In this document: piece after piece, positions 1-49,937 of the stretch
How the letters are laid out: each line of letters opens with the position of its first letter
Numbering within the stretch: the first letter of the stretch is position 1
Source of the DNA: a virus
Length of the DNA stretch: 49,937 bases
Direction: 5' to 3' (one strand)
Virus record (IMG/VR): IMGVR_UViG_3300047322_000435
Location: 1-49,937 of that record
Made by a program: the position numbers and the translations under genes
The notes under the pieces: generated by a model
The model's input: only the letters and a program-made list of their open reading frames with translations
Told to the model about the DNA's origin: nothing
Database searches by the model: none

Positions 1-115
1 GATCAGGACGCCCCTGGCGCCGATGGCGAGGCTGGCGAGGCTGGCGAGGCTCAGGATGGCCAGGACGCCCCTGAGAGCGGCCAGGACGCCCCTGGCGCCG
101 ATGGCGAGGCTGGCG
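1..115. repeat. Terminal direct repeat, left copy (circular overlap)
   Basis: These 115 bases are identical to 49823-49937. The overlap begins with GATCAG, whereas inside the tandem repeat the same position reads GGCCAG, so it is anchored in sequence unique to the upstream flank and not only in the repeat. The coding frame of the metallopeptidase/VWA gene continues across the join. This supports a circular or circularly permuted genome, although an assembler overlap of a fixed length would look the same. Confidence 0.85.
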
Positions 116-1197
116 AGGCTGGCGAGGCTCAGGATGGCCAGGACGCCCCTGAGAGCGGCCAGGACGCCCCTGGCGCCGATGGCGAGGCTGGCGAGGCTCA
201 GGATGGCCAGGACGCCCCTGAGAGCGGCCAGGACGCCCCTGGCGCCGGTCACGACGATGGTTCGGAGACTTACAGCCTGGACGATGCGCCCGAAGCGAGC
301 GAAACCCTGGCCGAAGTCACGCAAGCCATCACGGAGCGCCAGGCGTCCGATGCGCCGAAGCCCATGGCCGGCGGCTTGCACGGGTATCGCAACGTGACCG
401 TGGCGTTGCCGTCCCATGTGTCACGCGCCGATCCCATGCCGCATGTCGCGGCATACAACGCGGCATTACCGGGACGCGCCGTGTTGCATGGCCAGATATC
501 GCGGTTGCTGGTCTCGCCGGAACGGGTGTCGGTGACACACCGCGAAACCTCGGGCCGGCTCGATCGCCGCGCCCTGGCGCGGCTTGGCACGGGAGCCCTG
601 GACGTATTCAGCCGGAAGCAAGAAACCCCCGGCATGGACACGGCGCTTCTGGTCCTGATTGACCTGTCATCGTCCATGCGCGGCGCGGCGCACGCCATGG
701 CCTGCGTGACCGCGTTTCACCTTGCCGCCGCCGCCGAAGATGCCGGCGCCAAGGTAGCGGTTCATGGTTTCATGGACCACGATGAACCCATGGACGTGGC
801 GACCGCCCGGATTGTGTGCCTGCTACCGTTCGGGATGCCGGTTCGCGCCAATGCTCATCGGATCATGGCGGTCCACCCGCATGTCACGACGCCACTGAGC
901 CCTGCCATTTTGGGTTGCGCCGAAGTGCTGCGAACGATTGACGCGACGCGGCGTGTCATGATGGTCCTGACCGATGGCGATTGTGACTACGGCAACGGCT
1001 GCGTGACCGATGCCTGCCTTGTCGCCAGGACGTGGGGCGTCGAGGTTGTCGGTTTGGGCATGGCCGCGCCACAGGTCGCGGCGGCTTTCCCCGATGGCCA
1101 CAGCGTCAATGTCCCGACCCTGGATGCACTGGGTCAAACCGGTTTGGGCGTGCTGGCGCGGATGCTTGAGGAAGCCGCGCCGGAGTTGGGCGCATGA
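1..1197 (+). CDS. Metallopeptidase-VWA (CobT-like) protein, C-terminal part
   Basis: This is the 3' part of the gene that starts at 49103; across the circular join the protein is about 638 aa. The frame is open from base 1. It begins with acidic repeats rich in D, G, E, A and Q (about 80 residues), then a spacer, then a von Willebrand factor A domain. The MIDAS motif is visible: DLSSS (D codon at 661), a Thr in TTPLS, and LTDGD near 970. The VWA domain should bind a divalent metal and a partner, by family analogy the AAA+ ATPase encoded just upstream. CobT of cobaltochelatase has the same acidic-linker plus VWA layout, but nothing else here suggests cobalamin synthesis. The downstream gene overlaps the stop by ATGA. 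Confidence 0.85.
   Translation, partial: DQDAPGADGEAGEAGEAQDGQDAPESGQDAPGADGEAGEAGEAQDGQDAPESGQDAPGADGEAGEAQDGQDAPESGQDAPGAGHDDGSETYSLDDAPEASETLAEVTQAITERQASDAPKPMAGGLHGYRNVTVALPSHVSRADPMPHVAAYNAALPGRAVLHGQISRLLVSPERVSVTHRETSGRLDRRALARLGTGALDVFSRKQETPGMDTALLVLIDLSSSMRGAAHAMACVTAFHLAAAAEDAGAKVAVHGFMDHDEPMDVATARIVCLLPFGMPVRANAHRIMAVHPHVTTPLSPAILGCAEVLRTIDATRRVMMVLTDGDCDYGNGCVTDACLVARTWGVEVVGLGMAAPQVAAAFPDGHSVNVPTLDALGQTGLGVLARMLEEAAPELGA
4..249 (+). repeat. In-frame 78-bp tandem repeat in the metallopeptidase-VWA gene
   Basis: Two 78-bp units (4-81, 82-159), a 69-bp unit lacking one GGCGAGGCT (160-228), and a partial unit (229-249). Each unit encodes about 26 residues alternating QDAPGADGEAGEA-type and QDGQDAPESG-type segments. 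The repeats keep frame, give a strongly acidic low-complexity linker between the protease and VWA domains, and vary by loss of a 9-bp sub-repeat, so the copy number is probably unstable. Confidence 0.9.
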
Positions 1198-1394
1198 CGC
1201 GCCCCACGCTGGATATGCGCATGATCCGCGCCGCCGCGACCGATGCCGGCAACCGCTACATGCGCCAACACCCCGAAGCCCGCCCGGACGGCTCCGCCGT
1301 CTGGACGCGCGAAGCACTGGACGCGGCCACCGCTGAGTTTCACAGGCTATGCCGCGCCGCTGGTATCTCACCCCACACCCTGCCAAACCGCTGA
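1194..1394 (+). CDS. Small hypothetical protein (66 aa)
   Basis: The ATG overlaps the stop of the VWA gene (ATGA), indicating translational coupling. The product is helical and charged, with WTREALDAATAEFHRLC in the middle. No domain recognised. Its place in the + strand run after the AAA+/VWA pair suggests co-expression with them. The 66-residue length and stop-start overlap are typical of a genuine phage gene, but homology was not checked. Confidence 0.6.
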   Translation: MTRPTLDMRMIRAAATDAGNRYMRQHPEARPDGSAVWTREALDAATAEFHRLCRAAGISPHTLPNR

Positions 1395-1407
1395 AAGGAC
1401 TTCACCG

Positions 1408-1527
1408 ATGCGAGACGACCCAAACGAGACACGCCGCCAGAACATACGCCGCCAGAACTGGCTGGCGAACGCCATGATTATCGGCGGCATGTTGCTGTTC
1501 CTGGTGTTGCTGGTGACGCTGCGATGA
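1408..1527 (+). CDS. Small single-pass membrane protein (39 aa)
   Basis: Starts at ATG 1408 with GAAAGGAC about 8 bases upstream. The N-terminal half is polar and Arg/Asn-rich (RRQNIRRQNWLANA), followed by one hydrophobic helix MIIGGMLLFLVLLVTL to the C terminus. The positive-inside rule predicts a cytoplasmic N terminus. The stop overlaps the next ATG (ATGA). Function unknown; it could anchor a partner of the AAA+/VWA machine in the membrane, which is inference from position only. Confidence 0.6.
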   Translation: MRDDPNETRRQNIRRQNWLANAMIIGGMLLFLVLLVTLR

Positions 1528-1799
1528 CACGCCGCGCGCCGCCTGACAGACTGATTAACCGCGACCCTGGACCGCGCGCGGCCAGGGTGGCGCGCCGCGC
1601 CATGCGCCGCGCGGCCATGGCGGCACGGGTGGCCCGGGATGCCGCCGCGCGCGTGTGGCACCCGGGCCATGGCCCCGGCACCGTGGTTTGCGCCACGTCG
1701 CCCCACGCGGATGGCGCGCCGCGCGTCATCATCGCGTGGGATGATGGCACCGAAGGCAAGGTATGCGAAGCGGAACTACGCGCCTCGCCGCTGCCCTGA
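1524..1799 (+). CDS. Small basic protein with Tudor/SH3-like C-terminal half (91 aa)
   Basis: The ATG overlaps the preceding stop. The first 45 residues are very Arg/Ala-rich and could bind nucleic acid. The C-terminal half reads VWHPGHGPGTVV, then VIIAWDDGTEGKV. This V-x-HP-x-x-G-x-G-x-V plus hydrophobic-x-(W/F)-DDG pattern is typical of small Tudor/SH3-like beta barrels such as the C-terminal domain of UvrD-type helicases. Last gene of the + strand operon that begins at 47551; a strong hairpin terminator follows at 1821-1851. Function not known. Confidence 0.6.
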   Translation: MTRRAPPDRLINRDPGPRAARVARRAMRRAAMAARVARDAAARVWHPGHGPGTVVCATSPHADGAPRVIIAWDDGTEGKVCEAELRASPLP

Positions 1800-1820
1800 G
1801 ACCTACCGCCGTGCCTTCCC

Positions 1821-1851
1821 AAGCCGCCAGCCTGTCTCAGGCTGGCGGCTT
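1821..1851. terminator. Bidirectional intrinsic terminator between convergent genes
   Basis: A perfect 14-bp stem (1821-1834 with 1838-1851) with a 3-base loop, flanked by A residues on the left and T residues on the right. It sits between the end of the + strand gene at 1799 and the end of the - strand gene at 1837, whose stop codon lies in the loop region. It should stop transcription from both sides. Confidence 0.85.
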
Positions 1852-2139
1852 TCCCATGCCATCCTCAAGCCGTCGCACCCGTTCTTCCAGGCTGCGCTCC
1901 GTTTGGTCCAGCCGCGCGTACAGCGTGTCGAACGCCCGTAGGATCATGGTCTCGGTCTCGCCGGCCCGCGCCGCGATGAACGCCCGTAGCGCGGCATGAT
2001 CCGCCTTGACGTGGCGCGTGTCGGCCTCAACCACCGCGAGCCCGGACCGCATGGCCCGGAGTTCCAGCAAGACCGCTTCGTGGTTGTCGTTGATCCGCCG
2101 CATCATCGCGTCCAGCCTGCGGCCCATCTCATCATCCAT
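1837..2139 (-). CDS. Small coiled-coil protein (100 aa)
   Basis: The chosen start is the internal ATG at 2139 (MDDEMGRRLDAMM), because the longer frame runs into the repeat-rich noncoding region upstream. The whole product is predicted helical, with heptad-like spacing (VEADTRHVKADHAALRAF, then LDQTERSLEERVRRLED), so it is probably a coiled-coil oligomer. It is the last gene of the - strand lysogeny/replication block and ends in the shared terminator. No enzymatic motif. Function unknown. Confidence 0.6.
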   Translation of the reverse strand: MDDEMGRRLDAMMRRINDNHEAVLLELRAMRSGLAVVEADTRHVKADHAALRAFIAARAGETETMILRAFDTLYARLDQTERSLEERVRRLEDGMGKPPA

Positions 2140-2184
2140 GCCCGCGCGCTCCTGTTCGTGCCTGTCGCCGGGCGCCACCACGGC

Positions 2185-2201
2185 AAAGCGACAATGCGAA
2201 A
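2185..2201 (+). repeat. Iteron-like repeat AAAGCGACAATGCGAAA, copy 1
   Basis: Exact 17-base match to 2223-2239 and 5027-5043. Copies 1 and 2 start 38 bases apart (not a simple whole number of turns) and lie beside the candidate origin. Confidence 0.75.
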
Positions 2202-2222
2202 TCACCACACAACGCCCGTGTT

Positions 2223-2239
2223 AAAGCGACAATGCGAAA
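2223..2239 (+). repeat. Iteron-like repeat AAAGCGACAATGCGAAA, copy 2
   Basis: Exact 17-base match to copies 1 and 3, in the same orientation, placed between two ACAACGCCCGTGTT elements. Confidence 0.75.
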
Positions 2240-2256
2240 ACCACAACGCCAGCGTT

Positions 2257-2289
2257 ACACAACGCCCGTGTTGACAACGCTACAAGACT
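2257..2289 (+). repeat. 33-bp inverted repeat, left arm
   Basis: Pairs with 2374-2406 at 32 of 33 positions (a C/G difference in the operator-like part). The arm contains ACAACGCCCGTGTTG followed by ACAACGCTACAAGACT. The 84-bp spacer is AT-rich. Confidence 0.9.
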
Positions 2290-2373
2290 GAACGGCACAG
2301 TCAGCCGCTTATATAGAGTATATATATTCTCTTTAATCCTCTCTCTCTCTCCGCGTGCATAACCCGTGGGATA

Positions 2374-2406
2374 AGTCTTGTAGCGTTGTCAACACCGGCG
2401 TTGTGT
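2374..2406 (-). repeat. 33-bp inverted repeat, right arm
   Basis: Reverse complement of 2257-2289 apart from one base. It ends 13 bases before the stop codon of the primase-helicase gene, so on a primase transcript this arm is read first and the two arms could fold into a very long hairpin. Confidence 0.9.
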
Positions 2407-2418
2407 CGGGCTCTGTCC

Positions 2419-4902
2419 CTACGGCCCGAAAGCCGCAGCCGCCCGGCGATGTGCTTGATTATCCACGATTTTCGCCAGTTCCGGGCCGGTCATGGTGTCA
2501 TACGTTGGGTCAGCGTCGGGTCTGACCCAAAGCGTGCGGCGCCCCCAACGGGTCTGCACGGCGTTGCCCTTGGACAGTAGCCGGCACCCGATCTGGCGCA
2601 GGATACTGCCCACGCCGATGACATGCGGGACAACCGTTCGCGCGGGCAAGCCCTCTGTCCCGGATCGCACGGCGGCGTTGGCTTCGTTGACGATGTCCTG
2701 CGCCGAGAAAATATCCGGGAGTGTCCCAGGGTTGGGCAGCGTCAACGCCAGTCTGTCCAACAGCCACGCCTGCACGGGATCGGCGCCTTGCCTGATGAGT
2801 TCCTGCTTGTCCCGGGTCATGGGCGCGTGTCCCTGGACTTCGTCGGCCATGATGCTTTCGTCCCAATAGCGGATCAGCCACTCCACGACGGCGTGGGCGT
2901 TGGTCGCGCCCCACGGCGAGGGCGCCTTGAGCCACGCCGCCAGCTTCTGGTGCCGGGACACGTCCCACCCGGTTTCCTTCACCCGGATCACCCAGATGCG
3001 CCGGTCGTCCGCTGGCAGCGCCATGGGCTGGTCCTCGTTGGTCGACATGACCAGCACGAACACGTTGGCCATGTTGATTTGCTTTTCGCCCTTTTCGTTG
3101 ACTTCCTCCCACTCACGGCCCGGGTCGCACATGCGTTTGAGGTTCTCATACTGATCGTGGAAACTCATGTTGCGGCGCGAGGTCATGCGGGTCTCGGGCA
3201 TCAGCACGAGACGGTTCATCATCCAGGGGTTGAAGTCGTTGGTGAACATGCGGTGGGACAGCGTGATGGACCGGTTCTCCCCCAGCACCTGCATGAGGGG
3301 CGCCCAGATTTGTTCCTTGCCCGCGCCTTGTTTGCCGATGAACAGGGGATTGTGGCCCGGCTTGATGCCCACGGCGCCGACGACCATCGCCATGTAGAAC
3401 AGCAATCTCCGGGCGTTCTCGGTTTCCTCGAACGTGGCGACGCCGGTCAGCGCGTGCAGCAGCGCCCACCACTCGCTGTCCCGGACGTGCCTGTCCAGGA
3501 CATCGTCCGGGACAAGCCGCAGGACACGGTCGATGTCGATCCAGGTATTGAGATAGTTTTTCGATGTGCCGTTCTTGGCCTGTCGCTTCAGGATTTCTTC
3601 CTGCCCGGGGAACCACCCCAGGCGGTGGATGAGCCGTCGCCGGCTGACATCGCCCATATACCATTGCGACGGCGTGATGGGCTTGTTCGCTTTGCCCGCC
3701 GTGGGCAGTTGGTCGCGCAACAAGGGCGTCCACCAAAAGTTGAAACCTCGCTCGGGCATCTCGGCCAGGGTGTTGGTGTTGACGAAGACGCTCTTGCCGG
3801 AGTGGTAGACCGTCGTGTCCCAGAACTCAGCGACGATGGCGGGGTCTGGGGGTAAAGGGCTTGGGGGCGCCTTGTCCGGGTCCACCGCGTCGAACTTCGA
3901 GGGGTCGAAGTCGTCGATGGTGAACAGGCCCCCGGTCTCGTCGCTGAGCATCTGGTTTACCCGGGCGCGCACGTCCTCGGGCTTGCGGTCCTGGCAATGC
4001 CCGTGCCAGCACTTGAAGCCGCCGCCCCGAAAGAAAAACGTGCCCGTGTCCTCGGCGCCGGTCCCGGGCGTGTGTTCATGCACCCAGGGGCAGCGCACGT
4101 CCCAGCCGGTGCCCTGGGAGGCTTTGCGTTCGTTGCCCAGGACCAGACCCAGCTTGCGCATCGCCCGCAGGGTGGGCTCCACGGGACGGCGGCTCGGTCC
4201 TGGCGCTGGTCCCGGGACAAGTCCCGGGACAGGTCCCGGGGGCGAGGTCGAGGTCGCTTTGTCGAACGGATCGAAGGGTTCTGGCTCGGTGTGCCGCATC
4301 ACGGCTTTGACCCCGATGGGTAAACGCCGTTCAAGTTCCGCCGGGTCGTGCCTGGGTCCCGTCGCGTGGGTGAGCCGCGCTTTGTGGGCCGGCTTGTATT
4401 TGGTGTTGCTCCCAAAGGGCAGGCGCATGATGCGAACCACGCCCTTCATGCCGGGGTCCTTGCCGCCGAACAGGACAACTATGATGGCGTCGATCAGCGC
4501 GTCACCCCGCGTCCTGTCGGTCACGGGCGGGTCCAGGACATACCCCCAGTGTTCGTTGCCGGGCGAGGTCTCGACCTTGTAAGTGGGCTCGCCCAGCAGG
4601 CCCTGGACTTCACCGGGGGCGACCTTGGGGCCGACATCGTCCACCACCAGGGCGCGCAGCGCCTCGAAGTTCTCGATCCGCCGTAGGCCGGGCGTGTTCA
4701 CGAGCCCGACGCAGAAGTAATTATTCCAGTCCGGGTTGAACCGGGACAGCACGTTCTTGGCGGGCTGCGTGGCCCAGTAGGGGCGGTATATGTCGTCCCG
4801 TCCCAGGACCGGGACCGAACAGACTTCCACCCGGGGCCAGTCGGCCCCGAAGATCAGTTCCAGAAACTCCTGGTTGTTCGTGATGGGTTGGGTTTTGGGC
4901 AT
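2419..4902 (-). CDS. Primase-helicase (AEP-like primase plus DUF5906-type ATPase), 827 aa
   Basis: Replication initiation protein. The N-terminal third (LRALVVDDVG near 85, HWGYVLDPPV near 120, RIMRLPFGSN near 160) resembles RepB/archaeo-eukaryotic-type primase domains of phage proteins. A Pro-rich linker and a zinc-binding module follow (C271, H275, then CWHGHC at 298-303). The C-terminal half is a superfamily 3-like helicase ATPase with Walker A GKQGAGKE at 523-530 and a later VLVMSTNEDQP sensor-like segment, as in DUF5906 proteins. The start chosen is ATG 4902; the frame stays open upstream but that part is Arg-rich and noncoding in character. An AAAGGAG lies about 22 bases upstream, which is long. 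It ends next to the candidate origin. Confidence 0.85.
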   Translation of the reverse strand: MPKTQPITNNQEFLELIFGADWPRVEVCSVPVLGRDDIYRPYWATQPAKNVLSRFNPDWNNYFCVGLVNTPGLRRIENFEALRALVVDDVGPKVAPGEVQGLLGEPTYKVETSPGNEHWGYVLDPPVTDRTRGDALIDAIIVVLFGGKDPGMKGVVRIMRLPFGSNTKYKPAHKARLTHATGPRHDPAELERRLPIGVKAVMRHTEPEPFDPFDKATSTSPPGPVPGLVPGPAPGPSRRPVEPTLRAMRKLGLVLGNERKASQGTGWDVRCPWVHEHTPGTGAEDTGTFFFRGGGFKCWHGHCQDRKPEDVRARVNQMLSDETGGLFTIDDFDPSKFDAVDPDKAPPSPLPPDPAIVAEFWDTTVYHSGKSVFVNTNTLAEMPERGFNFWWTPLLRDQLPTAGKANKPITPSQWYMGDVSRRRLIHRLGWFPGQEEILKRQAKNGTSKNYLNTWIDIDRVLRLVPDDVLDRHVRDSEWWALLHALTGVATFEETENARRLLFYMAMVVGAVGIKPGHNPLFIGKQGAGKEQIWAPLMQVLGENRSITLSHRMFTNDFNPWMMNRLVLMPETRMTSRRNMSFHDQYENLKRMCDPGREWEEVNEKGEKQINMANVFVLVMSTNEDQPMALPADDRRIWVIRVKETGWDVSRHQKLAAWLKAPSPWGATNAHAVVEWLIRYWDESIMADEVQGHAPMTRDKQELIRQGADPVQAWLLDRLALTLPNPGTLPDIFSAQDIVNEANAAVRSGTEGLPARTVVPHVIGVGSILRQIGCRLLSKGNAVQTRWGRRTLWVRPDADPTYDTMTGPELAKIVDNQAHRRAAAAFGP

Positions 4903-5026
4903 GGGGGATCGCGCGCCGCGTGGCGCTCCTTTCCGTGCGAGGTTGCTGGGTCCGTATGTGTCTCGCGCGTGTTGTTCGCGCGGGGCGGCGACCCTGTGCC
5001 CGCGACCGACACGGGTCAAGCCGCCG

Positions 5027-5043
5027 AAAGCGACAATGCGAAA
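5027..5043 (+). repeat. Iteron-like repeat AAAGCGACAATGCGAAA, copy 3
   Basis: Exact match to the copies at 2185 and 2223, but placed upstream of the primase-helicase coding region, so the repeats flank that gene. Confidence 0.75.
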
Positions 5044-5172
5044 ATAAGATGAGCCTTGCGGCGCGGCGCGCGGCGAACTAAATGTGCGTGGCTTTCCACT
5101 CGCGCGGGTTCTGTCCGCGTGGGCGGGGTTGCAGGACCGTATTCCGTCGCGCAGGGGTGTGCGACGGAACTC

Positions 5173-5205
5173 AAACGCCCGGCGAAGCCACACCGCCGGG
5201 CGTTT
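5173..5205. terminator. Hairpin terminator downstream of the 79-aa gene
   Basis: Perfect 12-bp stem AAACGCCCGGCG / CGCCGGGCGTTT with a 9-base loop and T/A ends on both sides. It lies 14 bases past the stop of the - strand gene at 5219, so it may separate transcription of the integrase block from that of the primase, or attenuate it. Confidence 0.7.
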
Positions 5206-5218
5206 CTGCGTCCGGGGG

Positions 5219-5458
5219 TTATTCCAGGGGTGTCAGCGCCAGGATGCCGTTCTCGGTTATTTCAATCCAGCCGGGGCGAAGCCCTTCCCTCACGTAGCCA
5301 AGCCGCTCCAGGCGCGTCAGGAGCGGCCTGGGGGCGTTTCCGGGCCTCGGGATCGGCCCGTGGTCTCGCAGCCGCTCCAGGACCCTCCTGGCGTCCTTCG
5401 TGAGAGGCACCGGTCCCCAGGGCGGATCGTTCAGCGTGCGGGCAGGCTCAGCGGACAT
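5219..5458 (-). CDS. Small winged-helix-like protein (79 aa)
   Basis: The sequence LTKDARRVLERLRDHGPIP, then APRPLLTRLERLGYVREG, then GWIEITENGILAL follows the helix-helix-helix-wing pattern of small winged-helix DNA-binding proteins: a recognition helix ending in LERLGYV and a wing with a final ITENGILAL strand. The ATG overlaps the end of the upstream gene by 11 bases. It could be a transcriptional regulator of the - strand block. The domain call is by pattern only. Confidence 0.6.
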   Translation of the reverse strand: MSAEPARTLNDPPWGPVPLTKDARRVLERLRDHGPIPRPGNAPRPLLTRLERLGYVREGLRPGWIEITENGILALTPLE

Positions 5459-5651
5459 GCGTGAGCAACGCCGTGAGCGCCGCCCCCACCGCCGCGCCCG
5501 CGCCCAGCAGCACGCCCCCGGCGGTCAGCCCCTGGATCAGCAGCCGCCGGGGACCGAAAGTCTTGATATGGCGGATCTGCTCGGTGCGGTTCTCGATATC
5601 GAGCAATAGCAGGTCCCATTTGGCGCGCTGGATCTGTTCGGCTGTGGTCAC
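5448..5651 (-). CDS. Small membrane protein (67 aa)
   Basis: An amphipathic, charged N-terminal helix (AEQIQRAKWDLLLLDIENRTEQIRH) is followed by a hydrophobic Gly/Ala-rich segment, LIQGLTAGGVLLGAGAAVG to the C terminus, likely one membrane helix. It starts 4 bases after the stop of the 89-aa gene. This layout is common in phage accessory genes near integrase, for example superinfection-exclusion or holin-like proteins, but no specific function can be assigned. Confidence 0.6.
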   Translation of the reverse strand: MTTAEQIQRAKWDLLLLDIENRTEQIRHIKTFGPRRLLIQGLTAGGVLLGAGAAVGAALTALLTHVR

Positions 5652-5655
5652 GGCG

Positions 5656-5925
5656 TTAATCGTGGCTCGCGGCGACCGCGCGGTCGTTGGCCTTCCTGAT
5701 TTTTTCGTTGTTTATATCGAAGTGAAGCAGCGCGCCCATGAGACTCGTGCCAAGACTGGCGCGGGCGCCGTTCGTGGAACGGCTGAGTTCACGAACGAGT
5801 TGCCGCAGTTCGATAACCTCATCAGGGTCCAGACCGGAGAGGATCACCGTTTGGGTCGGTTGCTCCATTATTTCCTCCGCGATGCAACGCGCATATTCCG
5901 ACAGGTGTTCCAGGGAGTTGGACAT
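5656..5925 (-). CDS. Small hypothetical protein (89 aa)
   Basis: Start ATG 5925 has a good GAAAGGA ribosome-binding site; the longer open frame upstream overlaps integrase and is a shadow. The product is helical: SLEHLSEYARCIAEEIME, then DPDEVIELRQLVRELSRS. No recognised domain. It sits 31 bases downstream of the integrase stop and is closely packed with the next gene, so it belongs to the integrase operon. Confidence 0.6.
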   Translation of the reverse strand: MSNSLEHLSEYARCIAEEIMEQPTQTVILSGLDPDEVIELRQLVRELSRSTNGARASLGTSLMGALLHFDINNEKIRKANDRAVAASHD

Positions 5926-5956
5926 GGGGTAAATCCTTTCAGAGGTTAAGCGCGCG

Positions 5957-7135
5957 TCACGCCGCGCGGTTGTCGCTGTAGGCGCGGCGCATGGCGTCAA
6001 CGCGCCGCGCGTTTTCGCGGACTGATACGCCAGCGTTGTGAAGATACACGCGGGCCACGGTCGCCGGGTTGTCCGCCAGAATGTGCGCCACGTCGGCCAC
6101 GGTCCATCCCTGCTGTATTCTGAGCGTGGCGAAGGTGTGGCGGAACACGTGCGGCGTGAGACGGGGCAAGCCGGCCTCGGTTTTGAAACGATCAAAGCCC
6201 CGCATCAGGCGGTGGCTCAGAAACAAGGGTCCCGTGGGCTTGCCCTGTGACTTCGGCGCGTGGAAGGCTTCACGCTTCAGGACCGCGAGCAGCCGATCCG
6301 TCACGAAGACATCAGCGCAGCGCCGCTTGTTTTTGGGTTGATAGTCCGGGTTCACGAAGTCGATGAACTCGTGTCCCGGTGTCAGGTCCACGCGGTCCCA
6401 GGTCAGTTCCAGGATCGCGTCCCGGCGCTGGCCACTGTCCAGCGCGATGCAGGTGAACAGCGCGGCGCGCCGGTCCACGTCGGCGGCGCGTTTTAGCCAT
6501 TGCACCGCCAGATCGAAGACACGGGCGTCTTCCTCCGCTGTGAGCGTGTAGTTCCGTGGCGCCGTGACCGGCGGCATCTGGTAGACGGGCACGGCGTCGC
6601 GCGGGATAATCCGGTTCCTGGCGCCCCACTTCAGGACCGTCACCACCACGCTCAGATGGCGCCGCGCGGTGCCCTGGGACCAGCCGGCGGCGAGGATGTC
6701 GCGGTGCAGTTCGGCCAGCTTCTGTTCGGTGATCCGGTCCGCCGGGTAGTGTCCCAGGACCTGTGCCAGCTTGTTGACCGTATGATCCTGCGCGCGGGTC
6801 AGACGCTGGGTCTGGGTTGTCGCTACATAGTTGTCCGCCAGTCGCGCGAACGTGAGAGGCGCGCCCGTCGCTTGTTTGGGTGTCAGCCGATCCTGCTTCC
6901 AGAACGTGAACCTGTCTTCGGCCTCGGTCCGATCAGGGGTGTGGCAGGCTTGCTCGTTGGTGCGGTGATCGGTCGTGCCATCGGCTTTGAGGATGACATC
7001 GGTGTGCTTGATGACCCAGCGTCCCGTGGGCTTTTGCCATAGATACGCATTGCGAACCGTCCACTCGACGGCGCTTTCGCCGGGACGGCGAGGGCTTCTT
7101 GTGGGTTTGCTGATCTGAGGTTTTTTAAGAGCCAC
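5957..7135 (-). CDS. int: Tyrosine recombinase (phage integrase), 392 aa
   Basis: Catalyses site-specific integration of the phage genome. Visible catalytic residues are Arg in LDSGQRRDA (about 234), HVFRHTFATLR (about 328, the H-x-x-R box) and the nucleophilic Tyr in VARVYLHN (about 364). A SAM-like core-binding domain begins around LTFARLADNYVATTQTQ. The annotated start is GTG 7135, with AGAGG about 10 bases upstream, inside the excisionase-like frame. The two frames overlap by about 250 bases, and an A_AAA_AAC heptamer sits 9 bases into the integrase frame. No attachment site could be identified. Confidence 0.93.
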   Translation of the reverse strand: MALKKPQISKPTRSPRRPGESAVEWTVRNAYLWQKPTGRWVIKHTDVILKADGTTDHRTNEQACHTPDRTEAEDRFTFWKQDRLTPKQATGAPLTFARLADNYVATTQTQRLTRAQDHTVNKLAQVLGHYPADRITEQKLAELHRDILAAGWSQGTARRHLSVVVTVLKWGARNRIIPRDAVPVYQMPPVTAPRNYTLTAEEDARVFDLAVQWLKRAADVDRRAALFTCIALDSGQRRDAILELTWDRVDLTPGHEFIDFVNPDYQPKNKRRCADVFVTDRLLAVLKREAFHAPKSQGKPTGPLFLSHRLMRGFDRFKTEAGLPRLTPHVFRHTFATLRIQQGWTVADVAHILADNPATVARVYLHNAGVSVRENARRVDAMRRAYSDNRAA

Positions 7136-7275
7136 TTTTCAATATCCTCTTTGAGTATGAGAACCGGTCGTCCCGGCAAATAAGGCAGCTTGCCGTCGCG
7201 GCGCAGCGCCTGGATCTTGGACAGCCCGCAGCGCAACAGCGCGGCGGCTTCCCGCTGCGTGAGCAGTTCGATCAA
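6883..7275 (-). CDS. Excisionase-like HTH protein (MerR/HTH_17 type), up to 130 aa
   Basis: The N-terminal 50 residues (LLTQREAAALLRCGLSKIQALRRDGKL..YLPGRPVLILKEDIEKWL) are a classic excisionase-family winged HTH: helix, turn, recognition helix, GR-x-hydrophobic wing and DIEKWL. Such proteins bind attachment-site arms and direct excision. Start TTG 7275 overlaps the repressor stop (TTGA). After residue 52 the frame continues for about 80 Ser/Pro/Arg-rich residues that overlap the integrase out of frame and look like shadow translation. The functional product may therefore be about 50 residues plus a tail, or a frameshifted Xis-Int fusion. Confidence 0.7.
   Translation of the reverse strand: MIELLTQREAAALLRCGLSKIQALRRDGKLPYLPGRPVLILKEDIEKWLLKNLRSANPQEALAVPAKAPSSGRFAMRIYGKSPRDAGSSSTPMSSSKPMARPITAPTSKPATPLIGPRPKTGSRSGSRIG
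7120..7126 (-). other. Candidate -1 ribosomal slippery site A_AAA_AAC
   Basis: On the - strand the bases read TTA AAA AAC in the excisionase frame, so the heptamer A AAA AAC is in the exact X_XXY_YYZ phase for -1 slippage. The -1 frame is the integrase frame. A shift here would fuse the HTH domain to the integrase. Confidence 0.4.
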
Positions 7276-7853
7276 GCGGGCGCGTCGCCGTCATCGGAAA
7301 ATGTCTCGCCTTCAAGCGTTGGGTCCACGGCGTGGATCGCGTCCATCAGGCGGATCGCCATTTCGGTGTCCACTTCGACCGAATAACTAAAATGCACGCG
7401 GCCCCGTTTGTTCAGTCTGAAACTGAAAGCGGCGGTGGTGTGGTGCGGGGGGTGTTCGGTCCCGGCCTTGCCGGCGCCGGGCGGCATGGGTTCGCCGCGT
7501 GGCGCGTCCCCCCAAACGAAGGGCGGCGGTAGCGAGGGGTACCCGGGCTTGCCGTGGTCGCGCTCCAGGTCCTTGGGGTCCAGGTCCAGGACCTCGGCCA
7601 GCTTCAGTACGGTCTCGGGCCGTGGGTATCCCTTGCCGGCGAGATACCACGTCATGCGGTCGCGGTTGCGCGCGACGGATCGGCCCTGGGCGTTGATCTT
7701 GGAGCCCCAGACGGCACGGGCCACGTCACTGGCCGACATGTGTTTCGCCGTCATGGCGCGGACGAGGTTGTCCCGGAACTTTTCCAGATCCGGGAGCGGT
7801 GGCGTCAATGGCGCCGACGCGGGGGTCTCGGGCTGGGTGAGTGTGTTGGGCAT
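7272..7853 (-). CDS. C1-type HTH repressor (193 aa)
   Basis: Residues 22-95 hold a Cro/C1-type HTH: FRDNLVRAMTAKHMSASDVARAVWG, then RDRMTWYLAGKGYPRPETVLKLAEVLDLDPKDL. The C-terminal half has no Ala-Gly cleavage site or Ser-Lys protease of the LexA/CI kind, so self-cleavage is not evident; it has a beta-rich AFSFRLNKRGRVHFSYSVEV segment instead. It sits at the left of a 289-base intergenic region facing the + strand replication operon, the usual place for a lysogeny repressor. The operators in that region are probably its targets. Confidence 0.8.
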   Translation of the reverse strand: MPNTLTQPETPASAPLTPPLPDLEKFRDNLVRAMTAKHMSASDVARAVWGSKINAQGRSVARNRDRMTWYLAGKGYPRPETVLKLAEVLDLDPKDLERDHGKPGYPSLPPPFVWGDAPRGEPMPPGAGKAGTEHPPHHTTAAFSFRLNKRGRVHFSYSVEVDTEMAIRLMDAIHAVDPTLEGETFSDDGDAPA

Positions 7854-8142
7854 GGTTTCTCGCGGTTCAGTCGGTGTGGAGGGGGTTGGCGGTGCAGCGG
7901 TTCGGGCACGGGCATAACCCCGGAGTCGGTGTCAATAGGGTTTTGCCACTGGTTAAAAACAACGCCCGTGTTGTTTTGTCAACGGGTATCAACACGCGGG
8001 TATGTTGTGTTCAGTCACATTTGTCATTTGATATCTGTTGGATGGTCTTGATTTTTGTAGGGTAAAGGTGTCCAAACAGTCTGGACGAGCGCCGGGCTTA
8101 TCCCTACATTTATATAACCGGTTGACGACAAAGCCAGGGAAA
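7854..8142. promoter_or_regulatory. Lysogeny/lytic switch region with operator-like repeats
   Basis: Divergent intergenic region between the repressor (-) and the Cro-like gene (+). It contains CAACGCCCGTGTTG at 7960-7973 (also found beside the candidate origin), a related AACACGCGGGTATGTT at 7990-8005, and the short inverted repeat GTCCA-N7-TGGAC at 8070-8086. A TATATAA at 8110-8116 could be a -10 element for the + strand operon, but no good -35 is seen. The base composition is more AT-rich than the flanking genes. Confidence 0.6.
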
Positions 8143-8424
8143 ATGGCGGAAATGCTTACTTTGGATGTGGCTTATGTGTTTGACCATGTGGGCGGTCCGT
8201 CTGTTCTGCTGGACCTGTTGCGTCGCGGTGAACCCACGGCGACCCTCACATACCCGCAGGTTCAGATGTGGCGCCAGCGAAACACGATCTCCGCGCCGTG
8301 GATCGTCCCTGTCCTATATTTAATGACCCAACGGGGCCACACCCTGGGCGAACTCCTGGTGGACACCGAAGACCCTTTTGGCGTTCCCGACGTGGTCGAG
8401 GGCGTTACCGTGACGGGGGCCTGA
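8143..8424 (+). CDS. Cro-like small HTH protein (93 aa)
   Basis: Start ATG 8143 follows CCAGGGAAA closely. The sequence VFDHVGGPSVLLDLL, then LTYPQVQMWRQRNTISAPWIVPVLYLM matches small Cro/YdaS-type HTH proteins, in which the second helix pair carries a V-x-x-W-R-x-R-x-x-I-x-x-x-W signature. First gene of the + strand replication operon and divergent from the repressor, so it probably promotes the lytic programme. The 3-base gap to the next gene suggests coupled translation. Confidence 0.75.
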   Translation: MAEMLTLDVAYVFDHVGGPSVLLDLLRRGEPTATLTYPQVQMWRQRNTISAPWIVPVLYLMTQRGHTLGELLVDTEDPFGVPDVVEGVTVTGA

Positions 8425-8427
8425 CCG

Positions 8428-8910
8428 ATGCGGGTGCTGGGCGTGGACCCCGGGCTCACGGGCGCGTTCGCCGTCATCGAGACGAGCCTTGATCTTTTGT
8501 TGATCTGGGACATGCCCACGGCGTTCTCGGGTACGGGCACGCGCAAGGAAGTGGTCCCGGTGTTCGTGGCGGACATCATACGGGACAACCACCCCGACGT
8601 GTGTTTCATCGAGCGCGTGGGCGCGATGCCCAAACAGGGCGTGTCCAGCGTCTTCTCGTTTGGACGTAGTTATGGCGTGGTGCTGGGCGTGCTGGGTGCC
8701 CTTCGCGTGCCCGTGCATCTCGTGTCACCCGGCGACTGGAAGCGCGCCATGAAGCTGGGCCAGGACAAGAGCGCGGCCCGTGCCATGGCGGCGAGGCTGT
8801 TCCCCCACGCGGGTCACTATTTTCAGCGTGTCCGGGACCATGACCGCGCCGAAGCCGCGTTGATCGCGTGTTGTGGTGTTAAATGGGTGGGGGACAAAAA
8901 ACAGGGTTGA
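8428..8910 (+). CDS. RuvC-like Holliday junction resolvase (160 aa)
   Basis: RNase H-fold endonuclease that resolves branched recombination and replication intermediates, needed before packaging. The acidic catalytic residues are in place: D7 in LGVDPGLTG, E62 in CFIERVGAM, and D139/E142 in HDRAEAALIA. The VSPGDWKRAMKLGQDKSAAR segment is typical of phage and plastid RuvC-type proteins. The length agrees with the family. It lies between the Cro-like gene and the helicase in the replication operon. Confidence 0.85.
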   Translation: MRVLGVDPGLTGAFAVIETSLDLLLIWDMPTAFSGTGTRKEVVPVFVADIIRDNHPDVCFIERVGAMPKQGVSSVFSFGRSYGVVLGVLGALRVPVHLVSPGDWKRAMKLGQDKSAARAMAARLFPHAGHYFQRVRDHDRAEAALIACCGVKWVGDKKQG

Positions 8911-8991
8911 CTCGCCCAACAGCGGGGCTAATGTCGGGAACATTACAAGACACGCTCCCCCGGCTTCACCCTCCAGGATCGAGGATTAACC

Positions 8992-9855
8992 ATGCCGAAA
9001 CAGGGACTTACCCCGGCGCCTCGACCCTACCAACTGGACGGCGTGAAGTTTGTGTTGGACGTTTTGTCCCCAGGACATACACACAACACACAGGTTGACA
9101 CGGCCCACATGGCCCACCGCGCGGCGATGCTCGCGGATGACCCGGGCCTGGGCAAGTCCCTGATGGCGATCCTGATCGCGAAGGCTTTGTTCGCGTCGCG
9201 CGTCCTGACCATCGCGCCGGCCATAGGCCGCGTGTCCTGGCCTTTGGAGATACGCAGGTGGTGGCCCGAGATGGCGCACTTCACGCGTATCCCGGCGCAC
9301 AACGCGTTCCCGGACAGCCTGTTGGACGACCGGATTTTCCTGATCCTGAGTTATGACACGTTTAGCCACGGCGCGAGTATGCGCCGCTGGAATGGTCCTC
9401 TGCGCGAACGCGCCTGGGACCTGCTGATCCTGGACGAAGCGCATTACCTCAAGGAAGGCTCGTCGAACCGCACGCGCGCCATCTATGGGGACAGGTTCGG
9501 GCACCGGGGCATCCAGTCCACGGCGAACCGCGTGTTGTTACTGACGGGTTCGCCCACGCCCAACCACGCGGCGGAGTTGTTTCCTCACTACCGCACGTTC
9601 TGGCCTGACCTGTTGCTGACCCCCGAGGGCAAGTCCCTGGGGCAGACGGATTTCGAGGAACGCTACACCAAATACACGGACGGCGCCTGGGGCCGCAGCA
9701 TCCACGGGTCTCAGGGCCAGGACGTTTTGCGCGAGGCGTTCGCGCCGGTCATCCTGCGGCGTCGGCGGCGCGACGTGCTGGGCGAACTTCCCCCATTGCA
9801 GGTCGAGGATGTGCCGTTGCTGGTTCGTCACGGTCCCGGGACCGGCGCGCCATGA
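8992..9855 (+). CDS. SNF2-family helicase, N-terminal (RecA1) part, 287 aa
   Basis: Contains motif I LADDPGLGKS (about 43-52), motif II LDEAH, and motif III LLLTGSPTPN of SNF2/SWI2-type ATPases, ending with LRRRRRDVLGELPPLQ, which normally begins the linker to the second RecA domain. The frame stops at 9853-9855, overlapping the ATG of the next ORF, which supplies the missing second domain. Phage homologues are normally one polypeptide of about 450-500 residues. This is either a natural two-subunit split or a single-base frameshift. Both parts look intact otherwise. Confidence 0.8.
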   Translation: MPKQGLTPAPRPYQLDGVKFVLDVLSPGHTHNTQVDTAHMAHRAAMLADDPGLGKSLMAILIAKALFASRVLTIAPAIGRVSWPLEIRRWWPEMAHFTRIPAHNAFPDSLLDDRIFLILSYDTFSHGASMRRWNGPLRERAWDLLILDEAHYLKEGSSNRTRAIYGDRFGHRGIQSTANRVLLLTGSPTPNHAAELFPHYRTFWPDLLLTPEGKSLGQTDFEERYTKYTDGAWGRSIHGSQGQDVLREAFAPVILRRRRRDVLGELPPLQVEDVPLLVRHGPGTGAP

Positions 9856-10463
9856 TCGCGCCCGGCCTGTCTCAGCGCGACATCACGGATCTGCTCATGG
9901 CCGTCCCGGTGGACGCGCTGCCCGAACTGTTACAGTCTGAAGAACTACATCTCGCGACCCTGCGGCGCATGCTGGGCGAGGCCAAGGCCGCGCCATCGGC
10001 TGCGTGGGCACGAGAAAAGCTAAATACCGGCGTCGATAAAATCCTGCTTTTCGCGTGGCACGTGGAGGTCATCGCCACGCTCGCCGACCTGTTACTGGAC
10101 TTTAACCCTGTAACCATCACGGGCGCCACGACGACCCGGGCCAGGACGGTCGCGGTTCGGAAGTTTCAGCACGATCCCGAGACCAGGGTTTTCGTGGGAC
10201 AGATCAAGGCGGCTGGGACGGCGATCACGCTCACCGCCGCCGCGCATATCGGCATCGTCGAACCAAGTTGGGTGCCAGGAGAGAACGAACAGGTCATCGC
10301 CCGTGCATGGCGGATGGGGCAGGTCCGTCCCGTGCTGGCGAGTTTCCTTTACGTGCCCGGATCGTTGGATCAGCGGATCATGCGTGCCTTTCGCCGTAAA
10401 GCCAGCGAACTCCTGCCCCTTTACGAAGCCGAAACATCATCTCATAGGGAAGGCGTCCAGTAA
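9852..10463 (+). CDS. SNF2-family helicase, C-terminal (RecA2) part, 203 aa
   Basis: Carries the helicase C-terminal motifs: KILLFAWHVEVI (motif IV region), VGQIKAAGTAITLTAA (motif V) and EQVIARAWRMGQ (motif VI with the arginine finger). The ATG overlaps the upstream stop (ATGA), so reinitiation would keep the halves in equal amounts. This frame is also open upstream of the ATG across the preceding 40-50 bases, so one inserted or deleted base would fuse the two ORFs. The stop overlaps the next ATG as TAATG. Confidence 0.78.
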   Translation: MIAPGLSQRDITDLLMAVPVDALPELLQSEELHLATLRRMLGEAKAAPSAAWAREKLNTGVDKILLFAWHVEVIATLADLLLDFNPVTITGATTTRARTVAVRKFQHDPETRVFVGQIKAAGTAITLTAAAHIGIVEPSWVPGENEQVIARAWRMGQVRPVLASFLYVPGSLDQRIMRAFRRKASELLPLYEAETSSHREGVQ

Positions 10464-11098
10464 TGGAAGGTTTGACCGCTACGATCAGTCTCACGTTTGA
10501 TCCCGCCCGTCCCGGCGAAGCCGGGCGGGTATTGGACACGCTCTCGTTTTTGGCCACCGAACTGCGCAAGCGCGGTATCGTCCCGGCGATATTGTCGCCC
10601 GATCCACCGCCCGATCCCATGGATGACCCGGACCAGGACCCGGCGCCGTCGCCACCGCCGGAACCCACTCAGACCGCTCCACCCGCGAAGCGTATCCGGG
10701 ACCGCACCGCCGAACGCCGCGCCGCCAGGGAGAAGGCCGACGCGGAGGCGAAAGCCGTCCAGGCTGACGATCCGCTCCTGGGCGCCGGGGGTGGTCCCGG
10801 GACCGGCGATCCCTTCGGGGACGACGCTGATGATGACGCGCCGTTGCCGCCGGGTTCCGACGCCAAACCCGCTGAACCCGTGGAACGTGTGCGCACGCCG
10901 AAAGAGTGCATGGACGGCAGTATCGTTCTTTTACGTCAGTGCTTCGCCCAGGGCGGCGCCGACGCGGTGAAGGCCCTTCAGAAGACCTACAAGGTTTCCA
11001 AGTTCATCGACCTGCCGTTGGATGCCGCGCCCGGATTGTGGAAGCAAAGCCTGGATCTGGCGCGGACGCTGCAAATCAAAATCCCGCCGGGGCTCTGA
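10463..11098 (+). CDS. Hypothetical replication-operon protein with disordered middle (211 aa)
   Basis: A folded N-terminal segment of about 45 residues (LTATISLTFDPARPG...LSFLATELRKRGI) is followed by about 95 residues rich in Pro, Asp and Ala, then a helical C-terminal domain (CMDGSIVLLRQCFAQGGADAVKALQKTYKVSKFIDL). Linked to its neighbours by TAATG overlap on the left and a 2-base gap on the right. Position between helicase and DUF2800 nuclease suggests a recombination accessory factor, but no known domain was recognised. Confidence 0.65.
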   Translation: MEGLTATISLTFDPARPGEAGRVLDTLSFLATELRKRGIVPAILSPDPPPDPMDDPDQDPAPSPPPEPTQTAPPAKRIRDRTAERRAAREKADAEAKAVQADDPLLGAGGGPGTGDPFGDDADDDAPLPPGSDAKPAEPVERVRTPKECMDGSIVLLRQCFAQGGADAVKALQKTYKVSKFIDLPLDAAPGLWKQSLDLARTLQIKIPPGL

Positions 11099-11100
11099 GC

Positions 11101-12294
11101 GTGGACGTGGCTGACCTGGGGACCCCGCTGCCGGCGCACTCGGAACTGGGCGCGTCGGGCATGGACCGGTGGTCCCATTGTCCGGGTAGCTTCGGCTTGT
11201 CCCGGTGTGAGCGGCACAAGGCCCCGACCATCCACGCCGCCACGGGCACGGTGGCGCACACCCTGATCGAACAAGCCTTCAGCATCTGGAACGCGGGCGG
11301 CAGGCCCGGTGACGGGCTGGCCGGCAGCGAGGGCGTCACGGTCGAGGTCGACGGCTATGACATCACGGTCGACGCCGACATGACCGCCGGGGTGCGTATG
11401 ATGCTGGATTACATGGACTTTCGGCGGCGCGAACTGAAGGTCTCGCCTTTGGTTGAGCAAACCGTGTTCCTGGATAGCTACTTTCCCGTCAGCGAGCCGC
11501 CGCCGGTCAGGATGTTTGGGCGCTGCGACGTGCAGTTCCGCGCCGGGGACTTCGTTGAAATCGTCGACTACAAGAACGGCAGCGGCGTGTTGGTGAACGT
11601 CACCGACAACATGCAGCTTATGTATTACGGCGCCGGGGTCCTGGCCGAGTTGACCGCCCAGGGTTTGTGGCCGGCCAGGATCAGGCTGACCGTGGTGCAG
11701 CCGAACGCCCGGACGCCGGAAAAGATCAGATCCCAGGATCTGACCACGCTGGACGTGGTGATCTGGGTGGATGAGGTCCTGGTCCCGGCGGTGCGGGCTT
11801 GTGAAGATCCCAACGCGCGCTTCGTGACGGGCTCCTGGTGCAGGTTCTGTCCCGTCGCGCACGCCTGTCCCGCGCTGCTGGGCGCCGCGCGTGAAGCCGC
11901 CAGGACCCAGTTCGACGACAGCGCCGAGAGCGATACCCTCGCTGAGAGACTGGCCCTGGCCGAACGGGTGATCCTCTGGGCCGAGGCCATGAAAGGCTTT
12001 GGCCTGCTGCGGATCAAAGAGGGTCTGCGGGTGCCGGGCTGGGCCGAAGTGCCTACGCGTCCCACGCGCAAGTGGACCGACACCGCCGCCATCGAAAGCC
12101 TGCTCGCCGGCTTCGACATCTGGGACAAGAAGTTGCGCAGTCCCGCGCAGGTCGAGAAGCTGCTCAAGAAGTCATCGCCCGACACATGGGGGCTGGTCTC
12201 GCCCTACGTCGAGAGCAAATCCTCCGGGACCAAACTGGCCCGCGTGGGACCGAACGAGGACACCGGCTTTGACGAACTGATGGAGCCGGTGTGA
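11101..12294 (+). CDS. DUF2800 / Cas4-like PD-(D/E)XK nuclease (397 aa)
   Basis: Start taken as GTG 11101, directly after the upstream stop; GTG 11107 is an alternative. A PD-(D/E)XK nuclease core is visible: H in GTVAHTLIEQAF, D in GRCDVQF, and D-x-K in VEIVDYKNG. A late Cys cluster CRFCPVAHAC could hold an iron-sulfur cluster or zinc as in Cas4/AddB-type nucleases. The N-terminal HSELGASGMDRWSHCPGS motif is typical of DUF2800 phage proteins, which occur with DUF2815 ssDNA-binding proteins, as here. Likely a 5'-3' exonuclease for phage recombination. Confidence 0.82.
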   Translation: MDVADLGTPLPAHSELGASGMDRWSHCPGSFGLSRCERHKAPTIHAATGTVAHTLIEQAFSIWNAGGRPGDGLAGSEGVTVEVDGYDITVDADMTAGVRMMLDYMDFRRRELKVSPLVEQTVFLDSYFPVSEPPPVRMFGRCDVQFRAGDFVEIVDYKNGSGVLVNVTDNMQLMYYGAGVLAELTAQGLWPARIRLTVVQPNARTPEKIRSQDLTTLDVVIWVDEVLVPAVRACEDPNARFVTGSWCRFCPVAHACPALLGAAREAARTQFDDSAESDTLAERLALAERVILWAEAMKGFGLLRIKEGLRVPGWAEVPTRPTRKWTDTAAIESLLAGFDIWDKKLRSPAQVEKLLKKSSPDTWGLVSPYVESKSSGTKLARVGPNEDTGFDELMEPV

Positions 12295-12494
12295 TGGACG
12301 GCGAGATAGGCGATGAACTCGATGCCGTCGTTGAACTGCTCTACGAGGCCGAACGCTCGCCTTTGCTGAGCGCCTGGGAACACCAGTTCATGGACGATCT
12401 CCGAGACCGGGTGGTTCGTTACGGCGACCAGACGTTCCTGTCCGACCGCCAGCGCGCCGCGCTGGGACGTATCAAGGACAAACTACTGACGTAA
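12294..12494 (+). CDS. Small hypothetical protein (66 aa)
   Basis: The ATG overlaps the DUF2800 stop (TGATG); a GTG 3 bases earlier is also possible. An acidic N terminus (DGEIGDELDAVVELLYEAE) precedes a helical part ending YGDQTFLSDRQRAALGRIKDKLL. That final segment, with TFLSDRQRAALGRI, resembles small phage proteins in replication operons that may contact helicases or primases, but the assignment is uncertain. About 90 noncoding bases follow. Confidence 0.6.
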   Translation: MDGEIGDELDAVVELLYEAERSPLLSAWEHQFMDDLRDRVVRYGDQTFLSDRQRAALGRIKDKLLT

Positions 12495-12585
12495 CGACTT
12501 TCGATCTTCTCCGCTTCCCCGGCTGCACCGTCTTCTCCGCGAAGCTGTCCCTACCGATCTGGAACCCTGAAATGGAGTAAGCCCC

Positions 12586-13167
12586 ATGGCTGTCCGCACG
12601 CCTATCGCTTTGCTTTCGTATCCGCATCTGTTCGTCGCCCGTCCCGCCGCTCCCGGCGCCGATCCAAGGTTCAGTTGCGCGCTCCTGTTCGACCAGAACG
12701 CGCAGAAGGACCCGGCGTTCCTGGAGTTGCGCAAAGCCGTGGGCGCGGCCATCGACGACATGTGGGGCGCCGGCAAGTCCCGGGACAAGGACTTCGTCCA
12801 GTCCATCCGCTCGCCCTTTCGGCGCACCCAGGCCAAGAAAACCAAGGGCTACGAGGACATGGTCGGCGGCATCTACATCCAGCCCTGGAGCAAGGACCGC
12901 CCCGGCGTGGTGGACGCGCGGCTCCAGGACATCACGGTCCCCGGCGACGTGTGGCCGGGACAGATGGCCCGCGCCACGGTCAGGCCCTTCGCTTACGACG
13001 TGTCCGGCAACAAGGGGGTGAACTTCAACCTGAACAATGTGCAAATATGTCGCATTGACGGTCCCCGCCTCGATGACCGCAAGAAGGCCAAGGACGAGTT
13101 CGACCCCTACGGCGCGGGCGAAGGCGGCTACGGTCCCGACGATGACGACGACGACGCGCCTTTCTGA
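12586..13167 (+). CDS. DUF2815 single-stranded DNA-binding protein (193 aa)
   Basis: Phage ssDNA-binding protein of the DUF2815 type, an OB-fold protein used in replication and annealing. Visible family features are LLSYPHLFVARP, then FSCALLFDQNAQ, the GGIYIQPWSKDRPGVVD core and VWPGQMARATVRPFAYD. The C terminus is a highly acidic tail with six consecutive Asp ending in APF. This resembles the tail of T7 gp2.5 and bacterial SSB, which recruits replication partners through a terminal aromatic residue. It directly precedes the polymerase genes. Confidence 0.85.
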   Translation: MAVRTPIALLSYPHLFVARPAAPGADPRFSCALLFDQNAQKDPAFLELRKAVGAAIDDMWGAGKSRDKDFVQSIRSPFRRTQAKKTKGYEDMVGGIYIQPWSKDRPGVVDARLQDITVPGDVWPGQMARATVRPFAYDVSGNKGVNFNLNNVQICRIDGPRLDDRKKAKDEFDPYGAGEGGYGPDDDDDDAPF

Positions 13168-13172
13168 CGCAC

Positions 13173-13250
13173 ATGGGGGAGGTCGTCATGGGTGTCGCCG
13201 CGTTCGTCATATTGATGACGGTGCTGGTCTGGCTGGGGCTCACGGTATGA
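13173..13250 (+). CDS. Tiny membrane peptide (25 aa)
   Basis: ATG 13173 (or ATG 13188) to TGA 13250. It encodes MGEVV followed by the hydrophobic stretch GVAAFVILMTVLVWLGLTV, a single membrane helix. AGGTCGTC precedes the internal ATG. Its stop overlaps the next ATG (ATGA), which supports translation. It may function only in coupling translation of the downstream gene. Too short for homology. Confidence 0.45.
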   Translation: MGEVVMGVAAFVILMTVLVWLGLTV

Positions 13251-13540
13251 GCGGGGCACCCCAGCGCCCGCGCGTGCGGGAGGAGTTCCTGGCCGAGTTC
13301 ATGCACCTGGGCAAGTGCATCGACAACCTTTTGGCGGGGCATCACGGGCTGCGCCACTCGCTGGACGCCGTGAAGCGTGTCGCCGTGCCGTTCACGGTGA
13401 GCGAGGTCACGGCGATGGAAGCGTTCGGCGTCGGTTCGCCGTTATTCCATTTATGGAATGAGTGCCGGCTGGTCGAGGCGCTGCGCGTGGCCTGGACCGG
13501 CGAGGCGAGCGAGCCTGTCCCGAAGGAGGCGCCACCATGA
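13247..13540 (+). CDS. Small hypothetical protein (97 aa)
   Basis: ATG overlaps the upstream stop, and its stop overlaps the next ATG. The sequence REEFLAEFMHLGKCIDNLL, then HGLRHSLDAVKRVAV, then FGVGSPLFHLWNECRLVEALRVAW is mostly helical. No domain recognised. Located in the replication operon between the ssDNA-binding protein and the polymerase. Confidence 0.6.
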   Translation: MSGAPQRPRVREEFLAEFMHLGKCIDNLLAGHHGLRHSLDAVKRVAVPFTVSEVTAMEAFGVGSPLFHLWNECRLVEALRVAWTGEASEPVPKEAPP

Positions 13541-13896
13541 TGACTGTGCCTGACCCAGACCGGGCTGACGAACGGCGGGTTTTCTTATCGCTGTTGACCG
13601 CGTTGAGGCATCTGAACTTCCCGGGCAGCGCGGAAACGATCTTCACGGACGCCATGGCTACCGGTTTCATGGGTGGTGACTCGGGTCACGGCGGCAACGC
13701 GGCGGTGACGTTCACGCAAAACGGGGGCGCCATGGATGCGATTGTGAAACGGGATGACGGTCGCGAGGTCCACCTTGATGGGGTACAGCAAGTGACCGTC
13801 ACGGTGGGGGGTGACTGGGAGCAGGGCGACCTTCTCCGGGGCTTGATCCAGGCGGCGGTTATACTCGCTCGCGCTCTGTATGCCCAACCGCGATGA
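13537..13896 (+). CDS. Small hypothetical protein (119 aa)
   Basis: Start ATG 13537 has a strong GAAGGAGG ribosome-binding site. The N terminus is helical (ERRVFLSLLTALRHLNF), the middle is a Gly/Thr-rich beta segment (GGNAAVTFTQNGGAMDAIV), then HLDGVQQVTVTVGGDWEQGDLL and a C-terminal helix. Unrecognised. Its end overlaps the DNA polymerase start by 17 bases, implying coupled translation. Confidence 0.6.
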   Translation: MMTVPDPDRADERRVFLSLLTALRHLNFPGSAETIFTDAMATGFMGGDSGHGGNAAVTFTQNGGAMDAIVKRDDGREVHLDGVQQVTVTVGGDWEQGDLLRGLIQAAVILARALYAQPR

Positions 13897-15850
13897 TAGG
13901 CTTGTCCTGGACCTGGAGACCACGAGTTTAGCCGACTTGCGCGTGGTCGGGTCCAGTGTCTACGCGAGCGATCCGTCCACGCGCGTCACCGTGCTTTGTT
14001 ACGCCCTTGGGCGGGGACCCGTGCGAACCTGGACCGGCGGTCCCTGCCCCGACGATCTGCGCGCGGCGATTGTCTCGGGCTGCGTGGTCGTCGCGCATAA
14101 TTACCTTTTCGAACTGAATATCTGGGCGGCGGTGCTGGCCCCGCTTGGCTTCCCGCCGATCCGACTTAACCAATGGTCCTGCACCATGGCGCGTGCCCTG
14201 GTCGCCGGCCTGCCCGCCAGTCTTGAACTGGCCGGCCACGCGCTGGGGCTCGCCATCCAGAAGGACGCGTCCGCCCGGGACCTGATGCTGAGATTTGCCC
14301 GGCCCCGGAGCCTGAACCCGTTGACGTGGTGGCACGAGACGGACCCGGCACGCTTCGCGCATCTGGTCTCCTATTGCGCCCAGGACGTGGCGGCGGAACG
14401 CGAACTGGATGGCGCGGTCCCCGAGTTGAGCCCCCGCGAGTACGAAATCTTCCTGGCCGATCACGCGATCAACCAAAGGGGCGTGCGCGTGGACCTGTCC
14501 CTGGTGGACCGGATGCGGACGTTGAGCGACGCCGAGAAGCTGCGCATCAACGACCGGATCAATCGGTTGACCAATGGCCAGATCACGTCCGGCGCTCAGG
14601 TGGGCAAGCTGGTCACGTGGTTGACCGACAACGACACACCGGTCCCGATGCTGGACCCGGGCCACGGCAAGCCTCCCAGGCCCACCCTGGGCCGTGAGGC
14701 GGTCGAGGGGATGCTTGCTCGTCCCGGTCTGCCCAGCCATGTCAGCGCCGTCCTGCGCTGCCGCCGGGACGTGTCTCGGTCCAGCACGGCGAAGCTGACC
14801 ACCATCAGGAACCGGGTGTCAGCCGATGGCAGGGTCCGGGGCGGGTTCCAATACTACGGTGCCAGCAGGACCGGGCGCTGGGCCGGACGCGGTGTGCAAT
14901 GGCAGAACTTTCCCAGGGGCACGATCAAGGACCCGCACGCCGCCGTGGATCTGGTCAACGAGGGCGCGACCGTCGAGGACCTGGACCTTCTCTTTGAGGA
15001 CAGCCCCATGGGTGTCCTGGCGTCGATGCTCAGATCCGTGATCGAGGCGGCGCCGGGGCACATGCTGGTGTCCTGCGATCTTTCCCAGATCGAAGCCCGG
15101 GTCCTGGTGTGGCTGGCCGGGCAGGACGATGTCACCGCGCTGTTCGCGCGCGGCGAGGATGTCTACACCTACACGGCGAAGTCCCTGGGTTCGGACAACC
15201 GCCAGTTCGGCAAGGTCCTGGTCCTGGCGACCGGCTTCGGCATGGGACCACGGCGGTTCCGCGACACCGCCCGGACGTTCGGCGTCACGCTCACCGAGGG
15301 CGAGGCCGAAGACGCCGTCGCCGGCTGGCGGGGTTTGAACCATCATGTCGTGCATATGTGGTGGGAAGCCCACAAGATCGCCCTGGCTGTCGCCGCCGGC
15401 CCGGTGGGTTCGGCGGTCAGCTTCCGGGGCATGGTCTTCGCCCGCCGGCCCCAGAGCCTGGACATCGTCCTGCCAAGTGGCCGGGCGCTGGTCTACCGCG
15501 AGCCCCATGTGCGGCGGCACCCCGACCACGGCCACCTGGAGTTCGTCTACCGGGGCGTCGAGCAAGGACGCTGGGCGTGGGTGCGGTCCTGGCCGGGAAA
15601 GTTGACGGAAAATATCGTCCAGGCCATCGCCCGCGATGTCATGGCCGAAGCGATCATCAAGGTGCATCGCCGGGGGCCTCCTCTGATCGCCACCGTGCAT
15701 GACGAACTGATCTCCGAGGTCCCCGCCGCGCGGGCCGAGGACGCCCGGGACTGGCTGTCACGGGCGATGAACCGGGCACCCGTTTGGGCGCCGGGACTGC
15801 CCGTCGCGGCCGCCGCGACGATAGGCCGACGCTACCGGAAAGACGCCTGA
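13880..15850 (+). CDS. Family A DNA polymerase (656 aa)
   Basis: Replicative phage polymerase. The N terminus has a 3'-5' exonuclease with Exo I LVLDLETTS (8-16), Exo II VVVAHNYLFELNIW and Exo III YCAQDVAAE. The polymerase domain shows motif A CDLSQIEARVLVWLAG (about 400), motif B in the KVLVLATGFGMG region, and motif C VHDELI (about 606). The size suits a phage pol A lacking a 5' nuclease domain. It is the last gene of the + strand replication operon. The genome encodes no RNA polymerase that I could see, unlike T7. Confidence 0.93.
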   Translation: MPNRDDRLVLDLETTSLADLRVVGSSVYASDPSTRVTVLCYALGRGPVRTWTGGPCPDDLRAAIVSGCVVVAHNYLFELNIWAAVLAPLGFPPIRLNQWSCTMARALVAGLPASLELAGHALGLAIQKDASARDLMLRFARPRSLNPLTWWHETDPARFAHLVSYCAQDVAAERELDGAVPELSPREYEIFLADHAINQRGVRVDLSLVDRMRTLSDAEKLRINDRINRLTNGQITSGAQVGKLVTWLTDNDTPVPMLDPGHGKPPRPTLGREAVEGMLARPGLPSHVSAVLRCRRDVSRSSTAKLTTIRNRVSADGRVRGGFQYYGASRTGRWAGRGVQWQNFPRGTIKDPHAAVDLVNEGATVEDLDLLFEDSPMGVLASMLRSVIEAAPGHMLVSCDLSQIEARVLVWLAGQDDVTALFARGEDVYTYTAKSLGSDNRQFGKVLVLATGFGMGPRRFRDTARTFGVTLTEGEAEDAVAGWRGLNHHVVHMWWEAHKIALAVAAGPVGSAVSFRGMVFARRPQSLDIVLPSGRALVYREPHVRRHPDHGHLEFVYRGVEQGRWAWVRSWPGKLTENIVQAIARDVMAEAIIKVHRRGPPLIATVHDELISEVPAARAEDARDWLSRAMNRAPVWAPGLPVAAAATIGRRYRKDA

Positions 15851-15880
15851 CGGCGCTCCGAAACAGGACAGAAATTTCTC

Positions 15881-15897
15881 TGCACTTTCTTTTGCAC
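15881..15897 (+). repeat. TGCAC-N7-TGCAC site
   Basis: TGCACTTTCTTTTGCAC: two half-sites with 7-base spacing, in direct rather than inverted orientation. Confidence 0.55.
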
Positions 15898-15949
15898 TCG
15901 CCCGGCGAGGCCCGTGGTTATTGGGTTTCCCGTGTGCGGACTTAAATTA

Positions 15950-15966
15950 GTGCAAAAATCCTGCAC
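15950..15966 (+). repeat. GTGCA-N7-TGCAC inverted site
   Basis: GTGCAAAAATCCTGCAC: 5-bp inverted half-sites with a 7-base spacer beginning AAAA. Confidence 0.6.
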
Positions 15967-16184
15967 AAAACTTGATACGATAGACCCCACAAACATTAAC
16001 AAGACACTGAAACCAATATCCTGGAATAGCCAGGACCAAGGCGGCCTTCAGGGAAAATCAACATCTTCGCGTGTTGGGTTTATCCCCACGGTCGCAGATA
16101 GTTTCATTTTGTGGCGATAAGCAACATACGGGCTGCAAGTCGCTGAAACCGTTGGTATTTGTGGGATGTTGGGACCTGTGTCTT

Positions 16185-16201
16185 GTGCAAAACCTTTGCA
16201 C
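16185..16201 (+). repeat. GTGCA-N7-TGCAC inverted site
   Basis: GTGCAAAACCTTTGCAC: same half-sites and spacer length as the site at 15950. Confidence 0.6.
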
Positions 16202-16297
16202 CGTTCCACCTATGAAATTTAGGACCTTTGATAAGACACGGTTAATCCGTTGCGGTCCCAGGTTCTGAGAATGTGTTGGGTTCAGGACAGACGCAAC

Positions 16298-19200
16298 TCA
16301 GCGAGCCTTGGCCGGCGGCTCGCCCTCGGTCTTGTAGTGGTGCCCGGATCTGAGCAGAGCGCCGACACCGCCTAGCGCCGCGCCGCCGGCCAGCAAGGGT
16401 TTACCCCAGCCAGGGACCACCCGCATGGCGGGCACCAGGATGTCGTCCGTCAGCCCGATCATCCAGGACGGCGGACCGCCGCCCACGCTTTCGCCCTTGG
16501 CCTGGGCCTGCTCCAGGTCGGTCAAGGGCAGGGGCTCCAGGGGCGGCGGCGCGAACGGGTCGGCGGACTCTTTCTTGATCTTGGTTCCGCGTGGCCCGGC
16601 GACGAAGTCGGTGAGCCCGCGCGTCACCGTGGGCGACGTGGCGGCGATGGACATGGCGCCGATCAACCCCGACAAGGGTCCGGCGGGAAGGCGGTTGGCC
16701 AGCCACGCCATGCTCGCCAACGCGCCCGGCTTCAGGGTCAGTTGGGTGAGCCCGTGGATGGCGTTGTAGGTCTCGGTGTTGGTGCCGTCGCTGGAGCCGC
16801 CGAAAGCGTGCATGACGCCCTTGATGATATCAATCATGTAACGCGTTTCGGTGGCGAGGTAGGGGCCTTCCACCAGGTTGCTCAGGTCCGCCGTGTAGCG
16901 CAGCGCGGTGAACGCCTGCCCCACGGCGGCGAGCGGTCCCAGCAGTCCCGACGCGTCAATCGTGGAGCCCAGTAGCCAATCAAACAGGTCGCCGTCGTCC
17001 TCGTGCTTTTGCCACGCCGCCTGATTGAACAGGTAGGAGCGCGGCGCGAACATCAGTCCGGTTCCGGCCAGCAGCGTGAGCCCGCCGATGGCGGTATGCA
17101 CCCAGGTCTTGAACCGCGCCGCCTCGGCCTGGAACCTCGCACTCGTGGGGCTCTCGCCCGCCGCGATCCGCCGGTCCCACTCGCGTTGCTTCGCCTGCGC
17201 CGCGCGGTGCATCGCCGGGTCCACGACGTTCCGCATGAACCCGTAGGGGAACGAGGTCAGCCCCGCGAGCATGTTCACCATGGGGTTGCGCAGCGCCCCC
17301 AGCGGCTTCTCAGCCGCCGTGGGGTCCTGGGACATGCGGTTGAGCATCCGGTTCGCGATGACCTCGAAGACCGGTCCCATCGGGTGGTTCTTGAGCGTGA
17401 CCCGGTCGGGCACATCATTGAACGGCCTCAACAGGTCCTTCAGACCCTCGAACTGGTGGTCCTGGGCATACCAGTCGTGCAGCAGAGTTTTGGCGTCCGC
17501 CTGTCGATCCAGTTGGCGGCGTGTCACCGCCGGGTCGGTCGCCAGATCCAGGAGTGTCTTGATATGCTGGGTGCCGGCGCCGTAGGTCGCCGCCCTGATC
17601 CAGCGCACCACCGGGGACAGCGCCAGTTCAAAATACCGGTGCATGAACTTCTCGATGGTCGGCGTGCCGGCGTAGTCGGTGTAGCGGGACGCGGCGGCGG
17701 CGCCCTGGAGGACTGAAGTGGTGCCGCCGATGGCGCGTATCCCCGCCATGCGCTCGGCGGCGCTCGGGGTGTGGAGCATGGCGCCGGCCATGCGCGTGAA
17801 CGTGCCGAACATCATCTTCGGGCTACCCCCCGCCAGGAGTGTCCCGAAGGGCTCGCCCACGGCGGATATGCTGGCGCCGGGCAGGAGCATGAGTTGACCC
17901 AGCGCCGAGACCATGTTGGTGGTGCGCTGCAAACCCGGGTCATTGTTGCCGCGCATCGACCGGCCCGTGACGGCTTCCACGACCTGACGGATGGGCGTGG
18001 AGAAGTTGCCGTTCATGCCGTGGTCCACCGCCTTGTCGATGGCGTTCTGGGTGGCCCGGCCATCCGCGCCGAACAACTCCGTGAACGCGATCTTGCGCGC
18101 GACGCCGTGCGCATAGTTGGGGAAGCTGGTGAGCATGTCCTTGTGCATCCAGTCCCGCATGATCTGGTCTGCTTCGGGCGGCAGGGTGCGGCCTTTGGTG
18201 AACCGGCTGTCCGGTCCCATGGTGGCGAAATCCAGGGGATCGCCCTTGGCGATGCGGTCCCACCAGTTCTGGGCTTCGTAATGCGCGATCTGGTCCCGGA
18301 TGTGCGTTACGTGTTCATCGTGGATGTCCAGGTTGTCCCGGACAAGCTGGTCCCGTTCGGCGCCGAGTTTGATGGGGTCGTGGGTGGTGGGGTTGACGCC
18401 GGCCCCGCCGGGTCCCGCCTTCAGTTCCTCGTCGATGGCCTTGATCCGGTTCAGGTTCTTACCCAGTTGGGCCATCGCGTCGCGCGCGTCCTGGCTGAAC
18501 ATCGGCGTGTCCCGCTCCGGGGTTTCCCGCCACCACTGGTAAAGACGTTCCGGCTTGTCTTCGTCGGGCCGAAGGTTCTGGCGCTCCCTGGGGTCGGTGA
18601 ACTTCATGTCGTTATCAAAAATGAACTGGTTGAGCCGGGTGCGGTCCCGGGTCGAACCCTCCTTGTCGTTGCGGATCGCGCGGTCATCGAACACGCGGGA
18701 CACATGGCCGCTGGCGTAGCCGGTGTCCTCCAGGCCCTCGGTGCCGACGATCTGGTCGTGCAGCCGGTCCTCGATGAACCGGGTCTTTTCCGCCGCCGCC
18801 AGGATGTTCTCCGGGATCGGCTTGCGCGGCCCGATGCCTGTAAGGTCGTGGGCGTTCAGCGGGTAGGTCGTCTCCCCGGTCTGCATCGTGTGCCGGAACA
18901 TGGCGTTCTGTTCCGGGTTCATGTAGGCCCGTCCGGTCAACCGGCTTTTCAGCCCGGCGTCTTTCAGCGCGTCCTCCCACTCGGACACGACGGGGTTGCC
19001 CCGGTGCTTGATACGTTCCTCGAAACTCTCGTCCACGGGCCGGCCCGATCCGGGCGCTGACCCCAGCTTGTCCCGGATGCCCTGGATGAAAGGCCGCGCG
19101 GCGGGGTTCATCTGCTTAATCATCCGGTCCAGGTTGCCCAGGGCCGAGTTCCAGGTCATGGCGAGGTCGTCGGCGCGTTGCACGCCCAGGGTCTTGGGTG

Positions 19201-22200
19201 TCGCCACGCCGGTCTTCTTCGCCGCGCGGGTGCTGTAATCCAGGGGCGCCGGAGTGGCGTTGGGGTCTTTGAACAGGGGCTCGTGTTCGCCCTTGACGAG
19301 GTTGCTCCAACGCAAGGCGCTCAGGTCGTTACGGACGGATGTCAGGAACCCGGGCCTGATATCCGCCGGGCGCTCCGACCAGGGCCTGAGCGTGTGCGCT
19401 TCGGTCGTGCGTCCCGCCGGGGGCTGGCCCTGGCTCAACGTGCTGGCGCGCTCCATCTCCGTGACCAGTTGGTCGAACGCGTGGAACATGTCCATGCGGT
19501 CGATCCAGTTCGGATAGCGGTGGCGGATCTCGGCCAGGGCGCGGTCCTGGTAGGCTTTGTTGGATTTGACCACGCCCGCCGGGTCCATGCTCGCCGCTTC
19601 CATGCGGTAGGCGGTGTAGGCTTCGCCCACCCGTGCGAACAGTTCGTGATGGCTGGCCCAGTATTGCGGGTTGGGACCGCGCAAAGCCTCGGTCCGCAGG
19701 TCGGACGGCCCGATGCGCAGTTTCGACGCGCCCTTGTCCAGGTTCTCGATTTCAGCCCGCGCCAACAGCGCGCTCGTGGTGGGCCGGCCCGCCTTGGTCA
19801 TCTTCATGGCGGTCTGCTCAAGTCTCAGCCGGCGCAGCATTTCCTCGCCCCGGTTGTAGGACATGGCGTTCAGCACGCGGACGAACGCGCTTTGCACGGG
19901 GTCCTTGGGGTCCAGCGCGCCGTCCCTCGCACTCCAGGTCAGTAACTGCTGTTTGTTCGGATTATTGTGCAGCAGATCGGTCATATAGTCGTCGATGGCG
20001 TGCCAATGCTCGTGCGCGTAGCTGTTGGAACCGCCTGAAATGTGAATGGTCTTGTCCGCGAAACTGTAGCTGCCATACCAGTTTTCGCCCTTGAAGTTGT
20101 AGGGCACCAGATGCAGGCCCAGGCGCCCGTTCAACGCGACGGTTTCCTGACTCCAGCCCAGCGCGTGGGCCATGTTTTGCATATTGTGATGGACGTTCAG
20201 CAGCCAATCGCGCGTGATCTTCGGCTCCACGGCGGGATGCGTCCGGGTCTTGCCGTCCGGCGTGACCGTGACCGTGCGGGGTTCAAGATCGACGTTGGTG
20301 AAACCGTATTTGGCCTTGAGTTGATCGGCCAGGATCTTGTTCTGTTCCAGGATGGGCCGGTTGGTGAAGGTCTTCGGGTTGATCCCGGTCCCGCGCAAGG
20401 CTTCCTCGGGCGCGTCGCGGTAAGCGGACGTGCCCCTGCTGTAGGCGTAGTCCTCCATGGTGAGCGGATCGCCCGGGTGGGGCGTGACCACGGGTTCGCC
20501 CGGGGGTTTGGCGCGGACGCGGTTCGGTGTCGGCTCGGGCTCGCCCGGCGCCGGGGCTTTACGGCGGAAACCGGCGCGGGACTCCAGGGTGCCGGGCGCT
20601 TCCTGGTCCGCCAGGAGTGCCGCCGGGGTTGTTCCCGGTGCGTTCACTCCCTGTGCGGAAGTCTCGGGTTCCCCGGCGGTCGCGGCGGCGCGTTCCTGTT
20701 CCACCCACTTAACGAGGCGGTCCCGCCATGTCTCGCCCGGCTTCAGGGGGTCCTTGGAGCCCGTCGAAAGGGCGTCGCGGTAGGCTTCGTCGGGGGCGTT
20801 GGCGCGGTCCAGTTCGCCCAGCTTATAGGCGGGCGTGCCTGGGGTTTCGTGCGCGGGGGTATTTTTGTCCGGGGGTTCGGCTTGTCCCGGGACAGGTTCA
20901 CGCTGTCCCGGGACCGCTGTGGGCTCTACCCTTGGGGCGGCGGGTTCCGGGGCAGGAGGGGCTGGCCCTTCCACTCCAGCGGGTCGAACTTCGCCGGGAC
21001 GGGTTTCATCCACGGGAATAGTTCCAACTGGACGGGCGGTCGGCTCCATACCAGGACGGGCGGTTTCCGCGCCGGTCGGGACAGCGGCGGGCGGTTCGGG
21101 AATAACAGGGGCGGCGGCGGGCTCGCCGGGACGGGGTTGGGCTGTGGTGGCATTCGGGGGTGTCTCCCTTGGTGGTATGGGTGGAGGCTCAGGCGTCGGC
21201 GTCGTGATCGGCACGGCCTCGCCCGGCGCCACGCCCTCGGGCGGGGGACGGACCAGATCGGTGAAAGGCGTGGGTCGCGGTGGAATGTCTGTGCTGGTTG
21301 GCGCTGGGCCTGTCGGTGCTATCGACGGTGACGTGTCTGGTCCTGCTGGGATGGCTGTCTCACCGGATGTGGTAGGCGGGCCCATGATCCGCCGGCCAAG
21401 CTGGGGACCGTAGTGCATGACGCCCCCGGCGATGCCGCCGCCGATGGCGTTCTGCACGGCGCCCTCGGCCAGTTCGCCCAGGCCGGGCGTGGGCTGACCC
21501 GTGATCGCCGGGTCGATCACGCCTTGCTTGACGACGCCGGTTCCGGGACCCGTGACCAGGGTGTGGAACAGCAGGTCCTTGATGACGGATTTGAAGGGGC
21601 TGAGCCCGAACAAGGGCGCGGTGACGCCCGTGAAAGCACCTGACGCGCCGGCCATCTTGTAGGCTTCGTCGACCGCTTCATCCTGCGTGGCGCCCCGCCT
21701 GATGGCGTCCTGGTAGGCCGGGACAAGGCTTTGCACGAAGTCGGTCACGCCGCCCCCGGCGGCGCCGCCCAGGGCACCTCCAACCGCCGTGCCGAAGCCC
21801 GGTTCGATGGCGGTCCCCGCCGCGCCGCCGCCCGCCGCGCCCAGCACCATGCCGGCCAGCGTGGGGAACGAGTGCCCCAGCCCGTAGCCCACGCCGCCCA
21901 TGAAAGTGCGTTCAGGCTGTTCCTGGACGTTGGCGGGGTTGAAGCCTTCACCCGTGGCGAGTTGCCCGGCTTCGCGGCCTGACGCGCCGATCCCGCCGAA
22001 CAGGGAGGATAAAAACCCCACGGGCTCGGACGTGGACGGCGCCGGTTGCGCCGCCGGTCCCAGCGGGACCAGCTTGTCGAAGTCAGGCAGTTCAACCGGT
22101 GGTTGGGCCTGTGCCTGGGGCTGGGGCTGCGCCACCGGTCCCAGCGGGACCAGCTTGTCGAAGTCCGGCAGCGGCACCGGGGGCTGGGGTTGTGTCTGCG

Positions 22201-22318
22201 CCTGGGGCTGGGACTGGGGCTGGATCGGCTGCGCCGCTTGCCCCAAGGGAACCAGCTTGTCGAAGTCAGGTAGTTCTACCCCCGGCGTCGAACTGGTGTC
22301 GTCCAGCGGCGGCGGCAT
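16298..22318 (-). CDS. Giant internal virion / ejection protein with metallopeptidase-like motif (2006 aa)
   Basis: Probable DNA-ejection protein by size and position at the end of the internal-protein cluster. The N terminus has three copies of LPDFDKLVPLG separated by Gln/Pro spacers within the first 100 residues. A Gly/Ala-rich hydrophobic segment follows (TLAGMVLGAAGGGAAG). A long Pro/Glu-rich region leads to a domain with HEHWH at 769-773, an HExxH zinc-binding motif in the SYAHEHWHAIDDYM context of large polyvalent phage proteins. The C-terminal half is mostly helical with hydrophobic stretches (GGLTLLAGTGLMF). Comparable to T7 gp16 or N4-like giant proteins in role, not clearly in sequence. 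Confidence 0.75.
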   Translation of the reverse strand: MPPPLDDTSSTPGVELPDFDKLVPLGQAAQPIQPQSQPQAQTQPQPPVPLPDFDKLVPLGPVAQPQPQAQAQPPVELPDFDKLVPLGPAAQPAPSTSEPVGFLSSLFGGIGASGREAGQLATGEGFNPANVQEQPERTFMGGVGYGLGHSFPTLAGMVLGAAGGGAAGTAIEPGFGTAVGGALGGAAGGGVTDFVQSLVPAYQDAIRRGATQDEAVDEAYKMAGASGAFTGVTAPLFGLSPFKSVIKDLLFHTLVTGPGTGVVKQGVIDPAITGQPTPGLGELAEGAVQNAIGGGIAGGVMHYGPQLGRRIMGPPTTSGETAIPAGPDTSPSIAPTGPAPTSTDIPPRPTPFTDLVRPPPEGVAPGEAVPITTPTPEPPPIPPRETPPNATTAQPRPGEPAAAPVIPEPPAAVPTGAETARPGMEPTARPVGTIPVDETRPGEVRPAGVEGPAPPAPEPAAPRVEPTAVPGQREPVPGQAEPPDKNTPAHETPGTPAYKLGELDRANAPDEAYRDALSTGSKDPLKPGETWRDRLVKWVEQERAAATAGEPETSAQGVNAPGTTPAALLADQEAPGTLESRAGFRRKAPAPGEPEPTPNRVRAKPPGEPVVTPHPGDPLTMEDYAYSRGTSAYRDAPEEALRGTGINPKTFTNRPILEQNKILADQLKAKYGFTNVDLEPRTVTVTPDGKTRTHPAVEPKITRDWLLNVHHNMQNMAHALGWSQETVALNGRLGLHLVPYNFKGENWYGSYSFADKTIHISGGSNSYAHEHWHAIDDYMTDLLHNNPNKQQLLTWSARDGALDPKDPVQSAFVRVLNAMSYNRGEEMLRRLRLEQTAMKMTKAGRPTTSALLARAEIENLDKGASKLRIGPSDLRTEALRGPNPQYWASHHELFARVGEAYTAYRMEAASMDPAGVVKSNKAYQDRALAEIRHRYPNWIDRMDMFHAFDQLVTEMERASTLSQGQPPAGRTTEAHTLRPWSERPADIRPGFLTSVRNDLSALRWSNLVKGEHEPLFKDPNATPAPLDYSTRAAKKTGVATPKTLGVQRADDLAMTWNSALGNLDRMIKQMNPAARPFIQGIRDKLGSAPGSGRPVDESFEERIKHRGNPVVSEWEDALKDAGLKSRLTGRAYMNPEQNAMFRHTMQTGETTYPLNAHDLTGIGPRKPIPENILAAAEKTRFIEDRLHDQIVGTEGLEDTGYASGHVSRVFDDRAIRNDKEGSTRDRTRLNQFIFDNDMKFTDPRERQNLRPDEDKPERLYQWWRETPERDTPMFSQDARDAMAQLGKNLNRIKAIDEELKAGPGGAGVNPTTHDPIKLGAERDQLVRDNLDIHDEHVTHIRDQIAHYEAQNWWDRIAKGDPLDFATMGPDSRFTKGRTLPPEADQIMRDWMHKDMLTSFPNYAHGVARKIAFTELFGADGRATQNAIDKAVDHGMNGNFSTPIRQVVEAVTGRSMRGNNDPGLQRTTNMVSALGQLMLLPGASISAVGEPFGTLLAGGSPKMMFGTFTRMAGAMLHTPSAAERMAGIRAIGGTTSVLQGAAAASRYTDYAGTPTIEKFMHRYFELALSPVVRWIRAATYGAGTQHIKTLLDLATDPAVTRRQLDRQADAKTLLHDWYAQDHQFEGLKDLLRPFNDVPDRVTLKNHPMGPVFEVIANRMLNRMSQDPTAAEKPLGALRNPMVNMLAGLTSFPYGFMRNVVDPAMHRAAQAKQREWDRRIAAGESPTSARFQAEAARFKTWVHTAIGGLTLLAGTGLMFAPRSYLFNQAAWQKHEDDGDLFDWLLGSTIDASGLLGPLAAVGQAFTALRYTADLSNLVEGPYLATETRYMIDIIKGVMHAFGGSSDGTNTETYNAIHGLTQLTLKPGALASMAWLANRLPAGPLSGLIGAMSIAATSPTVTRGLTDFVAGPRGTKIKKESADPFAPPPLEPLPLTDLEQAQAKGESVGGGPPSWMIGLTDDILVPAMRVVPGWGKPLLAGGAALGGVGALLRSGHHYKTEGEPPAKAR
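22066..22290 (-). repeat. Triplicated LPDFDKLVPLG-coding repeat
   Basis: Three near-identical DNA segments encode LPDFDKLVPLG with Gln/Pro/Ala spacers near the N terminus of the giant virion protein. The shared core on the + strand reads ACCAGCTTGTCGAAGTC. They may be docking peptides for another virion protein or copies of a processing site. Confidence 0.8.
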
Positions 22319-22822
22319 TTAACCGTTCCTCGTCATCGCCGCGCGGACATAATCCAGCATTGACATGGGCGCCGGGGGCGCCGCTGGCGGGACCGGCGCC
22401 GGGGGCGCCGGGGGCAGGTTCAGGATCACGCCGGGGTCCCCCCGTTGGAAGTAGTTTTGCAAGCCGGCGGGACCGTGCATCTGAAGGTTGGTGGGGCCGG
22501 GCGTGAACTGCCATGCACCGCCGGGTGCCTGCGACCACGCGCCGCCCTGGTGGCCGTCAGCGCCGTTATACTGGCTCTGATCCGAGAAACTGGGGTGGTT
22601 GGGTTTCTTGTAAGTATCGGGATAGTGCCCGTTGCCCGCTCGACCGGCACCGCCAAGAAAAGCACCGCGCATGTCATAGTCGTAGGTATCGCGAGACATG
22701 TCCCGGCCCGCCGCCTGGGACTGTTGCGTCAGCCATTGCTGGTATTGCGTCTCGCCCTCGGGCGTGAGCGGCGTGTTGTACTGATCCGTCATGTCCAGCG
22801 GATCGGTCTGGGCGCCGGACAT
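22319..22822 (-). CDS. Conserved podovirus-type virion protein (167 aa)
   Basis: The sequence pattern TPLTPEGETQYQQWLTQQ, then YDYDMRGAFLGG, then GHYPDTYKKPNHPSFSDQSQY is one I recognise from short proteins in the virion gene cluster of many podovirus-like phages. The Pro-rich C terminus is specific to this phage. It directly precedes, without spacing, the giant protein gene, so the two are translated together. The molecular role is unknown; an internal or tail component is likely. Confidence 0.65.
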   Translation of the reverse strand: MSGAQTDPLDMTDQYNTPLTPEGETQYQQWLTQQSQAAGRDMSRDTYDYDMRGAFLGGAGRAGNGHYPDTYKKPNHPSFSDQSQYNGADGHQGGAWSQAPGGAWQFTPGPTNLQMHGPAGLQNYFQRGDPGVILNLPPAPPAPVPPAAPPAPMSMLDYVRAAMTRNG

Positions 22823-23392
22823 CTAGGCGAGACCCTGGCCGCGCCGCGCGGCCTGGGTGAAGGCGTCCGCCAGCGACGTGGGCGCGCCCGCGATGGCGGG
22901 ATCTTGTGGCGGCGGCGGCATGGGAAGGGGAGGACCGTCCGGCGCCGCCGCCGCCATCAACGGTCCGGCTGGCGCGTCCGGTCCCGCTGATGGGAGTGGG
23001 CCAGCCGGCGCCGGGGGACCGCCGCCGCTGCCGCCCATGATCTTGGCGATGTAGTTCCGGGTCTCAGAGGGCAGGTTGCCCACGCCGTTCCGCGATACGT
23101 TGCCCGGTCCCCAGTTGTAGGCGGCGAGGGCGTGCGTGTAGTCGCCGCCAAATTTGTTCAGGTTCTGGCGCAGGTAGAGCGCCGCCGCCGGGATCGCCTG
23201 GGACGGGTCCATCGGGTCGATCCCCAGTCCGCGCGCGGTGCCGGGCATGAACTGCGCGATGCCGGCGGCGCCGGACGGGTTGCGCGCGTTCGGGTTGAGC
23301 CCGCTTTCGGCCACCAACTGGCGGCGGAATATGTCGTGATCCAGGCCGTATTTCTCGGCGGCGCCCCGGATCATGTCGTCGATGTTGGCCAT
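22823..23392 (-). CDS. Lytic transglycosylase, SLT family (189 aa)
   Basis: Cleaves peptidoglycan glycan strands. The SLT signature is clear: catalytic Glu29 in QLVAESGLNPNARNPSGAAGIAQFMPGTA, then the AAYNWGPGNVSRNG motif near 105-118 and YIAKIMG. The C terminus is a Pro/Gly/Ala tail. It sits within the internal virion protein block, so it probably acts from the virion to open the cell wall during DNA entry, like the domain in T7 gp16 but as a separate protein. It might also serve in lysis, since no separate endolysin was found. Confidence 0.88.
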   Translation of the reverse strand: MANIDDMIRGAAEKYGLDHDIFRRQLVAESGLNPNARNPSGAAGIAQFMPGTARGLGIDPMDPSQAIPAAALYLRQNLNKFGGDYTHALAAYNWGPGNVSRNGVGNLPSETRNYIAKIMGGSGGGPPAPAGPLPSAGPDAPAGPLMAAAAPDGPPLPMPPPPQDPAIAGAPTSLADAFTQAARRGQGLA

Positions 23393-23395
23393 GGC

Positions 23396-25702
23396 TTACT
23401 GCACCGCGCCCAGATACATCTGACCGTTCTGGACCACCCAGATCCTGCCCGTGGTCGGGTCCCTGAACGACGATCCTTCCGCCATCCCTTGCCGCGCCGG
23501 GCCGACAGGCGCGCCCACGGCTCTGACGGCGGGCTGGCCGGCCTGTGCCTGCGGCTGCGGCGCCGGCTGGGGTGTCGGCGGTCCCCCGGCGACGCCAGCG
23601 ACATCGGGCCGGTTGATCGCCCGGTTGAGTGGCGGCGGCGTCGCGGGCTGACCCGTCATCACGCCCGGTTTGTGCGCCATCCGACCGCTCACGAAGCGCC
23701 CCGGCGCCGTCACCGCGTCGGCCAGGGTCCCGATCACGCCGCGTCCCTCGGGCGCGCCGCGCGCGGATGTGACGGCGCGGCCAGCCACGACGGGCGGTCC
23801 CGTGTCCTGGGCCGGCGGTGCCTGTGCGGGTGCGGGTGCCTGTGGCGGCACCGGGGGCGCCGGCTGGTTGGGCGCCGCCCGCGTGCCGCCGGGCATCGAA
23901 CTGGTGACAGTGTCGGGCAGGGTGGGCGTCCCGGCGGGCGGTTTGGCTCCCGAAAGGTTGCCATGCACGAGGTAGCGCGGGTCCTTGCCGCCGGTCAGGT
24001 TCGGGTCTGACTGCGAGAAATACCCGATGCTGCTGTCAACGTCCTTGGGCAGGATGCCCTGGGACCGCATCTGCTCCAGGACAATGGGGACGGCGCCAGC
24101 GGGGTCGGCCCGGTATTTGGGATCGCGCACCGCCAGATCCCGGACCCGGGACATGACCTCGGCTTTCGTCGCCGCGTCCAGCGCCCTCGGCGCCGTGGAT
24201 CGACTCAGGTGCATCCCGCTCGGGACCGGATACATTTGCTGGACGGTCTGGTCGACCATCCCGCTGATGCGCAGTTCCTGGTCCGGGGTCAGCGGGGTCT
24301 TGCCCGTCGTGCCAGCCGTCCCCGCCTGAACCGCCTCTGTCACGCCTGGCGCCGCCGCCGGGTTGGTTTCCGTCTGCTGTGTGATGCGGGCACCGCCTTG
24401 CGCGCCCAGTTCGTCCGTGGACTTCGGCGCCACCTGCGCGCCCGGGGCTCGGGCGGCCAACCGGAAGACGGTCTTTCCCGTGGCCGGGTCCAGGACCTGC
24501 ACCAGCGCGCCGTCCACCTGCGGGTCATACTTGCGGCCCAGCGCGGGGTTCGCCCGTAAACCGCCCTCCGTGGTGGTGATGACCTCGCCCTGCGGCGTGA
24601 CGATGGAGATATTGTTCTTGTCGTGCGCGGCTTGCGTCGGCTCGTAGGGTGTCTGGCCCTGCGTCGTCGCCTGTCCCGTCGATGTCAGGGCCGGCGGCGG
24701 CGTCACGCCGCCCGGCGGTGTCGGCGGCTGCACCGTCACGGGTTGCTGATCGTATTGGTTTTCGGGCCGTCCCATGGCGGGGTTCTGGCGCCATATGCCC
24801 ACTTTGGTTGGAATACGCGTTCCATCGGGCGCGATGACGACAAGCGGTTTCTCGTCTTCCAGGGTCTGCGTCGCCGCCGTCTGTGCTCCTGGCATCGCCA
24901 GTTGGGTCCTGTTGTTCATCCCGGTGGTCGTGATCTGGGTGGCATTGTTCATGCCCGTGGTCGTGATCTGGGTCGTGGCGTTCAGAGGGGCACTGTCCCC
25001 GGCGCCGGACAGGAACCGCTCACCCGTGGCTTTATCCATGGCGCCAGACTGGATCTGACCGTTGATCCAGGACGTACCCAGGAGTTTCACCACGTTCGGG
25101 TCCATGCCCGCGCGTGCCGCCGTCGCCATGAGATAGGGCAGGTTCACCATCGGAGGGGTTGGCGAGCCGTTCGCCTGTGCCGGGGGCGATTGCCTCACGC
25201 CGCCGCCTTGCTGGGGTGGCGCGGCAGGCTGCGCCGGGGGCTGACTACTCGCTCCACCGCCGGCTACCATTGACGCCAGCAACGAAGGCAGGACGGCGGC
25301 AGGCGGTCCCGGCGAGGGTGTCCCGGGCGGCGCCGGTCCCGCCGGCGGCAAGCCTGTTGGCGTGATCGCCAAGGGTTGCGGTCCTGGTGGCGGCGGCGCG
25401 GCTCCGCCACCAGGAGGACCACCCTGCGGGATGACCAACCCTGGGGGCGCGGCTGGTCCTGGCGGCGCCGCTGGTCCCGGGATCGCCATGGGACCGGTGC
25501 CCGCCCCACCGCCCGTGAGTTCCTGCAAATACCGCTGCTGGCCCATCTGGTCGCGGGTTTGGTAGCCCTTGATGAGCGCGTTGGCGCTTTCGGCGCCATA
25601 GTAGCCGGCCTGGGCCTGCTTGGATGGATCTGGGAACAGGCTCCCGGCGAGGGTGTTCAGGCCCTGATCCCAGCCCGTGTTACCCGTGGCGAACATCGGC
25701 AT
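23396..25702 (-). CDS. Pro/Gly/Gln-rich internal virion protein (768 aa)
   Basis: The first 60 residues look folded (GWDQGLNTLAGSLFPD, then QAGYYGAESANALIKGYQTRDQM). Long low-complexity stretches rich in Pro, Gly and Ala follow, with a short tandem ITTTGMNN repeat near residues 245-265, and a helical patch EAVQAGTAGTTGKTPLTPDQELRISGMVDQTVQQMYP in the C-terminal half. The extreme C terminus RDPTTGRIWVVQNGQMYLGAV is a small beta hairpin-like unit. Position between the transglycosylase and gp14-like gene suggests an internal core or ejection protein. No family assigned. Confidence 0.65.
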   Translation of the reverse strand: MPMFATGNTGWDQGLNTLAGSLFPDPSKQAQAGYYGAESANALIKGYQTRDQMGQQRYLQELTGGGAGTGPMAIPGPAAPPGPAAPPGLVIPQGGPPGGGAAPPPPGPQPLAITPTGLPPAGPAPPGTPSPGPPAAVLPSLLASMVAGGGASSQPPAQPAAPPQQGGGVRQSPPAQANGSPTPPMVNLPYLMATAARAGMDPNVVKLLGTSWINGQIQSGAMDKATGERFLSGAGDSAPLNATTQITTTGMNNATQITTTGMNNRTQLAMPGAQTAATQTLEDEKPLVVIAPDGTRIPTKVGIWRQNPAMGRPENQYDQQPVTVQPPTPPGGVTPPPALTSTGQATTQGQTPYEPTQAAHDKNNISIVTPQGEVITTTEGGLRANPALGRKYDPQVDGALVQVLDPATGKTVFRLAARAPGAQVAPKSTDELGAQGGARITQQTETNPAAAPGVTEAVQAGTAGTTGKTPLTPDQELRISGMVDQTVQQMYPVPSGMHLSRSTAPRALDAATKAEVMSRVRDLAVRDPKYRADPAGAVPIVLEQMRSQGILPKDVDSSIGYFSQSDPNLTGGKDPRYLVHGNLSGAKPPAGTPTLPDTVTSSMPGGTRAAPNQPAPPVPPQAPAPAQAPPAQDTGPPVVAGRAVTSARGAPEGRGVIGTLADAVTAPGRFVSGRMAHKPGVMTGQPATPPPLNRAINRPDVAGVAGGPPTPQPAPQPQAQAGQPAVRAVGAPVGPARQGMAEGSSFRDPTTGRIWVVQNGQMYLGAVQ

Positions 25703-25705
25703 GGT

Positions 25706-26800
25706 TCAGGCCCCTATTTTGTAACCGCTGGTGTCAATGGTCGAGGGTGTCAAACCGCTGGCGCCGGGCAGGATCGCCGGGCCGTAACGCCCGGCGGCGT
25801 AGGCGCCCAGGTTGCCCAGCCCGGAGTAGAGCCCGGCGACCTGGGTTTGCCATGCGGTGTCCGCCTTGGCCTGGGCGGCGGCGTTGGCCGCGCGGGTGTC
25901 GGCGTCGGACTGGCCCAGGTTGGCGCCGCCCGTGACGTTGCCGAACTTCAGTCCCGCGTAGGTGTTCTCGCCCTGGGCCTTGGCCTGGATCGCCTGATCC
26001 ACCGCGCCGCCATAGTCCGTGGCGTTGCGGTAGGCGATCTGCGAGGGCAGCAAACGCACCGCCGATCCGCTCGCCAGGAGTTTCGCCGCCTCTTGTTCGG
26101 GCATGATGGCGGTCCGGTTCTCGGTGATCGCCTGTCCCGTGTCCTGTAAGGGCTGACCATAGCTGGCGACTTTGGCGATGTCGGAGCCGTACTGGCGTAT
26201 GTTGGCGGCGGCGATCCCCATGCGCCGGGCGAGCGCGGTCTTCATGACCGGGTCGTTGGTGGACGTGGACGCGCCGGACCCGTCCGGGTTGGTGGCGACG
26301 GGACCGGTGGGACCAGGGGCCTGGGACGCGGCGAGCAACGCCGCCGCCTGATCCTGGGCACCCTGCTGGGACTTGTCCATGCCGCCGGGCGCGGCGGTCG
26401 ACTGGAGCAGTTCCTGCGCACGCGCATCGGCGGCGGCGCGTAACTGATCGGCGGTCTGGTTCTCGGCGGTGACGGTCTGGTTCTGCCGGTCCAGCGCGCT
26501 CATCTGCGCCTGACGGGTCGCATCTGCCTGGGTGAGCCGCGCGGCGTTCTCACGTTGCGCGGTGTCGAACTGCGCGTTGGACTGGTCCCGCGTCGCCGCC
26601 ATGCGCTGGTTGAACGCCTGATTTTGCGCCTGACTGGTGGCAAGGTTCTGTTCCCGAAGGGCCTGGGCCGCGCGGCTCTGCGCGGCGGAAGCCTGCGTCG
26701 CGCCATAGACCGTTCCGCCCACGCCCACTGCCGCCGACGTGGCCGCGATATAGGGCGCGGCTGCTGCCATCGCGACGGAAATCTCGGCGCCCGTGCACAT
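25706..26800 (-). CDS. Internal virion protein, T7 gp14-like role (364 aa)
   Basis: The N terminus has a hydrophobic Ala-rich stretch (ISVAMAAAAPYIAATSAAVGVGG) followed by a long Gln/Ala/Asn-rich coiled coil (QSRAAQALREQNLATSQAQN onward), the layout of T7 gp14-type ejection proteins. The C terminus contains ALARRMGIAAANIRQYGSDIAKVASYG and a Gly/Tyr-rich end. Start ATG 26800 begins MCTGAE, and M-C starts are frequent in this protein class. Closely spaced with neighbours on both sides. Role inferred from layout and position. Confidence 0.65.
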   Translation of the reverse strand: MCTGAEISVAMAAAAPYIAATSAAVGVGGTVYGATQASAAQSRAAQALREQNLATSQAQNQAFNQRMAATRDQSNAQFDTAQRENAARLTQADATRQAQMSALDRQNQTVTAENQTADQLRAAADARAQELLQSTAAPGGMDKSQQGAQDQAAALLAASQAPGPTGPVATNPDGSGASTSTNDPVMKTALARRMGIAAANIRQYGSDIAKVASYGQPLQDTGQAITENRTAIMPEQEAAKLLASGSAVRLLPSQIAYRNATDYGGAVDQAIQAKAQGENTYAGLKFGNVTGGANLGQSDADTRAANAAAQAKADTAWQTQVAGLYSGLGNLGAYAAGRYGPAILPGASGLTPSTIDTSGYKIGA

Positions 26801-26812
26801 GTTCGTCGCTCC

Positions 26813-27772
26813 CTATGGTGTCCTGAGCCCGGCGCTGTTGCCGCTCGGGTTGGTCCCGCCCAGGCCGGCGCTTCGGTAGGCACCGTACGTGTTGGACACG
26901 CCCAGCGCGTTCTGCCCGCTCGCGTAGCTACCGACGCCGCCCAGGACGTTGGTGAAGATATTGGTCAAGGGGCTCACCGTGGGCACGCCACCAAGACTGG
27001 CGATGGTGTCGCCCGCGTTGTTCGTGACACCCGAGATGGCCTGCCGCGTCGTGTCCAGCCCGGCGTTCACCGATTGATCGTTCACGCCCGCGATGGGCGG
27101 TGCCACGGACTCAGCCGACGTGACCTGTCCCAGAAGGTTCTGCTTCGTGTTCGCGACCTGGGTTTTGAGCGTGTTGGTGGCGTCCGTGGCGTTCTGGGTC
27201 TGGACCGCCGTGGCGCGGCCCGCGTCTTCCTCCAGCAAGCCCTTCTGGTCCACCCCCGCCTGGGACGAGCCGAGACCTTGGCGCGCGAGGCCAAACAGAA
27301 GCTGCTTGTTGGCGATGTCCTTCTGGTAGTTGATGTCGTCAGTGGCTTTCTTCAGGTAGTCGCTGGTGTATTGGTTGAAGTAATCGGGCGAGAAACGCCC
27401 GAACGCGTCGTTGATCTGCTGCGTGCCCTTAGCCAGGAGACCGGCGCGGCCCGTGTCGTAGTCGGACTGGCGTTTGGACTGCGCGTCAGCCTGGGCCTGG
27501 AGCGCGTCCTGCTGCGCCTTCTGATCCGCGACCTGCTTCTGGTTGAACGTGTTCTGCTGGTCCGAGATCTGCTTCTGCTGGTTCAGTTGGATGTCGCTCG
27601 CGTCCTGCTGCGCCATCAACTGGTATTGCGCCACCGTCGTCGCGCCCCGCTCGACATACTGCGACGGTATCCCCGACTCGGCCCGCACCGTGGTCGGGTG
27701 GTCCGTGCCCTGGTAAAGATTGTAGTTCGACATTGGCGGTCCGCTGCTTCCGCCCCCACTGTGCATACACAT
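26813..27772 (-). CDS. Coiled-coil internal virion protein (319 aa)
   Basis: Start chosen as ATG 27772 (MCMHSGGG), preceded by GATGGAGACGGG; ATG 27733 (MSNYNLYQG) is possible. The open frame extends to 27847, but the extra part lies inside the upstream gene. Residues 60-150 form a Gln/Asp/Lys-rich coiled coil (ASDIQLNQQKQISDQQNTF, VADQKAQQDALQAQADAQ). The middle has SPDYFNQYTSDYLKKATDDINYQKDIANKQLLFGLARQG, typical of internal virion proteins that line or extend the ejection channel. The C terminus is Gly/Ser/Asn-rich. Confidence 0.65.
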   Translation of the reverse strand: MCMHSGGGSSGPPMSNYNLYQGTDHPTTVRAESGIPSQYVERGATTVAQYQLMAQQDASDIQLNQQKQISDQQNTFNQKQVADQKAQQDALQAQADAQSKRQSDYDTGRAGLLAKGTQQINDAFGRFSPDYFNQYTSDYLKKATDDINYQKDIANKQLLFGLARQGLGSSQAGVDQKGLLEEDAGRATAVQTQNATDATNTLKTQVANTKQNLLGQVTSAESVAPPIAGVNDQSVNAGLDTTRQAISGVTNNAGDTIASLGGVPTVSPLTNIFTNVLGGVGSYASGQNALGVSNTYGAYRSAGLGGTNPSGNSAGLRTP

Positions 27773-28247
27773 GATCCCGTCTCCATCCCAAGGCCAGGAA
27801 GTCCTCGCCGCCGCGCCCATAGCCGCGTAGCGTGCCCTCGATTTCACCGCCCAGACTCATGATCCATTTGAGGTTCCGGGTGTTCGACGCCATGACCTGG
27901 CACTCGGCGCGATGCACCCCCGCGCGCAGCACGGCGGGCATCATCTCATCCAGCACGTAGCGGGTCAGAGGCCGGATGACCCGGCCCCAACGATTGGTCC
28001 CGCAACCGCAAAGCATACAAACGCCGGGGCGGATCAGCGTGGCGCCGATCATCGCCACGGGCTCGCCGTCCGCCCAGAATGTTCGCCAAAGGTCGTTGCA
28101 CGCCAGCACCATGACGTAGTCGGTCAGGGTTTTCGGGTCATCGTCCCAGCGTTGCGCGTAGATTTCCCGCGCGTCATGCTCACGCAGGTTGGCGATGATA
28201 TGATCCACCGCCGCTCGGGTGACGGGCTCGCGCGTGACCTCGATCAT
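27486..28247 (-). CDS. GNAT-like / T7 gp13-like protein (domain about 160 aa; frame open to 253 aa)
   Basis: Residues 1-160 match the acetyltransferase-like DUF2833/T7 gp13 pattern found beside internal virion genes: DAREIYAQRWDD, DLWRTFWADGEPVAMIGATL, HRAECQVMASNTRNLKWIMSLG, then EIEGTLRGYGRGGEDFLALGWR. The frame then runs on for about 90 Gly/Ala/Pro/Arg-rich residues that overlap the next gene by 287 bases and look like shadow translation. Either the protein really carries this odd tail, or an indel has removed the natural stop near 27770. The T7 protein is about 138 aa. Confidence 0.6.
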   Translation of the reverse strand: MIEVTREPVTRAAVDHIIANLREHDAREIYAQRWDDDPKTLTDYVMVLACNDLWRTFWADGEPVAMIGATLIRPGVCMLCGCGTNRWGRVIRPLTRYVLDEMMPAVLRAGVHRAECQVMASNTRNLKWIMSLGGEIEGTLRGYGRGGEDFLALGWRRDHVYAQWGRKQRTANVELQSLPGHGPPDHGAGRVGDTVAVCRAGRDDGGAIPVDGAAGRERHPTEPAEADLGPAEHVQPEAGRGSEGAAGRAPGPG

Positions 28248-28275
28248 GCGGCAGGACCAGATAGTTGCGGCATCG

Positions 28276-29697
28276 TTACTTCACACTTCCTTCGTTCATG
28301 TTCAGGTGGATCGCCGCGAGCAACGCCGGCCCCGGCGCCTCGTGGATCAGTTCCAGGCCCACGTGGGTCCCGTAGCCGGCGAACGGGATGGACTGAAGCC
28401 CGAAGGTATTATCCTGGACGGTCGCGACCAATTCAAACGCATCGGTATTGTTGGGCAACATCCCCATGCTGATCGACCACTGGCCCTGGCACATCACGTC
28501 AACGCTCTGGATGCGCTTGCGCGTCGTGGGACCGTCCATTTCCATGTGCGGCGTGCGGACCGTGACCCTGGAACTGTCGTAGGTCTGATTGTCCACGCCG
28601 CCGAACAAGTAGAGCGTCTGGTCCGACCCCCGGCAGTAGATCCGGTTGTCGACCGTCGCCCACTCCTGGACCACGAAGCCGGGACTGAACATGCTCCAGG
28701 CGGTGATATCGCCAGCGGGAAAGTAGGACAGGACATAGACCTTGTCCGCGATGGCAAGCCAATAGCGCCCGGCGATGGGCTGCACGACGGCCTGCGCCTG
28801 ACCGGCGGCCCAGGAGTTGACGCGGATCTGTTCGGTCATCAACGGGTCGATGGCTGACCCCACGTCGGAGACCGCCGCCGTGATCGTCACTGTCTGGGAC
28901 TTGAGCGACCTGATCCCGCTGTCGGACAGAAACAAAATATCGCCGGTCCCGAACTGTAGGACGCTGTGCGGCGCCACCGTGCCGATGCGAATGACCTGTT
29001 GCAGCGCGTCCAGGGTCGGGTCGGGGTCAAGGTGCCAAAGCTGGGTCATCAGCCGGGCCAGGATCGCCATCTTGTCGTAGAACACTTCCATGGCGACGCA
29101 GGCTTCGCCGTCAGGATCGTTGGTCGCCACGTTGATGAAGCCGGCGCCCGGCGCGGTCACGTTGCTCGGATCGTTCACGGAAGGATTGTTGACGCCCGAG
29201 AAACTGAGATACTGCCAGTTGTTCCGATACATCTTGGTCTTGTAGGTGCGCGCGTAGGTGCCCGTGGTCTGCCCGCCGCCGGGGTCATGCAGCACCGCGC
29301 CGTTCCACCAGACGGTTTGCTGCCAGTTCGGCGGCCCATTTGTGTAGCCCAGGACATAGAACCCGTTGTCGAAACTCTCGACATCCGTGACCACCACGGG
29401 TCCCCCGGCGGGCGGCGCGGCGAGTTCGTGCGGGACAATGACGTGCGGCGCGGTCCCGGGATTGATCGCGCCCAGGCCCACACCGAACACGTGAAGCTGC
29501 CCGCCCTGGCCGAAGATGCGCCCCGTGTTCGGCGGCAACGTCGCCACCGGGACAAACGCCGGGCGCTTCTCGATCTCACCGCCCGGCGTCAGCCACGCAT
29601 TGTCCAGGATACGCAACGAACCGCCCGGCGCCGTCAGCGGCGACTTGCGGACATCCAAACCCTCCTTGAAGTCAGAAATCGAGAAGACTTTGCCCAC
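28276..29697 (-). CDS. Tail tube / nozzle-like structural protein (473 aa)
   Basis: Start taken as GTG 29697 (VGKVFSISDFKEGLDVRKS), 5 bases past the end of the upstream gene; the longer frame overlaps that gene. The N-terminal motif DF-x-x-GLD-x-RKSPLTAPGGSLRILDNAWLTPGGEIEKRPAF is the usual start of podovirus tail proteins downstream of the gp11-like adaptor, where early mention of ligand-free loops repeats as beta-propeller-like strands. The remainder is beta-rich with many Gly/Asn/Tyr turns. By position it corresponds to T7 gp12, which forms the tail nozzle. Confidence 0.72.
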   Translation of the reverse strand: MGKVFSISDFKEGLDVRKSPLTAPGGSLRILDNAWLTPGGEIEKRPAFVPVATLPPNTGRIFGQGGQLHVFGVGLGAINPGTAPHVIVPHELAAPPAGGPVVVTDVESFDNGFYVLGYTNGPPNWQQTVWWNGAVLHDPGGGQTTGTYARTYKTKMYRNNWQYLSFSGVNNPSVNDPSNVTAPGAGFINVATNDPDGEACVAMEVFYDKMAILARLMTQLWHLDPDPTLDALQQVIRIGTVAPHSVLQFGTGDILFLSDSGIRSLKSQTVTITAAVSDVGSAIDPLMTEQIRVNSWAAGQAQAVVQPIAGRYWLAIADKVYVLSYFPAGDITAWSMFSPGFVVQEWATVDNRIYCRGSDQTLYLFGGVDNQTYDSSRVTVRTPHMEMDGPTTRKRIQSVDVMCQGQWSISMGMLPNNTDAFELVATVQDNTFGLQSIPFAGYGTHVGLELIHEAPGPALLAAIHLNMNEGSVK

Positions 29698-29701
29698 ATC
29701 G

Positions 29702-30445
29702 TCAGCCCGAACCGTAGCCCGGCGGGATGTAATCCAGCCCCACCACACCGGTATCGAACTCGCCCATGGGCGCCCGCGCGTCCCCACCGCCGCCGCCCAT
29801 GACGAAGGGCTCGCGCTTGTGCGAGTACTGGCGCACACGGTGCCGCCGCATGACCTCGTTCGCCTTGGTCATCTTCAGTTGCGCGTCCTTGGCTTCGTCC
29901 CGGGCCAGGATCTCGGCGGCGCAAAACAGCACGATCAGGTGATCCGGCAGGGTCGCCTGATCGCTGTCCTGGATCATGGGCGTGACGGTTTTGGTCCCGC
30001 GCATTCTCAGCCGCCCATCGTGGTCGGTGGTCGTCGCGTCAGGGATCGGCCAGACCTCGAACATGCCGCTGTCGGCGTTGTGCATCCAGCGCCTGGGGGG
30101 CCAGGACTGATCGCCGGCCTCGCTATCGTAGAGCCGCATCTCGCGGGGACCGATGCCGTAAGTGACGTTCGATATCCACATGTTGGAGTTGGAGATCAGC
30201 CAGAGTTTGCTCACGTCCTCGAACGTCAGGTCCACCGGGTATTGATAGTATCTTTGGCCCTGGACCATGTCCGTGTCCCGGTCCACGATCAGTTGCGGCC
30301 AGTCATAGTCCCGGTAAAGATCAAGCTGGGTCCTGTTCAGATAGTAGAGCAGCGTGTCCCGGTCATTGATGCCGTGCGCGACGTTGGTGGAGTGCCCGAG
30401 TTCCGCGCGCAGATCCGTCAGCATGTCGCGGAGTTGCTTACCCAT
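29702..30445 (-). CDS. Tail tubular / head-tail adaptor protein, T7 gp11-like (247 aa)
   Basis: The pattern LRAELGHSTNVAHGINDRDTL, then LLYYLNRTQLDLYRDYDWPQL, then VQGQRYYQYPVDLTFEDV and HNADSGMFEVWPIP is typical of gp11-type adaptor proteins that join the portal to the tail nozzle. Size is close to T7 gp11 (196 aa) and P22 gp4-type proteins. The ATG at 30445 overlaps the end of the upstream gene by 8 bases. The C terminus is Gly-rich. Confidence 0.75.
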   Translation of the reverse strand: MGKQLRDMLTDLRAELGHSTNVAHGINDRDTLLYYLNRTQLDLYRDYDWPQLIVDRDTDMVQGQRYYQYPVDLTFEDVSKLWLISNSNMWISNVTYGIGPREMRLYDSEAGDQSWPPRRWMHNADSGMFEVWPIPDATTTDHDGRLRMRGTKTVTPMIQDSDQATLPDHLIVLFCAAEILARDEAKDAQLKMTKANEVMRRHRVRQYSHKREPFVMGGGGGDARAPMGEFDTGVVGLDYIPPGYGSG

Positions 30446-31133
30446 TGGTCAGGTTCAACCGGGCGGCGCGGGTTGTCCGCGCTGTCAGGTTGCCCTCGGT
30501 CTCGCGCCTGAGCGCGCCGCCGGCCACGTCGGGTAAGTGATCCGCTGTCCTGGGCGCGCTGGTCCCGTCGCCCCGGACATTGTCCCGGGCGCGGAAGCTG
30601 GCCGCGTCGGGCATCTCGGGTTTGGGCGCCGCCGCGACCACGTCCACCAACCCCAGGGGATCGTCGCCCAGGTCGTCGGCGTCGTGGCCCGCGATCTGGT
30701 CGATGCTCACGTCAGGCGGCGGCGGTTCGTCCTTGTAGGTGCTGACCACGCGCGGCATTGAAGCGGGCATGGTAAAGACATCGAGCGGCTTGAGGATCGG
30801 GTCCGGGCTGTCGGGACGGGTCGGTCCCGGGACGTGGATCGGCTCCACGCAAATGGGCAGCGAGCCGTCCGCGAGGGGCAACCTGGGACGCGCGCCCGGG
30901 AAGACCTCGGCCACGGCCTTGTCGCCATAGGTCAGTTTCAGGCGTTCCAGCACTTCGGCCTGCGTCGCGTCCCACTCGCCAACCACGTGGATGTCCTGGA
31001 TCGCTTCCTCGCCGTGCAGAAACTGAAGCACGATCAGTTCCGGGAAGACGATGGGCCGGCCTCGGTGCCGGACCACGACCTGTTCGGGGTCGGCGGCGAG
31101 CGCCACCGAACAGCGCAGAAGTTGAAAGTTCAT
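30438..31133 (-). CDS. Hypothetical head-region protein (231 aa)
   Basis: A folded N-terminal domain of about 100 residues (QLLRCSVALAADPEQVVVRH, ELIVLQFLHGEEAIQDIHVVGEW, AQAEVLERLKLTYG) is followed by a Pro/Asp-rich tail of about 130 residues with APRTADHLPDVAGGALRRE near the end. Similar-sized proteins with this start lie between major capsid and gp11-like genes in related phages, but I cannot name a family. The ATG overlaps the HNH gene stop (ATGA). Confidence 0.6.
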   Translation of the reverse strand: MNFQLLRCSVALAADPEQVVVRHRGRPIVFPELIVLQFLHGEEAIQDIHVVGEWDATQAEVLERLKLTYGDKAVAEVFPGARPRLPLADGSLPICVEPIHVPGPTRPDSPDPILKPLDVFTMPASMPRVVSTYKDEPPPPDVSIDQIAGHDADDLGDDPLGLVDVVAAAPKPEMPDAASFRARDNVRGDGTSAPRTADHLPDVAGGALRRETEGNLTARTTRAARLNLTNG

Positions 31134-31537
31134 GTCAATCTTCCCTTGGTATCGCGAACACGTTCCGGCATGTGCATCCGCGCGTGTTCAGCCTGACTCA
31201 TGACGATCAGGTTGAAGGCGTCATTATTGGTCGGGTCGCCATCCAGATGATGCACGACCTGTCGGGGCTTAGGCCGGGCGACGACGCGGTGTTCGCGCTC
31301 CCACCCGTGTTCGGTCTTGACCGCCACGCCAGGGCAGCCATCCCACTCCCGTCGCGTGCCGATAGGGACGAACCGGGGGTGTGTATCCCCCCGGCGTCCT
31401 TTCTTCGCGTGAACCTCTGGTGGTTGTCCGCGTGCCCTGCAAGTCCTGGAGCAGAAGTTACTGGTTGTCAGGCGCGAACGCCTTTCAACCACATAGTCTT
31501 TCCCGCATAGTTTGCAGTATAACGGACCAAACGGCAT
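31130..31537 (-). CDS. HNH homing endonuclease (135 aa)
   Basis: An N-terminal zinc ribbon (C8, C11, C29, C33) is followed by an HNH nuclease core VVHHLDGDPTNNDAFNLIVM (about 94-113) and H-x-x-x-H in QAEHARMHM, as in free-standing phage homing endonucleases. It stands between the major capsid gene (16 bases away) and the 231-aa gene, breaking the structural operon with a non-structural gene. This is the usual site type for a mobile endonuclease. Both flanking genes appear intact. Confidence 0.85.
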   Translation of the reverse strand: MPFGPLYCKLCGKDYVVERRSRLTTSNFCSRTCRARGQPPEVHAKKGRRGDTHPRFVPIGTRREWDGCPGVAVKTEHGWEREHRVVARPKPRQVVHHLDGDPTNNDAFNLIVMSQAEHARMHMPERVRDTKGRLT

Positions 31538-31552
31538 ACAGCTTGACTCCTT

Positions 31553-32635
31553 TCAGGCTATATCGTAGACACCAGAAGCGTTCAGTTGCTGGGCAACCAT
31601 TTGTCCGGTGTGAGTTAACGACTTGTACATGACGAACGTATTGTAAGGTCTGGCGGGGGTGAACCGGTGATCCCACTCGCCGTCCATTTTCATCAGGTAG
31701 ATGTGCCTCGGGTCCCACCAGTAGAGGCGCTTGGTGAAGCCCAGGTCGTCCAGCGTCGGGTCGTACTCGATCATGGTCCCGCCGGGGAGTTTAAGCTGCC
31801 CCATCGAGCCATCTTGCGTGCCGGTGAAGCCCGTCATGCTGTAGTTGCCGTTGGCGCGGAACTCGATTTCCATGGCCGAAATGAAGGCGCTGCCGGCCAG
31901 GGCCTTGGAGGGCTTGCCGCCATACCGGATCAACTGGCGGTATTCCTGCTGCAAGAACTCGATCAGCGCGCCGCCGTTGGTGGGCGACGAAGTCACCGGT
32001 CCCCGGCCCCCGGCGGCGCCGAACGCCGTCGTGGCGGCGCGGTTGCGCCACCATGTATTTGTGCGCGCGAGGCCCCCGGTGGTGCCCACGGCGGGGCTGT
32101 CCAGGATGATGCTCTGCATCCCGGCCAGCGCCTTGGCGTCGGCGGTCCCGTCGCCCCACAGCAGGGTGTTCATGTTGCGCGCATACTGTTCGCCAAAGTC
32201 CTCCAGCTTGTCCTGAAGCAGGTTGACCAAAACCGTCACTTCGCGGTCGGAATGATTGCTCATGTCCGAACCGTTGCCAGCGTCGTCGGTGATCGAGATG
32301 CCGTCGATCTTCAGTTCGGTGTGCGTCAGCGTGAGACCGATGTGATGCTCGCGCCACGGGAAGTTCACCCGCTTGATATTGGCCGGCGTGTAGAAGTTCA
32401 CCGTGTCATTGTGGGTGTAGCCCACGACATGATCGTTGGTGCCGCCCGCGCCGTAATCGCCCTTCACGGCCAGGGAAATATTACCCTTGCCACCCGGGAA
32501 CGACTTGCTTGACCCTTCGGCCCACTTCAGCAGCGGCTTGGCCTGGATCGACTGTTTAAACGTGTCTCCTTTGTTGTAGTAAAAGTCCAACGCGGCATTT
32601 GCGATGTTAGCTAGTTCACCGGCTGTGAAAGCCAT
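31553..32635 (-). CDS. Major capsid protein (360 aa)
   Basis: Identified by position between scaffold and tail genes and by sequence character: AGELANIANAALDFYYNKGDTFKQSIQAKPLL at the N terminus, then a Gly/Asn-rich beta segment (GNISLAVKGDYGAGG), HHIGLTLTHTELKIDGISI, a central helix with LVNLLQDKLEDFGEQYARNMN, and a C-terminal RLYWWDPRHIYLMKMDGEW, then TFVMYKSLTHTGQMVAQQLNASGVYDI, which is a common ending of HK97-fold capsid proteins of podovirus-like phages. AGGGAC precedes ATG 32635. Confidence 0.85.
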   Translation of the reverse strand: MAFTAGELANIANAALDFYYNKGDTFKQSIQAKPLLKWAEGSSKSFPGGKGNISLAVKGDYGAGGTNDHVVGYTHNDTVNFYTPANIKRVNFPWREHHIGLTLTHTELKIDGISITDDAGNGSDMSNHSDREVTVLVNLLQDKLEDFGEQYARNMNTLLWGDGTADAKALAGMQSIILDSPAVGTTGGLARTNTWWRNRAATTAFGAAGGRGPVTSSPTNGGALIEFLQQEYRQLIRYGGKPSKALAGSAFISAMEIEFRANGNYSMTGFTGTQDGSMGQLKLPGGTMIEYDPTLDDLGFTKRLYWWDPRHIYLMKMDGEWDHRFTPARPYNTFVMYKSLTHTGQMVAQQLNASGVYDIA

Positions 32636-32654
32636 TTACGTGGTCCCTGGGGGA

Positions 32655-33752
32655 TCACGACGCGCGCCTCATGTTCGACATGGCGAGAAGGACGGCGTCC
32701 TTCATGTTCGTCGGCTCGGGCATCGCGCCGTGGGATGTGCCGTTGATGCCGGACGGCGCCGCGCGGGTCGGTCGCGGCGGGGGTCTTACCCGCGCGAACT
32801 GCTGCGTGGCGTCGCGATACGCGTCCTGAACAAGCGCCACCGCCTGGGCGGGCGTGGTCGGCGCGCCCCTCTCTTGCAGCAGGGCCTGACTGAAACGCTG
32901 TACGGCAACGGCTTTCAGGGAGTAGTCGGGGTCCCTCGTTCGGATGTCGTTTTCCCAGTTCGTCACGGCCATGCGGACGGCTTCGAGCGCGCGGCCCTGG
33001 TCTTCCTGGGCGCGGGAGGTTGTTTCGGCGCGCAACCGTTCCTCGCTTTGATTGGCTCGGAAGCGGGTTCGCGTGACCTCTCGCGCGGTTTCCTCGGTGA
33101 TGAGCCCTTCGTCCACCTGTCGCTGCATATCCGGCGCGAGACGCAGACCGATGGCTTCCTGCGCGGCCTGCACATAGGGCGTGACGCCGTTGAGGAAAGC
33201 CTGATAGTCGCCTCGCCGCAGCGCGGCGCCCACCCCCAGCAGCATGTTCACGTCGTCGGGGGCAAGCTGGTGTTGCTGAAGATAACCCTGCAACTGGCGG
33301 TGTTGCTCGATCTCAGGCGTCAACGCGTTCAGGGTCGTGCGGGCCTCATCCCGTTGCGCCAGTAGCTGTTCAAACCGCCGTCGTGTCTCCGGGCGTAGCT
33401 TGCGGAGTTCGTCGGCGGTCGGGTCAGCGGCTGGTGTCGGCGGTGTATCATCCGGTTTTGGGTCCCCGGTTTCTCCCGGGGCGGTCCCAGCCGTGTCTGG
33501 TGTCGGCCCTTGTGTCGCGGCTGTCTCGGGGACAGCGGGCGTTTCCTGGGTCTTGACTACCGCTCGAACCGCCTCAAGCAGTCCTTGCCGGTCAGACAGT
33601 GGGGTGTCGCCTGACGAGGGCGCGTCTTTCGCGTCCGTGGTTTGGTCGCCTGACGAGGGCGTGGTTTCTGTCGTGGTTTCAGGCGCGGGGGACGGGTCCG
33701 CGAAGCCGGCGTCGGTATCGGTCAGTGTCGTGTTGGTGTCGTTTTCCGCCAC
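32655..33752 (-). CDS. Scaffold protein (365 aa)
   Basis: Directly upstream of the major capsid gene. The first 120 residues are disordered and rich in Thr, Asp and Pro; the rest is predicted helical and charged (ELRKLRPETRRRFEQLLAQRDEARTTL, then QQHQLAPDDVNMLLGVGAALRRGDY), ending with TRAAPSGINGTSHGAMPEPTNMKDAVLLAMSNMRR. This is the typical composition of a procapsid scaffold with a basic C-terminal capsid-binding helix. Start is GTG 33752; the AGGA ribosome-binding site lies in the stem of a perfect hairpin immediately upstream. Confidence 0.8.
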   Translation of the reverse strand: MAENDTNTTLTDTDAGFADPSPAPETTTETTPSSGDQTTDAKDAPSSGDTPLSDRQGLLEAVRAVVKTQETPAVPETAATQGPTPDTAGTAPGETGDPKPDDTPPTPAADPTADELRKLRPETRRRFEQLLAQRDEARTTLNALTPEIEQHRQLQGYLQQHQLAPDDVNMLLGVGAALRRGDYQAFLNGVTPYVQAAQEAIGLRLAPDMQRQVDEGLITEETAREVTRTRFRANQSEERLRAETTSRAQEDQGRALEAVRMAVTNWENDIRTRDPDYSLKAVAVQRFSQALLQERGAPTTPAQAVALVQDAYRDATQQFARVRPPPRPTRAAPSGINGTSHGAMPEPTNMKDAVLLAMSNMRRAS

Positions 33753-33756
33753 TGGT

Positions 33757-33782
33757 GCGATCCTGGCTGAAACCAGGATCGC
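33757..33782 (-). promoter_or_regulatory. Hairpin that sequesters the scaffold ribosome-binding site
   Basis: Perfect 10-bp stem (33757-33766 with 33773-33782) and a 6-base loop. On the - strand the 3' arm reads CCAGGATCGC and ends 4 bases before the GTG start, so the AGGA is buried. It may control scaffold translation, or act as a partial terminator. Confidence 0.5.
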
Positions 33783-33848
33783 TTATGGGCCGTGTTTCGT
33801 TTGGCTGTCCAGTGGGTTGGGTCAGAAAACCAACACGGAACCCAAATA

Positions 33849-34142
33849 TCAGCGCGGGATAGTGGCCAACACCGCCTCGATTTCATCCCATAAACGCAAG
33901 TCTTTCTCGACAAGTTCCTCGGGAAGGTGGCCGTCCGCGTTGTCCTCCAAAAGCGCCTTCCGGCTCTCCTGGGGAATGTCTCTCAGTTCACGGATCGTCT
34001 GCCGGGAGAAACCGTGTCGCCGTTTCTTCAATCGTCGCAGGATCTCACCGTAAATCTGTTGAGTCTGCCACAAGTCCTTTTCCGTCAACGGCCCGGCATC
34101 GTCGTCTGGTATGTCATTCAGCGTAACATTTACTTTCGCCAT
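33849..34142 (-). CDS. Small helical protein between portal and scaffold (97 aa)
   Basis: Start ATG 34142 (MAKVNVTLNDIPDDD); the longer upstream frame runs into noncoding structured sequence. The body is highly charged and helical: LTEKDLWQTQQIYGEILRRLKKRRHGFSRQTIRELRD, then ALLEDNADGHLPEELVEKDLRLWDEIEAVL. No family recognised. It lies between portal and scaffold with unusual hairpins on both sides, so it may have its own expression control. Confidence 0.6.
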   Translation of the reverse strand: MAKVNVTLNDIPDDDAGPLTEKDLWQTQQIYGEILRRLKKRRHGFSRQTIRELRDIPQESRKALLEDNADGHLPEELVEKDLRLWDEIEAVLATIPR

Positions 34143-34389
34143 GCTCGCCTCACCGTTCAGGGGGTGTAGCGCCGATAGTTGACCCTGGAATAGGCCGGCG
34201 CCAGAACGGAAACGCCCGCCAGGATGATCTGACGGGCGCAACCGAAGGAGTAAGTGCGATGCACCGCACAAAACTCCTGCCTCGGATAATCGTGCGTATC
34301 ACGATCACGGTCAAGATCGTGATGACGATAATCCGAAGGTAGGGTCAAGGGCCAGCCCAGAATACCGGGCTGGCCCGGCCCTCGGCGGT
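34143..34389. other. Noncoding, hairpin-rich region downstream of portal
   Basis: This 247-base gap has four stem-loops: GGGCCAGCCC/GGGCTGGCCC (34349-34376, perfect 10 bp), a nested inverted repeat at 34283-34335 with outer arms CGGATAATCGT/ACGATAATCCG and inner arms ATCACGATC/GATCGTGAT, a GGAGT..GTGCG/CGCAC..ACTCC stem (34247-34277), and CGCCCG/CGGGCG (34213-34238) followed on the - strand by TTTCC. An open - strand frame (34157-34438) crosses it but looks like noise. Likely a structured RNA or processing/termination region in the late operon. Confidence 0.6.
34349..34376 (-). terminator. Hairpin, possible attenuator after portal operon segment
   Basis: Perfect 10-bp GC-rich stem with an 8-base loop, 13 bases past the stop of the 23-aa peptide. 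The T-tract on the - strand is weak (TTGACCCTACC), so partial termination or transcript-end protection is more likely than full termination. Confidence 0.45.
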
Positions 34390-34461
34390 TCAGCCAGAGA
34401 ATACGCGCAAAACCACCCAGGCCCCCAACACGACCCACATGAACAGGGCCGCGCGGATCAC
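34390..34461 (-). CDS. Tiny membrane peptide overlapping portal stop (23 aa)
   Basis: GTG start at 34461 overlaps the portal stop codon (GTGA). The product is M/VIRAALF followed by MWVVLGAWVVLRVFSG, one short hydrophobic helix with Arg at both ends. The stop-start overlap is typical of coupled phage genes, but at 23 codons chance cannot be excluded. Confidence 0.35.
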   Translation of the reverse strand: MIRAALFMWVVLGAWVVLRVFSG

Positions 34462-36938
34462 GGCGTCGGCATCCCCTGGGACGACGATTTCATGCGCGGC
34501 ATGGCGCCGCCGGTCCCGGGACGATTGCCATTTCGCCCGAACACCTGCATGGGCGGGACCCTCGGTCCCAGCGGTCCCTGGGTCCCGGGACCACCCGTCG
34601 CATTAGTCATGCCCTGGGGACCCTGAGCGTTCGGATCTTCGTCGGGCGCGCCGGGCCTGGGCGGTCCCTTGCCGGCGCTGTCGGGGGGACCCTCGCCGCC
34701 GGGACCGCCCGGGACGCCGGGCGGCTGGGACATGATCTGGTTCAGCGCCTCGATGGAGGGCACGCCCTCGGCGAAGGCATCAGTCAGGTCGATGTCAGCC
34801 CCCATGCGCGCGATCAGTTGCCGGGCCATCCACTCGGGGGAAATCCCAGGGATGCGCTGAAGGATGGGCAGCAGTTGGGTCATATTTTGGATGTCCTGCT
34901 GCTTGTCGGGACCATTGTCGGCGGTGGCCTCGACCTCCAGGAAGACGTTCTTGGCGACGGTCTCGCGGTCGATTTCGGGCCACACGGCGCCGGGACCGAC
35001 GATTTCCTTGACGATCTGCGCGGACACGTTGAGCAACAGGAGTTCGCCCCCGGCGCGTGCCAGATCGGTGAGCAGGTCGTTCATATCGTCGATAATCGAA
35101 GACGTATCGGTGTGCTGGGCGAACTGCGCGACGGATACCTCGGTGGCGGTGGCGCCGGACGTGGTCCCCTGGTCGGCCTGATCGGAGCCCAGGACACGCA
35201 ACAGGTCCTCATAGGTGGGCGCGGTGTCGTAGACCGCCGGATCAATCGGCGGCATCTTCAGCACCTGAAGCACGTCATCAACCTTCTGTCCCGGGGCGAG
35301 GGCGTTCAACTCCAGGAGCGCGTTCGCCGGGTGGGTTTTAAGTTTATCCTTGTCCACTTCCTCCAGAATACCAGCCGCCACCACGGTCTTTGGGCGGTTG
35401 GCGCGGCGGTGTTCACGCAGTCCCTGCCGCGCGCGGTTCAGTTCAAGCTGCATGTCCCGGAGAAGATCAATGTCGGACTGCGGGAACAGCACGGTCTCGT
35501 CGTAGCCCTCGTTCAATACGAAAGCGAACCAGGGATAGAACCGCTCGATTTCAGCGTCCGGCGCGCTGGGCTCCTGGAGAAAGTCCTGGTAGCCGTCGCA
35601 CACCACGTAAACGAGCCCATCCTTGCGGTGGTAGATTTCCCAGACACAGGCGTCGCCGCCCGCCGAGTCGCCGTCGTCCCTGCCGCCGGCCTCGTAGTGG
35701 CGGACCGGCATCACGTCGGTCGCGTTGCCGTCCACGTCGTAGGCGGCGTAACCCTTGCCAACGTCCACGCCGTAGACTTCCTGGATCTGATCCGGCGTCA
35801 GGATATACTGCTGCGCCACCCAGTCGCTGCCCAGGAAACCCTTCAGCGTGCGGCACTTCTTGTCCGGGATGATCGCCGTGCTATCGGGGTAATCGAAACT
35901 CAGGCCCTCGCGGACGATCAACTGGCCCTCCTGGGTGAGCCCCTGGATGGCCAGTTTCAGGCTCTCGGCGTCGGCGCTGTCGTGTTCGATCTCACCGTCA
36001 GCAAGGTCCTGGGACAGCCGCTCGATGTTGGCGAGGCGTTCGCTCATGTCGGCTATCCTGGCCTCGATGGCGGGGCTCATCTTCATGGCGCGCTGAAAGC
36101 CCAGCTTCACGTAGCCGACCGAAGTAATGATGCTGCGCCGCACGGTCATCTTCATCATTGACTTGAAAGAATGGACCTGTTCTTCCACGTTGTAGTCGTA
36201 GAGGATCTTCAACGTTTTGGCCAAACGGTCCATCAACTGGTCATATTGCTTGACCTGGGCGGCGTCCTGGATCGTCGCCATGATATTGGGCGGCGGCGGC
36301 ATACCCGTTTGCGCGGCGACCTGCATCGCCTGCTGAGCCTGTTGCAGCGCCTGCTCGGAGCCGTCCCAGGTCTGCGCCATGATCTTCTCGCGGCGCTTCG
36401 CCGTGATCGTCGGGTTGTTCGGGTAGAGTTCCGCCGTGCGCTTCAGGACGTGTCTCAGGGCGATGTTCGCCACATAGCGTTCATCCCGCTCGCTGTCCCG
36501 GCGGCGTCGGCGGCGCCGTCTGGTTTCGGTCTCCCACTGGTCGCCGTTGACGAAGTTCATGTTCGCCCGCATCCGGTCGAAGCTGGGCTTCCAGTGTGTG
36601 CGGGCTTCGCGCACGCGGGTCTGCCAGCGTTTGACCAGCGCCCGGCGCGCTTCGGGCGGCTCGGGCGGGTCCCGGGAGATGAGTTTGGCGTTCGGGTTGG
36701 TGTCGGTGATGGGCGGCGTGAGCATGTCGGGACCGCCCTGGAAGGTCCCGGGACCGGGCATTCCCATTGATCCCGGGGGCGGCGGCGCGCCCATCATGCC
36801 AGCGCCGGGCAGAACCGGGGGCGGTCCCGGTCCCATCATCCCGGGCATGGGCGCCATTCCAGGTCCCATGCCCGGGACCGGGGCTTGTGGCAAACCCGGG
36901 GGTCGGCCTGGGTTAGGGGGGAAACCGCTCCCGGACAT
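34458..36938 (-). CDS. Portal protein (826 aa)
   Basis: Forms the dodecameric portal through which DNA is packaged. Large portal of the podovirus type: a disordered Pro/Gly/Met-rich N terminus (80 residues), ALVKRWQTRVREARTHWKPSFDRMRANMNFVNGDQW, which is the usual opening helix, a long helical middle, NLKRARQGLREHRRANRPK-like wing region, and a C-terminal Pro/Gly-rich tail. It sits next to the terminase large subunit, whose stop is 4 bases upstream in transcription order. The identification rests on position, size and the N-GDQW motif. Confidence 0.85.
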   Translation of the reverse strand: MSGSGFPPNPGRPPGLPQAPVPGMGPGMAPMPGMMGPGPPPVLPGAGMMGAPPPPGSMGMPGPGTFQGGPDMLTPPITDTNPNAKLISRDPPEPPEARRALVKRWQTRVREARTHWKPSFDRMRANMNFVNGDQWETETRRRRRRRRDSERDERYVANIALRHVLKRTAELYPNNPTITAKRREKIMAQTWDGSEQALQQAQQAMQVAAQTGMPPPPNIMATIQDAAQVKQYDQLMDRLAKTLKILYDYNVEEQVHSFKSMMKMTVRRSIITSVGYVKLGFQRAMKMSPAIEARIADMSERLANIERLSQDLADGEIEHDSADAESLKLAIQGLTQEGQLIVREGLSFDYPDSTAIIPDKKCRTLKGFLGSDWVAQQYILTPDQIQEVYGVDVGKGYAAYDVDGNATDVMPVRHYEAGGRDDGDSAGGDACVWEIYHRKDGLVYVVCDGYQDFLQEPSAPDAEIERFYPWFAFVLNEGYDETVLFPQSDIDLLRDMQLELNRARQGLREHRRANRPKTVVAAGILEEVDKDKLKTHPANALLELNALAPGQKVDDVLQVLKMPPIDPAVYDTAPTYEDLLRVLGSDQADQGTTSGATATEVSVAQFAQHTDTSSIIDDMNDLLTDLARAGGELLLLNVSAQIVKEIVGPGAVWPEIDRETVAKNVFLEVEATADNGPDKQQDIQNMTQLLPILQRIPGISPEWMARQLIARMGADIDLTDAFAEGVPSIEALNQIMSQPPGVPGGPGGEGPPDSAGKGPPRPGAPDEDPNAQGPQGMTNATGGPGTQGPLGPRVPPMQVFGRNGNRPGTGGAMPRMKSSSQGMPTP

Positions 36939-36941
36939 CGC

Positions 36942-39302
36942 CTACCACCCTCCCGCGCCGAAGCCCTGACGCACGGACCGCTCGGCCAGATCGCGTTCAT
37001 TTTTCAGCCAGCCGAACGTGCCCTCGGCGTTGTCGTCGGTCTTCGTCCGCGTACGGCCCGCGCCGATCTGCAAGGTGAGCCCCAGGCCCACGTAGGACAG
37101 GGTGTCAACAAAATCGTCGTGCGCGTCGTAGGGGAACTTCAGCATCTGGTCCCGTGCCGCCGGCCACCACGGCGCCCGCTCGGGGAAGCGAACTTTACCC
37201 ATGCTCATGCGGCCCTGGATGGACTGCGCGCGGGTCTGCTTGTCGGCTATCGGCTGCATCTCGATGATCGAACAGAACGTCTTGGTCTCCAGCATTCGCT
37301 TGCGCAGGAACGGCCCGATTGACTTTGAAATCATGGATCGTTCCGCCCACCAGAACACCGGCTTGTGGGCGCGCATCATGCGCAGCATGGCCTCAACCGC
37401 TTGTTCGGCGGTCATCTGCCGCCAAAGCAGGTCAGCCAGTATCCAGATATTATCATCCTCATCCACGCCGACGCACATGAGACACGTCTTATCGCTGTCC
37501 TGCTTCATGCTCACCGCATGGTCGGAAGCGGCGTAGACCCTGAGACTGGTGGGCAACTCGGCGGGGCGATAGGTCTGTATCCACTTGGACGAAAAGAACG
37601 TGCCCCCGGCTGGGCTGGGCCTGCCCTGGTAGAGCGCGGAAAAGCCCCGCGCGTCCCGGCGTTGCAAACCCAGGAGGAAGTTGCGCCCGAACCGTCCCGG
37701 CCACAGCGGATCGCCCTCGGCCCTTTTCAAGGGGTCCTTGTGCTGGTCCACGGCGAGGGCGGGCATGTCGATGATGCGCCACTCGGCGGCTTCCTCGGGG
37801 TCGTAGTATGAGTTCGTCGGGTCGGTGAGGCGCCCGACAAGATCATCCTGGTGCCATCTCGTATTCGAAACAACTAGCTTATCCGCGATGAAGTTCCCGG
37901 TGCGGCTGACCTGAATGTCAAAGACATCTTCAATCCCGGTTTCCCGTATTTCAGTTATGGGATCGGAGGTAAGCGGCGGCGGCGTCGAGTTCGTCGGCTG
38001 TTTTCGACCGGCTGACGAGCCAGTTACAGGTATTACAGAGCAATCCCCGGATCTTCCCTGTCCCGTAACAGTGGTCCACGCAAAGGGTACGGGACCAATG
38101 CCGGGGGGATTTGACGCCGGGAGGGGTCTTGCAAATGGCGCAGACACCACCCTGACGGTCGAACAGAGCGTCATAATCAGGCTGAGTAATGCCGTAGCGA
38201 TGCTTGAGATGCGCGCGGCGGTTGTTGCCGTGGATGACTGAAGGCGGGCGAAAACCCTCGGTCCACCGCTTCTTGTTGTAGTGGGACATACAGAGCCCCT
38301 GGCACTTCGCGGGCAGACTGCATCCATCCGCCCCGCAGAGCGTTCCACTCCACTTACCCCAGTGACCCGGAGGATTTTGTCGCCCTTTCTGAGCGTATCC
38401 GTTCGCCGCCATTCCAGCACCCCGTCAACATCCACGAGAAACGGATGCCTCGCGTTCGCCTTGACGACACTACCGGATTTCGTCCTTATTGTGAAGACTT
38501 TATCAGGACCTTGGTTGATCCAGTTCAACACGGTTTCAGCCGTGAGACCTCCCACGCCCCGGTCATAACTCATCACCGGGTCACCGGGGCGGATATCCCG
38601 CAGCGGCTTTTCCGTGCGGTCGGCCAGGAGGACCGGTGTGTCACCCGTCATGCACTGGATCAGCAAAATCCTACCGGTCTCGTCCATCAACCGACTGGCG
38701 ATGACTTGCGTAAACCAGGTCCATAGAGTATCTCTGATCGTCGGGCTATCCGCTTCATGCCGATCTTTGAGCGGATCATCAATGATAAGACAATCTCCGC
38801 CGCGCCCAGTAGTAGTCCCGCCTCGACCTACAAATGCAAGTATTCCCCCTTGTCTGGTCTGCAACCTGTCGGACGCCAAACTGTCCTGCTTGAGGACCAC
38901 GTCAGGAAATACCTGGGCATAACCGGGCGTGAGCATCGTGTCCCGCACCGCCCGGCCTATGTCCTGACCAAACTTTTCGTTATATGTTCCGAATATAAGC
39001 GACTTCTGCGGGTTACGCCCGACAAACCAAGCGGGAAACTTCTTAGACGCCAACTCAGTCTTTCCGTGACGAGGAGGCAACGAAATAATAAGCCGCCTTA
39101 TCGTGCCCTTTTCCAGTTCCTCCAGTCCCACGCACATGATTTTGTGGAACCGCTGGGCGTCGTAGCGCGAGAAATCCGGGTCCTGGGTGTAGCCCGGGAC
39201 AGGCATCATCAGGCGGGTGAACGCCAGCAGATCGTCGCGCGCGTCCTTCACGGCGATCAGCCGTTTTAATACCAGTTCATAGCGGGCCTCATCCGGGGTC
39301 AC
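36942..39302 (-). CDS. terL: Terminase large subunit interrupted by an intein (786 aa precursor)
   Basis: DNA-packaging motor. N-extein: Walker A SLPPRHGKTELASKKF (about 74-89) and Walker B CLIIDDP (about 171-177). The frame then enters a 264-aa intein (residues 217-480) inserted in the coupling motif: without it the sequence reads ILLIQ-TRWHQDDLVGRL, the normal TerL text. The C-extein carries the RNase H-like nuclease with DHAVSM, MCVGVDEDDNIWIL and the final HDDFVDTLSYVGLGL. The spliced protein would be about 522 aa, the usual size. The frame is intact across the intein. Start ATG overlaps the preceding gene's stop. Confidence 0.93.
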   Translation of the reverse strand: MTPDEARYELVLKRLIAVKDARDDLLAFTRLMMPVPGYTQDPDFSRYDAQRFHKIMCVGLEELEKGTIRRLIISLPPRHGKTELASKKFPAWFVGRNPQKSLIFGTYNEKFGQDIGRAVRDTMLTPGYAQVFPDVVLKQDSLASDRLQTRQGGILAFVGRGGTTTGRGGDCLIIDDPLKDRHEADSPTIRDTLWTWFTQVIASRLMDETGRILLIQCMTGDTPVLLADRTEKPLRDIRPGDPVMSYDRGVGGLTAETVLNWINQGPDKVFTIRTKSGSVVKANARHPFLVDVDGVLEWRRTDTLRKGDKILRVTGVSGVERSAGRMDAVCPRSARGSVCPTTTRSGGPRVFARLQSSTATTAARISSIATALLSLIMTLCSTVRVVSAPFARPLPASNPPGIGPVPFAWTTVTGQGRSGDCSVIPVTGSSAGRKQPTNSTPPPLTSDPITEIRETGIEDVFDIQVSRTGNFIADKLVVSNTRWHQDDLVGRLTDPTNSYYDPEEAAEWRIIDMPALAVDQHKDPLKRAEGDPLWPGRFGRNFLLGLQRRDARGFSALYQGRPSPAGGTFFSSKWIQTYRPAELPTSLRVYAASDHAVSMKQDSDKTCLMCVGVDEDDNIWILADLLWRQMTAEQAVEAMLRMMRAHKPVFWWAERSMISKSIGPFLRKRMLETKTFCSIIEMQPIADKQTRAQSIQGRMSMGKVRFPERAPWWPAARDQMLKFPYDAHDDFVDTLSYVGLGLTLQIGAGRTRTKTDDNAEGTFGWLKNERDLAERSVRQGFGAGGW
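37863..38654 (-). other. Intein in terminase large subunit (264 aa)
   Basis: Splicing blocks are visible. Block A: C1 in CMTGDTPVLLADRTEKPLRDI. Block B: VFTIRTKSGSVVKANARHPFLV with its His. Block F: IEDVFDIQVSRTGNFIADKLV. Block G: VVSN followed by Thr of the C-extein. The penultimate residue is Ser instead of the usual His, and block B has Asn in the TxxH Thr position. The segment between blocks B and F has no homing endonuclease in this frame; it is a Ser/Thr/Pro/Arg-rich shadow of the HNH gene nested in another frame at 37951-38412. Confidence 0.9.
37951..38412 (-). CDS. Endonuclease VII-like HNH endonuclease nested in the intein (153 aa)
   Basis: Encoded entirely within the intein but in the -1 frame relative to TerL, with its own ATG (38412) and stop. 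N-terminal Cys pairs (LCGADGCSLPAKCQGLCMSHY) are followed by a canonical recombination endonuclease VII signature: YGITQPDYDALFDRQGGVC, AICKTP, LCVDHCYGTGKIRGLLCNTCN. The His, Asn and Cys residues needed for the beta-beta-alpha-metal fold are present. The coding frame, not the intein frame, carries the protein-like pattern here. Its first 20 codons overlap the end of intein block B. It is probably the homing endonuclease that mobilises the intein. Confidence 0.9.
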   Translation of the reverse strand: MAANGYAQKGRQNPPGHWGKWSGTLCGADGCSLPAKCQGLCMSHYNKKRWTEGFRPPSVIHGNNRRAHLKHRYGITQPDYDALFDRQGGVCAICKTPPGVKSPRHWSRTLCVDHCYGTGKIRGLLCNTCNWLVSRSKTADELDAAAAYLRSHN

Positions 39303-39529
39303 TTCGCCAAAGCCTCCCGGGCGATCTTCCCCATACCCTCGCTGACGTGACGCATGATATCCGCCGAAATACGGTCCAACGTCATACCGTTCGCCGTCAG
39401 AACCTCATGCACCCGCGCGTAGTGATCGCGGTCCGGTTTCGGGAACACCGCGAAGGGGTAGGCTTCGCTCCACTCAACGATGCGCCGCAAGGCTTCTTCC
39501 AGCCGCTCGATACGGTCTTCCGGGGTCAT
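39299..39529 (-). CDS. Small protein upstream of terL (76 aa)
   Basis: Start ATG and stop both overlap neighbours by 1-4 bases (ATGA with terL). An N-terminal helix (DRIERLEEALRRIVEWSE) is followed by FAVFPKPDRDHYARVHEVLTANGMTLDRISADIMRHV. Position directly before terL is where a small terminase subunit often lies, but the protein is short and shows no HTH, so that remains a weak possibility. Confidence 0.6.
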   Translation of the reverse strand: MTPEDRIERLEEALRRIVEWSEAYPFAVFPKPDRDHYARVHEVLTANGMTLDRISADIMRHVSEGMGKIAREALAK

Positions 39530-39711
39530 CAGTCCTTGATACCGAGTTTGGCGTCCCGGGCCGCGTCCCCGGGCGAGCCTTCCGGCGCGGCGCCGGGTTG
39601 GGCTTCCATGGCCGCGTCCTTCGCCATGGCGCGCTTCATCGCGGCCTTTTTGCGCCCGGCCATCTGGCCCCTGACGTAAGCCTGCATGTTCTGGTTCTCG
39701 ACGCTTGCCAT
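39529..39711 (-). CDS. Small basic/Ala-rich protein (60 aa)
   Basis: Basic helix (YVRGQMAGRKKAAMKRAMAKDAAMEAQ) and a Gly/Ala/Pro tail. Its stop shares a base with the next start. No homologue recognised; a nucleic-acid-binding or assembly role is possible. Confidence 0.55.
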   Translation of the reverse strand: MASVENQNMQAYVRGQMAGRKKAAMKRAMAKDAAMEAQPGAAPEGSPGDAARDAKLGIKD

Positions 39712-39712
39712 G

Positions 39713-40084
39713 TCAGGTCAGCGTGAACGCGGCGGTCGTGACCGGCGCACCATAGGGGGTTGTCGCCGTCGCCGTGGCGGTGCCGGCGACCAGGGTTCCC
39801 CCCGGAAACGTGGCCGTCCAGGCACCGGTCGTGGCGTTGGCGTTGACGGTTTGGGTGCCCTTCACGGTCGCGCTTTGGGTTAGCGTCACCGTCACCGGGA
39901 CCGGAGGATCAATGCTCGTGTCCACCAGGACCGTCCCGGACACGGTCAACGGCGCCGACGCCGCCTGTCCCGGGACCACCGGGACCGTCAGGGTCTGCGC
40001 GCCGCCCGTGGCGATGTAATCCCGCCACGCCTGTTTAAGGTAAAGGAACACACTCGCCGGATGCGGCGCCGCTGTCAGGGTCAT
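39713..40084 (-). CDS. Ig-like/adhesin-type structural protein (123 aa)
   Basis: After a short helical start (ASVFLYLKQAWRDYIA) the rest is a Thr/Val/Ala-rich beta sandwich: TLTVPVVPGQAASAPLTVSG, VTVTLTQSATVKG, GAWTATFPGGTLVAGTATATATTPYG. This alternating pattern is typical of bacterial Ig-like (Big) domains on phage surfaces, used for weak binding to cell-surface carbohydrate. It overlaps the next Ig-like gene by ATGA. Confidence 0.65.
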   Translation of the reverse strand: MTLTAAPHPASVFLYLKQAWRDYIATGGAQTLTVPVVPGQAASAPLTVSGTVLVDTSIDPPVPVTVTLTQSATVKGTQTVNANATTGAWTATFPGGTLVAGTATATATTPYGAPVTTAAFTLT

Positions 40085-40611
40085 TTATGGTTCTCCCCGC
40101 GCCGATGGCGACCGTGACTGGCCTCGCGCGCGGCGATTTCCGCCGCCGTGACGATGTTGGAGGGCGGCGCCACAGTGGTCCCGGCGGCGTTGGTGGCACT
40201 GACGACACAGACGAACGCGAGGCCAACGTCGGTTTCGATCAACGCGTAGGTCGCCGTGCCGTCGCCCACGTCAACGCCCTCCGCCTGCCATTGGTACGCG
40301 TACGTCGTGGGCTCGCCTTCCCAGTTCCCCATCGTGCATGTCAGTTGGGCGCCAGCCTGTTCGACGTAAGGCACGTCCACGTTGACCGGCGGCGCCGTGG
40401 CGGGCGCGCCTTCGCCCGACGTGGGCGGGTTCAGATCCCCGGGCGTGAGTTCACTGGTGGGTGGATCGCGCGGGTCCGGGGATTTGGCGAACCCGTCCAG
40501 GTAATCCTGGACCTGGGGGTCCGGGGTTTCCTCTTTGGGGACCGGCGGCGGGGCGTCAGCGTGTCCCATGGGAACCTCATAGGGCGGGTTGTTCACCGGG
40601 GTTTCAGACAT
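40081..40611 (-). CDS. Ig-like domain protein with Pro-rich N terminus (176 aa)
   Basis: Start ATG 40611 (MSETPVNNPPYEVPMG); the longer frame adds only Arg-rich upstream residues. About 80 residues rich in Pro/Asp/Glu precede an Ig-like domain: AQLTCTMGNWEGEPTTYAYQWQAEGVDVG, TYALIETDVGLAFVCVVSATNAAGTT. This C-x(n)-Y-x-W-x(n)-C pattern is a classic I-set-like fold seen in decoration and tail proteins. The last residues are His/Arg-rich. Probable capsid decoration or tail accessory. Confidence 0.7.
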   Translation of the reverse strand: MSETPVNNPPYEVPMGHADAPPPVPKEETPDPQVQDYLDGFAKSPDPRDPPTSELTPGDLNPPTSGEGAPATAPPVNVDVPYVEQAGAQLTCTMGNWEGEPTTYAYQWQAEGVDVGDGTATYALIETDVGLAFVCVVSATNAAGTTVAPPSNIVTAAEIAAREASHGRHRRGENHK

Positions 40612-40624
40612 CGTCGAACTCCTT

Positions 40625-40861
40625 TCAGCGCACACGCGGGATACCGGGACCCGCACAGGTCAGCAGGTCATATACAAACCAAATCAAAACGATCAGGACG
40701 AAAGCGATCAACACGATGTTCAGGACCCGCATCACGATGGTCCCGGCGATGCCCAGCCAGTTCAGCACCGTGGGCAGGATCAGCCTGACGATGGCGACGA
40801 CGGCGCACACCACGACCAGCCAGATCAGGAAGTTCACGAACCAGACGGCGCTAAAGCACAT
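40625..40861 (-). CDS. Membrane protein, holin candidate (78 aa)
   Basis: At least two strongly hydrophobic helices (FVNFLIWLVVVCAVVAIVRLIL and IVMRVLNIVLIAFVLIVLIWFVY) separated by LPTVLNWLGIAGT, with a short polar C terminus. Size and topology suit a class II holin. It lies near another membrane protein and Ig-like genes rather than an endolysin, so the call rests on topology alone. Confidence 0.55.
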   Translation of the reverse strand: MCFSAVWFVNFLIWLVVVCAVVAIVRLILPTVLNWLGIAGTIVMRVLNIVLIAFVLIVLIWFVYDLLTCAGPGIPRVR

Positions 40862-40884
40862 GTTTCAGCCCTCCACCCGCGCGC

Positions 40885-41187
40885 TCATGGCCGACGCTCC
40901 ACGGCTTTAAGACGTTCGTCCACGCGCCCCAGGCCCTCCTTGAGCGTCGCGTCGGTCCCATCCAGTTGACGGCGGATGTCGCTAACGACCGTCCGGTTCG
41001 ACTCCATGGTGGCGCGCATGGTGTTCACGTCAGCGCGCAACACATCCACGCGCGTTTCGAGGTGGTGGACGGACGTGAGCCACGCCGTCGCGGCCACGAT
41101 GCCGCCCACGACGGTCCCGGCGAGCGCCACCAGCGCCGCCGCGACGCCCAGGTTCGTCCTGATCCAACCGGCGACCGTCTCGGCCAT
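40885..41187 (-). CDS. Membrane-anchored coiled-coil protein (100 aa)
   Basis: An N-terminal transmembrane helix (LGVAAALVALAGTVVGGIVAATAWL) and a C-terminal coiled coil (LETRVDVLRADVNTMRATMESNRTVVSDIRRQLDGTDATL). The layout resembles XhlA-type haemolysin/holin accessory proteins and spanins, so together with the 78-aa membrane protein it may form the lysis module. No lipobox is visible. Confidence 0.55.
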   Translation of the reverse strand: MAETVAGWIRTNLGVAAALVALAGTVVGGIVAATAWLTSVHHLETRVDVLRADVNTMRATMESNRTVVSDIRRQLDGTDATLKEGLGRVDERLKAVERRP

Positions 41188-41191
41188 GTCA

Positions 41192-41428
41192 TCATCCGGC
41201 GGTCAAACCGTTCGGGCGGCTGACCGCGCCGTAATCGTCCGGCGCGAGCATGGGTTCCTGGGCGGCCCCCGTTCGCCGTCGCATCTCGGCCATCTGGAAC
41301 TGCCGCTGGATTTCACCGATCAGCGGCGCGACCTCGTTGAACGGCTGGCGCGCCAGCATGACCAGGATTTGCTCCCATTGCTGGCGTGGAAATTGAATGG
41401 GGATGGTCTGTTCGTTGAAACCGCTCAT
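41192..41428 (-). CDS. Small hypothetical protein (78 aa)
   Basis: FNEQTIPIQFPRQQWEQILVMLARQPFNEVAPLIGEIQRQFQMAEM forms a beta-turn-helix pattern; the remaining part is disordered. ATG overlaps the stop of the tail spike gene. Short proteins of this type often follow tail spike genes, but no function is known. Confidence 0.6.
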   Translation of the reverse strand: MSGFNEQTIPIQFPRQQWEQILVMLARQPFNEVAPLIGEIQRQFQMAEMRRRTGAAQEPMLAPDDYGAVSRPNGLTAG

Positions 41429-43818
41429 GCGACCCTCACTTGTACGACGCTGCCGTTGCGGTAAAGGCCGCCCACCGGCACGCCGCCGGTCGCCGCCGCC
41501 GCGTCGTTGGCATACGATGCGCTGGTCTGAAGCGTTGCCATCAGGATGGCGCCGGTCGAACGGGTAATACTAAACGGAGCATCTATCGTGTTCCCGGCGT
41601 CATTGCTCCGGTAGATGTAAAAGTTACCACCCGCGTTGCCGGAACTCTCCCCGCCACTCACCAGAATATCGAACCGAGGCACGCCCAGCGTCGTGTATCT
41701 TACCGATCTGGTGAGATTATGTGGCCCATCCAGGCCCCACACCGTATTGGCTGTCGTGGTGCCATAGCCAAGAACGCCGCCCTGATAATACAGCCGCAGC
41801 ATTCGCACCATGTTGGCGTCATCGCCGGTATCGTTCCCTTGGTTCGCGATATAAGTGTCCAGATAGGGATTGCCCCATGACGTGGTCACGAACCCGGCTC
41901 GCAGCGATGCCGCGATGCGCGGTGCGGTATCAGTGCCGACTGGGAAGGCACCCATAAGCCGTAATTTGCCCTCTTTCGCATTAATCGATGTGGGACTGAG
42001 CGTAAGCTGCGCTGTGGTCGGTGTGTCGGCTTCCGTGAAGAAGCTGGCACCGTTGGTGTACGTAACCGTGGACGGCCCGCGGTTTTCGTAACGGCCCAAT
42101 GGCCCGATCCCCTGAAGCAACCAGCCGTTGAATTCCACGTTGACGATGGCGTTCATCGCGTTGTCGGTCAGAACGAAGCCAGCCGCGCCGGGTGTCGGCG
42201 GAATGACAAACACACTGTCGCTCACCCGCACGGAACCGGCGGTCTGTATCAGATAAGCGACGGCACGCGCGGTCGAGCTATCAAAGCGCATCTGTTTGAT
42301 ATCAAGGTTGCCGCCAGTTACCCGGATCATGGCGTTGACCCCCGTTACGCCATCCCACATGTAACCGCTGTTTATCGTCAGCGTCCCGTTCGATAGCGTG
42401 ACGGACGGATTACCCTGCGCCAGAGACAAAAGGCACGACGCGATATCGACGGTGCAACCGCCATCGATCACGAGCGGTATGCCAACGCCGTCGTTCCCTC
42501 CCGTGCTGTAGAAGTTACCTAACTGTAGCCAACCTCCGCCGCCGGCATGAATGTTCAGGTTGGAGTTGCTGCCGTCCATGCTCAACCGGTTAATGGCACC
42601 CCAGGACCACGATGCGGTCACGTTGAGGATACCGCACCACGACTGGAACGTATCGCAAACAAAGTCGTCGCATCTGCCAATGTTGGCGGCGACGGTTTGC
42701 CCGTCATAGTAAACGCCGAACATGGCCGGGGAGTTGTCGAACCCCCAGCCCCATAGCATGAAACGCTCCATCTTTGGGAAGTTGTAGCACTGGTCTATAT
42801 CCAGCCCGATATTCAGGCAGCCGACGAAGTATTGCCCGATATCGAAGGTCGAGCCTCGGATATAAACGCCGTTCCACGCGCCGCCGATCAGGACGTGGTC
42901 GATACGCACGGTTTCGGAAACCGCGTAGATCGCCCATGGATACTGTATCGCGGCGGCGGCTGGCGATAGTGTCGGGTTGGTGGACAAGGCCACGGCCTGG
43001 GAGCGGTTACACGCGAACGACACCGTCTCCCCGGCGTTCACCGTGCCGACATGCGGCTGAGACAAGGTGATGACGTTGCCCGCGATACTGACGACCTTCG
43101 GCATCAATGACTGGAATTGCATTGAGTTAGGATTGGGAATGTTCCGACAGTAAAATCCCGTCAGGATACCCGCCGTGTTCGCCACCGTGATGGTGGTCGT
43201 TCCGCCCGCCGATGCCGCTGTCGTCGTGGTTGTCAGGTCTGGCGGTTGCTCAAACTGAATACGCAAATCGTGTATCGCTGGTTGCGCGTAGTTCTTGTTG
43301 CCCGACACCGTGACGATGACGCCGGGAGCTGAGCGGGAAAACGCCGGACCCACAAGCAGGACGGTTGACCAGCCATCGCCAAACAGGCTTTGCGCGTGGT
43401 TCTGGTCGCCGACGGGCAGGGGTTGGTTGATCCGATAAGTCCCGGCGGGCGCGTAAACATCGGCGGGTATGCCATTCCGTCTTACCGCCAGTGCTTGCGT
43501 GAAGGCCGCGCTGCTGTCCGCCACGCCGGTCGGATCGGCGCCGAAGTCCAGCACGTTCGCCACGTCCCCGGCCCGGTCCTGCGCCGAACGCGCCACGGTG
43601 CCCCCGGTGGCCGTATAGTTGAGCGGACCGGTCATGGAACCACCCGTCAGCGGCAGATACGTCCCGCTGGCGATCCCGGCCCCGGTGTCGATCACCAGTT
43701 GCTGGCCCGCCGGGTCCACCGACAACGGCACGCCCGCCCATATCTTGCCTGGGGCCACCGACGTGTCCCAGTAGAATTGCTGTGGGAGCAAAGACTTAGC
43801 CGGGGGTGGCGCGCTCAT
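41425..43818 (-). CDS. Tail spike with pectate-lyase-like beta-helix (797 aa)
   Basis: Likely a polysaccharide-degrading receptor-binding spike. The N terminus (YLPLTGGSMTGPLNYTATGG) carries the same short repeat type found in the tail fibre gene upstream. Residues 88-105 (VLDFGADPTGVADSSAAF) are the opening of the pectate-lyase superfamily beta-helix, followed by an NHAQSLFGDGWSTVLL-type coil and dozens of Asn/Gly-turn repeats. The last 250 residues probably form a trimerisation and beta-sandwich domain. The catalytic residues cannot be pinned down by eye. It may function alongside the S74 fibre. Confidence 0.82.
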   Translation of the reverse strand: MSAPPPAKSLLPQQFYWDTSVAPGKIWAGVPLSVDPAGQQLVIDTGAGIASGTYLPLTGGSMTGPLNYTATGGTVARSAQDRAGDVANVLDFGADPTGVADSSAAFTQALAVRRNGIPADVYAPAGTYRINQPLPVGDQNHAQSLFGDGWSTVLLVGPAFSRSAPGVIVTVSGNKNYAQPAIHDLRIQFEQPPDLTTTTTAASAGGTTTITVANTAGILTGFYCRNIPNPNSMQFQSLMPKVVSIAGNVITLSQPHVGTVNAGETVSFACNRSQAVALSTNPTLSPAAAAIQYPWAIYAVSETVRIDHVLIGGAWNGVYIRGSTFDIGQYFVGCLNIGLDIDQCYNFPKMERFMLWGWGFDNSPAMFGVYYDGQTVAANIGRCDDFVCDTFQSWCGILNVTASWSWGAINRLSMDGSNSNLNIHAGGGGWLQLGNFYSTGGNDGVGIPLVIDGGCTVDIASCLLSLAQGNPSVTLSNGTLTINSGYMWDGVTGVNAMIRVTGGNLDIKQMRFDSSTARAVAYLIQTAGSVRVSDSVFVIPPTPGAAGFVLTDNAMNAIVNVEFNGWLLQGIGPLGRYENRGPSTVTYTNGASFFTEADTPTTAQLTLSPTSINAKEGKLRLMGAFPVGTDTAPRIAASLRAGFVTTSWGNPYLDTYIANQGNDTGDDANMVRMLRLYYQGGVLGYGTTTANTVWGLDGPHNLTRSVRYTTLGVPRFDILVSGGESSGNAGGNFYIYRSNDAGNTIDAPFSITRSTGAILMATLQTSASYANDAAAATGGVPVGGLYRNGSVVQVRVA

Positions 43819-46265
43819 GGCATGGCTCCGTCTTCGGCGCGCCAGCCCGGCGGCGGCGTCATTATCGCGTCGATCCGCGCACTGAGTTCCTTCACCGCGT
43901 TCACCAGGGCGGCGATGATCGTGTCGGTCGTGATCCCCAGGATCGGGTCGTCGCTGGCGCGCGACCCGGGACCGTCTTTCGCCGCCGTGCCGACCGCGAT
44001 CACGGCTTCCGGCAGGACCGACGCCAGTTGCTGGGCCGAGAAGCCAATTTCCTCCCGTTCCCGGTCCTTTCGCCGGAACCGGATCGGCTTAATCTCCAGG
44101 ACCGCCGCGAGCCCCACGGTGGCGGGCTCGATATGGGTCTTGATCCGTTCGTCGGATGTGTTGACGTAACCGCCGTTGCCATACCAAGGGCCAAGCCAGT
44201 TGATACCGCGATAGTTCGGCGGCGTCGGGTCAACGTCGAACTCGATGAAAGACCCGACGCTGTAGGCGTTCCATATCAGGCTGCCGGTCGGGGCATCCCA
44301 GGTCCACGACCAGCTATTGGCGAAGGCATAAACCCGCTGGTTGCCCGACTGATACATCTGCTGCGTGCCGTCACCGATCTGCGAGGCGGTGCCGGCGCGC
44401 ACGTAATTACAATACAGCGTGGCCGTCGTGATATCGCCGGTCGTGGACAGGCTGCCGGCGCTCAGTGCCCCGGTAACAGTCGCGCTGCCAGCGCTCAGTG
44501 CCCCGGTAACAGTCGCGCTGCCGGCGCTCAGTGCCCCGGTAACAGTCGCGCTGCCGTTGGTGGAAAGGCTGGCGCCCCCCACGTTGCCGTGCGCGCCGAT
44601 GTTGCCCGCTCCGTCGATGACGAACAGAGCGGTATTATCGCTGCCGCGGATGTATTGCATCGCGCCGTTAGAGCGCGTGTATTGCCAGCGCCAGTTGGCG
44701 CCGTCCTGATACAAATAAGTGTAGCTGGCGTCTGATACGAACGTCGCGCGGGATAAGTTGAGAGTAACCACGCCGTTGGAATAGACGTTACCGCCCTCGA
44801 AATTACCATTGACAAACAGCGCGCCCGTGACAGTGCCCCCGGCGAGCGGCAAATACCCGCCGGCTTTGGTATCGACATACTGCCGTGTCGCCGCGCCCAG
44901 AGGCACGGTCGGGTCCGCCGCCAGGACCAGAGGTCCGGTCAGCGTGTCACCGCCCACATTCACCCAGCGGGTGTCGCCCTGGGCCGTAGTCAGGAAATTG
45001 GCGTCAAGCCATTGTTTCGGCACGGCATGAAGCGGCGCGGTCGGGTTCGCGCTGAGCGTCAGAAAACCGGTCATCACGCCCCCGGCCAAGGGCAGTTTCG
45101 TGTCGGCGTATTGCCTTGTCGCCGCGCCCAAAGGCGCCACGGGGTCCGCCGCCAGGACCAGAGGTCCCGTCAGGGTTCCCCCGGCGAACGTCAGGTATTT
45201 CCCGTCAGCGTATTGCCTCGTCACGGGCTGCAAAGGCCCCGCCGGGTCCGCCGCCAGGGTAATGGCGCCGGTCATGGTCCCGCCGACCAGGGGCAGATAG
45301 ACATTCGCCGCGACAGACGCGCCCTCGACCTGGATCTGCACGATGTCCCCCGCCGCGCGCGGCTGGGCGAAGGTCACGGTGTTCGTGGTCCCGGCGAAGT
45401 CGGTCACCGGGGTCCGGGCGAGGCCGTTGGCGTAGACCATCAAGGTTTGCTGCGGTCCCGGCGCGTACGCCAGCACCTGGCCGTCACGGTCGGCGCCCGT
45501 GAAAACCGTCTGCCCGGCGACGGCGACGTACGTATAATGATAGACGACGGCCAGAGGCGGGATCGTCAGCAGCAGGCTCTCCATCTCGGAGAGGGTTTCC
45601 GCCGCCCGGTTCGCCCACCAGCGGGACGACCAGTGGTCCCCGGTAACCGCCTGAACCGCCAGGATATTTGGCGGGATCGTGTCCGGCATGTGTTCGGCCC
45701 AGGCCATGCCCACGTCGGCATACGCCTGGGCGACGGCTTCGCTGCCGTCGGCGTGGTTCGCCGAGGTAATGGCGCTCGACGCGCTGGCCGAAGCGGCGTT
45801 CGCGCTGCCCTGAGCCGAAGTCGCCGCGCCCTGGGCCGTCGTGGCCGATGCCTGGGCGTTCGTCGCGGCCTGCCCGGCGGCGGTTGAACTGCCTGAAGCC
45901 AGAGACGAGTAAGTCAACGCCGCGTTGGCCGAACCCAGCGCCTGAGTAGCATAACTCCCAGCCTGATCTACCAGGGGTTGCACCTGCTCGACGGCATCGT
46001 TGGCGATAAAGTCGAACAGTCCCGGCACAAGCTGGGGTTCTCCGACTATCCCGGTACGAAGCGTGCCATCCGTGTTGAGCGAAGTCCCAACCCAATCAAG
46101 GGTTTGGCTCTGGGTGGCGTTACCACGGTCGAACTCGGCGTCGAGCCGATCCCCTGGCGGCGGGGCGGTCGGGTTGTTCACCTGCCAGTTGGTGAACGAG
46201 TACTGCCGTACGGGGGGAACGGGCTCCGGGGCCACGAGTTTGCCGGGTACAGGGCCGTCAGGCAT
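43815..46265 (-). CDS. Tail fibre with C-terminal S74 chaperone domain (816 aa)
   Basis: The N-terminal part (YSFTNWQVNNPTAPPPGDRL, then EFDRGNATQSQTLDWVG) is a typical virion-attachment domain. Ala/Ser-rich coiled-coil stretches follow, then four or more YLPLAGGTMTG-type repeats paired with LAADPxxPLxxxTRQYxD segments, and a triplicated SATVTGALSAG. The C terminus NTSDERIKTHIEPATVGL, then IGFSAQQLASVLPEAV is the peptidase S74 intramolecular chaperone, which trimerises the fibre and cleaves itself at the Ser before DERIK. Start ATG 46265 (MPDGP) was chosen over a longer frame. Confidence 0.87.
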   Translation of the reverse strand: MPDGPVPGKLVAPEPVPPVRQYSFTNWQVNNPTAPPPGDRLDAEFDRGNATQSQTLDWVGTSLNTDGTLRTGIVGEPQLVPGLFDFIANDAVEQVQPLVDQAGSYATQALGSANAALTYSSLASGSSTAAGQAATNAQASATTAQGAATSAQGSANAASASASSAITSANHADGSEAVAQAYADVGMAWAEHMPDTIPPNILAVQAVTGDHWSSRWWANRAAETLSEMESLLLTIPPLAVVYHYTYVAVAGQTVFTGADRDGQVLAYAPGPQQTLMVYANGLARTPVTDFAGTTNTVTFAQPRAAGDIVQIQVEGASVAANVYLPLVGGTMTGAITLAADPAGPLQPVTRQYADGKYLTFAGGTLTGPLVLAADPVAPLGAATRQYADTKLPLAGGVMTGFLTLSANPTAPLHAVPKQWLDANFLTTAQGDTRWVNVGGDTLTGPLVLAADPTVPLGAATRQYVDTKAGGYLPLAGGTVTGALFVNGNFEGGNVYSNGVVTLNLSRATFVSDASYTYLYQDGANWRWQYTRSNGAMQYIRGSDNTALFVIDGAGNIGAHGNVGGASLSTNGSATVTGALSAGSATVTGALSAGSATVTGALSAGSLSTTGDITTATLYCNYVRAGTASQIGDGTQQMYQSGNQRVYAFANSWSWTWDAPTGSLIWNAYSVGSFIEFDVDPTPPNYRGINWLGPWYGNGGYVNTSDERIKTHIEPATVGLAAVLEIKPIRFRRKDREREEIGFSAQQLASVLPEAVIAVGTAAKDGPGSRASDDPILGITTDTIIAALVNAVKELSARIDAIMTPPPGWRAEDGAMP
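44452..44550 (-). repeat. 33-bp in-frame tandem repeat (three copies) in the tail fibre
   Basis: Units at 44452-44484, 44485-44517 and 44518-44550 encode SATVTGALSAG. One G/A difference separates copy 2 from the others. Slippage would change the length of the fibre by 11 residues per unit without breaking the frame. Confidence 0.9.
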
Positions 46266-46617
46266 ACGCTGTGTCCCCCGAGTTGGGTGCGTGTTTCGCC
46301 TGTAGGCGCTTTGTTTGCCCAACACCAGCCCTTATGCGACGGGCGCTCAACGCGAGGTTGAGAGCACGCCCGGCACGCTCGCGTTTCGCGATCAGCCCAC
46401 GGCACCCCAAAATCGTTCGCTCAGCAGCACTATCAACCCAGCGTAACCAGCGCGAGACCGAAACGAAAGTCCCAGCGATTTCAACTAGCTGTGCAAACCA
46501 GTGAGAGGAAAATGCGATCCGGGCGCGGACCCCCCGGGGGGCGGACGGCCCGGGGCCGGGACGCGCCAGGACCGCGCCACGGTTCGGCATGAACTGGGAC
46601 GGTCCCTGTCTTATCAA
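46258..46617 (-). CDS. Doubtful ORF upstream of the tail fibre (119 aa)
   Basis: Open frame whose stop overlaps the tail fibre start by 8 bases. The sequence is Arg/Ala-rich (ERTILGCRGLIAKRERAGRAL, LSARRIRAGVG) with no domain pattern, and the region holds a hairpin and a GC palindrome. It may be a real coupled gene, a decayed one, or noise. Confidence 0.25.
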   Translation of the reverse strand: MIRQGPSQFMPNRGAVLARPGPGPSAPRGVRARIAFSSHWFAQLVEIAGTFVSVSRWLRWVDSAAERTILGCRGLIAKRERAGRALNLALSARRIRAGVGQTKRLQAKHAPNSGDTAYA

Positions 46618-46661
46618 AGGGTTACGTGTCCCGAGTGCTGAAATATCGGCACCGTTACGCC
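46266..46661. promoter_or_regulatory. Gap upstream of the tail fibre: palindrome, hairpin, possible promoter
   Basis: Mostly gene-free 396 bases. It contains CCCCCCGGGGGG at 46530-46541, and an imperfect stem-loop at 46282-46323 (GTTGGG/CCCAAC with an inner CGCC-TGTA-GGCG) just upstream of the tail fibre ribosome-binding site. AT-richer sequence around 46430-46520 could hold a late promoter, though no clear -35/-10 pair was found. It separates the TerS-like gene from the rest of the late operon. Confidence 0.45.
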
Positions 46662-46985
46662 TTACGCCACCCGGGACCTGAGCCGGGACAGCTCCTGAGC
46701 CAGCTCCTCACGTGTCAGCTCGTCAATGGGTGTCTCGCCGGTCCTGTCGGGCTTCGCCTGATGCCTACCTAATAAACCCTGGATTTCCGCCAATGTTCGC
46801 GCTGCCGAAGCTCTTGCCTGCGCTCCAGCGTTAGGATCGTTAGCCAGTTTTGTCAGTATGGCTGCCACAGACACAGTATGTCCCGGGACCCTGTCAACGG
46901 AGCTTGTCCCGGGTATCCCGCGTGTCCCGTTGGTCCCGCGTTGTCCTGTCCCGGCTGTCCCGGCTGTCCCGCGTGATTTCGTCAT
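46662..46985 (-). CDS. Small terminase-like protein (107 aa, tentative)
   Basis: Start ATG 46985 overlaps the stop of the next gene upstream (ATGA). A collagen-like Gly/Thr-rich N terminus (GTAGTAGTGQRGTNGTRG) is followed by a helical part, SVAAILTKLANDPNAGAQARASAARTLAEIQGLLGRHQ, and a final ELTREELAQELSRLRSRVA-type helix. This helical pattern resembles small terminase subunits of some tailed phages. The 5' DNA contains a cluster of GTCCCG repeats that could be a packaging site. Distance from terL (7 kb) is unusual. Confidence 0.45.
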   Translation of the reverse strand: MTKSRGTAGTAGTGQRGTNGTRGIPGTSSVDRVPGHTVSVAAILTKLANDPNAGAQARASAARTLAEIQGLLGRHQAKPDRTGETPIDELTREELAQELSRLRSRVA

Positions 46986-47401
46986 AGGTTGGCCACCGCT
47001 TCCCGCGCCGCGCGCCAAACCCTCGCCCACGCCAGGGGTTCACTGTCCCGGCTGTCCCACGCCAGGACAAGCGCCAGGCGCAATGGCTCCCGCTTCGCCC
47101 ATGCGATGGGCGCCATGTCCCGCCATCCTGGCGTGGCCATGAGTTCCACTGGCAAGAGGCCACGTCTGTGCATTTGAGCCAGGACACGCCGCGCCATGCG
47201 TCCCGGCGTGTCCTGGCGCCGCCGCGTGTCGTGTATCCGGCAAAGCGCGATACCGCGCATGGCCGCTTGTCGGCAGCGAACGCATCGCCGGATAGCCGGC
47301 GACGCGATGGACACGCGATGCTTGTCCAATGCGGCGAGGCTATTGGGATGGCCGCGCCATCCCCCAAGGTTCGGGTGTCTCACCGTGTTGGGCTCGCTCA
47401 T
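46982..47401 (-). CDS. Zinc-ribbon protein (139 aa)
   Basis: Start ATG 47401 (MSEPNTVRHPNLGGWRGHPNSLAAL). The middle has CVRC then ALCRIHDTRRRQDTPGR, a short Cys/His zinc-binding pattern (C-x2-C-x(n)-C-x2-H) like those of small phage proteins found beside terminase genes. The C-terminal half is helical and Trp/Arg-rich. First gene of the leftward late operon, divergent from the AAA+ gene. Confidence 0.6.
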   Translation of the reverse strand: MSEPNTVRHPNLGGWRGHPNSLAALDKHRVSIASPAIRRCVRCRQAAMRGIALCRIHDTRRRQDTPGRMARRVLAQMHRRGLLPVELMATPGWRDMAPIAWAKREPLRLALVLAWDSRDSEPLAWARVWRAAREAVANL

Positions 47402-47550
47402 GGCGCGAGTGTGCTGGTCCTGAAGAAAAACACAAGCGGGACCATGTTTGTTGTTGTGTTTCGCTTGCGTGGCGCTATGTGTGCGTTTCGCCTTGCCTTG
47501 ACTGTCCTGCACCCCAACGAAACACCCCAACGGAAAGCACACCCCATACA
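47402..47550. promoter_or_regulatory. Divergent intergenic region between late and AAA+/VWA operons
   Basis: 149 bases between divergent starts. It contains the inverted repeat AAACACAA (47428-47435) / TTGTGTTT (47454-47461), followed by CGCTTGCG. A TTGACT at 47507 could be a -35 for the + strand operon, but the -10 is not convincing. Promoters for both operons are expected here from gene layout. Confidence 0.5.
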
Positions 47551-49098
47551 ATGACAACCGCTACACCTAGCGCCGTTTGGCGTACCGCCATGCGCGCCGC
47601 GTTGCGCGACCGGCTCGCCAATGCCGCGCCCGATGATATCGACGCGCAAGCCGCGCGCCTGAACCTCAACGGGCGGCTTATCAATAACCTCACGAAAGCC
47701 GATTTACGCGGCTTGCTGCGCATCGCCGGCATTGATCCGATGATGCTGCACCCCTCGCACACACCCGGAGAAGCGCCGATGGCCGAAGGTGCGATAACCG
47801 ATACCGATGATGACGACCGGGACCTGATGACGCCGCCGGCTGATACCGACGCCGCCGCGCCCGCATCGGTCCCGGCTGATAATGATGACGACGCCGCCGC
47901 CATTGAAGCGACGGTCCAGGCCGTTCGCGCCGATATCATGGGCGGAGGCTTCGCCGCTCTTGACCAACGGCTCCGGGACCTCGTCGTGGCCGCGCGCAAG
48001 CCGGCGGTCATCAAGACGGTCACAAAGACCGTAACCGTTGAAGTCGAACGCGACCAGGACACGACAACGCCGCGCGCCGCGCCCACGGATGCCACCGTGA
48101 CATGGCGTAAGGCGTTTGGCGTGCGCGGTGCTCTTGGAAACGAAACAGCAACGGTATGGGATGGCGCGCACCCGGACACGCCGTGCGTCAATGATCGTTA
48201 CGTGTGGCCGGCGGAAACCGCGATCGCGCTCACAGAGATCCGGCGCGGTCACAATGTCATGCTTTTTGGTCCCAAGGGCACGGGCAAGACGGAGTTCGCG
48301 CAGCAAGTCGCCGCGCGGCTTGGGCGTCCCTTCGTGCTGGTTTCCTGTGATGCCAGCACGGACGCCGCCACGCTGGTGGGCATGACCGTGCCGGCCCGGG
48401 ACGGTAAAGGCGTGTCGTTTCAACCGGGACAACTCGTGCGCGCCATCCAAACCCCTGGCGCGGTCATTTGCATTGACGAACCCTCAATCGCACGCCCGGG
48501 CGCGTTGTTCGCGTTGCAGAATGTTTTGACCGCCAATCGCAGCCTTTACGTCCAGGAAACGGGACAGAAGGTGAAGGTCGCCCCTGGCGTGATTTTCTTC
48601 GCCACCGATAACACAAGCGGCATGGGCGGGGGTTCCAGGGTCGGCTACCACGGGACACAGGCGCTCAACGCCGCGACCCTGGACCGTTTCGGGGTTAGGA
48701 TCAAACTAGGCTGGCACGCGCCAGACGTTGAGGCGGGGATTATCGTTTCGTATGTCCCTGGCTGCACGATTGAACTGGCCAACCTCTTGGTGCAGGCTGC
48801 GACCACGACCCGCGCGGCGGCTGATAGTCAGGTTCTCACCGAGGGACTTGGTTTGCGCCGGTTGTTCGCGTGGGCGGGACTGCTTGCTGATGGCCATGAT
48901 CCTGAAATCGCGTTCCGTTGCGCCGTGCAAAACTGTGTCCCGGACGGCGAACAAGAAGCGTTGCGGCAACAGTGCTTGCTTGCCGTGGACAAGAACACTG
49001 TTCGCGCCGCGTTGAACCCGACCGCGCCGGTCCCGTCATCATCGCCCGCCGCTTCTGACTTTGACCCGGTTTCGCCTGACAATGGCGAGGGGAGCTAA
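47551..49098 (+). CDS. MoxR/CobS-like AAA+ ATPase (515 aa)
   Basis: Start ATG 47551 with GGAAAG about 14 bases upstream; the longer frame to 47329 overlaps the divergent promoter region. Residues 1-190 contain an acidic, Ala-rich linker (EGAITDTDDDDRDLM) and a coiled-coil patch. The AAA+ module begins at RRGHNVMLFGPKGTGKTEFA (Walker A 240-247), then Walker B VICIDE (about 305-310), sensor 1 FFATDN and LDRFGVRIKL (sensor/arginine region), as in MoxR and CobS proteins. Gene pairs of this ATPase with a VWA protein are a known functional module; the VWA protein follows 4 bases downstream. Confidence 0.88.
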   Translation: MTTATPSAVWRTAMRAALRDRLANAAPDDIDAQAARLNLNGRLINNLTKADLRGLLRIAGIDPMMLHPSHTPGEAPMAEGAITDTDDDDRDLMTPPADTDAAAPASVPADNDDDAAAIEATVQAVRADIMGGGFAALDQRLRDLVVAARKPAVIKTVTKTVTVEVERDQDTTTPRAAPTDATVTWRKAFGVRGALGNETATVWDGAHPDTPCVNDRYVWPAETAIALTEIRRGHNVMLFGPKGTGKTEFAQQVAARLGRPFVLVSCDASTDAATLVGMTVPARDGKGVSFQPGQLVRAIQTPGAVICIDEPSIARPGALFALQNVLTANRSLYVQETGQKVKVAPGVIFFATDNTSGMGGGSRVGYHGTQALNAATLDRFGVRIKLGWHAPDVEAGIIVSYVPGCTIELANLLVQAATTTRAAADSQVLTEGLGLRRLFAWAGLLADGHDPEIAFRCAVQNCVPDGEQEALRQQCLLAVDKNTVRAALNPTAPVPSSSPAASDFDPVSPDNGEGS

Positions 49099-49102
49099 GA
49101 CC

Positions 49103-49937
49103 ATGGCAAATACGCTTTACCTTGAAGTAACCGCCGCCGCCGCTGAGACCGCCGGTAAAATCATCGCGCAACGTAAGGGACAGAATAACCGTCCCGCGCG
49201 CGTGACCGTGGGCGCCAAAGGTGGCGCCACCGCATCGGTCCAGGTCAACGGCTCGCATGTGCTTATGAACCTTCCAAGCCTGCCGGCGTCCACCGTGTTG
49301 AGCCGCGTTGAGGCTGACCGCATGTTAGGCTTCGTGGCGCACGAGTGCCTACACGTACTGCACACGGACTGGCAATGGTGGCACCATTGCGTGCAAGCCG
49401 GCGCCCGGGTGCGGCATTGGGCCAACTGTTTGGAAGATGTCCGCATTGAGGCAAAGGAACTCCGCGCGGGTGTTTTTCCGGCTCTGCGCGGCATCCTGTC
49501 CGCGACCACCGATCATGTTCACTACCAGGGTTTGACGCGCGCCGCGAAAGACGGTCGCGCCATCGGCGCCAGGATTGCCGACGCGCCCTATTGCGTGGCG
49601 ATTTTGGGCAGGATGGCCAACCGCTACACGGTGCCCACGGCGCGCGGCTTGCGTGGCGCGTTGCACCCGGACGTGGCGCGGCTTGTCGATCGCGCGCTTG
49701 CCGAAGTGAAATCCTGCCGGTCAACGCATGACGTTTACAGTCTGGCCATGCGCATGGTGGACCTGGAACGCCAGATTATCGCCGCGAACGCACCGCCCCC
49801 GCCACCGCCCACGCCACCGGAGGATCAGGACGCCCCTGGCGCCGATGGCGAGGCTGGCGAGGCTGGCGAGGCTCAGGATGGCCAGGACGCCCCTGAGAGC
49901 GGCCAGGACGCCCCTGGCGCCGATGGCGAGGCTGGCG
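49103..49937 (+). CDS. Metallopeptidase-VWA (CobT-like) protein, N-terminal part
   Basis: The start ATG lies 4 bases after the stop of the AAA+ gene, with GAGGGGAG as ribosome-binding site, so the two are translationally coupled. An HExxH zinc-protease motif, HECLH, is at residues 80-84 in a helix that follows an AD-RMLGFVA segment. This resembles the putative metallopeptidase domain found N-terminal to VWA-like domains (DUF2201 type). A Pro-rich stretch (PPPPPPTPPE) near residue 230 leads into the acidic repeats, and the protein continues at base 1. The zinc-peptidase plus VWA architecture, next to a MoxR-type ATPase, suggests an ATP-driven remodelling or proteolysis machine. The substrate is unknown. 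Confidence 0.85.
   Translation, partial: MANTLYLEVTAAAAETAGKIIAQRKGQNNRPARVTVGAKGGATASVQVNGSHVLMNLPSLPASTVLSRVEADRMLGFVAHECLHVLHTDWQWWHHCVQAGARVRHWANCLEDVRIEAKELRAGVFPALRGILSATTDHVHYQGLTRAAKDGRAIGARIADAPYCVAILGRMANRYTVPTARGLRGALHPDVARLVDRALAEVKSCRSTHDVYSLAMRMVDLERQIIAANAPPPPPPTPPEDQDAPGADGEAGEAGEAQDGQDAPESGQDAPGADGEAG
49823..49937. repeat. Terminal direct repeat, right copy (circular overlap)
   Basis: Exact copy of bases 1-115. It starts 720 bases (240 codons) into the gene that begins at 49103, and the codon phase here matches the phase of the open frame at base 1. Both copies lie in the region encoding Asp/Gly/Glu/Ala-rich repeats, so the true number of repeat units could be miscounted by short-read assembly. 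Confidence 0.85.

Follow-up and report, generated by a model that had tools for sequence, protein, structure and literature searches.

What is the function of the long inverted repeat that stands directly behind the primase-helicase gene of a temperate-type phage, and could it be the site at which replication of the phage DNA begins? The stretch of DNA analyzed here, called the window below, is the IMG/VR record IMGVR_UViG_3300047322_000435 at its full length (positions 1–49,937; 49,937 bp). Its first 115 bases are the same as its last 115 bases, and the matching ends of the window and of another record (G005) are consistent with a circular assembly. The window has the gene set of a temperate-type tailed phage, including a tyrosine integrase (5957–7135, on the same strand as the primase gene and about 3.5 kb from the repeat), a helix-turn-helix (HTH) protein, an exonuclease and a Gp2.5-like SSB, and further encodes a DNA polymerase, a head protein, a portal and a virion transglycosylase. 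No nucleotide relative was found among 50,697 phage records, and a plasmid search returned one distant match. The bacterial genomes searched yielded 5 distant loci only and no prophage of the window's clade, and with it no host and no attB. The phage also carries a CobS-like AAA ATPase and CobT-like VWA protein pair (47329–49098 and 364–1197, +), and tandem repeats at the start of the CobT-like frame span the record ends (1–250 and 49791–49937). Several relatives' contigs likewise stop about 0.2–2.4 kb downstream of the primase gene, perhaps because the assembly was broken by repeats.

Anatomy of the locus

The arms of the inverted repeat (2257–2289, distal to the primase gene, and 2374–2406, proximal to it) are 33 nt long and complementary at 32 of 33 positions. 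The repeat is far beyond chance: its ungapped score of 30 compares with at most 12 among 40 dinucleotide shuffles, its gapped score of 61 with a maximum of 26 (none of 200 shuffles as high), and its fold as single-stranded DNA has a z of −9.4. The 84-nt spacer, or loop (2290–2373), a candidate DNA-unwinding region, is 55% AT in a genome of about 35% AT and holds, between 2310 and 2352, a TATATAGAGTATATATAT run (2310–2327) and a CT tract (about 2338–2352); on the opposite strand the core of this segment, TAAAGAGAATATATATACTCTATATAAGC, is identical in the relatives L003 and L004. The repeat sits between two genes on one strand, its right arm lying 12 nt from the stop (2419) of the minus-strand primase gene. 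To its left are two exact minus-strand copies of the 17-mer TTTCGCATTGTCGCTTT (2185–2201 and 2223–2239), here called iterons, which are the direct repeats AAAGCGACAATGCGAAA; a GC-rich GGCGCCCGGCG (2166–2176, minus strand) follows the iterons in many relatives, as judged by eye. The operator-like element ACACAACGCCCGTGTT occurs exactly at 2207–2222, between the two iterons, and at 2257–2272, in the distal arm, with a degenerate copy, CCACAACGCCAGCGTT, at 2241–2256 (three mismatches) and a one-mismatch copy on the reverse strand at 2391–2406. The first-pass annotation had described a 33-bp inverted repeat around an AT-rich spacer with a run and a CT tract, two 17-base direct repeats and two operator-like elements on its left, and a position beside the primase, and all of these were found again. 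Both arms contain the motif CAAC-N6-GTTG, within the operator-like CAACGCCCGTGTTG (2260–2273) of the distal arm and CAACACCGGCGTTG (2390–2403) of the proximal arm, and ACAACGC recurs in the distal arm with a 15-nt period. Of six phages, four (the window, L007, L008 and L009) have internal direct repeats in the arms that no more than 42 of 2000 shuffles match; L004 and L012 do not.

The gene adjoining the repeat (2419–4902, minus strand) encodes an 827-aa primase-helicase with a primase-like N-terminus, a DUF5906 (SF3-type) helicase and a C-terminal winged-helix-like domain. DNA primase matches from PHROG were obtained at both ends of the protein and a DUF5906 match above cut-off in the helicase part; the protein thus combines an AEP primase with an SF3 helicase, the AEP nature of the N-terminus being taken from PHROG names only. 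The nearest solved structures, 6k9c and 6k9e (E about 5e-12, entry title "Primase"), match the helicase region only, and 6k9c is the C-terminal ring of the NrS-1 polymerase. The model of the whole protein was weak (pLDDT 60). The model of the last 188 residues (pLDDT 76) is winged-helix-like and matched 12 chains at a VIA Z of at least 5, two of them Orc1/Cdc6, and many of its top structural matches are winged-helix proteins; the best E in a Foldseek search with this model, 0.067, was below significance. The assignment of a C-terminal winged helix, including the resemblance to Orc1/Cdc6 at a VIA Z of about 5, is weak and suggestive only. In the relative L008 (IMGVR_UViG_3300046511_000171), the primase gene is present as two overlapping frames (5887–7188 and 7116–8426), split near the point where similarity turns from window-like to L007-like; a frameshift, a sequencing error or breakage of a chimeric gene could account for it.

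The 193-aa HTH protein (7272–7853, minus strand) is a putative immunity repressor; as its matches to HTH_31, HTH_3 and HTH_26 are weak and its position is the other clue, this identity is a guess. The promoter region of its gene carries the operator-like element ACAACGCCCGTGTTGT (7959–7974), where a one-mismatch copy of ACACAACGCCCGTGTT lies at 7957, in front of the gene. A fourth operator-like site (9083–9098) lies just inside the start of an SNF2-type gene, with similar sites in the records G002, G006 and G007, and is perhaps an operator of an early promoter. The SNF2-type helicase itself is encoded by two adjacent, overlapping genes (8992–9855 and 9852–10463, +), the first with an SNF2-related domain and the second with Helicase_C. 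Also in the early region is a RuvC-like Holliday-junction nuclease (8428–8910, +; Pfam E 2.8e-4, just under cut-off), for which a cruciform would be a suitable substrate.

The repeat and its neighbors in related phages

A primase protein search identified 12 IMG/VR loci and an alignment search retained 80 (loci are referred to by numbers such as L008); additional scans with the L012, L045 and L007 primases brought no new contigs. A gapped repeat finder was applied, with 200 shuffles each, to 13 close-clade downstream regions including that of the window (L010, which repeats L009, was omitted). In 11 of the 13 phages an inverted repeat whose score is reached by at most four of 200 shuffles follows the primase-helicase gene. 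Eight of these repeats exceed all 200 shuffles (window, L004, L006, L007, L008, L009, L012 and L049) and three are weak, being reached by one shuffle in L005 and L011 and by four in L003; no repeat above shuffles was found in L045 (28/200) or L053 (18/200). The relatives' repeats begin no more than about 125 nt past the stop, and their spacers measure 50–125 nt (ungapped) in clear cases. Of 72 loci entered into a wider downstream scan, 9 had no downstream sequence; among the more distant L055–L119, the downstream arm score never exceeded 13 in the 57 with such sequence, of which 56 stand at 26–33% identity. A long array of GGGCCA hexamers follows the iterons of L006 (about 252–341 nt past the primase stop), in place of which L009, L012 and L045 have many GGGACAG-type repeats.

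The iterons recur both within the clade and within the window, where a third exact copy (5027–5043, minus strand), absent from the first-pass annotation, lies some 125 nt ahead of the primase ATG and adjoins a TTGACC that is −35-like by eye. With at most one mismatch, TTTCGCATTGTCGYTTT was found in nine of the 16 records searched; eight of these carry three to five copies apiece and the ninth, a fragment, has one. A search with the reversed control found none in the 16. Six of 13 sequences (window, L003, L004, L005, L007 and L008) have an exact copy of a downstream iteron some 140 nt ahead of the primase start, and copies at the primase start are also visible by eye in L009 and, degenerate, in L006. 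Other repeats occupy the downstream iteron position in L045, L011/L012 and L053. The exact 17-mer occurs at 25 loci in IMG/VR, of which 13 outside the clade were judged unrelated from sequence context alone.

The operator-like motif has a similarly double distribution. CAAC-N6-GTTG is found upstream of the HTH gene in eight of nine phages (the window and seven of eight relatives, L012 being the exception), in all eight just behind a TTGACA hexamer recognized by eye. When one mismatch is allowed, six records together contain 24 copies of the longer form ACAAC-N6-GTTGT, where 0.9 would be expected per record (a figure simulated for the window only); five of the six have copies in the origin region (that of L009 does not), all six in the HTH promoter, and four at the beginning of the SNF2-type gene or close to it. 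This pattern fits a repressor that would also cover an origin, and it supports, at the level of a motif common to the arms and the promoter of the putative repressor, the earlier suggestion of a switch that also reads the repressor operator. Taken with the iterons at the primase promoter, the same operator-like elements also speak for a locus that is regulatory only, namely a set of symmetric operators of the repressor or the primase, with the origin elsewhere. We consider this unlikely: the arms reach well past the operator element, with pairing of up to 47 nt (L008, two mismatches), L009 retains a repeat with 30-nt arms without operators, and a promoter scan of 1700–5300 gave no site at the scan threshold.

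While the stem structure is conserved, arm sequences differ between phages, and the manner in which they differ is informative. Each phage's own repeat was mapped onto the alignment within three groups with like arms, and of 70 base pairs compared, 14 have changed on both sides and 3 on one side only. Double and single changes number 6 and 0 of 26 pairs for L007/L008, 6 and 2 of 32 for the window/L003/L004 (where a further 8 of the 32 depart by unpaired cells only), and 2 and 1 of 12 for L005/L006, whereas slid control alignments gave no more than 1, 2 and 0 double changes, respectively. Shuffles reached the covariation score in 14, 4 and 116 of 500 cases in the same order, and the L005/L006 group is thus uninformative when taken alone. 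Pairing that survives sequence change, in a repeat placed between two same-strand genes, might equally be selected in RNA, for instance in an RNase III site or an mRNA-stabilizing hairpin of the primase transcript. However, 182 of the 190 arm pairs in six phages are Watson-Crick, with a single G-U pair on the message strand, where RNA would tolerate G-U, and one on the other strand, which speaks for selection on the DNA and against selection on RNA. No Rfam family matches at the repeat, and an RNA element would explain neither the symmetric spacer nor the linkage with the helicase half (see below); we regard this reading as a little less probable still than a purely regulatory one.

Arm type and the helicase half

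The repeat has changed together with one part of the neighboring protein, the C-terminal helicase half (about residues 401–827; 2419–3702, minus strand). The window, L005 and L008 have N-terminal primases that are 94–99% identical and similar iteron flanks, but their helicase halves are only 58–64% identical and their repeats are unlike. At the nucleotide level, identity among the three is mostly 83–100% over the first part of the gene, drops to 29–88% across the helicase half and the repeat, and is back to 80–100% at 180–300 nt after the stop, which places the border of the exchanged cassette some 180 nt past the stop, close beyond the right arm. The helicase half of L005 is 86% like that of L006 and its repeat is of the L006 kind, and the helicase half of L008 is 73% like that of L007 and its repeat is of the L007 kind. 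Since the iterons stay constant where the arms differ, and are also present at the primase promoter, they are probably an element separate from the arms, to judge from their distribution; for the first of these reasons, the protein that reads them is probably not the helicase half.

Mantel tests were run on 10 phages (L010, L011, L049 and L053 were left out), with repeat borders set by hand, mostly from the gapped finder. Arm similarity follows that of the helicase half (rho 0.62, p 0.003, partial 0.56) better than that of the integrase (0.36, p 0.04, partial 0.23) or the N-terminal primase (0.35, p 0.07); the value for the HTH protein is 0.26 (p 0.12). Beyond the helicase half, arm similarity does not follow the other genes. 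These figures weigh against an attP of the tyrosine integrase, in which the repeats would be core and arm-type integrase sites. The integrase gene is on the same strand some 3.5 kb away, CAAC-N6-GTTG looks like a core pair in inverted orientation, and the iterons might serve as arm-type sites, but the integrase explains little of arm similarity once the helicase is controlled. Moreover, the integrases of the window and L008 are 96% identical while their repeats differ, repeats of one type are shared by L003/L004 and by L007/L008, whose integrases have identities of only 54% and 49%, and the window has no tRNA gene, nor did positions 1–10000 give a tRNA match. An attP is improbable.

As the helicase half and the repeat are neighbors, ordinary block recombination could by itself account for their linkage. 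The sharp far border between arm and iteron, together with a candidate recognition helix of the C-terminal domain that groups, by eye, as the arms do, favors a functional pair. A broader and more tentative proposal, possible rather than probable in our estimation, is that the origin is an exchangeable specificity cassette, in which the helicase half and the arms would be swapped as lock and key between otherwise near-identical phages, giving mutually compatible replicons. The repressor would then act on the arm operators, so that lysogeny closes the origin, and the arms of a pair would change together when one is copied from the other by fold-back replication.

A candidate stem-loop origin and comparable systems

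The reading that we favor, and hold to be probable, is that the repeat is a stem-loop replication origin of the pRN1/BIP-1 type, placed directly 3′ of the primase-helicase gene of a temperate-type phage. The first-pass annotation had suggested an origin here, and comparison with relatives and with pRN1 now lends support to that proposal: the structure is conserved without the sequence, after the same gene; its exchange goes along with that of the helicase half; and the layout is that of the stem-loop required by pRN1. In the mechanism that we infer, the C-terminal winged-helix-like domain and the SF3-type helicase would recognize the two mirror-image arms, and helicase rings would be assembled to the left and right of the AT-rich spacer. 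Extrusion of the arms, or their single-strand folding, would help this spacer to melt, and the N-terminal primase would start DNA at priming sites on either strand, so that two forks diverge. The iterons would form a second element, present also at the primase promoter, which probably serves to control initiator dosage, and through the CAAC-N6-GTTG sites in and beside the arms a repressor may keep the origin closed in the lysogen.

GC skew, which had been proposed as a check, is counted as neutral. The raw, mean-removed minima lie 0.9–2.0 kb from the repeat in five of seven records and farther off in G004 (4.9 kb) and G010 (7.0 kb, signal not significant), but this agreement to within 2 kb fades once gene orientation is controlled through third codon positions: p is below 0.05 only in G002 (0.020; 0.086–0.488 in the others), and the controlled slope is zero or negative for G005 and G010. 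It is because the raw result was not upheld after this control that the skew is given no weight.

A hairpin telomere or a rolling-circle origin is very improbable: the TATACGCGCG-like cores of L007 and L008 resemble the N15 telomere, and rolling-circle origins can contain stem-loops, but none of eight records has a protelomerase (ResT-TelK_cat) match or a match to Phage_GPA, the only HUH family searched, the arms are 50–125 nt apart, and the ends of the window and G005 are consistent with a circular assembly.

For the study of stem-loop recognition by primase-helicase replicons, the clade offers natural chimeras, with like flanks and N-terminal primases but different helicase halves and arms, in which it can be tested directly which domain does the reading and whether it reads structure or sequence. 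The operator-like sites within the arms further suggest a direct link from immunity to origin firing. The literature, searched mostly through titles and the openings of abstracts, gave no account of the window's clade or of operators within such stem-loops; as far as this search reached, the following are new: the compensatory changes counted here, the exchange of the repeat together with the helicase half, iterons that recur at the primase promoter, and operator-like sites within the arms.

Several known systems resemble the locus in part. The helicase domain is closest in solved structure to the NrS-1 primase-polymerase, whose priming sequence occurs once per strand in mid-genome and is discussed as an origin; the available parts of these papers report no stem-loop origin for NrS-1 (PMC7102993; PMC8718748). 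In SaPI and SCCmec Rep-type elements the origin follows immediately after the gene for the initiator helicase, whose C-terminal domain reads it, but these origins, as far as the available text describes them, are iteron-based and have no arms of conserved complementarity; in SCCmec, inverted repeats are dispensable for Cch2 binding in vitro (PMC7581432). In phage BPP-1, near-identical to BIP-1, a primase-helicase gene is also followed by a long inverted repeat with tandem repeats in its arms, which are 48 nt long and begin with (TTGCCTCGTTT)x2, overlapping by 2 nt. Unlike in the window's clade, this repeat lies 467–570 nt after the stop, has an 8-nt loop and accompanies a protein that matches Prim-Pol, PriCT_2 and D5_N; a profile comparison of the window's primase family with the BPP-1 primase gave no match.

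The closest likeness is to the Sulfolobus plasmid pRN1, in which a stem-loop of about 100 nt after the primase-helicase gene is essential for replication and works when displaced; according to the portions of the report available, it is the part least conserved in sequence and is conserved in structure, gel shift and footprinting gave no specific binding, and the same type of origin was proposed for Bordetella phage BIP-1 (Berkner et al., PMC4234260). As in pRN1 (21-nt stem, 58-nt loop), a long loop is framed by a large stem in the window and its relatives; the repeat stands immediately 3′ of the primase-SF3 helicase gene, and between conserved flanks its structure is kept while its sequence varies. 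Unlike pRN1, which has no iterons in the text available, the window's clade consists of bacteriophages with a DUF5906-type helicase, and its repeat is accompanied by iterons and operator-like sites and is exchanged as a cassette with the helicase half.

Follow-up and report, generated by a model that had tools for sequence, protein, structure and literature searches.

The virus record IMGVR_UViG_3300047322_000435 consists of 49,937 bases, and this whole stretch of DNA is called the window below. It encodes a MoxR/CobS-type AAA+ ATPase and an adjoining protein with an N-terminal HExxH domain, an acidic linker and a VWA domain. The pair is a member of a family that is widespread in phages and annotated as CobS/CobT. 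What we add here is that the zinc site looks live in the phage proteins but has been lost in true CobT, and that the pair has a replication neighbourhood in relatives. We did not find the contrast between the two sites stated in the literature that we searched, from which most subscription papers fell outside.

The ATPase gene and its three-domain partner

The ATPase ORF (47551-49098, plus strand) is separated by 4 bases from the ATG of the second gene at 49103, as claimed in the first-pass annotation of this DNA. That annotation also carried the second gene across the contig join. The single gene is real; the direct end-to-end join, however, is out of frame: straight joining of the last base to base 1 leads into stops and was dropped. 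The record has an exact terminal repeat of 115 bp (1-115 = 49823-49937), which lies inside the acidic tandem repeat of the second gene. When this terminal repeat was collapsed, the second gene became one open frame of 638 aa on the plus strand, comprising a 5′ part (49103-49937, encoding residues 1-278 and the first base of codon 279) and a 3′ part (116-1197). Unbroken homologues are present in two related contigs, L002 (about 662 aa) and L013 (668 aa), and possess the N-domain, repeats and VWA domain as in the window. Therefore, the two halves are one gene. Because several related contigs likewise end at the same point of this gene, the break at the record end looks like an assembly artefact caused by the repeat. 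Purifying selection acts on all three domains (dN/dS = 0.09-0.16 against relatives); thus, the gene is not a chance frame. The elements ascribed to the protein at first, HECLH, acidic tandem repeats and a VWA domain with MIDAS, are all present in its sequence.

The first gene encodes a CobS/NorQ-like MoxR-clade AAA+ ATPase of 515 aa. An AAA_5 domain occupies residues 235-380 (68.6 bits) and a CbbQ/NorQ C-terminal region (CbbQ_C) residues 397-467 (32.4 bits). The protein matches phrog_249 (E 3.8e-46) and the CobS structure 9ujv (E 1.7e-26), and it also matches NorQ and CbbQ structures. These domain and structure matches bear out the earlier proposal of a MoxR/CobS-type ATPase with a VWA partner. 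The Walker A motif GPKGTGKT (residues 240-247; 48268-48291, plus strand) was located in the sequence and in alignment A2, in which the Walker B acidic pair D309-E310 of ICIDEP (48475-48480, plus strand) is invariant. In the ATPase tree, whose deep branches are weak, the cellular CobS rows form one tight 100/99 clade without the window protein. The window ATPase groups with those of metagenomic phages and Microcystis phage Mae-Yong1326-1, in a part where several deep forks are weak and some branches are long.

In the second protein, the N-terminal domain is followed by an acidic/proline linker that contains the tandem repeat (49793-49937 and, after the collapse, 116-246, plus strand). TRF reported a 78-bp unit in 3.2 copies with 93% match, and the true copy number is uncertain because the 115-bp terminal duplication falls inside the repeat. 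An acidic linker is also present in true CobT. The acidic repeats are a local expansion of this shared linker, and what sets them apart here is only their tandem-repeat form. The C-terminal VWA/MIDAS domain (364-1197, plus strand) is CobT_C-like (PF11775; 25.9 bits, over the cut-off of 21). Its model (pLDDT 70.8) is nearest to the NorD VWA domain in NorQ-NorD complexes (Foldseek E 3.6e-14), and the Rea1/Midasin MIDAS domain comes next. In alignment A5, the D, S and S of the MIDAS motif DLSSS (residues 461-465; 661-675, plus strand) are invariant, as are D204 and G205 of the domain, which belong to the distal DGD (residues 565-567; 973-981, plus strand).

A predicted zinc site that cellular CobT has lost

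The N-terminal zincin-like domain comprises 231 aa (49103-49795, plus strand). The AlphaFold2 model of this domain had a pLDDT of 88.9 and a pTM of 0.86. Two motifs are located in helices of the model: HECLH (residues 80-84; 49340-49354, plus strand), the predicted zinc-binding and catalytic motif, and NCLEDVRIE (residues 108-116; 49424-49450, plus strand), the predicted third-ligand helix. We aligned 27 N-domains (alignment A3) from contigs that were found by scanning and that are mostly about 20% identical to the window N-domain. The invariant residues were H80, E81, H84, N108, E111, D112, E116 and P126. Apart from P126, these columns appear to be almost exactly a gluzincin-type zincin site. 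In A3 and in the model helices, HExxH is accompanied by a downstream putative Glu ligand on the following helix, as in gluzincins. Furthermore, all 78 of 78 unique phage rows possess HExxH and then EDxxxE. These rows come from four sets retrieved with single queries; some of the search patterns overlapped the ED motif and none overlapped HExxH. In a separate alignment of diverse phage N-domains, 9/11 possess HExxH. Thus, the metallopeptidase motif noticed at first sight is kept across relatives.

A Foldseek search of the N-domain against PDB gave no solved structure at E ≤ 0.001; the Foldseek matches were viral VWA proteins labelled CobT and similar. With VIA-align, the minigluzincins selecase and jannalysin were among the better rows (Z 5.0-5.5, where Z under 8 can be chance). 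These weak matches were nearly full length (103-105 of about 110 residues). A PDB search with the N-domain sequence alone gave nothing at E ≤ 1, and one with the profile of alignment A1, which had been left out of scanning because it is too diverse, gave chance matches only.

Three relatives have lost the HExxH motif: Stenotrophomonas phage BUCTxx99, Pseudomonas phage hairong and an Acinetobacter plasmid. In Methylobacterium pAMS5a, the protein as annotated is without the N-domain. Peptidase activity is thus not required in every case. In a Photobacterium protein (L044), a sequence HEYYH is located just before the VWA domain, off the zincin position, and was not counted. A short version of the protein (553 aa, with HEVAH, DMSGS and little linker) is encoded in Oligoflexales contig L033 (8205-9866); our genome-collection scan gave a single distant locus, from Oligoflexales. 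Because RmuC is encoded nearby, as is a histone-deacetylase-like protein, a chromosomal, non-phage copy may exist.

For comparison, we used the cellular CobT proteins of Sinorhizobium, Sphingomonas, Cereibacter and Pandoraea, whose genes lie beside or near cobS. HExxH was not found in these four. The phage and true CobT N-domain profiles align with an hhalign probability of 64% (E 6.4e-5), and this alignment pairs GFVAHECLHVLHTD of the phage proteins with GLGDSMALRKACHD of cellular CobT. In other words, H/E/H is replaced by S/M/R. The third-ligand motif LEDVRIE of the phage proteins is aligned with VEQARVE. The Pfam CobT family PF06213 matched 9/27 phage N-domains at E ≤ 0.01 and gave no match to the window protein. 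The two N-domains are thus homologous, and that of cellular CobT has the appearance of a dead zincin.

Genes around the pair

A DNA polymerase III alpha gene is located beside or near the pair in Rhizobium, Klebsiella, Stenotrophomonas, Pseudomonas, Methylobacterium and E. coli elements. Clamp and clamp-loader genes are near it in cyanophages, and primase, helicase and DNA polymerase genes in Cobavirinae and ICP2; this evidence is a tally of chosen genomes and carries no statistic. In ICP2, the stretch from 0.5 to 25 kb consists of unlabelled genes that share one strand, whereas the pair belongs to an opposite-strand block with replication genes. The long unlabelled block should be the structural genes. 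Mae-Yong1326-1 is laid out like the window, and its pair is outside the leftward capsid/portal/terminase block. In the window, the nearest conserved large downstream gene is an opposite-strand primase gene. These neighbours point to an early or replication block over virion processing.

Three small plus-strand ORFs come after the VWA gene (1194-1394, 1408-1527 and 1524-1799), the first of which begins within the VWA stop (ATGA). The first-pass annotation counted a membrane peptide (1408-1527) and a Tudor-like protein (1524-1799) as possible parts of the module. We could not uphold this: the three ORFs are near-identical in L002 and replaced or altered in other close relatives, and the Tudor match (E 0.067) is below the cut-off. 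On the other side, a minus-strand ORF (46982-47557), divergent from the ATPase gene, shows 43-64% conservation among those related contigs that extend over the region. Its true start is probably internal, and Pfam and PHROG gave no match for it.

A second architecture was also observed, in which CobS-like ATPases are followed by a partner of 280-303 aa without HExxH or MIDAS (L052 5763-6674, L054 5759-6601 and L032 4950-5858). Two of these partners match DUF7192, and the third has ssb and bet as neighbours in an ICE-type island.

Elsewhere in the window, two overlapping neighbour ORFs (8992-9855 and 9852-10463, plus strand) match successive parts of the helicase family phrog_62, and they represent a split gene or a frameshift. 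A 2006-aa ORF (16298-22318, minus strand) contains an 81-bp tandem repeat close to its beginning and matches a structural protein only weakly. A tail-fibre-like ORF of 836 aa (43815-46325, minus strand) contains a 33-bp repeat at 44451-44556, and its C-terminus, by a sequence reading only, resembles an intramolecular chaperone.

Proposed function and alternatives

We propose, with about even confidence, that the pair forms an ATP-driven machine, not a chelatase, which grips a protein via the VWA/MIDAS domain and, at an early stage of infection, remodels or cleaves it. Ring assembly, docking, proteolysis, target and timing are what we infer. If the pair works like NorQ-NorD and CobS-CobT, the ATPase would form a hexameric ring, and the VWA/MIDAS domain would dock on this ring and grip the target protein. 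The movement would be relayed by the acidic linker, which would also deliver the target to the N-terminal gluzincin-like peptidase for cutting or clipping. The machine may act in the early or replication phase of infection, with a protein of the phage or of the host as its target. Because the phage proteins keep a peptidase site that the true B12 enzyme lost, reshaping or cutting of a protein is the more likely activity. We searched the literature on the timing of cyanophage cobS transcription and found nothing. A wider idea is offered tentatively, and we think it rather unlikely to hold: viral "CobST" may be a widespread AAA+/VWA metalloprotease replication machine, and cellular CobST may be a later offshoot with a dead protease, whose motor came to serve in metal insertion.

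The same proteins might instead be an assembly chaperone with processing activity, in which the motor and peptidase mature structural proteins of the virion. The same domain architecture occurs in group 2.2 jumbo phages (Iyer 2021, PMC7824862), and a precedent is cited there from the Acidianus two-tailed virus, in which there is no peptidase domain. We judge this possibility to be unlikely. In ICP2 and Mae-Yong1326-1, the pair and the structural genes are in different blocks, and in many lineages the pair adjoins DNA polymerase, clamp or primase genes. Moreover, the related CobS-like ATPase beside ssb and bet, with its other partner, is in an island with conjugation genes. A role in defence or anti-defence, such as superinfection exclusion or cleavage of a host defence protein, seems still less probable. 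The phage is temperate (it has an integrase), and MoxR-vWA modules are found in predicted conflict systems (PMC7159879). However, the PADLOC matches (models up to 2023) were weak and limited to short P-loop stretches, and no third component was found. The pair is also widespread in tailed phages and is among the cyanophage core genes (PMC8651126, PMC3037559); therefore, a general infection function suits it better than a variable defence gene.

It has been proposed that phage CobS/CobT act with host CobN as an auxiliary cobaltochelatase and raise the cobalamin supply (Liu 2021, PMC8651126). Both proteins are homologous to CobS and CobT, and the N-domain, acidic linker and VWA domain are arranged in CobT-like order. 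Nevertheless, we consider this explanation very doubtful. The ATPase scored 99.6 bits against the CobS equivalog TIGR01650 (cut-off 558.55), and the C-terminal part of the partner 22.4 bits against the CobT equivalog TIGR01651 (cut-off 759.05), the two parts of the gene being scored apart. The cellular CobS clade excludes the window ATPase, and true CobT is without the HExxH that the phage rows keep. An E. coli phage-plasmid possesses the pair, with HEVAH and LEDVFIE. The CobN model TIGR02257 found nothing within our record and nothing in an E. coli control genome, which is distinct from the host chromosome of the phage-plasmid. Because the zinc site is retained, the equivalog cut-offs are missed widely and the pair occurs in E. 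coli with a CobN-less control genome, vitamin B12 synthesis is unlikely for the phage family as a whole. The first-pass annotation had doubted cobalt chelation because no other cobalamin gene is present; the doubt stands, now on these grounds.

Comparison with known systems

Viral cobST has been reported in eight host orders, with hijacking of CobN for vitamin B12 proposed, and cobT was said to be "mistakenly annotated as a peptidase" (Liu 2021, PMC8651126). Phage cobS and cobT are counted as auxiliary metabolic genes for cobalamin, and cobS is called a cyanophage core gene (PMC8651126, PMC3037559). Because the zinc site is retained in the phage proteins and lost in true CobT, our results suggest that, for many phage cobS/cobT proteins, annotation as a peptidase may have been correct and assignment to B12 mistaken.

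The window pair shares with the phage cobST pairs (phrog_249/phrog_1576) an adjoining CobS-like ATPase and a CobT-like protein of N-domain, linker and VWA domain. Among isolates, its closest relative is Microcystis phage Mae-Yong1326-1, which shares its gene order; where they align, the two proteins are 38% and 46% identical. In contrast to these pairs, the window linker is expanded to near-identical tandem repeats, and the window sequence is otherwise distant from the cyanophage and Rhizobium phage members. The jumbo-phage pair (ASV44728/ASV44729), for which virion assembly was proposed, likewise consists of a MoxR/CobS-type AAA+ gene beside a vWA gene with an N-terminal HExxH domain (Iyer 2021, PMC7824862). 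This likeness is by published description, and the pair here is in a 50-kb temperate phage. With NorQ-NorD and CbbQ-CbbO, the window shares the NorD-like VWA model and the ATPase matches to NorQ and CbbQ structures, whereas the matched NorD VWA chains are without a peptidase domain and these systems have another cellular role. Finally, the ATPase, VWA domain and N-domain are homologous to those of cellular CobS/CobT, and both systems have the acidic linker. They differ in that HExxH has been lost in cellular CobT, the window proteins are under both equivalog cut-offs, and the cellular cobaltochelatase has a CobN subunit that the phage record lacks.
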